Positions 1-34,353 of a stretch of DNA of 34,353 nt are shown piece by piece. The notes beneath the pieces were generated by a model. That model made no database searches, was not told the DNA's origin, and saw nothing but the letters and a program-made list of their open reading frames with translations. Each line of letters starts with the position of its first letter. The stretch's first letter is position 1. The position numbers and the translations under genes were made by a program. This DNA comes from Nitrospinota bacterium (GTDB taxonomy: Bacteria > Nitrospinota > Nitrospinia > Nitrospinales > JACRGP01): positions 1 through 34,353 of the forward strand of contig JACRGP010000079.1 in the NCBI GenBank assembly GCA_016217765.1. Direction: 5' to 3'.

Positions 1-310
1 CCACGACGTGCTGGATATAAATCATCAGGTCGAGAAAGACGAGCGTGAGGAGGAATTCAAGCCAGGCGGGGAGGTCCCAGTAATTGAGTACGCCCCAGCC
101 TTTTTCCTGGGCGAACTGGGCCGCGCCGACGGCGGCGGCGCCGAACGCCAGACGCACCGCGAGGATATCCAGCCCGGTGATCGCCATGTTGATTGCCAGC
201 CGGCGGGGTTTCGAATCCACCAGGGGATGACGCGGGACCAACCGCTCCAGGAGCAACATGCTCAGGAACACCCCTAGAAAAACGGAGAATCGGATGGTGT
301 TTGCGTCCAT
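1..310 (-). CDS. Sterol desaturase / fatty acid hydroxylase superfamily protein, N-terminal part
   Basis: Reading the minus strand from the ATG at 310 gives an open frame of about 103 codons that runs off the left edge. It starts MDANTIRFSVFLGVFL, has a first membrane segment, then the R-R-x-x-x-N pattern (PRRLAINMAI) and a second hydrophobic segment ending LTLVFLDLMIYIQHVV. In the sterol desaturase superfamily the helix before the first histidine cluster typically looks like this (DxxxYxxHR type), so the diiron-binding histidines would lie beyond the window. Such integral membrane enzymes oxidise or desaturate lipids; the substrate cannot be told. There is no clear ribosome binding site before the ATG. 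The family call rests on the N-terminus only. Confidence 0.7.
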   Translation of the reverse strand, partial: MDANTIRFSVFLGVFLSMLLLERLVPRHPLVDSKPRRLAINMAITGLDILAVRLAFGAAAVGAAQFAQEKGWGVLNYWDLPAWLEFLLTLVFLDLMIYIQHVV

Positions 311-640
311 GGGGGAGTCAAACTGTTTTCGCTTGCCGTGAAAAAACGCCGCGGGCCTGTTTTTGAACGGAGGGCTACCCACCGCGACAGGACGTTCAAG
401 TGTACCGTTTATCGCTCAAAAAGTAAAAAAACAAAAACGTCCGCGGTAATCGTAAACGGGCCGGAGAGGACCTTGACGGGCTTGTCTTTTTTTGACGGCA
501 AATTCCGGCGCAATGACGTTACAATAAAAGAGCCCCGGGAGTTACCACGACTTGCCCCAGATATTGCACGAGCGAATATCCCGATGAGACGTTTCGAGTT
601 TTGGAAACGGGGGGCTTTGCCGATCTTTTGGAAAACGTAA

Positions 641-797
641 GAGCGTCTAACAAAATGAAGTATTCCATAACTTCCTCCCCCTTGAAGGGGGAGGTCAGGT
701 GGGGGTGAAAAGCCAGCCCACCCTCCCCCAGCCCCCTCCCTCAAGGGAGGGGAGTAATTTGAGGGTCGAGCCAAAGGGTTCATTTTGTTAGACGCTC
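641..797. mobile_element. MITE-like element with 19-bp perfect terminal inverted repeats
   Basis: GAGCGTCTAACAAAATGAA at 641-659 is repeated as its exact reverse complement at 779-797. Both ends are flanked by TAA (638-640 and 798-800), which fits a short target duplication of TA or TAA. The 157-bp interior has no coding frame and holds two internal hairpins of C and G tracts around 676-698 and 728-752. Size, perfect ends and flanking duplication are typical of a non-autonomous miniature element mobilised in trans, perhaps by an IS630/Tc1-type transposase; that assignment is inference. Confidence 0.7.
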
Positions 798-798
798 T

Positions 799-938
799 AA
801 GGGGGCCAGGGGGATTCGTGCCATGACCGCGACCAGGAGTTTCAAATCCCCCCATCCCCCCTTTGACAAAGGGGGGCGAGGGGGGATTTTGCAAGGGGGA
901 GCGATCCTAATTCTTTTGCTCATGTAATATCCGGGTTA
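799..938. repeat. C/G-tract dispersed repeat, copy 1
   Basis: The stretch carries the block GGGGGCC-GGGGGATTCG, then ATGACCGCGA, a TTCAAATCCCCC box, paired C and G runs, and the end TCATGTAATATCCGGGTTA (920-938). The same order, inverted, is seen at 15839-16076, and parts recur at 3170-3400 and 32255-32523. It is non-coding and can fold into strong hairpins. Confidence 0.65.
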
Positions 939-949
939 TCCCGGCATGA

Positions 950-3097
950 ATGCCCAGAAACGAGTTCCCAATGCCGACTGGATTCTTTAACGCCGCCAGA
1001 ACGTTTTCCCGTCCCGCGTGGGGGATCAAGCTCCGCTCCTGCTTTATCCTGTTCAACTATGCGCTGGGGGCCATCGGTCTGTCGAGCCTGACGATGAGCG
1101 AGATCATGCCGGACCCGGTCAATATCGCTCTGGCGGTCCTGCTGGGCGCGTGTTTCGTCCTCGAAACCAAACGGAAAATCCCCATCGAGCCCCTCGCCGG
1201 GTTCTCGCTGTCGAAGTGGGGGTTTTTCATCCTGCCGGTTTTGTATTTCGGTTTCAACCTGCCCCTGGTCGAATTGGTGGTGGGGTTTTTGGCTGTCCTT
1301 TTTTTCTCCCGGTTCATTTTCAAGACCGAGCTCAACGACTATCTCTACGGCTATCTGCTCGCCGTCATCTGCCTTCTGCTGGGGGCCATCTACATCCGCG
1401 ACCTGGCGTTTGCCTTCATCTTCCTGTCCTTCTACCTGGTCCTCTGCTGGAGCCTGATCTTTTACAACATGATGGTGGAACGCGGGGGAAGCCATTGCCC
1501 GCCGTCGCGGTTCAAACGCATCGGGGAGAACGAAACGGCCGGGGCCTCGCTGTTCGGGTTGTCCGCCGGGCTCGTGGCCCTCAGCCTCGTCCTCACGTCC
1601 GTCATTTTCGTCAGCTTCCCGCGGTTGAGCCTGGGCGTCCTGGCATTAAACGCCCGGTCCTCGCCCATCAGCGGGTTTTCCGAGACGGTCACCCTGGGCG
1701 ACGTGGGCAAGATCAAGCTCAACCCGGAAGTGGTCATGCGCGTGGAATACCGGCGCGACGGGAAAAGCTACCGGCCCAGGTCCAGGATCCTGTGGCGGGG
1801 AGTGGCCCTGGACCATTACGACGGCCAGTCATGGACCGGGACCGCGCCGACGGAATGGCAAGCCCGCAACAGGGCGGGCGTGGGGATCGACCTGTTCGTG
1901 GTCGATCCTGCCTCGGAAATGGTGGAGCAGGAGGTTTTCGTCGAGTCCTTCGATTCGGACATCGTGTTCACGCACGGCATCCCGGCGTTCATCGACGGTA
2001 ATTTCCGCGGGCTGGAAATGGACCAAAGCTTCGTCCTGCGACTTTTGGGAAGCCCGTACGGCCCCAAAAAGTTCATCATACGGTCGGAAATCGGGCATCC
2101 CGACGTCAACATCGACCTGATTTCTCCGGGGCCCGCCGACCCGGAGTTCATGGACCGGTTCCTCCAGTTGCCGGAGGACCTGGGCCCGCGCATCGCTCAA
2201 TTGGCCGGCGACCTGGCGCGGTCCGCGCAAACCCCGTCCGCCAAGGCCGAAAAGATACTGAATCATTTCGCCGGGAATTTCCAGTATTCCCTCGACATGG
2301 TCAAGGAGACCATGAAGCCCGGCCTGGACGAGTTCCTGTTCGACCGCAAGAAGGGGCATTGCGAATACTTCGCCTCGGCCATGGTCGTCCTTTTGCGCGC
2401 GGCGGGGGTCCCCGCCCGTCTTGTCAACGGTTTTGCCGGAGGGGAATGGAACGATCTGGGGGACTACTTGATCGTCCGCCAGAGCCACGCCCACTCCTGG
2501 GTCGAGGCCTTTATACCGGGAAAAGGCTGGGCCGTTTACGACCCCACCCCGCCCGATCCGCTGGCCCGGGCGACCCAGTTGAACAACCCGGCGACCCGCG
2601 CCCTCGACCTGCTCCGCCTGAACTGGCAACGCTACGTCATCCGCTACTCCGTGCACGACCAGGTGCGCATGTACAACTGGTTCGGCCGGAGCGGACGCGA
2701 CCTGCTTCACAAAGTCAAATCGCTGAGGCCGGACGCCTGGAAAAACGCCGCGCAATTTCTCCGCGATAACCGGGGCTATGTCCTCGCTGTCGCCTTGACC
2801 GTCGCGTTGGCCGCATTGTGGGCCAGGGCTCCATGGCGGCCGGGGTCCGCCGCCTCTCGACCCCCCTTTGCCGTCGCCCTGTACGCCGCGATGTTGCGGA
2901 AACTGGAGAAGTCCGGCCTGCGCAAGCGCCCGAACTGGACGCACCGGGAGTTCCTCGATCATCTGGAGCCCCTGCCCCCCGAGAAACGGCAACTGGTCCA
3001 GGAGATAACCGGCCTGTACGAGCGACTCCGCTTCGCCGGCTTTTCCCCCTCGCCCGGCGAGAAAAAAGAACTGTGGAAAACCCTGCGGCGACTGTAG
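950..3097 (+). CDS. TgpA-type membrane transglutaminase-like protein
   Basis: A 715-residue protein of the DUF3488 / transglutaminase-core / DUF4129 architecture (TgpA family). The first 225 residues contain about six to seven hydrophobic helices. Residues 225-400 are an extracytoplasmic beta-rich region. The papain-like core follows, with Cys471 in GHCEYFASAMVVLLRAAGVPAR, His515 in QSHAHSWVEAF and Asp531 in VYDPTPP, the full catalytic triad. One more helix (about 609-626) leads to a cytoplasmic tail that resembles DUF4129. These proteins usually sit next to a MoxR ATPase and DUF58 genes; neither is in the window, so partners may lie elsewhere. The substrate is unknown. The start could be Met1 (950) or Met8 (971); neither has a clear ribosome site. 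Confidence 0.88.
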   Translation: MPRNEFPMPTGFFNAARTFSRPAWGIKLRSCFILFNYALGAIGLSSLTMSEIMPDPVNIALAVLLGACFVLETKRKIPIEPLAGFSLSKWGFFILPVLYFGFNLPLVELVVGFLAVLFFSRFIFKTELNDYLYGYLLAVICLLLGAIYIRDLAFAFIFLSFYLVLCWSLIFYNMMVERGGSHCPPSRFKRIGENETAGASLFGLSAGLVALSLVLTSVIFVSFPRLSLGVLALNARSSPISGFSETVTLGDVGKIKLNPEVVMRVEYRRDGKSYRPRSRILWRGVALDHYDGQSWTGTAPTEWQARNRAGVGIDLFVVDPASEMVEQEVFVESFDSDIVFTHGIPAFIDGNFRGLEMDQSFVLRLLGSPYGPKKFIIRSEIGHPDVNIDLISPGPADPEFMDRFLQLPEDLGPRIAQLAGDLARSAQTPSAKAEKILNHFAGNFQYSLDMVKETMKPGLDEFLFDRKKGHCEYFASAMVVLLRAAGVPARLVNGFAGGEWNDLGDYLIVRQSHAHSWVEAFIPGKGWAVYDPTPPDPLARATQLNNPATRALDLLRLNWQRYVIRYSVHDQVRMYNWFGRSGRDLLHKVKSLRPDAWKNAAQFLRDNRGYVLAVALTVALAALWARAPWRPGSAASRPPFAVALYAAMLRKLEKSGLRKRPNWTHREFLDHLEPLPPEKRQLVQEITGLYERLRFAGFSPSPGEKKELWKTLRRL

Positions 3098-3169
3098 GCG
3101 CTTTTTTGCCCATTCATAAACAAGGGGGAAAACCGCTGGACAACGCGGAAGTTTTTGGAGCGCCGCGTC

Positions 3170-3300
3170 GCCTCCGGGCGCCTGCCCGGCCAGTGTCACG
3201 CTGGCGCGAGCAAAAGTTTCAAATCCCCCTATCCCCCTTTGCAAGGGGGGATAAAACAAAGGCGCTTCTTGCGCCGGGTATTTTTCGCTCCAAGAGACCG
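3170..3300. repeat. C/G-tract dispersed repeat, copy 2
   Basis: This 131-bp stretch (GCCTCCGGGCGC...AAGAGACCG) closely matches 32395-32523 from end to end. Both contain the GCCCGGCCAG-GTCACGCTGGC part, the AAAGTTTCAAATCCCCCTAT box, a C-run/G-run hairpin and a GCGC-rich inverted repeat. A further related G-run block lies at 3360-3396, so most of the 3098-3393 gap is repeat sequence. Confidence 0.75.
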
Positions 3301-3393
3301 GCGGGCCCGTCGCCAAAACTCGAGGCGCCGCCGCGGGTCATCCGCTCATGCAATAAGCCCATCTTTGGCAAAGAGGGGGCAGGGGGGGATTTT

Positions 3394-3762
3394 CTAGCGG
3401 GCGGGCGTTTCCTTTTCAGGCGCGTCCTCGACGATGATGACGCCCCGCATCGTGGCGTGGTGCAAAACGCAAAAATAATCGATGAACCCGGCCTGGTCGA
3501 TCCGGGTTTCAAACCGCGGCAGGACGTAATCCTCCTTGATTTTGCCGTCGTGAATGGGGGCCTTGCCGCTGGTCACCGCATGTAAAAGTTCCTCGGTGTT
3601 CACCCAGCGCGCGGTGTCGCCTTTTTTGATTTTTACGACCGCCGGGAAAAAGGTGGATTTGATAATCTTGATCTCCGCGGTTGCGCCGAAGGACGCGCGC
3701 GGTTGCGCGAATGTGAAGATTGCAATCAGCATCCCGGCAATTCCGCTGAGATATTTATTCAT
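3394..3762 (-). CDS. Secreted cupredoxin (plastocyanin/azurin-like blue copper protein)
   Basis: A 122-residue protein from the ATG at 3762. It has a signal peptide (MNKYLSGIAGMLIAIFTFAQ, likely cleaved after ASFG or nearby), then a single cupredoxin domain with WVNTEELLHAVTSG and the C-terminal loop YFCVLHHATMRG. His61, Cys98, His101 and Met105 form a type 1 copper site in the C-x2-H-x3-M spacing of plastocyanins. It should act as a periplasmic one-electron carrier or copper protein. The start overlaps the stop of the upstream SUMF1-like gene as ATGA (3759-3762), so the two are probably translated together. The frame extends 13 codons upstream, but that would give an N-terminus before the signal peptide with no support. 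Confidence 0.88.
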   Translation of the reverse strand: MNKYLSGIAGMLIAIFTFAQPRASFGATAEIKIIKSTFFPAVVKIKKGDTARWVNTEELLHAVTSGKAPIHDGKIKEDYVLPRFETRIDQAGFIDYFCVLHHATMRGVIIVEDAPEKETPAR

Positions 3763-4535
3763 TGCTCCAATTCCTGGGGTTGGGGTTTGTTGGCGGCGCA
3801 ACGAAATCCCAGGCTCCGGTTTTTAATCGTCGGTTCGTACCAGTAGCGGGAGGCCGACCGCAGGAAGAAGGGACCGTCCTCGAACGACCCGCCGCGAATA
3901 AGGATGAATTGTCCCGTTGGCGGACCCTGCGGGTTCGTCTCGGCCGTTGGCGACTGGGCGAGCGTTTCGTAATATTCGGCCCGGTACCAGTCGGCGACCC
4001 ATTCCCAAACGTTCCCGTTCATGTCGTGAAAGCCCAGCGCATTGGGTTTTTTTTGGCCGACGGGATGCGTGCTTCCGTGTGAATTTTGTCCATACCACCC
4101 ATATGCGGAGTCCATTTCCATTCCCCAGGAGTAACTGGACCGCGACCCGCCTCGCGCGGCCAGTTCCCATTCGGCCTCCGACGGAAGGCGTTTCCCCAAT
4201 TTCCTGCAATAAGCGTCCGCTTCGATCCAGGTCACGTTCTCCGCCGGCTTGGAGTCGCCCTTGGATTCCGACGGGTTGTACCCCATGACTTCCCGGAACC
4301 GCCGTTGATCGACTTCAAATCGGTCCAGGTAAAACGGGCTCAGGCAGACCCGATGCTCCGGCGCCTCGGCGGCATATTCATCGCTTCCCATCGAAAAGCA
4401 TTGCTCCGGGAGAAAAATCATGTCCCGGACGTCAAAGCCCGGTGTCTCCGCCTGGGCTGAAACGGGATGAATTAAAATAAAAATAAAAATCAGGGCCGGG
4501 GCGGAGAAAGATCGCTTGGTTTCCTGAAATTCCAT
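3759..4535 (-). CDS. Exported SUMF1/FGE-fold protein (formylglycine-generating enzyme family)
   Basis: The protein shows the full SUMF1-type signature in order: CFSMGSDEYAAEAPEHRV, TWIEADAYCRKLGKRLPSEAEWELAARGG, HDMNGNVWEWVADWY, ILIRGGSFEDGPFFLRSASR and LGFRCA at the end. From the ATG at 4535 it has about 258 residues and begins with a signal peptide (SAPALIFIFILIHPVSAQA), so it is exported. A longer frame from 4601 adds 22 residues before the signal peptide and is less likely. The Cys-rich catalytic segment of true formylglycine-generating enzymes (cysteines just before the RxxxR of the RGGS region) is absent, so formylglycine activity is doubtful. It may be a structural or ligand-binding relative. 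It is coupled to the cupredoxin gene by a 4-bp overlap. Confidence 0.88.
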   Translation of the reverse strand: MEFQETKRSFSAPALIFIFILIHPVSAQAETPGFDVRDMIFLPEQCFSMGSDEYAAEAPEHRVCLSPFYLDRFEVDQRRFREVMGYNPSESKGDSKPAENVTWIEADAYCRKLGKRLPSEAEWELAARGGSRSSYSWGMEMDSAYGWYGQNSHGSTHPVGQKKPNALGFHDMNGNVWEWVADWYRAEYYETLAQSPTAETNPQGPPTGQFILIRGGSFEDGPFFLRSASRYWYEPTIKNRSLGFRCAANKPQPQELEQ

Positions 4536-4643
4536 AGGGATGGGATTCTTTTGAATAATAAGACGTTCAATGGAATCGTTTGCGAATATGCCATCAGACA
4601 TATTGTAGCGCCAGGATCCGTCGATCAGGACCGGAGAATTAAA

Positions 4644-4835
4644 CCCGGATTCCGAAGTTGGAAGTTAACGCGAACTCCTTCCTAACATACAAGGGGGAAG
4701 GCTGGGATGGGGGTTGACGGGCGATATGTCGCGGAACTCACGGGTCCAACATATCCGGCATTTTCACCCTCACCCCAACCCTCTCCCTCAAGGGAGAGGG
4801 AATATTGGGGGAAAAACTCAACTTCGGAATCCGGG
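4644..4835. mobile_element. 192-bp inverted-repeat element
   Basis: CCCGGATTCCGAAGTTG at 4644-4660 recurs as its exact reverse complement at 4819-4835. The interior is non-coding and holds an imperfect C/G-tract hairpin (CCCTCTCCCTCAAGGGAGAGGG around 4779-4800). No clear target duplication is seen. It fills most of the gap between the SUMF1-like gene and the chemoreceptor gene. It is most likely a MITE-type or dispersed palindromic repeat. Confidence 0.6.
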
Positions 4836-4924
4836 ACAAATCAATGGGTTAATGCGGGCAACTCTTTTTGTCCGCGCGGTCGCGAACACACGGCGGCCGC
4901 GGACTCAGGACTTCCGGGGTTTTT

Positions 4925-7222
4925 TCAATTGGAAGGGGATATGTTTTTAAAGCGGCTGACCAGCGTTTGCAAGTTGGACGCCATCTGGGCGAGTTCCTTG
5001 GCCGCCGCCTGGGTATTCTTGGCGCCCTCTTTGGCGCTTTCCGCGGAATGCGTGACCGTCACGGCGTTTTGAGCGATCTCCATGCTTTCTTTTGCGGCTT
5101 CCGTGATGTTCCGGCTCATCTCGTTCGTCGTCGCGGTTTGTTCCTCCACGGAACTGGCGATGGAATTGGAGATTTCGTCGATTTGGTTGACGATTTTAGA
5201 GATTTCGCCGATGGACTCGGTAGCTTCATGGGTGTCCGTCTGGATGGCCTGGATCTTCTTGCCGATGTCCTCGGTGGCCTTGGCCGTTTCCTTGGCAAGC
5301 TCCTTGACCTCGTTTGCGACCACGGCAAACCCTTTTCCCGCCTCGCCCGCCCGTGCCGCTTCTATGGTGGCGTTGAGGGCCAAAAGGTTCGTTTGCTCGG
5401 CTATGGAGGTGATGACTTTGATGACCTCGCCGATTTCCCCGCTACTTTGCCCCAACTTGACGATAATCCGGTTTGCCTTCTCGGCTCCCTTGACCGCCAC
5501 GCCAACCACGTCGGCGGCCCTGTTGGAACTGGAGGCTATTTCCTGAATGCTGGCGCTCATTTCCTCCGTGCCGGCGGCCACCGTCTGGACATTTTTACTG
5601 ATTTGATCGGCCGAGACGGAGACCCCGCTTGCCTGGTTGAACGTGTGCTCCGCATTGTTCCCCATTTGATTACTGACCACCGTAAGTTCCTCCGAGGCGG
5701 AGGCGAGACTATGTACAATTTCGGTGACTTGCGCCATGACTTCGCGCATGTTTTCGGCGGATTCCTTCTCCCGTTTCTGCATGGCCACCTTTTCGGTGAT
5801 CGTAATCCAACCGATCATGGGGCCAAGGTAGTTATGGTCCTTGTCGTGAATAGCGCTGACGGAAATATCGAAGACCTCGTTCGCGATTTGGATTTCGGCC
5901 CTATGAGGAAGGTTCTTGGGATCGGATATGATATTCAAAACGCGTTGAGGGTTTTTGTGAAAAATATTGACGGATTGGCCGATAAGATTTTCAACCTTGT
6001 CGGGGAGAAACGTTTCCATCTTCCTTAACGTTCTGGCGGCTTGCGGATTCATGTAACGAAGGATGAAGTTCCGGTCCGCGAACATCACGTTTGAGGTTGA
6101 ATCCTCCACCATCGCTACCAAGCGGGACATTCTGGCCTCGCTTTCGCGCAGGTTTTTTACCATCGTGGCCATGGAACCTCCCAGCGTTCCCACTCCCTCC
6201 TCGCGCAGGTTCGGGTTCTTCAAATCGTTTCTGGCGATGTATTCCGCCTGTTCGGAAATCCACCGCATCTTTTTCACCATCACTTCAAACGCGTCGCCAA
6301 GTTCGCCGGGGCACTTCTCCTTTAAAATGGGATTGTGCAAGTCGTCTTCCGCGATCGCGGAGGCCTGGACCGTCAACCCTCTCAAGCTGACGAGCATTTT
6401 CCCGAAAGCCTTTGCCAGATCGCCCTCCCTCTCTCCGTCCGCGGGAAGCTCGGCGGCCGACTTGAGGTCCATTCCCTTTTTGATCCGCCCGAAAACCGTT
6501 TGGGCGTCGAATTTTCCGGCGGCGATCTCCTCGGCTTGTTGGACGAGACGGTTCAATTGCGTCAATAACCTGTTGAACGCCCTGCCGAGCAAACCGATTT
6601 CGTCGCCGGACTGCATGACCAGGCTTTCCTGCCTGAGGTTGCCCAACGCGATTTGGTCGATAACGTGGATGATTTTATTGAGCCGGGCGGACAGCGCATT
6701 ACTGAAGATAAGCGCCAGGACCACGCCCAATGCAAGGATACCCACGCAAACGGACAATGTGGCGATTCTATTCCGGGAAAGGGTATCGTGCAGGTTTTTC
6801 ATGGACAAGCCCAAAACCAGCTTGCCGTAATTCACGTTTTGATATCGGACGGGAGCGACAAAAAACAACCGTCCGGACATTTCGAATACGTCGTTCCGGT
6901 CCAGCATGTCCCCAAACTTTAGTTGCAGGTTTTCGGGGTTCAACTGCGCGAGCGGTTCGTTTTGTTCGTCGAAAATCGCGATGAACGAAAAATCGGCGTC
7001 GCTTTTGGCGTAGTTCAAGGTTTCGTTGACCGCCGCGAAGTTTTGCGACCCCATCCCGATCCCGGCCCCCATGGCGACCATTTCCGCCATGTTTTTGATC
7101 TTGATGTTCAAGGTCCGCAAGGCATAATCCTTGAGGATTTTGGGATAATAAAGAAAGTTGAAAAGAGAGATCAACAGCAGGATGGACGAAAAAAATAAGA
7201 TCAATTTCTGCTTTATGGACAT
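4925..7222 (-). CDS. Methyl-accepting chemotaxis protein with extracytoplasmic sensor, HAMP and PAS domains
   Basis: A 765-residue chemoreceptor. Residues 7-26 form TM1, 27-152 a periplasmic sensor of single-Cache-like size, and about 154-174 TM2. HAMP follows at about 175-232, then a helical region of HAMP-like repeats (to about 360). A PAS domain (367-480) contains [22 protein letters not shown]. The signalling domain covers about 500-760 with the conserved hairpin tip [31 protein letters not shown] (written here only by its ends: Glu609 to Val639). It would signal to CheA/CheW, which are not in the window. It is the last gene of a minus-strand series after the porin and a periplasmic binding-protein-like gene, which suggests that it senses the same solute. 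No CheR-tethering pentapeptide is seen at the C-terminus. Confidence 0.95.
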
Positions 7223-7316
7223 GGCTGAAAGGGCCTCTTTTCGATTTTGCCGACGGCCAAACGCCCGCCGGCTTCGCGCGGGTTCTTTGGCGTAGGTTTT
7301 CGCGTTTTCCTTGAAG

Positions 7317-7799
7317 TTACAATCCGCCGACCTTTATTACCTTGACCGGGCCGGTGTCGCCCGCCTCGGCGGTGTCAATGATGGCTATTCCCCCCGGGGT
7401 TGCGGAAACCTCGGCTACCGAGTTGTCGGTGGATTTCGGCGGAGAGGAAAACTTTTGTTGAAATACCGCTTTTAAATAGAATTTAGACACCCCGGAGGCG
7501 TCTCCCATGCTGAAAACCTTGGAAGCCAGCGCTTTCATCGCTTCGCCCTTGGCGGGAGGTAAAAACAGCGTTATACTTTCTCCGCCTTCCCAACTTTTTT
7601 TGCCGCCCTGGTAAATTTGTTGCAAGTCTTGCATGGACAAATTGGAAGTTTTATTGCCTTTGTTCACGATAACGACAATTTCCCCCGCGTAAGCCGGAAC
7701 GGCGGCGGAAAAAGATACAAACAGCGCCCAAAAAACAACGCGCGTCAGAAAAAAATCCTTTTTCCCCTTGTTATCTTTAATCATCTCTAGAATCCCCAT
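7317..7799 (-). CDS. Periplasmic phosphate-binding-protein-like (PBP superfamily) protein
   Basis: A short exported protein of up to 160 residues with a signal peptide ([20 protein letters not shown]). The mature part, [34 protein letters not shown] onward (described by its ends), has the shape of single-domain PstS-like proteins: an N-terminal strand, an L-x-x-I-Y/F-x-G-x-x-x-W motif, and GGIAIIDT near the C-terminus. Family members bind phosphate or other oxyanions or serve as accessory exported proteins. The gene is 20 bp downstream of the porin gene, and the chemoreceptor gene follows 94 bp later. An alternative start at Met6 (7784) would also keep the signal peptide and has a GGGGA stretch upstream. 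No ABC transporter permease or ATPase is nearby, so transport is not implied. Confidence 0.82.
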
Positions 7800-7819
7800 T
7801 TTTGAGGTGTAAGTGGAAT

Positions 7820-9010
7820 TTAGAATGCAAACGATATTTGCGCGGTTGCCGCGTTCGACCGGAAAGTGGTCGCGTCCGCGCGACGGAACTCGACTTTGAG
7901 GGCCGCGTAAGGAAACAGTTCGTAACGCACGCCAAACGTATGTTGCTTGGTGTCCTCGACCCCCGCTATTCCGGCAAAGAAGACGTCTCCTGTTTTGATG
8001 TCGAGAAAGTCAAACCGGTAATAGGGTTTGATCTTGTCGAACGCGTAGGCGAGTTGAGCGTAGCCTCCGGAATGAAATTTGCGGACATCCGAATCGTGTT
8101 GGATCGTTTGCAACTCGCCGATCAATTCGAAATGATCGTCCAGATAATAAGCGTGGACTCCGCCGATGACTTCCTCGATTTCCCTGTCTCGACCGGCGAC
8201 GTTCGCATTATTGGGGATGACATCGTGCAGGATATTGGCCCCGAACCCCAGTCCTTTCACGGCATTCGGTTCCAGCGCGAACATGAAGCTCACCTGTTTG
8301 CTGGTATTGTCGTCCTTGATCATCTGGACTTCGTCGGTTATCCTTCCTCTTCCGTTGGCCACGTTACTCATATAAGTCAAGTTGCCAATGCCGGTGTTGA
8401 GATTTCCGGAAAACTCGATTCCTTCAAAGTGGACCGGGAGAATCCCGCCTTCGTCCTCGAAACGGTAGATAATGGGACGTAGGGCGGTAGTAGCAAGCCA
8501 AATGCCGTGATGATACCTTTGATTCCAGAATCCCAAGGCGGTATGCCCGCGTCCCATGGATACGTTGAGCCAGTCGGTATATTCGTATTTCACCAAAACC
8601 CGTTCAACGTCGGGAACGGTCCCTCCGGCGTCGTTAAAATCGAACACGATTTCGCTGAGGAAATTCAATTTCCGGGCGATCTGCGAGGTGACGAATAAGT
8701 CGATGCCGCCATTGGTAAAATTGTTGGCGTTCCTGTCCGTGGCGATGTTCCCGGAGGAGTCTTTTGTTCCTCTATTGTCAAAATCGTATTGAAGATGGCC
8801 AAAACCGCGGAGCTGGAGTTTTGGAGGATCGAAGTCAGTCTGCTCTGAGGGTCTGGACAATCTGTCGACAGTCCCCTTGAGGCTCTTGACTTCTTTTTCC
8901 AAGGCCGCCAGCGCTCTCTCGCTTTCCTCGCCCGCGGAAGCGGTGACGCTTCCAGCCAGGAGAAGATTTAAAAGCAAAAGACCAAAACCAAAACCCCGGG
9001 CAATTTTCAT
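7820..9010 (-). CDS. Outer-membrane beta-barrel porin with N-terminal coiled coil
   Basis: A 396-residue precursor with a signal peptide (GLLLLNLLLAGSVTASAGEE), a short heptad-rich segment (about residues 30-55, ERALAALEKEVKSLKGTVDRL) and a long region of alternating amphipathic strands rich in aromatic residues, ending with SFAF. A terminal Phe is the usual recognition signal for outer-membrane barrel assembly. Coiled-coil-plus-barrel porins of this kind resemble the OprO/OprP phosphate-selective and related families; specificity cannot be told here. The ATG at 9010 has AAGGA seven bases upstream, which supports this start. It leads the porin / binding-protein / chemoreceptor cluster. Confidence 0.87.
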   Translation of the reverse strand: MKIARGFGFGLLLLNLLLAGSVTASAGEESERALAALEKEVKSLKGTVDRLSRPSEQTDFDPPKLQLRGFGHLQYDFDNRGTKDSSGNIATDRNANNFTNGGIDLFVTSQIARKLNFLSEIVFDFNDAGGTVPDVERVLVKYEYTDWLNVSMGRGHTALGFWNQRYHHGIWLATTALRPIIYRFEDEGGILPVHFEGIEFSGNLNTGIGNLTYMSNVANGRGRITDEVQMIKDDNTSKQVSFMFALEPNAVKGLGFGANILHDVIPNNANVAGRDREIEEVIGGVHAYYLDDHFELIGELQTIQHDSDVRKFHSGGYAQLAYAFDKIKPYYRFDFLDIKTGDVFFAGIAGVEDTKQHTFGVRYELFPYAALKVEFRRADATTFRSNAATAQISFAF

Positions 9011-9339
9011 AGTTCGATCCTTATGTTTGTAAAAAGTTGGCGATAAAAAAACGAGTCGGGATAATTTTTATTGCTCAAAATGACAAATGTATTGCCGGTC
9101 ATTGAAAAAAGCCAGCCTATATTAGCAAAGCATTTTTTTTTGCAACGGTTATTTTCCCTTTGATTATATATATTTACATAGGATTCTTTTGTAAATTTTG
9201 AATTCCGAAGGAGGAGCGTGGGCGCGGGCCGCGCAAGCCAGGGAGCGGATTGATTTTTGCCTGAGCGGACGTAATTTGCCGTTTGGCGTGGGGATAAAAC
9301 GCGGGATCCCGGTCTTTGATGTCCGTATGCCGAATTTAG
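9011..9339. other. Intergenic region upstream of the porin gene
   Basis: The first 180 bp are AT-rich with poly-A/T runs and probably hold the porin promoter. On the minus strand a TTGCAA and a TAATAT (9119-9124 on the plus strand) lie 15 bp apart, short of the ideal 17. No gene is seen. The right part leads into the MITE at 9340. Confidence 0.4.
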
Positions 9340-9542
9340 CAGGTTGCTGAAAAAGTCTTTTGGGGTGTCATTCTGAGTCCTTCGGCGGATGTCATGCTGA
9401 AACGGAGCGAAGCATCTCGCTTTTCCCGCCTCAGGTAAACTCCGCGAAGAATCTTGCCCTTTGGATAAATCAAGCGTTTCAGAGATCCTTCGTCGCTAAA
9501 AGCTCCTCAGGATGACGTTGTTCGGACTTTTTCAGCAACCTG
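9340..9542. mobile_element. 203-bp MITE with 18-bp perfect terminal inverted repeats and TTAG target duplication
   Basis: CAGGTTGCTGAAAAAGTC at 9340-9357 recurs as its exact reverse complement at 9525-9542. TTAG directly flanks both ends (9336-9339 and 9543-9546), as expected for a 4-bp target-site duplication. The interior has no convincing coding frame and shows further imperfect symmetry (GTCATTCTGAGTCC near the left, GGATGACG near the right). The element lies 13 bp beyond the stop codon of the mltG fragment. The ends resemble those of non-autonomous derivatives of IS elements. Confidence 0.8.
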
Positions 9543-9555
9543 TTAGTCCGGCGGT

Positions 9556-9891
9556 TCAGGGTTTCCCGGATTTTTTCAACTGGAATTCGGCCACGGCGCG
9601 GTTGTGGTCGATCAGGTTGGCGGAGAACTGGTGGCCCCCGTCCTGCCGCGAGACGAAATATAAATAGTCCGTCTGGGCCGGGTACAGCGCGGCAATGACG
9701 GATTTCAATCCGGGGCTGGCGACCGGCCCCGGCGGCAATCCGATATGTTTGTATGTGTTGTAAGGCGAATCGATGGACAAGTCCTTTTTTCGCAGGTTGC
9801 CGTCGAAGTTCTCCCGCAGGGCGTAGATGACCGTCGGGTCGGTCTGCAAGGGCATCTTTTTCCTCAGCCGGTTGTGAAAGACCGAGGAGAT
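9556..9891 (-). pseudogene. mltG: Endolytic murein transglycosylase MltG, 5'-truncated fragment
   Basis: The frame encodes the C-terminal third of MltG: ISSVFHNRLRKKMPLQTDPT, then YNTYKHIGLPPGPVASPG, AALYPAQTDYLYFVSRQDGGHQF and a final helix. Normal MltG has about 330-350 residues with a membrane anchor, a LysM-like region and a catalytic Glu in the segment just before SVFxNRL. Here homology stops at Ile (codon at 9891). Upstream the frame reads through a low-complexity stretch (PRRPSTSTS) that does not match the ExE/ERxx region. The catalytic glutamate, anchor and start codon are therefore missing and the product would be inactive. The remainder should lie to the right but a kinase fragment on the other strand begins there. 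Confidence 0.82.
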
Positions 9892-9920
9892 CGAGGTGGA
9901 GGTCGAGGGGCGCCGGGGTC

Positions 9921-10583
9921 GTCCATGAAATATTGAATCCCCTCAACATCATCTCCATCCATCTGCAGATGATGATGAAACATGAAACGGGAGACCCCGC
10001 GGCAAAGGAAAGCCTGGCCAAGATGAAGGGCGAGGTGGGGCGGATAAAAAAAATGACCGACACGCTTTTGTCGTTCTCCCGCAAGGGGACGGGAGAGTTT
10101 AAAGCGGTCCACATCAACGGCGAACTGGATTCCGCCATGTCCTTGATCGAAAAGGAATTCCGCCTGGACAATATCGAGATCGTCCGGGACTTCGAGGCGG
10201 AGTTGCCCGAAATATCCGCGGACCTGGACGAGATGCGGCAAGTGTTCCTGAACTTGGCGAACAATGCCAGGCATGCCATGCGGAAAGGCGGAACTCTTAC
10301 GGTAAGCGCCCGGACCCTTCGCGATCGCGGCGGGGATTTCGTGAGGCTGACCTTTGCCGATACCGGCCACGGCATTAAAAAGGAGAACCTGACCGGAATT
10401 TTCGACCCGTTTTTCACCACCAAGCCGGAAGGGGAGGGGACGGGGATGGGACTGGCCGTCCTTTACGGCATTGTTGAAAAACACGGCGGGACCATCAAGG
10501 TCGAAAGCGAGGAAGGGAAGGGCGCGGCCTTCGTCATCGACCTGCCCGTTCTGATAAATAAAAAAGAGGGGGCCGGCCGTTGA
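9921..10583 (+). pseudogene. Sensor histidine kinase, 5'-truncated fragment (HisKA + HATPase)
   Basis: The frame opens at the H-box VHEILNPLNIISIHLQ (phospho-acceptor His at codon 9924) and continues through the dimerisation helices and an intact ATPase domain: N-box QVFLNLANNARHAM, G1 FADTGHGI, F-box IFDPFFTTKPEG and G2 GTGMGLAVLYGIVEKHGG. All sensor and linker sequence upstream of the H-box is missing. Upstream the frame is arginine-rich and meets the mltG fragment on the other strand. The only nearby start codon is a TTG at 9933, inside the H-box helix and after the histidine. It is almost certainly non-functional, unless a fused upstream start exists. The 129-bp gap to the convergent NHL gene has a small hairpin at 10619-10633. 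Confidence 0.8.
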
Positions 10584-10711
10584 AACCGGATGGCGCCAAA
10601 CCGCGGTCGGACCTGGCTTCCGCCTTTGGCGGATGCAAAGCCGGGAGGCTGTGCGCTCCACAAAAAACATCCCGCGCGGCTGGTCCGCGTACCGCGGTCC
10701 GGCTCCTGTTT

Positions 10712-13700
10712 CTAACGGGGCAGTTCGAATATCTGGATTTTATGGGAGTCGTGGTTCGCGACGGCCAGCGAGGCGCCATGGATGGCCAGCCCGCCGACGA
10801 TGCCGAGGTTCTCGGCGCGCCGTCCGGCGTCGTTGTACATGCAGACGAGTTCAAGGCGCCCGTTCAGGCGCAGGATTCTGTTGTTCCACGAATCCGCGGC
10901 GAAGACGCCGCTTTCCGGGTGGACGGCGATATAAAAGATGTCGCCGCAGGGGACGGGGCCGCTTTTGAAGGCGCGGAGCAGGTTGCCGCCGGCGTCGAAG
11001 CGTTTGAGGGGGGAGTCCGACCGGTCGCCGACGATGTAATCCCCGTTCTCCAGGCAGTGGACGCACGTGGGTTCGGCCAGGTTTTCCGGGTTTTCCCCGC
11101 GTCGTCCGATGGCGCGGACGAACCGGCCTTCGGGGTTGAAGACCAGCAGGCGATGGTTGGCGGTGTCGGCGACCCAGACGTTGTCCTCCCGGTCGACGGC
11201 AATGGAGAACGCCGTCCCGGTTTTTTCCTCCGGGCCGCCCCGGTCGCCGAACGCCAGTATGAATTTTCCCCGCGCGGTGAATTTCTGGACGCGGACGTTG
11301 TGCGAGTCCGCCACGAGGACATTCCCCTTGGAGTCCTCCGCGACCGAGGTCGGATATTGAAACGCGCCCGGGGAGTTGCCAAAGCTTCCGAAGGAGGACT
11401 TGAAAGTCCCCTCTCCCGAGAACCTGCAAATGGAGTTGCCGTTGTGGTCGGCGGCCAGCAGGTCGCCCTCGCGGGTGTACGTCAGCCCCAATGGGAAGAT
11501 GAATTTGCCCGCCGGGGGACCGCACCTGCCGAAATGGCGTTTCAGTCTCAATCCGCCCCCCCGGGTTTCCGGGTCGAGGGGGCCGAAGGCCGAGACGCCG
11601 CCGGTCAACCGCAATAATTTCCGCAGGAAGTTGCGCGTCCGGTAACGGCGGTCGAGATTGAATTGAATCTGCTCGAAAGCCCATTGGGCGCGCGCGACCC
11701 CGCGCTTTGTGTCCAGGGACTTCTCGAAGTTGTCGGCTGATAGATTGGCGCCCAGTTCCTCCGCCTGGTTTTCCAGGGACGCTACTTCCAGGTAGCGGGT
11801 CTTTCTCCGATCGTGCAGGCCGGCGATTTCGCTCTCCAGCGTCGAGTCGTATTCTCGCAGTTTTTTCAGGAACGATTCGAGGAGAGGACCGCCTTTCGCG
11901 GACGGTTGCAACGAGAACGCGGCGCCGCCCAGGGTCAATCGCGACAGGTTCCGCGCTTCGTTGATCCGCAGGGTCATGAGCATACGCCGGACCAGGTTGA
12001 TTTGAAAATCCACGGCTTGGGAGGTCTTGACGATGGGTATGGGGGCTTTGGGGTCCCTCGTGTCCGCCTTCCGCAAGGCGTCGTCAAGGTCCAGTCTCTG
12101 TTCGCGCAGTTGGTCGAGTTGCGCGAACAGCTCGACATTTTTGTCCTCGTAGGCTTTCTGGTATTGAAAGACCTCGTCCAGGCGCCGGGCGGTCTCCTGG
12201 GCGTCGCCGTCCCAAGGCGCATGGATTTCGTCTCCGCACAGCAGGCCGTCCGCCGTTTGCTCCATCGGCGTCCCTTCGATCGCCAGGGAGCGGAAAATGT
12301 CGTCGTATTCCATGTCCTCGGAGTCGAAGGACAGGGGCGAGAAATAGTCGTCCCTGAGGGCGTGTTTTCGCGGTCCGCCGCTTTGCGGGAGTCGAAAGGC
12401 CGAGTCCATGAGGTCCAGCAAAAGCGAGTTGAGTCCCGAGTGATCGCCCCAATCCTCCTGGGTGCGCAGAAGAATCCGGCCCAGGGGACGGGAGCCTTCC
12501 GGCGTCGCGAAAGTCTCCTTCAAGAACCCCGCGAAAGCCGGGGCGTTGGCGGGGTCCAGAAGCGCGGCCTTGCACATTTTCAGCAGGACGCGCAGTTCGA
12601 AATGGAAATGCTTGAGGGCGTCCAGAATCTGGACGTTTGCGTGGAATTTCAGGCGGAACTCCTCCCACTTTTTCCCGTCGTCTTGCGGCGCGGAAAACGT
12701 CCGGACCATGGCCTCCTCGTTTTTTTCCTTTTTGTCGATGTGGAGGTCGATCGTTTCGCGGATGTCGCCCAGGCGCCGGCCCAGCGTTTGCCGGAGACGC
12801 TCGTTGCCGGCGTCCGGCAAGGGCCGGGAAAAGAGCGCGAACGCGTACTCGCCGAATTTCTCCGCGACCGTCCGGTAGTCGTGGAACAACCCGCGGATTT
12901 CCCTGTATCGCTCCTTGTGGGCCTTTTCCGCAAGATGGAAGCTCCTGTCGAAGACCCTCGGGTCCTCGGTTTCTTGCAGGATGGCGGCTTCCTTCGCGAA
13001 CAGTCTTTGCAGGAACTCGGAGCCGGCGTTTTCCCATTCCCGCAAACAGGACAGGACTTTTTGCCGGGATTCCCTCAACAGATCGTCGAACGGGCCCAGC
13101 CCTTTCAATAGAAGGTCTTCGTTGTTCCCGGCAAAGTCCGAGGCCAGGCGATTCAAAACCAAGGGCAGGTTTTTCCGCCAGCCGGAAGGGGCGTTTTCCC
13201 CGGTTTCCGTTTTTTCCTCCAAGAGAGCTTGAAACGATTCCTCGTACTTCCGGGCGGCGGATTCCAAGTCGCCGCACTCCTCGTACAGTTGTCCGAGCGA
13301 GGACAAGGCGAGGCCCCGCTCGCGATTCAACAGGACCTGGTTTTCCAGAATCGCTTCCTCGGTAAGGACGGGGGCTTTGAAACGCAGGATTCTGGTGTCG
13401 AAGGTCAGGGCGGCATAAAGCGTTCCGTCGGGACCCGCCAGGGTCAGGCCGGGCATTTTCAACGGCGTCGAGGCGTCGGCCTCGGCGAGGGCGAAGAGGA
13501 ACTGGCCTTGGGAGGTGAAAGCCTGGATGCGGTCGTTGTTCAGGTCCGCGACGAACAGCATGCCTCCGGGACCGGAGGTCACGCACAGCGGGTATTGAAA
13601 TTGGCCCGGCCCCGCGCCGCGCTCGCCCCAGGTCAGGACCTGCCGCCATTCGGAGTCGAATTTTACGATCCGGTGGTTGCCGCTGTCGGCGACGTAATAC

Positions 13701-14533
13701 GCGTTTTGGCTGTCGCGGGCGATGGAGGTCGGGAATTCGAAAACGACCGGGTCCAGCAGGACCGGGGGGGTGTCGTACAGCCAGGCCAGCCGGGCCTCCA
13801 GCGCCGTGCCGCGGTTTCCCACCCATCCGAGGGACTTCCCGTCCGGGCTGAAAAACTGCAGGCGGTGGTTGTACCGCTCGACCACGACCAGGTTCCCCAT
13901 GGGGTCGATATGGACGTCGTAGGGTTCGTTCATTTGTCCCCGTCCTTCCCCGTAACCGCCGAACGAGAGCAGGGGGTTCCCCATCGGATCGAATTTCTGT
14001 ACGCGGTGGTTCCAACTGTCGGCCACGTAAATGTTGCCGCCGGAGTCCGTCGTCAAACCTTTGGGATAAGTCAGTTGGCCGGGATTTTTGCCCTTGCCGC
14101 CGAACTGGCGGGCCAGCGCCCCGTGCCGGTCGTAGATCTGGACGCGGTGGTTGAAATCGTCGGCGACGGCGAGCGAGCCGTCGGGGGCCAGGGCCAGGCC
14201 GGACGGCGGGGACAGATCGGTTTTCTTCTCGGGGGCGGGGCGGAAGGCGTTTTCGAAGCGCGCGGAGAAAATCGCGCGCAACGCTTCCAGCCGGGACAGG
14301 GCCAAAGTCCTCTCGCTTTCGGAGAGACCGGGCGAGGAAGCGCTTTCCTCGAAAGCGTCCAGAAAATCGCGCGCGGCGGGAGACGACGCGTCGCCGGAAA
14401 ACCGGTCGAGAAACAGCTTGACCGTCTGGTCCGCGGAGCGATCCTTGAATAATCCGGAGGGGCGTTTCATGGGGATATGGAGGCCAAATTTGCCTGGGCG
14501 CGGCAACGCGATGCGGCGGTCCGCGTTGAGCAT
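10712..14533 (-). CDS. Large NHL-repeat protein with two beta-propellers flanking a helical core
   Basis: A 1273-residue protein with no signal peptide or membrane helix, so probably cytoplasmic. Residues 108-386 hold five to six NHL repeats (such as VADSWNHRVQKFDPMGN, VADSGNHRIVKFDSEW), a six-bladed propeller. Residues about 390-1000 are helical, with a TPR-like start (ALSSLGQLYEECGDLESAARKYEES, given by its ends) and a long charged coiled-coil-like region, and contain no motif I recognise. Residues about 1000-1273 hold a second NHL propeller (VADSHNVRVQKF, VADTANHRLLVFNPEG). NHL propellers bind proteins, RNA or peptides, so a scaffold role is plausible but unproven. The start may instead be Met22 (14470); neither site has a clear ribosome binding sequence. 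It is followed by the convergent kinase fragment. Confidence 0.85.
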   Translation of the reverse strand: MLNADRRIALPRPGKFGLHIPMKRPSGLFKDRSADQTVKLFLDRFSGDASSPAARDFLDAFEESASSPGLSESERTLALSRLEALRAIFSARFENAFRPAPEKKTDLSPPSGLALAPDGSLAVADDFNHRVQIYDRHGALARQFGGKGKNPGQLTYPKGLTTDSGGNIYVADSWNHRVQKFDPMGNPLLSFGGYGEGRGQMNEPYDVHIDPMGNLVVVERYNHRLQFFSPDGKSLGWVGNRGTALEARLAWLYDTPPVLLDPVVFEFPTSIARDSQNAYYVADSGNHRIVKFDSEWRQVLTWGERGAGPGQFQYPLCVTSGPGGMLFVADLNNDRIQAFTSQGQFLFALAEADASTPLKMPGLTLAGPDGTLYAALTFDTRILRFKAPVLTEEAILENQVLLNRERGLALSSLGQLYEECGDLESAARKYEESFQALLEEKTETGENAPSGWRKNLPLVLNRLASDFAGNNEDLLLKGLGPFDDLLRESRQKVLSCLREWENAGSEFLQRLFAKEAAILQETEDPRVFDRSFHLAEKAHKERYREIRGLFHDYRTVAEKFGEYAFALFSRPLPDAGNERLRQTLGRRLGDIRETIDLHIDKKEKNEEAMVRTFSAPQDDGKKWEEFRLKFHANVQILDALKHFHFELRVLLKMCKAALLDPANAPAFAGFLKETFATPEGSRPLGRILLRTQEDWGDHSGLNSLLLDLMDSAFRLPQSGGPRKHALRDDYFSPLSFDSEDMEYDDIFRSLAIEGTPMEQTADGLLCGDEIHAPWDGDAQETARRLDEVFQYQKAYEDKNVELFAQLDQLREQRLDLDDALRKADTRDPKAPIPIVKTSQAVDFQINLVRRMLMTLRINEARNLSRLTLGGAAFSLQPSAKGGPLLESFLKKLREYDSTLESEIAGLHDRRKTRYLEVASLENQAEELGANLSADNFEKSLDTKRGVARAQWAFEQIQFNLDRRYRTRNFLRKLLRLTGGVSAFGPLDPETRGGGLRLKRHFGRCGPPAGKFIFPLGLTYTREGDLLAADHNGNSICRFSGEGTFKSSFGSFGNSPGAFQYPTSVAEDSKGNVLVADSHNVRVQKFTARGKFILAFGDRGGPEEKTGTAFSIAVDREDNVWVADTANHRLLVFNPEGRFVRAIGRRGENPENLAEPTCVHCLENGDYIVGDRSDSPLKRFDAGGNLLRAFKSGPVPCGDIFYIAVHPESGVFAADSWNNRILRLNGRLELVCMYNDAGRRAENLGIVGGLAIHGASLAVANHDSHKIQIFELPR

Positions 14534-14626
14534 TTAATCACAGTCGCCGTCATAATACAACGCTCTTTAGTCCCGCCGGGTTGCGGTCCCAGGCGGGTTT
14601 TCCCCGGATATTTGTCTCATGCGGCC

Positions 14627-15772
14627 TTACGCTTTCAACCGTCCCATCAGGGTGATTTCGTCGCGGTCGTGATAGAGTTGCTTGATTTTGTAAAAGGCCA
14701 GGTCTTGCTTCGCGAGAAAGTCCTCGGCTTCCCGGACGAGGGTCAGGGGATTTTTCTGGGGGAGTTTGACGTTGACCACGAAACGCCTCATCCACGAGCG
14801 GGCGATCCACTGTTCCAGCAATTGCAGGGTCTGGCGAGGCGGGCGAAGCATGTCGCAACACATCCAGTCGAAGGGACGCCGCTCGTCCTCCGGGGCGAAG
14901 CGCATGCCGTCCGTATCGACGATTTTGAGTTCCCCGGGGAGAGCGGAAGGGTCCTTGATTTTCAACGGCCCTCTATCCACCGCCGTCACCCGGCATCCCG
15001 CCTTGAGTAAAAAGTACGACCATCCCCCCGGAGCGGCGCCGAGGTCGGCCGCCGTCTGTCCCGCGAGCGGCGTTTCGCGCAGGCGGGAAACGGCTTCCGA
15101 CAGTTTCAGGTAGGAGCGGGACGGCGATCGCGGGTCGAAACTCATCCTTTGCTCGCCTCCGGGAAAAGGGTGGATCAACGGCGTCTTGGGGCCGATCGAC
15201 AGGTACACGCGGCCGGGCTGGTCCATGCACAATTGGACGACCAGGTAGGCGTCCGATCCGCCCAGGGTTTGCGCGGGCGCGTATCGTCGGCGCATCCTGC
15301 CGAACCGTTTTTTCAGTTTTTCCAGGAGGGCCTTCTCGATATTTTTGACCCTCGGGCGCAGGGACTTGAACTCCTCGACGTCCGGAGTGAAGGCATGGAG
15401 GGTCCACGGCAGGTCCGACCGGTCGATCAAGGGGAAATGGTCCTGGATGACGGCTTGGGCGAACGTTTTGATGGAAGCGGCGAGGACCGGCGACGCCTCC
15501 GGCAGGCGTTGCCGTTCGAAAACGAATTCGCCGGACGCGAGGGCGTTTTTCGCGTCCGCGTCCGGTTGCGGTAGCAGAACGACGCCGTTCCGGGCGCGCC
15601 AGTCTTTGCCGAAGCCGGCGGGACGGCCGGATTTCCCGACGCGCTCCGCGATTTCCTCCCGCAGGACGGTTTCGTATCCCGCGCGGCAAACGAACAGAAA
15701 GTCCTTTTCGCGGGACGGAGGAGTATTTTCGCCTGGCTGGGCCGGGCGGGGGGAAAGGGGCGTCTGGATCAT
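14627..15772 (-). CDS. rlmM: 23S rRNA 2'-O-ribose methyltransferase RlmM
   Basis: A 381-residue protein. The N-terminal half (about 25-200) is a THUMP-like region; the C-terminal half is a Rossmann methyltransferase. The SAM-binding motif DLGAAPGGWSYFL begins at residue 243, preceded by SRSYLKLSEA. The 2'-O-methyltransferase K-D-K-E tetrad is visible: Lys223, Asp307 in CCDMLRPP, Lys336 in NVKLPQK and Glu372 in KQLYHDRDEITLMG. RlmM methylates the ribose of C2498 in the peptidyl transferase loop of 23S rRNA in E. coli. The length is close to the family norm (about 360). The gene is 93 bp upstream of the NHL gene, in the same direction. The start lacks an obvious ribosome site. Confidence 0.9.
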   Translation of the reverse strand: MIQTPLSPRPAQPGENTPPSREKDFLFVCRAGYETVLREEIAERVGKSGRPAGFGKDWRARNGVVLLPQPDADAKNALASGEFVFERQRLPEASPVLAASIKTFAQAVIQDHFPLIDRSDLPWTLHAFTPDVEEFKSLRPRVKNIEKALLEKLKKRFGRMRRRYAPAQTLGGSDAYLVVQLCMDQPGRVYLSIGPKTPLIHPFPGGEQRMSFDPRSPSRSYLKLSEAVSRLRETPLAGQTAADLGAAPGGWSYFLLKAGCRVTAVDRGPLKIKDPSALPGELKIVDTDGMRFAPEDERRPFDWMCCDMLRPPRQTLQLLEQWIARSWMRRFVVNVKLPQKNPLTLVREAEDFLAKQDLAFYKIKQLYHDRDEITLMGRLKA

Positions 15773-15838
15773 GGTCCGAGGGACAAGAGCGTTTATACGT
15801 CGAGCCTATTTATCATCCCATCCTCGTTTGCGCAAGCT

Positions 15839-16076
15839 TAACCTGAATATTGCATGAACGACTGACCCGCGGAGCGCTTCGAATCCTGGGACCAAGGTCC
15901 GCCAGACGTTTGAGACAGAAGGCGCCCAGTAACAAAAAGCGCCTTGCCTTTGTCCCCCCTTGCAAAGGGGGGTAGGGGGATTTGAACCTTCTGTTCGCGG
16001 TCATGTCGCGAATCCCCCCGGCCCCCTTTACAAGGGGGAGCGATTCCATTCCTTTTCTCATACAATATCCGGGTTA
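15839..16076. repeat. C/G-tract dispersed repeat, copy 3, with 19-bp imperfect inverted ends
   Basis: TAACCTGAATATTGCATGA at 15839-15857 pairs with the reverse complement of TCATACAATATCCGGGTTA at 16058-16076 (16 of 19 positions). Inside are two C/G-run hairpins, a GCGC inverted repeat, and a block at 16007-16041 that is the reverse complement of 32255-32289. This is the most complete copy in the window and defines the ends of the family. It is a non-coding element about 238 bp long between rlmM and the kinase gene. Confidence 0.7.
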
Positions 16077-16237
16077 ATGAGGCGCGCGCGTTTTCGAAAC
16101 GGGAGAGACCGGTCCCGCTTTTTTCGGTGCGCGTGGTGGACGGACCGCGAAAATTTATTGTATGATCGGATTGAGGATTTTCCATTCGTCAAAACCCCCC
16201 TTGCGGGACTTGCTCCAAGGGCAGAAGGCGCCGATCC

Positions 16238-17839
16238 ATGTACGAGTATATAGGAAAACACAAATTATTCCGGGCGCGGTACCTGTGTGTCGGGGCGCTC
16301 CTCGCCTCAGTCATCTTGTATATCGACGGTCTGTTGCCGCTGGGCGTGGCGGGGGGCGAGCCGTACGTGGTCCTGGTTTTATTCAGCCTGTTTTCGCGGG
16401 ACAGGCGTTTCATCCTGGCCGCCGCGATGACCGGTTCGGTTTTGACCGTCGTGGGGTATTTCGTGAAACCGCCGGGCGCGGTATTTTGGATGGTGCTCGT
16501 GAACCGCCTCCTGTCCTTGGTGGTGATCTGGGTGACGGCGTTTTTGTGCCTGCTCCAAAGCCGGTCGGCCGCCAAATTGCTCGAGGCCCATGCGGAGTTG
16601 GAGGGCCGCGTCCGGGAGCGCACGGCCGAATTGAACGCGGCCAACGACCTGTTGCGCAAGGAGGGCGCCTATATCCAGTTGTACAACGACATCGTGGTCT
16701 CGGCCAACGAGAGTCAGGCCGTGGAAGGGGCCATGCGATATGGTTTGGAAAGGGTCTGTAAGGAATCCGGATGGCCCGTGGGCCATATCTATTTCCCCGG
16801 AAAGAAAGGACATCTGGTCCCCAGTAGCATTTGGTATTTTGAGGACCCTCTGCGGTTTGAAACTTTCCGCCGGGTCACCGAGTCCACCCCGCTGGCCTCG
16901 GGAGAAGGTTTGCCGGGCCGCGTGATGTCCAGCGGAAAACCGGCCTGGATCATCGACGTGACGCAGGACGCCAATTTCCCCAGGGCCAAGGTCGCCGAGA
17001 ACATCGGCGTCCGCGCCGGGTTCGCCTTCCCCATCCTGATCGGGACGGAAATCGTGGGGGTGATGGAGTTCTTTGCCTCCGTATCGGTCGAGCCGGACCC
17101 GCGGTTTTTGAGGATCATGGCGAACATCGGCGCCCAGCTTGGGCGGGTCATCGAGCGCAAAAGGGCGGGGGACGAGCGGGAGTATTCCCGCGAACAGTTG
17201 CGCCGGCTCTACCATCGCCTGGAATTGGTGCGCGAGGAGGAAAGGACGCGCATCGCCCGCGAGGTCCACGACGAACTGGGCCAGGTGTTGACCACGATAA
17301 AACTGGAGCTCTCGCTTTTGGACAAGAGGATCGATTCCGAGGCCAACAGCGGGTTGAGGGAACGGACCGGGTTGATGTTGAACCTCGTCGATACCACCAT
17401 CCAGACGATAAAGAAAATCTCCTCGGATTTGCGGCCGCCGATATTGGACGTGTTGGGTCTTTCCGAAGCCATCGAGTGGCAGGGGCAGGAGTTTCAGAAG
17501 CGGACGGGGATCCGGTTCGAGTTCGCTTCGTTTCCGGGCGAAGTCAACCTGGATCCCGGGAGGTCCACGACGTTGTTCAGGATTTTTCAGGAAACGCTGA
17601 CCAACGTGGCGCGTCATGCCGGGGCCAGCGAATTGTATGTCAGTTTGACCGATCGAGACGATATCGTTATATTGGAGATCAGAGACAACGGCATAGGAAT
17701 AACTCCCAGCCAGATATCCGACCCCCGGTCGTTGGGAATATTGGGCATGCGCGAGCGCGCCTTGGTCTGGGGAGGGCAGGTGGATATCGTAGGCGAAGAG
17801 GACAGAGGCACCGCGGTAACCATAAAAATAAGGCATTAA
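16238..17839 (+). CDS. Membrane sensor histidine kinase, NarL-system type (HisKA_3)
   Basis: A 533-residue kinase. Three to four hydrophobic helices occupy residues 13-105, followed by a coiled coil (about 110-140) and a GAF domain (about 150-305, with EGLPGRVMSSGKPAWI and AFPILIGTEIVGVMEFFA). The HisKA_3 dimerisation domain contains RIAREVHDELGQ, with phospho-acceptor His344. The ATPase domain has ETLTNVARHA, DNGIGI and LGILGMRERA. It is a cytoplasmic-facing kinase whose ligand cannot be inferred. The ATG at 16238 has AAGG about nine bases upstream. The response regulator gene starts 7 bp after the stop, so the two form a cognate operon. Confidence 0.93.
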   Translation: MYEYIGKHKLFRARYLCVGALLASVILYIDGLLPLGVAGGEPYVVLVLFSLFSRDRRFILAAAMTGSVLTVVGYFVKPPGAVFWMVLVNRLLSLVVIWVTAFLCLLQSRSAAKLLEAHAELEGRVRERTAELNAANDLLRKEGAYIQLYNDIVVSANESQAVEGAMRYGLERVCKESGWPVGHIYFPGKKGHLVPSSIWYFEDPLRFETFRRVTESTPLASGEGLPGRVMSSGKPAWIIDVTQDANFPRAKVAENIGVRAGFAFPILIGTEIVGVMEFFASVSVEPDPRFLRIMANIGAQLGRVIERKRAGDEREYSREQLRRLYHRLELVREEERTRIAREVHDELGQVLTTIKLELSLLDKRIDSEANSGLRERTGLMLNLVDTTIQTIKKISSDLRPPILDVLGLSEAIEWQGQEFQKRTGIRFEFASFPGEVNLDPGRSTTLFRIFQETLTNVARHAGASELYVSLTDRDDIVILEIRDNGIGITPSQISDPRSLGILGMRERALVWGGQVDIVGEEDRGTAVTIKIRH

Positions 17840-17846
17840 AAACATC

Positions 17847-18497
17847 ATGAACGAACGAAAAGACAGCGCCAAGATCAAGATTCTCATAGCCGACGATCAC
17901 CCCATTTTCCGCCAGGGTCTGAAGCACGCGTTTTCCGACACGCCGGACCTTGAGGTGGCGGGCGAAGCCTCCAATGGAGCCGAGTTGCTCGAGAAGGTCC
18001 GGACCGGGGCCTATCACGTGGTCCTGCTCGATATTTCCATGGGCGGGAAGAGCAGTCTGGAGACCTTGAAGCAACTGAAGGTGGAACGGCCCAAAATGGC
18101 CGTTTTGGTCCTGAGCGTTTACCCCGAGGACCAATACGCGATGCGGTTCATCCGCGCGGGGGCCTCCGGGTATTTGACCAAGGAAAGCGTCTCCGACCAG
18201 TTGATGGAGGCGGTGCGCAAGGTCGCGCGCGGCGGCCGGTACGTGAGCCACGCCCTCACGGAAAAACTGGCGTTCGATTTCGCCGACCACGAAAAACTGC
18301 CTCACGAATATCTTTCCGACCGGGAATATCAGGTCTTCTGCATGATCGGGGCGGGCAAGTCGCTCACCGAGATCGGCAAGGAACTGTCCTTGAGCGTGAA
18401 AACCGTGGGCACCCATCGCACCCATATCCTGGAAAAGATGAAAATGAGGAATAACGCCCAGCTGATCCAGTACGCCATACTCAACCAACTGGTCTAG
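17847..18497 (+). CDS. NarL/FixJ-family response regulator
   Basis: A 216-residue regulator. The receiver domain (10-125) carries the acidic pair in ADDHPIFRQGL, phospho-acceptor Asp62 in LLDISMGG, the conserved Ser in LVLSVYPED and the Lys in YLTKES. A LuxR-type helix-turn-helix follows (about 152-210: LSDREYQVFCMIGAGKSLTE, then SVKTVGTHRTHILEKM). It is a DNA-binding transcription factor activated by the kinase encoded immediately upstream. The target genes are unknown. The nearest downstream gene, a small secreted protein at 18861, is one candidate. Confidence 0.95.
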   Translation: MNERKDSAKIKILIADDHPIFRQGLKHAFSDTPDLEVAGEASNGAELLEKVRTGAYHVVLLDISMGGKSSLETLKQLKVERPKMAVLVLSVYPEDQYAMRFIRAGASGYLTKESVSDQLMEAVRKVARGGRYVSHALTEKLAFDFADHEKLPHEYLSDREYQVFCMIGAGKSLTEIGKELSLSVKTVGTHRTHILEKMKMRNNAQLIQYAILNQLV

Positions 18498-18860
18498 CGG
18501 CCGTCGGCGGTCCCGACGGGACCGTTGTCCGAAGCCCTCCCAAGCGGCCCGCCTCGAAAAACCCCGCCGTTATTTTTCGCGATCGATCGTAGGAAAAACG
18601 CCTATTCTTTAAAAGAATACCTTTTATGCTAAAAAAGGGTTTTTGCCGATACCGGGGAGATTTTAAATCGTCTACACTCGCCTCAAAGTCTATCAAAGGT
18701 AGAAATACCTTCTGGCCCTCGTCGGACTCTCATGCGGGATCTCGCGTTGGCGGTTATCTCAAGTTCGCCGTTGAATGCGGGCCAGGGAAGAAGCAAGGGA
18801 TTTGGGGATTTTAGGGTTGGTCAGGAAAAAAAACGAAAATTTTTTGAAAGGAGCAAGGCA
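18498..18860. other. Intergenic region between the response regulator and the small secreted protein
   Basis: It begins with a 7-bp stem hairpin (18508-18524, CGGTCCC/GGGACCG) that lacks a U-run, so it is a weak terminator at best. A 15-bp palindrome, ATTCTTTAAAAGAAT, lies near 18604 and is followed by AT-rich sequence. It could hold an operator or promoter for the downstream gene. The last 14 bases contain a strong ribosome site. Confidence 0.4.
18847..18853 (+). promoter_or_regulatory. Ribosome binding site deciding the start at 18861
   Basis: AAAGGAG lies seven bases before the ATG at 18861. This fixes the start over longer in-frame extensions and puts the signal peptide at the N-terminus. 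Confidence 0.85.
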
Positions 18861-19304
18861 ATGAAGAAAGTGACATTATTGACTCTGGCGTTTTTCGTCT
18901 CCCTCTCCGCTTCCGCGTTTGCGGACCAGATTGCGAAGGGCCAGACGGCTTCTTGCGACAACGCCAAGGCAATCACCGTAGAAGTGGCGAAAGTCGAGCC
19001 CGCCGCGGATGCGAAGAATTTTGGCCACACCTCGAACGACCGCGGCACCGCCAGTCTGGTCGTGTGGAAATCCTCCAATTTCACGACCGTTCCCCTGACC
19101 TTGGGGCCGAACGACAGCAATGCCACCTTCGTTGGCGCCGATCATGGTTTGACCGGGATCGAGCAACGCGGCGAGAATGGCCGGGCCAAGGTCGTGTTGA
19201 CGCACCAACCCGAATTCAGCCGCGGCGATTCCATCGGCGATATCAGCGGTTTGGTCAAGATCACCAACACGGGCGTTATTCCCGTAACCGTGTCTTGCAA
19301 CTAA
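18861..19304 (+). CDS. Small secreted protein of unknown function
   Basis: A 147-residue precursor with a clear signal peptide (MKKVTLLTLAFFVSLSASAF, cleavage after AFA). The mature part of about 126 residues is polar and beta-rich, with two cysteines only: Cys32 near its N-terminus and Cys146 next to last (VSCN). The two probably form a disulfide that ties the ends together. I do not recognise a family. It stands alone, with its own ribosome site and a strong intrinsic terminator 55 bp after the stop, so it may be highly expressed. The two-component pair upstream might control it; that is inference from position only. Confidence 0.8.
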   Translation: MKKVTLLTLAFFVSLSASAFADQIAKGQTASCDNAKAITVEVAKVEPAADAKNFGHTSNDRGTASLVVWKSSNFTTVPLTLGPNDSNATFVGADHGLTGIEQRGENGRAKVVLTHQPEFSRGDSIGDISGLVKITNTGVIPVTVSCN

Positions 19305-19356
19305 TCACTTTGCCCCTGGAGGGTTTTGATTCAAACGTAAAACCCTTGTCCTAAGG

Positions 19357-19391
19357 AAAAGCCGACCCTGCGAGCGGGTCGGCTTTTTTTT
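19357..19391 (+). terminator. Intrinsic terminator after the small secreted protein gene
   Basis: The stem GCCGACCC (19361-19368) pairs perfectly with GGGTCGGC (19376-19383) over a 7-base loop and is followed by eight Ts (19384-19391). Four As precede the stem, so it could also act in the other direction for the convergent TPR-AAA gene. Confidence 0.92.
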
Positions 19392-19423
19392 GTTTCCGCC
19401 ACCCGCCTGGACCGGCGTTTTTT

Positions 19424-20983
19424 TCAAATGCCGCGTTGTTGGAAATTCTTGTGTTTGGCCAACCCCGTCGCCGTCAAGCTCGATGGGTTGCGGCGGACCG
19501 CTTCCTCCAGGTGTTCGTTGCGGATGAACAGCTTCCCCTCTCGCAGGGCCAGGCGGGCGGACTCGTCGACAATGTTGCTGATATCGCTGTAGGGATACCC
19601 CTCAAGCGCCCGGGCAAAGCGGAGGACGTCGATATTCTCCGCCGGGCGGTCCTGCAAATACATCTTCAGCGCTTGAATCCTGGCCTCCAGGTCGGGAGGG
19701 CCGATGTAGATCGTCTTGTCCAACCGTCCGGGCCGGCGCACCGCCTCGTCGATCTTGTCCGGTTCGTTCGTCGCGGAAATCAGGAAAATTTTCTTGCGGG
19801 AGCACTCGTTCAGGTGGACGAGGAACTCGTTCACCTCCTCCGCCTTGTGCTGGACGGCGGACGAGAGGTCCGATCTTTTCGGCGCGATCCCCTCGAATTC
19901 GTCGATGAACAGCAGGGTCGGGGCGTTTTTTTCGGCTTCCTTGAAAACGGCGCTGATGGCCAGGACCGTGCCGTGTATGTAGGCGCTCCCGATGGCGGAA
20001 CCCCGGACCTCCATGAAGCGCCAGCCCAGTTCCTCCGCGAGTTTTTGGGCGATGAACGTCTTGCCGCAACCGGGCGGACCATAGAGCAGTATTCCGTTTG
20101 GGATGGACAGCCGGAAGCGCCTGTACAATTCGGGATCGCGGATGGGGCGGATGATCTCCTCGAAAAAAACTCGTTTGACTTCCCACATGCCGGCGACATT
20201 GGCGAGGCCCTTGGATTCGCCAACGGGCGGAGCGGGCGAAGGTCCCGTTCCCGCTTCGACGGCCGTCCCCGGCGGAGTTCCATATTTCCGGTAAGCCTCG
20301 TCGAGGTTTTTGTAGACCTCCGGCAAGTTGGGGTTGATCCTCAAAGCCTCCTTGTATGCTTTGATCGCCTCCTGGTAATTCCCCAGGGCGCCGAGAGCGT
20401 AACCCAGGTTGCCGTAGGTTTCCGCGGATTTCGGGTCGAGCTTGAGGGCGTCCTGAAATTCCTGGACCGCTTTCGCATACTGGAGCGATTTGCAATAGGC
20501 GAAGCCCAGGTAGAAATGGGCCTCGGCGTTGGCGGGGTCGAGCCGGACGGATTCCTTGAAGCTATCGATCGCCCGCGGGTAATCGCCCAGCCGGTGATGC
20601 GTCCTCCCCAGGTTGTAATGATACGTCCCCACGCCGGGCCGGATTTCCCTGGCCTTGGAAAAATGCAGGATCGCCTCCTGGTAGCGCTTCAACCCGAAAT
20701 GGGCTTCTCCGAGACCGTTGAAGGCGTCGGCGTTGTCCGGATGCTTTTTTAAAGTCTGGGAAAAACGCTGGTGGGCCTCGGAATATTGCTTCAATTCGAG
20801 GAAAAGGGACCCGAGGCTGTTTTGCGTGTCGGCGCGCGGGTCCAGGCGGACCGATTCTTGAAGATGGTGGACCGCCTGCGGAAAGAACTTCAAGGCCCTG
20901 TATTCGCAGGCCAGCTTGAAATGCGTTTCCGCGTCGTTGGGGCGTTCTTTTAAAATTTTCTTGTATTTTTTTATGCCGTTCAT
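19424..20983 (-). CDS. TPR-repeat AAA+ ATPase
   Basis: A 519-residue protein. Residues 1-235 form six to seven tetratricopeptide repeats (for example GNLGYALGALGNYQEAIKAY). After a Pro/Gly-rich linker (236-258) comes one classical AAA domain. Walker A is GPPGCGKT (302-309), Walker B LLFIDEFEGI, sensor 1 SATNEP, and the arginine-finger region VRRPGRLDKTIY, with a small C-terminal helical lid. The AAA part resembles Cdc48/FtsH-type unfoldases. The repeats probably recruit client proteins or partners. It lacks a protease domain. The start at 20983 gives a first residue right before the first TPR. No partner gene is adjacent. Confidence 0.9.
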   Translation of the reverse strand: MNGIKKYKKILKERPNDAETHFKLACEYRALKFFPQAVHHLQESVRLDPRADTQNSLGSLFLELKQYSEAHQRFSQTLKKHPDNADAFNGLGEAHFGLKRYQEAILHFSKAREIRPGVGTYHYNLGRTHHRLGDYPRAIDSFKESVRLDPANAEAHFYLGFAYCKSLQYAKAVQEFQDALKLDPKSAETYGNLGYALGALGNYQEAIKAYKEALRINPNLPEVYKNLDEAYRKYGTPPGTAVEAGTGPSPAPPVGESKGLANVAGMWEVKRVFFEEIIRPIRDPELYRRFRLSIPNGILLYGPPGCGKTFIAQKLAEELGWRFMEVRGSAIGSAYIHGTVLAISAVFKEAEKNAPTLLFIDEFEGIAPKRSDLSSAVQHKAEEVNEFLVHLNECSRKKIFLISATNEPDKIDEAVRRPGRLDKTIYIGPPDLEARIQALKMYLQDRPAENIDVLRFARALEGYPYSDISNIVDESARLALREGKLFIRNEHLEEAVRRNPSSLTATGLAKHKNFQQRGI

Positions 20984-21243
20984 TGCCGGTCGAAGTTTCC
21001 TGTCCTGGGATTATCTAAACATCTTTTATCCGCGATTGCAATGTCGGCGGCTTTGGGGGGCGTCTCGGGCAGAGAGAGCCCCGGCGCCGCCGTTCAGAAG
21101 GGATTTGACCTTGCGTCGCGTATCTGCTAATGTCTTGAAAAAAATAGATTTAGTGGGTTGAGTCAATGTCCGTATTCCTCATTCTCTTGTAAATCCATTC
21201 CTGCCTTTTTATCTCTCATGGACGGCGCCATGGCGGCGCATCG
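20984..21243. other. Intergenic region, no gene seen
   Basis: About 260 bp between the start of the TPR-AAA gene and the decayed PAS fragment. No open frame with a plausible start or motif was found. It presumably contains the promoter of the minus-strand ATPase gene; no convincing boxes were picked out. Confidence 0.4.
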
Positions 21244-21495
21244 ATGGGATTGTATCAAGTAACTTTTTTTTTGAACATTCTGTTGGATTGCGATTTGAAC
21301 CTCTTATACATGAACCCGCGCGCCGAAAAGTCCCTGAGGGCCATTGCCGCCGAAATCCGGTCCGCTTTCCATGTCGAACTGGAAGACTTGATCGGCGGTT
21401 CCATCCTCCGCATCCATCCCAGACCGCGCGAACTCGAAATAGTATGGACAGCGTTCGTATCGTTTTCCCAGTTTCGTTACCGGATCCGGGGGTGA
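21244..21495 (+). pseudogene. Remnant of a chemoreceptor-type PAS domain
   Basis: The frame contains NILLDCDLNLLYMNPRAEK, then IRSAFHVELEDLIGGSILRIH. This matches the start of the PAS domain found in many chemoreceptors, and the local receptor at 4925-7222 has the parallel [20 protein letters not shown]. Homology breaks off after RELEIV, where normally the domain would go on to a PHRAEI-type segment. The rest of the frame is unrelated. No ribosome site is visible and the upstream sequence does not continue the protein. It is a decayed gene piece. Confidence 0.65.
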
Positions 21496-21514
21496 ATCCC
21501 ATGGACCGTCACGA

Positions 21515-21590
21515 CGCCCAAGTCCCCCTTTACAAAATTCCCCCAGCCCCCCTTTTCCAAAGGGGGGACCAATGGACTCGCGCATGAGCC
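21515..21590. repeat. Partial C/G-tract repeat
   Basis: Runs of C and G (CCCCCTTTACAAAATTCCCCC, then CCCCCCTTTTCCAAAGGGGGG) resemble the internal hairpins of the dispersed family. It separates the PAS fragment from the hemerythrin fragment and may mark an insertion into the dead gene. Confidence 0.5.
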
Positions 21591-21651
21591 ACGCATGTCC
21601 GCTCTATTATGGACTCCCCTATATATCTCACCAACGAACTGCAAAAACCGA

Positions 21652-21744
21652 CGGTTCGACTTCCTGAAGGGGTGGCTGAGAAACCATATCCAGGGAGTCG
21701 ATAAAAAATACTCGGCGCACTTCAATAGCAGGGGGATTCGTTGA
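21652..21744 (+). pseudogene. Remnant of a bacteriohemerythrin C-terminus
   Basis: The frame reads RRFDFLKGWLRNHIQGVDKK, then YSAHFNSRGIR and a stop at 21742-21744. The pattern FLxxWLxxHIxxxDxxY is the last helix of bacteriohemerythrin, carrying the final His and Asp ligands of the diiron-oxo oxygen-binding site. The first three helices are missing and there is no start. Together with the PAS fragment 150 bp upstream on the same strand, this could be the debris of one oxygen-sensing receptor or of two neighbouring genes. Confidence 0.65.
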
Positions 21745-21814
21745 GGCGCGCGGGGATTTCCCGCTCTACAGAGGGGCGGAAAGCGTTTGGGGAATGAGGC
21801 GCGCCGTCTGGCCC

Positions 21815-23230
21815 TCAGGGTTTATACCCAATGGCGTCCGAAAGGTCGGCGTTTGTCAAATCGGCGTCTCGAAAAACGGCGCCGGTCAGTTTGGCTTTTT
21901 TGAAAGTCGCGAAGGCCAGCTTTGTCCCCGTGCAATCGGCCCCGCTCAGGTCGGCGTCCGCGAGGTCGGCGTGTTCCATGTCCGCCCGTTGCAGGTTGGC
22001 CCGTTTGCAGTTGGCCCGGTGAAGGACCGCGTTCGCGAGCTTGGCCCCGGACAGGTCCGATTTTTCCAGGTTGGCCTCGGAGAAGTTGGTCTTCCGGACA
22101 TCCGCGCCCAGGAGGAAAACCCCGCTCAGGTCGGCGCGTTCCAGGACGGCCTCGGAAAGGTTGGCGCGGCTGAGGTCGGACTGGCTTAATTTCGCCTCCG
22201 TGAAATCCGCGCCGGTCAAGTCCGCTCCGCTCAGGTCCGCCCCCGCGAGGTCGGCGCCGGTCAACCGGGCCTTGCCCATGTGGGCCTTTTCGAGGCGGGC
22301 CCCGCCGAGTTTTGCCCCGTTCAGCTTGATCCTTCCCATGTCCGCGCCGTGGAGCCGGACGCCGATGAGAGTGGCCCCGTTGAAGTCGGCGATGTTCAGG
22401 TTGGCTTCGGTGAGGTCCGCGCCCGTCAGGTCGGCGCGCCGGAAGATGGCGCCGTTGAGCTTGGTCCGGCTCAGGTCGGCGCCGGGGAACCTCGATTCGG
22501 TGAGGTCCGCGCCCGTCAGGTCCGCCCGGCTCAGGTTGGCCCCGGAGAAGTCGGCGGCGAAAAACTTGGCCCCCTTGATTTCCGCGCGGTTAAGGGTCGC
22601 GCCCTTCAGGTTCGTTTCGTAAAACAGGCCGACGCTCAGCTTGGCGTCGGTGAGGTCCGCGCCCGACAGGTCGGCGTTCTTGAAATTGGCGCGGTTGAGG
22701 TCCGCTTCCGCGAGCCGGGCCTTGGAGAGCTTCGCTCCCGCCAGGTCGGCGCGCGCCAGGTTGGCGTGAAAGAGATTGGCTTCCCCCAGGTCCGCTTCGC
22801 CGAGTTGCGCGCCTCTGAGGTCCGCTTCTTCCAGGTTGGCTTTATTCAGGTTGGCCCGTTCGAGTTTGGCCTGCGGGAGCTTGGCCTCGCGCAAATTCGC
22901 CGACGCGAGGTTGGCGCCGGAGAGGTCCGCGCCGGCGAAATCGAGCCCTTCCAAACCGGTCCGGCTTAAATCCACTCCGGACAATTTGGCCGAGTTGAAA
23001 TTGGCTTGGGAAAGGGTCGCGTTTTTCAGCTCCGCCTTTTCCAGGTTGGCTTCCGTGAAGTCGGCCCCCTCGAGATTTGCCCCTCCAAACCGGGCGCCGG
23101 AAAGGTCGAGCCCCTTGAAGACCAGACCGGACAAGTCCAGCCCCGACAAATCGGCCCCGGCGAAAGAAAGCTCTTCCTCCGAGGGGCCGGCCAATTTCGC
23201 TTCGATTTCTTCTCGTGAATAATCCGCCAT
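21815..23230 (-). CDS. Pentapeptide-repeat protein
   Basis: A 471-residue protein made almost entirely of A(D/N)Lxx pentapeptides from residue 20 to the end, roughly 85-90 repeats, e.g. GADLTGADLTEANLNIADF. It should fold as a long right-handed quadrilateral beta-helix with over 20 coils. There is no signal peptide or membrane helix. A short charged N-terminus (MADYSREEIEAKLAGPSEEE) precedes the helix. Known relatives include DNA-mimicking gyrase-protective proteins (MfpA, Qnr) and many with no known function; nothing here chooses between them. AAGGA upstream of the ATG at 23230 supports the start. It stands alone. Confidence 0.93.
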   Translation of the reverse strand: MADYSREEIEAKLAGPSEEELSFAGADLSGLDLSGLVFKGLDLSGARFGGANLEGADFTEANLEKAELKNATLSQANFNSAKLSGVDLSRTGLEGLDFAGADLSGANLASANLREAKLPQAKLERANLNKANLEEADLRGAQLGEADLGEANLFHANLARADLAGAKLSKARLAEADLNRANFKNADLSGADLTDAKLSVGLFYETNLKGATLNRAEIKGAKFFAADFSGANLSRADLTGADLTESRFPGADLSRTKLNGAIFRRADLTGADLTEANLNIADFNGATLIGVRLHGADMGRIKLNGAKLGGARLEKAHMGKARLTGADLAGADLSGADLTGADFTEAKLSQSDLSRANLSEAVLERADLSGVFLLGADVRKTNFSEANLEKSDLSGAKLANAVLHRANCKRANLQRADMEHADLADADLSGADCTGTKLAFATFKKAKLTGAVFRDADLTNADLSDAIGYKP

Positions 23231-23476
23231 TGAACATCGTCCTTTACTGATCGAAAGTTGAGAGCGACCCCGCCAGGAACGCGTCGGGGACTTCGTTGAA
23301 AACCGGTTGTCGAGACAAGCCGATAGATTACCATAAAGAAGACGGAAGAGAAACTAATGAGAGACGAGGTTGGACGACTTGGATAACCCCTTACGCCCTA
23401 CCCATGAAAAAAGAGAATGTGATTATGACGGTAAAATAGCACAATACGGAAGAGCTTCAAACGACGGGAAGGTTTC

Positions 23477-23827
23477 ATGCCGGAACGGGAAAGACCGATA
23501 TTGATTTACGACGGCGACTGCCATTTCTGCAGGCGGTGGATCGCGCGTTGGAGATATGTGACGGGAGACCGGGTGGATTACGCCCCGTACCAGGAGGTCG
23601 CGGACGGTTTCCCCGATATAACGCGCGACCGGTTCGACGCTTCGGTCCAGTTCGTTGACAAGGACGAAACGGCCTATGCCGGCGCGGAGGCGGTCTTCCG
23701 GGCCTTGGCCCATGCTCCCGGCTTGGGATGGACGTTGGCCGCGTATCGAAGGGCGCCCGGTTTCGCTGTCACAGCCGAATGGGTCTACCGGTTCGTGGCT
23801 CGCCGGCGCGGCTCGAAGACCGGTTGA
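23477..23827 (+). CDS. DCC-family (DUF393) thiol-disulfide oxidoreductase-like protein
   Basis: A 116-residue protein beginning ILIYDGDCHFCRRWIARWRY, which contains the DxDCxxC signature of the DUF393 family, thioredoxin-fold-like proteins with a CxxC redox site (residues 15 and 18 by eye). Its C-terminal part (GAEAVFRALAHAPGLGW) is typical of the family as well. The function is unproven in most members. GGGAAGG lies five bases before the ATG at 23477. It converges with the small membrane-protein gene 28 bp downstream. Confidence 0.88.
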   Translation: MPERERPILIYDGDCHFCRRWIARWRYVTGDRVDYAPYQEVADGFPDITRDRFDASVQFVDKDETAYAGAEAVFRALAHAPGLGWTLAAYRRAPGFAVTAEWVYRFVARRRGSKTG

Positions 23828-23855
23828 CGACCGAAGAAAAACCCCCTCTGGAAGA

Positions 23856-24143
23856 TCACTCTTGTCTTAAAAATCCGGCGACGGCGATGAGGGCGGTGGA
23901 GATCCCGAAAAACACGTAGACGTATAACCCAAAAGCCGTCTGACCCAGGGCGCCGACGAAGTTGGACCGGTTGAATACAAATCCCCAATACACGACAAAA
24001 CAGTAGGAGACCAAAAGCCCCAGCTTGTTTTTTCCCAAAAACAGGCAAAGGGAGTTGATGACGACGAGGGTCATGACTTGGGAAACCGGAACGTTGAATT
24101 CGGCATTTGAAAAATAATCTGAAAGTTTATTGATCAAGTCCAT
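23856..24143 (-). CDS. Small membrane protein of unknown function
   Basis: A 95-residue protein with three predicted membrane helices, around residues 20-36, 40-56 and 66-90 (VMTLVVINSLCLFLG, LGLLVSYCFVVYWGFVF, ALGQTAFGLYVYVFFGISTA). The ATG at 24143 has GGAAGAA upstream, which supports translation. I do not recognise a family. It is divergent from nirB and convergent with the DUF393 gene. Confidence 0.75.
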   Translation of the reverse strand: MDLINKLSDYFSNAEFNVPVSQVMTLVVINSLCLFLGKNKLGLLVSYCFVVYWGFVFNRSNFVGALGQTAFGLYVYVFFGISTALIAVAGFLRQE

Positions 24144-24324
24144 GGTTTCTTCCGGGTTAAAGGTTTTAGGATTGTCCCGCGCGGTTCAAGAGGCGGTCCT
24201 CTCCGCCGTCAACTATTTACATCAAAGTTCAGTATAATCCTTTATGGCGGAAAATCAACGTTTTTCCCGGTTGTTTGACTGGTCTGCCCGCGACAAACGC
24301 GAATTTTTCCATCGTCTGCCTCCC

Positions 24325-24345
24325 ACTGCCTATTTAATAGGCAGT
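24325..24345. promoter_or_regulatory. 21-bp perfect palindrome upstream of nirB, putative regulator-binding site
   Basis: ACTGCCTATT (24325-24334) and AATAGGCAGT (24336-24345) are exact reverse complements around a single T. It lies about 150 bp upstream of the start expected from the sigma-54-like promoter, within the usual range for an enhancer-binding protein site. It does not match the NtrC or NifA consensus. A T-run starts only after four more bases, so a terminator in a leader is a weaker alternative. Confidence 0.6.
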
Positions 24346-24458
24346 CCGCTTTTTCCGAGCTTCAATTTTGTGCGGAACGTTTCGCCATTTTTCCTCCCCT
24401 CCATCGCCGGAGACCGGGTTTAGCCCGGTATTCCGGGAAATTTGCCGAGTTTCCCGAT

Positions 24459-24474
24459 TGGCATGGAAATGGCA
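24459..24474 (+). promoter_or_regulatory. Sigma-54-type (-24/-12) promoter candidate of the nir operon
   Basis: TGGCATGGAAATGGCA matches the sigma-54 consensus TGGCACGN4TTGCA at all but two fixed positions, with the invariant GG and GC at the correct 12-bp spacing. The expected start site near 24486 leaves a leader of about 30 bases before the nirB ATG. Sigma-54 control of nitrogen assimilation via NtrC-type activators is well established in other bacteria. Confidence 0.65.
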
Positions 24475-24515
24475 AAGGGAACATGAAGTGATCTACGAAA
24501 GTTCAGGAGTCTCTC

Positions 24516-26975
24516 ATGAAATCGAAACTGGTTTTGGTTGGCAATGGCATGGCCGGCGTTCGCGTCTTGGAGGAATTGCTCAAGATCGCGCCGGATATGT
24601 ACGAGATAACCGTCTTCGGTTCGGAACCGTACGGGAATTACAACCGGATTCTGTTGTCGTCGTTGCTGGCCGGGGAAAAGACCGTCGACGACATCATGCT
24701 CAACGGCGACCGCTGGTACGCCGAAAACGGCATCCGTCTGTATAAGGGCAGGGAGGTCGCGGAGATTGACCGGCGCAACCGCCGGGTCGTCTCCGCCGAC
24801 GGGACCGCGGCCGAATACGACCGCTTGATCCTGGCGACCGGTTCGGTCCCAATTGTCCTCAGCGTGCCCGGCAAGGAACTGAAGGGCGTCGTCACGTTCC
24901 GGGACATCCGCGACGTGAACGCCATGCGGGAATACGCCGGGAAAGGCAAGCGGGCGGTCGTCATCGGCGGCGGCTTGCTGGGCCTGGAGGCCGCCCACGG
25001 ACTGATGCAACTGGGCATGCACGTTACCGTGATCCATCTGATGAATACCCTGATGGAGCGCCAGTTGGACCCCGTCGCGGGCGGCATACTCAAGGAGTCA
25101 CTCGAAAAGCGCGGGATGAAGTTTTTGATGGCCACCGCCACCGAGGCCTTCGTGGGAGAAGATCAGCTCCAAGGCGTGTGCCTGAAAGACGGGCCGGAGA
25201 TCCTGGCGGACCTGGCGGTGATGGCGGTGGGCATCCGTCCCAACATCGACCTGGCCCGGAAGGCGCACATTCACTGCGAGCGGGGGGTGGTGGTGAACGA
25301 CACCCTGCAGACCTACGACGGGCGCGTCTACGCCGTCGGGGAATGCGTCCAGCACCGCGGACAGGTTTACGGTCTCGTGGCCCCCTTGTTCGCCCAGGCG
25401 AAAGTGTGCGCGAACCATCTGGCCGAACTGGGCTACGCCCGGTACGAGGGCTCGGTCGTCTCCGCCAAGCTGAAGGTGACGGGGATCGAACTGTTCTCGG
25501 CGGGGGATTTTTCCGGCGACAAGGCCGCCGAGGAGATCACGATGATGGACAGGACGCGCGGCGTGTACAAGAAGATCGTGCTCGAGGACAACCGGGTGCG
25601 CGGGATCGTCCTCTATGGCGACACCGTCGACGGCTCCTGGTATTACCAGTTGTTGCAGGACGGGACCGACGTCGGCAACATCCGCGGACGCCTGATGTTC
25701 GGCCAGTCGCATCTGGGAGATTCCGGCCACGGCGGCAAGAACGCCGCGGCGGCGATGAGCGATGGCGCGGAGGTATGCGGTTGCAACGGGGTGCGCAAGG
25801 GCGACATCGTCAAGGCCATCGTGTCCAAGGGGCTGTTCACCCTGGACGACGTGCGCGCCCATACCAAGGCCTCCGCCTCGTGCGGGTCGTGCACCGGACT
25901 GGTCGAGCAGATCCTGGCCTTCACGCTGGGCGGCGAATACTCCGAAACGGCCAAGGTCAAGCCCCTGTGCAAATGCATCGGCCACACCCACGGCGAGGTG
26001 CGGCATGCCGTTAAAAAACACCGGCTGACCAGCATCCGCTCTGCTCTGGATTATCTGGAGTGCCGCACTCCCGACGGTTGCCACGTGTGCCGGCCGGCGT
26101 TGAATTATTACATCATCTCCACGTGGCCGGGGGAGGCGATGGACGATCCCCAATCGCGCTTCGTCAACGAACGGATCCACGCCAATATCCAGAAGGACGG
26201 CTCCTTCTCCGTGGCGCCGCGGATCTGGGGCGGGGTGGCGAAACCGGATGAACTGCGCGCCATCGCCGACGCGGCGGAGAAATACCGCGTCCCCATGGTC
26301 AAGTTCACGGGCGGGCAACGGCTCGGCCTGTTCGGCGTGAGGAAGGAGGACCTGCCCCGCGTCTGGGGCGACCTCAACAAGGCGGGCCTGATTTCGGGTT
26401 ACGCCTACGGGAAGGCCCTGCGCACGGTCAAGACCTGCGTCGGCACGGAGTGGTGCCGGTTCGGCGTCCAGGATTCCACCAGCCTGGGGATCAAGCTGGA
26501 AAAACTGACCTGGGGTTCGTGGATGCCGCACAAGTTCAAGATGGCGGTTTCCGGTTGTCCGCGCAACTGCGCCGAGGCCACGATCAAGGATTTCGGCGTC
26601 GTGGCCGTGGAATCGGGCTGGGAACTGCGCGTGGGCGGCAACGGCGGCGTCAAGATCCGGCCGACGGATTTGCTGTGCAAAGTGACAACCGAGCAGGAAG
26701 TGATCGAACACTGTTGCGCCTTCATCCAGCTGTACCGCGAGGAAGCCCATTATCTGGAGCGCACCTCGACCTGGATCGAACGCATGGGGCTGGCTTACGT
26801 GAAGATCTGGACCGTCGAGGACCCCGGAAACCGCCGGGAACTGGCGCGCCGGTTCCGGGAGTCCCAGCGATTCGCGCAGAAGGACCCTTGGGCCGAATGC
26901 GCCGCCGATCCGGAGAAGTCGCGCGAATTCGTTCCGATAAAACAATTGAACCGGGCGGGGTACAGCCATGTCTGA
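24516..26975 (+). CDS. nirB: Assimilatory NAD(P)H nitrite reductase, large subunit
   Basis: An 819-residue flavo-siroheme enzyme that reduces nitrite to ammonium in the cytoplasm. Residues 1-310 form the FAD/NAD(P)H module (LVGNGMAGVRV, VVIGGGLLGLEA and YAVGEC). A [2Fe-2S] BFD-like domain follows with Cys421, Cys423, Cys456 and Cys459, then a second cysteine set (Cys485, Cys487, Cys522, Cys525). The C-terminal ferredoxin-like and siroheme module carries the 4Fe-4S/siroheme cysteines Cys641 and Cys647 (TCVGTEWCRFG) and Cys681 and Cys685 (GCPRNCAEA). Length is normal. AGGAG stands seven bases before the ATG. The stop overlaps the nirD start by 8 bp, so the subunits are coupled. A sigma-54-like promoter is upstream. 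Confidence 0.97.
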   Translation: MKSKLVLVGNGMAGVRVLEELLKIAPDMYEITVFGSEPYGNYNRILLSSLLAGEKTVDDIMLNGDRWYAENGIRLYKGREVAEIDRRNRRVVSADGTAAEYDRLILATGSVPIVLSVPGKELKGVVTFRDIRDVNAMREYAGKGKRAVVIGGGLLGLEAAHGLMQLGMHVTVIHLMNTLMERQLDPVAGGILKESLEKRGMKFLMATATEAFVGEDQLQGVCLKDGPEILADLAVMAVGIRPNIDLARKAHIHCERGVVVNDTLQTYDGRVYAVGECVQHRGQVYGLVAPLFAQAKVCANHLAELGYARYEGSVVSAKLKVTGIELFSAGDFSGDKAAEEITMMDRTRGVYKKIVLEDNRVRGIVLYGDTVDGSWYYQLLQDGTDVGNIRGRLMFGQSHLGDSGHGGKNAAAAMSDGAEVCGCNGVRKGDIVKAIVSKGLFTLDDVRAHTKASASCGSCTGLVEQILAFTLGGEYSETAKVKPLCKCIGHTHGEVRHAVKKHRLTSIRSALDYLECRTPDGCHVCRPALNYYIISTWPGEAMDDPQSRFVNERIHANIQKDGSFSVAPRIWGGVAKPDELRAIADAAEKYRVPMVKFTGGQRLGLFGVRKEDLPRVWGDLNKAGLISGYAYGKALRTVKTCVGTEWCRFGVQDSTSLGIKLEKLTWGSWMPHKFKMAVSGCPRNCAEATIKDFGVVAVESGWELRVGGNGGVKIRPTDLLCKVTTEQEVIEHCCAFIQLYREEAHYLERTSTWIERMGLAYVKIWTVEDPGNRRELARRFRESQRFAQKDPWAECAADPEKSREFVPIKQLNRAGYSHV

Positions 26976-27285
26976 ATGGATCGAGGTAGGCCACATCGAG
27001 GACATCCCGCGGTTGTCCGCCCGCGTCGTGCGCGCCGAAGCCGTCGACGTGGCGGTGTTCCGCACCGCCCGGGACGAGATATTCGCCCTGCGGGACCGTT
27101 GTCCGCACAAGAGCGGGCCGCTGTCCCAGGGGATTGTCCACGGTAGCCGGGTCACGTGCCCGTTGCACAACCTGGTGTTGGAGTTGACCGACGGCCGGGT
27201 GGCGCCGCCCGACGAGGGGTGTACGGAAACGTATCCCGTCAAGACCGAGGACGGAAAAATTTGGGTTTTGCTACCGCGCAATTAA
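26968..27285 (+). CDS. nirD: Nitrite reductase small subunit, Rieske-type
   Basis: A 105-residue Rieske-fold protein with the two metal-binding boxes CPHKSG and CPLHN (C-x-H and C-x2-H), which fits a complete [2Fe-2S] site. Some NirD proteins have lost these ligands; here they are present, so this subunit may carry a cluster. It forms the nitrite reductase complex with NirB. It overlaps nirB by 8 bp and the channel gene starts 20 bp downstream. Confidence 0.95.
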   Translation: MSEWIEVGHIEDIPRLSARVVRAEAVDVAVFRTARDEIFALRDRCPHKSGPLSQGIVHGSRVTCPLHNLVLELTDGRVAPPDEGCTETYPVKTEDGKIWVLLPRN

Positions 27286-27305
27286 ATTAAAGGAGGACAT
27301 GTCCC

Positions 27306-28136
27306 ATGTACAAAGACGCGATCGAAAAGCTGACCGATTCCGGCCAGCGGAAAATAGATTACATGCGGAGTTCGCCAGTGGGTTATGTGCTGTTGTCCGC
27401 CCTGGCGGGGGCCTACGTGGGGTTCGGCATCGTCCTGATCTTCGCCGTCGGCGGGCCGATCGCCAAGGCGGGCGACCCCTATTTGAAATTGATCATGGGC
27501 GTGTGTTTCGGGATCGCGTTGAGTCTGGTCATTTTCGCCGGTTCCGAGCTGTTCACCGGCAACAACATGGTGTTTGCCGTAGGGGGGCTGTGCAAACGGA
27601 CGGGCGGGGCGCCGGTGATCGTTTTGTTTATTTTATGTTACCTGGGGAATTTTATCGGCTCGGCGTTTCTCGCGTGGCTGGTCGTCAAGGGCGGCAGTCT
27701 TTCGGAAGCTTCCCAAACGCTTCTTCTGCAAGTCGGCTCCTTGAAAATGAACCTCGGCGCCAGCGAATTGTTTTTCCGCGGCGTTCTGTGCAACTGGCTG
27801 GTCTGCCTGGCCGTATGGACCTCGAGCCGGACGCAAAGCGACTCCGCGAAACTCATCCTGATATTCTGGTGCCTGTTCGCCTTTATCAGTTGCGGGTTCG
27901 AGCACTCCGTGGCGAACATGACCTTGCTGACCTTGACTTTGCTGTTCCCGCACGGCCCGGAGATTTCGTTTTCCGGCTTGATGTATAACCAGGCGTTGGT
28001 CGTATTGGGAAATATCGTCGGCGGCGGGATAATGGTGGGCGCGGTTTACTGGTTCGCCAGCGCGGAAAAGCCGGTTGCCGACGAAAAAAGCCGGGACCTG
28101 GTTGAAAGCGAAGCGTTTCTGAGCCGCGAAGGTTGA
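27306..28136 (+). CDS. nirC: Formate/nitrite channel family protein (NirC-like)
   Basis: A 276-residue membrane protein with six hydrophobic helices in the FNT arrangement. Family marks include GAYVGFGIVLIF, the loop FAGSELFTGNNM, GNFIGSAFLAW and the NCxVC-like CNWLVCLAVW. The conserved FEHSVANM carries the central His of the pore. It is expected to bring nitrite into the cell for NirBD, although formate or hydrosulfide transport is possible for other family members. A very strong ribosome site (AAAGGAGGA) precedes the ATG. It is the third gene of the nir operon, 20 bp after nirD. Confidence 0.93.
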   Translation: MYKDAIEKLTDSGQRKIDYMRSSPVGYVLLSALAGAYVGFGIVLIFAVGGPIAKAGDPYLKLIMGVCFGIALSLVIFAGSELFTGNNMVFAVGGLCKRTGGAPVIVLFILCYLGNFIGSAFLAWLVVKGGSLSEASQTLLLQVGSLKMNLGASELFFRGVLCNWLVCLAVWTSSRTQSDSAKLILIFWCLFAFISCGFEHSVANMTLLTLTLLFPHGPEISFSGLMYNQALVVLGNIVGGGIMVGAVYWFASAEKPVADEKSRDLVESEAFLSREG

Positions 28137-28186
28137 CGCGCTTTGGATCCGCCGCGAACTCCTGTATAATCCCATCGGGAGATTTT

Positions 28187-29023
28187 ATGGCGACGGCATT
28201 GGAAGACGAACTGGGCGACATCCTGGCCAAGGCGCGCGACGGCAAGTCCTGGTCGCAAAGGGACCTGGCGGAGGCGGTCAGCCTGCCCCTGGAGAAGATC
28301 AAGGCGATCGAGAGTTGCCAGTCGGTCCCTGACGACGAAGTCGTCCGCAAGCTTGCCGGAGCGCTGGACCTCCACGCTCCTTCCCTCGTCGATATCGCCC
28401 GCGGGTCCTGGGCCCCCAATCCCCCCGTGTACGGCGACGCCGATTTCGACCTTTTCCGCGTGGACGCCTTCATGGGAGTTTATCCCGTGAAGTGCTACCT
28501 GGTCCGTTGCAAAAAGACCGGCGCGACCGCCGTCGTGGATACCGGCGCCAGCCCGGAACTCGTCGTCAAGAAGGCCGCCGGACTCGGCTGGTCCGTTTCC
28601 AAAATCCTTTTGACTCATTCCCACCCCGACCATGCCGGGGGTCTGCAAGCGCTGGACAAGGCGTTCGATTGTCCGGCGTGGATCGACCGCGCGGAACCCC
28701 GCCCTTCCGGAAGCCGCGATTTGCGGTTGGTCGGCGACGGCGATGTCGTCGAACTGGGGCGTCTGAGAATTCATTGCCTCTCCACGCCGGGACACACGCC
28801 GGGAGGCGTTTCCTACCGCATCAACAAAACAGCGCTCTCGGGCGACGTCATCTTCGCGGGGTCCATGGGCCGGGCCAATTCCTCGTGGACGGACCTGTTC
28901 CGCTCCGTCGCGGAAAAGTTATTGACCCTGCCCGAGGACGTCGTTTTATGTCCGGGACACGGCCCCGCCACCACCGTCGGCGAGGAAAAGCGTCACAACC
29001 CGTTCTTTTGCGGAAAAGTTTGA
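28187..29023 (+). CDS. HTH (XRE-like) - metallo-beta-lactamase fold fusion protein
   Basis: A 278-residue protein. Residues 9-70 look like a Cro/CI-type helix-turn-helix (WSQRDLAEAVSLPLEKIKAI). The rest is a metallo-beta-lactamase hydrolase of the glyoxalase II-like kind, with THSHPDHAGG (His144, His146, Asp148, His149), His203 in TPGHTPGG, Asp220 in SGDVIFAGSMGR and His258 in CPGHGP. All binuclear metal ligands are present, so the enzyme is probably active. The substrate is unknown. GGGAG lies five bases before the ATG at 28187, which is preferred over a longer frame from 28133. It is 50 bp after the nitrite channel gene. A possible role is a self-regulated hydrolase, but that is inference. 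Confidence 0.85.
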   Translation: MATALEDELGDILAKARDGKSWSQRDLAEAVSLPLEKIKAIESCQSVPDDEVVRKLAGALDLHAPSLVDIARGSWAPNPPVYGDADFDLFRVDAFMGVYPVKCYLVRCKKTGATAVVDTGASPELVVKKAAGLGWSVSKILLTHSHPDHAGGLQALDKAFDCPAWIDRAEPRPSGSRDLRLVGDGDVVELGRLRIHCLSTPGHTPGGVSYRINKTALSGDVIFAGSMGRANSSWTDLFRSVAEKLLTLPEDVVLCPGHGPATTVGEEKRHNPFFCGKV

Positions 29024-29093
29024 CCGGCGCGGCTGAAAGAAAAGGCGCCGTTTCTGGCTTGCGAAAAACCGGACCCGGTCCCATATTTCGGGT

Positions 29094-30671
29094 ATGGATC
29101 CCGAAAAGGTCAATTACCACTATTGCGACGACCTGAACGCCGCCCCTTTGCCCAAAAATTCGCGGGTCTTGGTTACCGGAGCCAACGGGTATGTCGCCCA
29201 CCGCCTGATCCCCGAACTCGCCGGTCGCGGTTACTTCGTCCGGTGCATGTTCCGGGCGCGGCGAAGCCCGCCGATATTGTCCCATCCCAACCTGGAGGTC
29301 GTATACGCCGACTGCCTCAAGAAGGAGGAACTCTGGCCGGCGCTGGAGGGGATCGAGTACGCCTATTACCTCATCCACAGCATGCGCGAGAAAGGGTCCC
29401 GGTTCGCGGAAAGGGACAAGGCCGCCGCCAGGAATTTCGTCGAGGTGGCGAAGGCCTTGGGCGTCAAAAAAATAATTTACCTGGGCGGATTGGGCGAAAC
29501 GTCCGAGCGTCTTTCGACGCACCTCAGTAGCCGGTGGGAGGTGGGGAAAATCCTCGCCGACAGCGGCTTGAACGTCGTCCGTTTGCGGGCGGCCATCATC
29601 ATCGGCTCGGGTAGCGCCTCGTATGAATTATTGAAGTCCCTGGTTTTGCGCCAGCGGTGGGTCCCATTCCTGGCGGAATTCAACTCCCGGTGCCAGCCGA
29701 TCGCCATTCGCGACGTGATCAAGTATCTCGTCGGGGTCCTGGAAACGCCGGACCTTCCCGCGGGCGTCTACCCCATAGGCGGGAAGGACGTCCTGACGTA
29801 CCGGGACTTGATCCTGCGGTTCGCCGCCATCCTGCAACGAGAGGTCCGCTTCTTCGATATTTCCTGGGCCCCCCTGCCGGTGGACCTTCTCTGCCGGACC
29901 TATGCCGTCTGGTTGCATTTTTTCACTCCGGTCCCGGTGAACATCGCCACCCTGCTTTTGGGAAGCCTGCGGTCCGACGTCGTTTGCAAGAGCGGGGAAA
30001 TCAAGAAATACCTTCCGTTCGCGACCCTGGATTTCCAGACCGCGGTCAAATGGGCGCTGGAGAAGGAGGCCCAGTCGCGGGTCTTCTCGCACTGGTCGGA
30101 CGTGCCGCCCGAAGGGATGAACGACCTTCTGCCGCTTTCCGAATACGAGTCGGCGGAGTTCCTCATCGACGAGCATTCCCTGGAAATCCCCGCCGCTCCC
30201 GACAAAGTGTTTCCCCTCATCGTCCGCATCGGCGGGAATCACGGTTGGTTCCACGCCAACCTGCTGTGGCGGATCAGGGGGTTCCTGGACCGCATGATGG
30301 GAGGCGTGGGGTTGCACCGGGGCAGAAGAGACGTTCAAAATCTCCGCGTCGGGGACTCGGTCGATTTCTTCCGCGTCGAACGGCTGGAGCCGGGAAAGGA
30401 GCTGTTGTTGCGTTCGGAGATGATTTCCCCCGGTTACTCCTGGTTGCAGTTCGAACTGGAGCCCGTCCACGCGAACGGCACGCGTTTGACGTTGCGGGCG
30501 CATTTTATCCCGTACCCGTTCTGGGGCGAGTTGTACTGGAACGTCCTCCTCAAGTTCCACGCGTTCATTTTCAAGGGACTGCTCGGGTACTTCCGCCGGG
30601 AGGCGATCAAGATCGAGAACGGCGGGCAACCGGAAGGGTTGAAATATGGGTCTGGACTTAAAACCCCTTAA
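29094..30671 (+). CDS. SDR-type NAD(P)-binding protein with C-terminal DUF2867
   Basis: A 525-residue protein. The N-terminal 320 residues are an atypical short-chain dehydrogenase fold with the nucleotide-binding motif VLVTGANGYVAHRL, then YAYYLIHSM and KKIIYLGGLGE. The C-terminal 180 residues (from about 340, EIPAAPDKVFPLIVRIGG) match DUF2867, a lipocalin/START-like helix-grip fold often joined to this reductase type. The enzyme probably acts on a hydrophobic substrate; the pathway is unknown. It overlaps the next gene by 26 bp, and together with it suggests a lipid or isoprenoid-related reductive function. The ATG at 29094 has only a weak ribosome site. Confidence 0.86.
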   Translation: MDPEKVNYHYCDDLNAAPLPKNSRVLVTGANGYVAHRLIPELAGRGYFVRCMFRARRSPPILSHPNLEVVYADCLKKEELWPALEGIEYAYYLIHSMREKGSRFAERDKAAARNFVEVAKALGVKKIIYLGGLGETSERLSTHLSSRWEVGKILADSGLNVVRLRAAIIIGSGSASYELLKSLVLRQRWVPFLAEFNSRCQPIAIRDVIKYLVGVLETPDLPAGVYPIGGKDVLTYRDLILRFAAILQREVRFFDISWAPLPVDLLCRTYAVWLHFFTPVPVNIATLLLGSLRSDVVCKSGEIKKYLPFATLDFQTAVKWALEKEAQSRVFSHWSDVPPEGMNDLLPLSEYESAEFLIDEHSLEIPAAPDKVFPLIVRIGGNHGWFHANLLWRIRGFLDRMMGGVGLHRGRRDVQNLRVGDSVDFFRVERLEPGKELLLRSEMISPGYSWLQFELEPVHANGTRLTLRAHFIPYPFWGELYWNVLLKFHAFIFKGLLGYFRREAIKIENGGQPEGLKYGSGLKTP

Positions 30672-31926
30672 GGACGGGGACACCGTCTGCATCGTGGGCG
30701 GCGGCCCCGGCGGCGCCAGTTGCGCGATCGCCTTGAAACGGCTTGCCGCCGAACAGGGCCGGGACGTGCGGGTGGCGATTTTCGAGCAGAAGAAATTCGC
30801 GGAGAACAGACAGTTCAACCAGTGCATCGGCGTCCTGTCCCCGCCGCTGGAGGAAATCCTGGCCAATAATTTCGGCCTGGAACTGCCGCGGGAATTGATC
30901 GTCAAGGAGATCAAGGGGTACCGCCTGCATTCGGACGGCATGAGCCTGGACCTCGCGGGACACGAGAGCGGCAAAACGTACGCCGTCCACCGGTCCCATT
31001 TCGACGCGTTCATGCTGGCGCAGGCGGAGAAGGCCGGGGCGACGGTCATCCACAACCGGGCCACGGGGGTGGAAATTTCCGGCGAGGACGTTTTGCTTTA
31101 CAGCGAGGGGGAAAACGTCCGGGCCTCGGCGGTGGTCGGGGCGTTCGGGATGGACGAGGGGGCCTGCAAGTTATTCGAATGGAGCACCCCGTACCGGCAA
31201 CCGGATTTCCTGAACACCATCATCACCCGTTTGTACCCGGGAGAGGAGTTTTTACGCGAGATCGGCCCCATCATCCAGGCGTTTCTGCTGTCGTTCCGGG
31301 GGCTGGAGTTCGGCGCCGTCACGCCCAAGCTGGACCATCTTTCCATCAATATCGCCGGGAGGCGGGTTTCGGCGCGGGTCATGCTGGAGTTTTTGCGGTC
31401 GGAGCCGGTACAGAGGTTCCTGCCGCCGCACCAGCGCCGGGAAAATCCCTTGCATTATTTTAAAGGCAAGTTCCCCATCGCCCCGGCCCGGAACCTGTGC
31501 GGCGACCGGTACGTCATGGTCGGCGACGCGGCGGGCCTGATCCGCCCCTTCAAGGGCAAGGGGATCAACTCCGCCTGCCTGACGGGCCTGTTCGCCGCCC
31601 GGTGCATCATGAACGCGGGCGTTTCCAGGCGGGCCTTCGAACGGTTTTATTTGCAGGACTGCCGGGTGTTCACGGACGACCTCGTTTACGGAAGAGTTTT
31701 GCGGGCGCTGACTAACCTCTCCACGCGTTTCAAATTCATGGACCCTATCCTGAAGATCGCCGAGAAAGATCCGGTCTTCATGGATTGCCTGTTCAATTGC
31801 GTTTCGGCCCACAAGACGTACAAGGAAATATTCCGCCAGACCGCCTCCCTTTCGCTCGGGTTGAGTTTTGCCCGCGAGTTCTTCAACCACTTCATTTTCC
31901 GGCAGGACGTTAAAGCCGGCGCCTGA
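30646..31926 (+). CDS. Geranylgeranyl-reductase-like FAD-dependent oxidoreductase
   Basis: A 426-residue flavoprotein with the dinucleotide-binding motif VCIVGGGPGGASCAIAL near the N-terminus, and MVGDAAGLIRPFKGKGIN, the second FAD motif of the geranylgeranyl reductase/PHBH superfamily. Members reduce isoprenoid chains or hydroxylate aromatic and lipid substrates; the specific reaction is unknown. The start overlaps the end of the SDR gene by 26 bp, so the two are likely co-translated. Cysteines in NQCIGVLSPP and NLCGDRYVMVGD may be of interest. The length is close to that of family members. Confidence 0.88.
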   Translation: MGLDLKPLKDGDTVCIVGGGPGGASCAIALKRLAAEQGRDVRVAIFEQKKFAENRQFNQCIGVLSPPLEEILANNFGLELPRELIVKEIKGYRLHSDGMSLDLAGHESGKTYAVHRSHFDAFMLAQAEKAGATVIHNRATGVEISGEDVLLYSEGENVRASAVVGAFGMDEGACKLFEWSTPYRQPDFLNTIITRLYPGEEFLREIGPIIQAFLLSFRGLEFGAVTPKLDHLSINIAGRRVSARVMLEFLRSEPVQRFLPPHQRRENPLHYFKGKFPIAPARNLCGDRYVMVGDAAGLIRPFKGKGINSACLTGLFAARCIMNAGVSRRAFERFYLQDCRVFTDDLVYGRVLRALTNLSTRFKFMDPILKIAEKDPVFMDCLFNCVSAHKTYKEIFRQTASLSLGLSFAREFFNHFIFRQDVKAGA

Positions 31927-32053
31927 GTTTGACGGGTCCGGTTTTTCCGCGCGTTTGGGTCTTGCGGAGTATATGGGGAAACTTTAGAATGAAATTGAAA
32001 CCGTTCGAACCTTTCCGAAATTTCCGCCCGGCGGACCGAACGCCAAACGTCAT

Positions 32054-32212
32054 ATGAACCAATCCGCGGTCGATTCCAATAATAAAGCGCCTAAAACGCC
32101 CGCCACAAAACGGCCCCTCAAGGAGACCCTGTGGAATTTTTTGGGAGTTGTCTTGTATTCCGCCCTTGTGGTCGGCGCGGTTTACCACCTCGTTTACGAA
32201 AAACTCAAATGA
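32054..32212 (+). CDS. Small single-span membrane protein, 52 residues
   Basis: The ATG at 32054 opens a 52-codon frame ending TGA at 32212. The N-terminal 28 residues are polar and Pro/Lys-rich (KAPKTPATKRPLKE). A single hydrophobic helix (LWNFLGVVLYSALVVGAVYH) and a short Lys tail follow. This is the shape of a small anchored protein. No ribosome site is obvious, and the codon use fits the neighbours. It lies 127 bp after the flavoprotein gene and just before the C/G-tract repeat. Confidence 0.55.
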   Translation: MNQSAVDSNNKAPKTPATKRPLKETLWNFLGVVLYSALVVGAVYHLVYEKLK

Positions 32213-32254
32213 GACGGACCTTGTCCGCATATTGGTGACGAAAAGACTAGATTT

Positions 32255-32523
32255 GCTCCCCCTTGTAAAGGGGGCCGGGGGGATTCGCGCTACTCGCCGT
32301 AGGGGCCCAGGCTGGGCCTGGAGCCAATGCCGTCTCCAGCTTGCGCGGAGGCGGGAATCGTGTTCCGGCGATCGCGGAGCGTCATCGCCGCATTGCCTCC
32401 GGGCGCTTGCCCGGCCAGCGTCACGCTGGCAACCGAAAGTTTCAAATCCCCCTATCCCCCTTGCAAGGGGGGATGAAACAAAAACGCTTTTTAGCGCCTG
32501 GCATTTTACCGGCCAACAGACCG
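32255..32523. repeat. C/G-tract dispersed repeat, copy 4 (two blocks)
   Basis: The left block (32255-32289) is the reverse complement of 16007-16041 from copy 3. The right block (32395-32523) is nearly the same as copy 2 at 3170-3300. Between them lies about 105 bp of unrelated GC-rich sequence. The stretch is non-coding. Confidence 0.7.
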
Positions 32524-32601
32524 TTTAGGGTATCATTTGGGCGTTCCCCGACTCCTCAGGCCGCTCCCACCCCGTTTCCCAAAACCCGCTACTTCACTAT
32601 T

Positions 32602-32639
32602 TAGTCGTCCCTGAAAAGTGACTTTTTCAGGGACGACTA
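32602..32639. repeat. Near-perfect 17-bp hairpin with a 3-base loop
   Basis: TAGTCGTCCCTGAAAAG (32602-32618) pairs with CTTTTTCAGGGACGACTA (32622-32639) apart from one extra T. The stretch GACTTTTTCAG (32620-32630) equals the inner part of the MITE end at 9525-9542. It might be two element ends brought together after an internal deletion. It lies exactly at the truncated start of the amidase fragment. The sequence from here to the end of the window is richer in A/T than the rest. Confidence 0.7.
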
Positions 32640-32949
32640 TGTAAGGGAGGCAATTCAAGCCGGCGGTGTTCCGCTTAAAGAACCATTCCCAAGATCTGCT
32701 AAGAAATATGGCTCCTATCTTAAGGAATACGACTTTGAAAAATTAACGCCGACTCCGCCGCCTGACTATAAGCCCCAAAAGGGCGATATTGCCGTTTTTC
32801 AACCGCCGCCCGGCCATGAACCTCCCGATGGCCATATACAAATGTATAACGGGAAGCAATGGGTCTCCGATTTCAAGCAACCTGGTGGTTTTTGGCCGGG
32901 TAAAGATTACAGAAAACACAGACCATCTTACGCAATCTATCGCCCATAA
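32620..32949 (+). pseudogene. CHAP/NlpC-like peptidoglycan amidase fragment (N-terminus lost)
   Basis: The open frame from 32620 to the TAA at 32947-32949 has no start codon in a plausible position and reads YVREAIQAGGV, QKGDIAVFQPPPGHEPPDGH, QMYNGKQWVSDFKQ and PSYAIYRP. This GDIAVF...GHI...WVSDF pattern is that of a family of cysteine amidases that cut peptidoglycan peptides, some of them antibacterial effectors. The catalytic Cys should lie just before YVREAI, but that position is occupied by hairpin sequence (RDDY). The N-terminus and the cysteine are thus lost. Histidine in DGHIQMY remains. It overlaps the long upstream extension of the next gene's frame and is probably dead. Confidence 0.65.
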
Positions 32950-33037
32950 CGCCGAGGATCCGACCGATGAATTTCTTGACATCGATATAACAAAGTTTGA
33001 CAATGAAATCCGCGCTGTCTTGGGTTGTGCATCAAAA

Positions 33038-34231
33038 ATGAAGATTAAAATCGCCCTGTTGTCCCTAATGCTGATAACCGCTCTCGGCGTCGGTTCAGCC
33101 TCGGCGGAAGCCAAGAGCAAACCCTCCGCCCCGGAGCCGTTTCATGTGGCGCGAACGCCCGCCGAAAAAGCGCTCGATGACATTCTTCGCCGTGCCGATC
33201 AAGACAAAAATATATTCCACTATGTTCTTGGAACCCCTTTCTATGACGCGGAGAAAGATAGCGGCTATGCCCGCTTGTTTACTAAAAATTTTTTGCGGGC
33301 GGCGGCCAAAAAGGAATCCGATGCGGTAAAAAGATCTTGCGATGGCAAATATACGGGCGAAATCTGCGGTCTTGATTCCAGCCCCATCAACTGCGCTCAA
33401 GATATCAGTGAGTCCGGATATCTTCACCGGACCATGGAAGACGACGGCCGCAGGGCCATCATTTCGTCCATGGGGGTGGATTTTGCTCCAGAAGAAGTCA
33501 AAACATCTTACAGGCTCATAAAAGACGGTAACCGTTGGAGGCTTGACGGTGTCGCTTGCGGTGGCGGCGGGGAATTCAACATGGAGTGCGGCGGTTCAAT
33601 GTGCCCTGATGTATCGGACCTGCGCAAAAAAGCCGGACAGGGCGATGCCGACGCGCAGTACGACCTTGGAGTCATGTATAACATTGGCCGGGGCGTGAAT
33701 CGGGATTATGTCGAGGCGGCGAGGTGGTTCCGCAAGGCCGCCGGCCAGGGTCATGCCGGCGCGCAATCCTACCTTGGATATCTATATGAACATGGTTATG
33801 AGGGCGTGACGCAGGATAACGCCGAGGCGGCGAGGTGGTACCGCAAGGCCGCCGAGCAGGGCCATGCCGACGCGCAATACTACCTGGGAGATATATATGA
33901 AGTTGGCCGGGGCGTGACGCGGGATGACGCCGAGTCAGCAAGGTGGCACCGCAAGGCCGCCGAGCAGGGCCAGGTTCACTCGCAACACATCCTTGGACTT
34001 ATGTATGACAAAGGCCGGGGCGTAACGCGGGACCTTGACGAGGCGGCGAGGTGGTACCGCAAGGCCGCCGAGAAGGGAGATAGCGACGCGCAATACTCTC
34101 TTGGGATGATGCATCGAACGGGCATGGGCGTACAGCGGGACCTTGCCGAGGCGGAAATGTGGTTGCGCAAGGCCGCCGAGCGGGGGCACGCCGAGGCCAG
34201 GCAGGAAGTGGAGAAGTTGGACCGGCGGTAA
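33038..34231 (+). CDS. Secreted Sel1-repeat protein with an N-terminal unknown domain
   Basis: A 397-residue protein from the ATG at 33038. It has a signal peptide (MKIKIALLSLMLITALGVGS, ASA). A domain of about 150 residues follows with four cysteine-containing segments (KRSCDGKYTGEICG, INCAQD, VACGGG, MECGGSMC) and a YRLIKDGNRWRLDGV strand pair reminiscent of DUF3828-type periplasmic domains. Five or six Sel1 repeats of 36 residues follow, for example DAQYDLGVMYNIGRGVNRD, then YVEAARWFRKAAGQG. Sel1 repeats bind proteins. A longer frame from 32789 is open but would place the signal peptide inside the protein. The neighbouring amidase fragment suggests a former effector/immunity pair; that is inference. 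No clear ribosome site is seen. Confidence 0.85.
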   Translation: MKIKIALLSLMLITALGVGSASAEAKSKPSAPEPFHVARTPAEKALDDILRRADQDKNIFHYVLGTPFYDAEKDSGYARLFTKNFLRAAAKKESDAVKRSCDGKYTGEICGLDSSPINCAQDISESGYLHRTMEDDGRRAIISSMGVDFAPEEVKTSYRLIKDGNRWRLDGVACGGGGEFNMECGGSMCPDVSDLRKKAGQGDADAQYDLGVMYNIGRGVNRDYVEAARWFRKAAGQGHAGAQSYLGYLYEHGYEGVTQDNAEAARWYRKAAEQGHADAQYYLGDIYEVGRGVTRDDAESARWHRKAAEQGQVHSQHILGLMYDKGRGVTRDLDEAARWYRKAAEKGDSDAQYSLGMMHRTGMGVQRDLAEAEMWLRKAAERGHAEARQEVEKLDRR

Positions 34232-34273
34232 GTTTTATTTGCAAAGAGCGGGCGATTTTTTTCCGCCGGGAAG

Positions 34274-34353
34274 GGCTTGGCTGGCGTGGGTTTGGCCTCG
34301 GCGGAAACCAAAAGTAAACCATCCCACCCGATTTTAAAACCGATCCCAAGGGA
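34274..34353 (+). pseudogene. Start of a second, degenerate copy of the Sel1 protein leader, cut by the window edge
   Basis: The frame reads GLAGVGLASAETKSKP, very close to ALGVGSASAEAKSKPSAPEP in the Sel1 protein (codons near 33080). No methionine start is visible, only TTG or GTG codons, and the preceding sequence does not match the signal peptide start. It appears to be a partial tandem duplication, or a paralogue that continues beyond the right edge. Confidence 0.5.

Follow-up and report, generated by a model that had tools for sequence, protein, structure and literature searches.

A head-to-head junction between an mltG 3′ remnant and a 5′-truncated histidine kinase gene in a draft Nitrospinota genome: a probable scar of illegitimate recombination

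Two facing gene remnants and the filler between them

The window, which is the whole stretch of DNA that was analysed (34,353 nucleotides), is contig C198 of a 2.29-Mb draft genome in 200 contigs (G000; GenBank assembly GCA_016217765.1, contig JACRGP010000079.1), with a completeness of 71% and an estimated contamination of 0.26%. The host is an uncultured groundwater-type bacterium, and the kinase described below has its nearest named relatives among the Nitrospinota. Comparison within the genus was made with a single genome, G001, and both assemblies are incomplete. An Rfam scan of the window gave no match.

Positions 9559 to 9892 on the minus strand contain the 3′-terminal remnant of an mltG (YceG) gene, about 111 codons long, with a DNA identity of 96% to contig C71 of G000 and 95% to contig C141 of G001. 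The translation of this region reads ISSVFHNRLRKKMPLQTDPTVIY... up to the stop codon, which is found at the position of the C71 stop codon, and the reading frame is open throughout; the C-terminus diverges (SGKP in the window piece versus PKKS in the C71 protein). The piece resembles YceG (PF02618) in having the last third of the domain, above the Pfam cut-off (positions 169 to 274 of 275), but differs in lacking the first 168 profile positions and in being a spare copy. The edge of the homology on this strand, first placed at 9891, was measured at 9892 and is sharp: beyond it the C71 gene reads GATCAATTTGCG and the window reads GATCGAGGTGG.

Positions 9909 to 10583 on the plus strand contain the 3′ remnant of a histidine kinase gene, the closest homologues of which are 57–59% identical. 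Both domains of the transmitter module were found, namely HisKA (PF00512, 39.0 bits) and HATPase_c (PF02518, 88.6 bits). In a tblastn comparison with about 30 relatives, the kinase homology consistently started at residues 24–26 of the frame opened at 9840, corresponding to window positions 9909–9915, and the DNA homology to a paralogue started at 9912. The kinase homology proposed for this strand is therefore real, but it starts at 9909–9912, which is 9–12 bp to the left of the 9921 first given. The homologues read ...SEKLAGIGQLSAGV(C)HEILNPLN, and the portion preceding the H-box is missing from the window kinase, in which no in-frame start is met before a TTG at 9933, and the H-box His codon (9924) lies upstream of it.

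A functional MltG would have a full YceG domain with the E-K-E-T motif region. The IEKET motif is present in the intact C71 copy, upstream of the break point, and is missing from the window piece, the first ATG of which is at 9855; the Glu of this motif is taken to be the catalytic residue, as in E. coli MltG. Similarly, a functional sensor histidine kinase would have a sensor part and an H-box with a start codon upstream of it, and the window remnant, although it contains a transmitter module, has neither the sensor half nor the H-box lead-in. Both genes are thus 5′-truncated at one point, as had been proposed, and the accompanying judgement that a simple deletion is unable to produce such a head-to-head junction is right. 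From their sequences, neither remnant should yield a working enzyme: the mltG remnant because the catalytic Glu region is absent, and the kinase remnant because the sensor half and a start codon before the phospho-accepting His are absent.

The two homologies are separated by a filler, GAGGTGGAGGTCGAGG, that spans 9893–9908 (up to 9911 at most, in the longer form GAGGTGGAGGTCGAGG(GGC)), is therefore 16–19 bp in length, and is homologous to neither mltG nor the kinase. The similarity between the filler and the mltG contig was at chance level, and neither parent runs on into the filler. A 27-mer search, exact or with up to three mismatches, found no copy of it elsewhere in G000 or G001. The repeated TCGAGG motif noted earlier is present in two copies, at 9891 and 9903, and no promoter-like site was found near the junction. 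Two possible sources of the filler were considered and rejected. The first was an out-of-frame kinase lead-in coil (frame 9842, EEIEVEVEGRRG), but the relatives carry ...SEKLAGIGQLSAG, with no DNA similarity. The second was a template elsewhere, but neither genome contains a copy, and the longest common run nearby, 10 bases at about window position 11570, is unconvincing.

The intact mltG and the age of the extra piece

A search for an intact mltG elsewhere in the genome, which had been suggested as a check, was positive. Contig C71 of G000 carries a complete gene of 340 codons, starting at MSAVKK, in a stop-free frame, and its alignment with G001 is colinear across 2374 bp (94.8% identity). 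Positions 9571–9892 of the window (minus strand) were identical to the 3′ end of the intact gene (C71, positions 2008–2329) at 309 of 322 bases (96%). A YceG profile search of all contigs of the assembly gave two matches, the C71 gene and the 3′ piece in the window, and no orphan mltG 5′ half was found in this 71%-complete assembly. The DNA of the piece matched 11 of 12 relatives and was present as a single copy in each of those 11. Because the intact mltG on C71 is colinear with G001, the piece in the window is, on the evidence of these alignments, an extra copy rather than one part of an essential gene that was split in two. Immediately beyond the intact mltG on its downstream side, from about position 2345 of C71, G000 differs from contig C141 of G001, with a methyltransferase-like gene in G000, so that the DNA flanking mltG at its 3′ end is variable in its own right.

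Over 336 aligned bases, it was found that the window piece had 19 private differences, the C71 gene 2, and the G001 gene 5. We polarised the differences using ten more distant mltG sequences as outgroups. At one site all ten outgroups matched the window piece, with another state common to C71 and G001, and at a second site seven of the ten matched it against the state common to C71 and G001. These two polarised sites suggest that the piece split from the mltG lineage before the split between the G000 and G001 species, and FastTree support for this early-split grouping was weak (0.59). A recent copying of the C71 gene was rejected as the source of the piece, as the outgroup polarisation suggests an older split.

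The piece also departs at three sites (I to L, I to V, and S to G) from bases found in nine or ten of the ten outgroups, and such changes at near-invariant residues are as expected of a decaying piece under relaxed constraint. Silent changes made up 10 of the 19 differences, compared to 5.3 expected (p = 0.02), although the numbers are small and the main case does not rest on them. This excess hints that the piece may have spent part of its history, perhaps much of it, as a functional gene in some related lineage and, together with the open frame, leaves room for an origin in a third strain. Neither the mltG remnant nor the kinase remnant contains a frameshift or an internal stop, which counts against reading the junction as a non-functional scar.

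The repeats and the variable segment around the junction

Just after its stop codon, the mltG remnant is directly adjoined by a MITE-like repeat at 9337–9545 with 21-nt terminal inverted repeats (9337–9357 and 9525–9545, 95%). Copies of about 90% identity are present in G000 (C196, 2507–2707) and G001 (C122, 537–740). The inverted ends are TARCAGGTTGCTGAAAAAGTC, with possible TA/TTAG target repeats, and related ends are found on other repeats (C171 and C16). To the left of this element, in a segment with a GC content of 0.51–0.54 versus about 0.61, lie an outer-membrane-protein-like gene, a phosphate-binding-like protein, and an MCP. The first of these has no Pfam match and is called a porin solely from the character of its sequence. 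This lower-GC cluster of the MCP, the short phosphate-binding-like protein, and the outer-membrane-like protein occupies 4925–9010, and a cluster related at 65–70% and in the same order is present on contig C89 of G001, beside further kinase-like sequence.

The G001 genome matches the window at 92–97% up to about position 4554 (weakly to 4643), and the match resumes from 10557. Despite these 92–97% identical outer flanks, no orthologous DNA for window positions of about 4643 to 10556 was found in G001, where the matches to this segment consisted of 65–76% relatives elsewhere, repeat copies, and the G001 mltG. The final 27 nt of the kinase frame (10557–10583, plus strand) are retained in G001, and a repeated element replaces everything to the left of them: contig C36 from position 141 onwards is 97% identical to the window from 10557, and its first 140 bp are a repeat with three further copies in G001. 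No orthologous kinase was found in G001 beyond these last 27 nt, with the repeat element inserted there. At the point in G001 equivalent to 10557 a repeated element ends, and another contig begins with the same element. The end of this element was seen at positions 1–140 of C36, 1–141 of C34, and 5799–5939 of C18 in G001, and at 1779–1877 of C118 in G000; it interrupts the G001 kinase tail, and two contigs end at it.

Mobile or repeat elements adjoin both remnants. As judged from the two assemblies, both G000 and G001 have either lost or damaged the kinase gene at this locus, in different ways, and the segment around the junction is variable and repeat-rich and is not the same in these two members of one genus. 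Short C-rich palindromic repeat families of the CCCCCTTTGCAAGGGGG type are present in the window at 638–801, 3161–3355, 15838–16042, and 32225–32510. In G001 they number dozens of copies, and several coincide with contig ends or synteny breaks.

Interpretation of the junction

We interpret the junction as a non-functional scar of illegitimate recombination, and not as a new system, with a probability of roughly two-thirds. Illegitimate recombination has been argued to be a plausible explanation for much of the small-scale variation in bacterial genomes (PMC2884548), and the absence of overlap between the homologies, the short filler, and the donor-type gene that is intact elsewhere fit the joining of a loose DNA end by this process. 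In such a course of events, a broken DNA end, belonging either to a duplicated segment or to DNA received from a close relative, would have joined the kinase gene without homology in a repeat-rich, variable stretch of the chromosome. The outcome would be the arrangement in the window, namely an mltG 3′ copy head-to-head with a 5′-truncated kinase gene via a filler of 16–19 bp, with the complete mltG kept elsewhere. The junction is similar to the remnants of illegitimate recombination described previously (PMC2884548) in that it is a short variable segment with sharp ends, has no homology at the join, and lies where sister genomes are not alike. It is dissimilar in that there are two unrelated, facing 3′ remnants, one of which is abutted by a MITE-like repeat. 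No Ku homologue (PF02735) was found in G000 or G001, both of which are incomplete assemblies. We therefore do not claim non-homologous end joining (NHEJ), and this result lends no support to the classical bacterial NHEJ pathway.

An assembly chimera had been named as the main alternative, rightly in our view. In this explanation, a contig that carries mltG and comes from a third, closely related strain was joined to the kinase contig, and a draft assembly with such a join would likewise show two genes truncated at a single point (cf. PMC7299287). Consistent with a chimera, the assembly is divided into 200 contigs, the mltG piece is 4–5% different from both known mltG alleles and has an open frame and the mild excess of silent changes, and the segment from about 4643 to 10556 receives no independent confirmation from G001. 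However, a de Bruijn-graph chimera arises when two sequences are joined at a k-mer present in both (cf. PMC7299287), of about 20 bp or more, and such a common k-mer is absent from the window join, where the homologies end at 9892 and begin at 9909–9912. A chimera formed by k-mer collapse is a poor fit, as there is no overlap between the mltG and kinase homologies, and the 16–19 bp between them, present nowhere else in G000 or G001, argue against this commonest type, although not against chimeric library molecules or parents unrepresented in the assemblies. The low estimated contamination (0.26%) and the alteration of the mltG piece at residues that are near-invariant in the ten outgroups also speak against a chimera. 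Taken together, these results indicate that the junction is probably real and that a chimeric contig is unlikely, while still the strongest of the alternatives.

Very unlikely, in our estimation, is that the adjacent MITE-like element carried the mltG 3′ piece to this site along with itself. If this were true, gene fragments would have been moved by very small elements in an unusual way, through MITE-mediated transduction of flanking host DNA.

The original prediction preferred an inversion or translocation with breakpoints in the resident mltG and in the kinase gene, leaving a reciprocal junction elsewhere. This would explain the head-to-head truncation at one point, but we consider it highly improbable, because C71 carries an intact resident mltG that is syntenic with G001 (over 2.37 kb at 95%) and the YceG search found no mltG 5′ half, and hence no second junction with such a half, in the 71%-complete assembly. 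No kinase 5′ half was identified in that incomplete assembly either, although one may exist.

Least credible of all is that the two truncated genes are functional short proteins expressed from a common divergent control region: it is true that each of the two frames is open and that HisKA and HATPase_c are still matched in the kinase piece, but the homologies are only 16–19 bp apart with no promoter-like site nearby, the first kinase start comes after the H-box His, the first mltG ATG is at 9855, and the mltG catalytic region is absent.

The significance of the junction, which we regard as a probable scar, is low, but it corrects a possible misreading of G000 as having a broken mltG. Because the true mltG is intact on another contig, neither a loss of MltG function nor a large inversion should be claimed from the window. 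The junction also points to a variable segment, rich in repeats, in which two genomes of the same genus differ.
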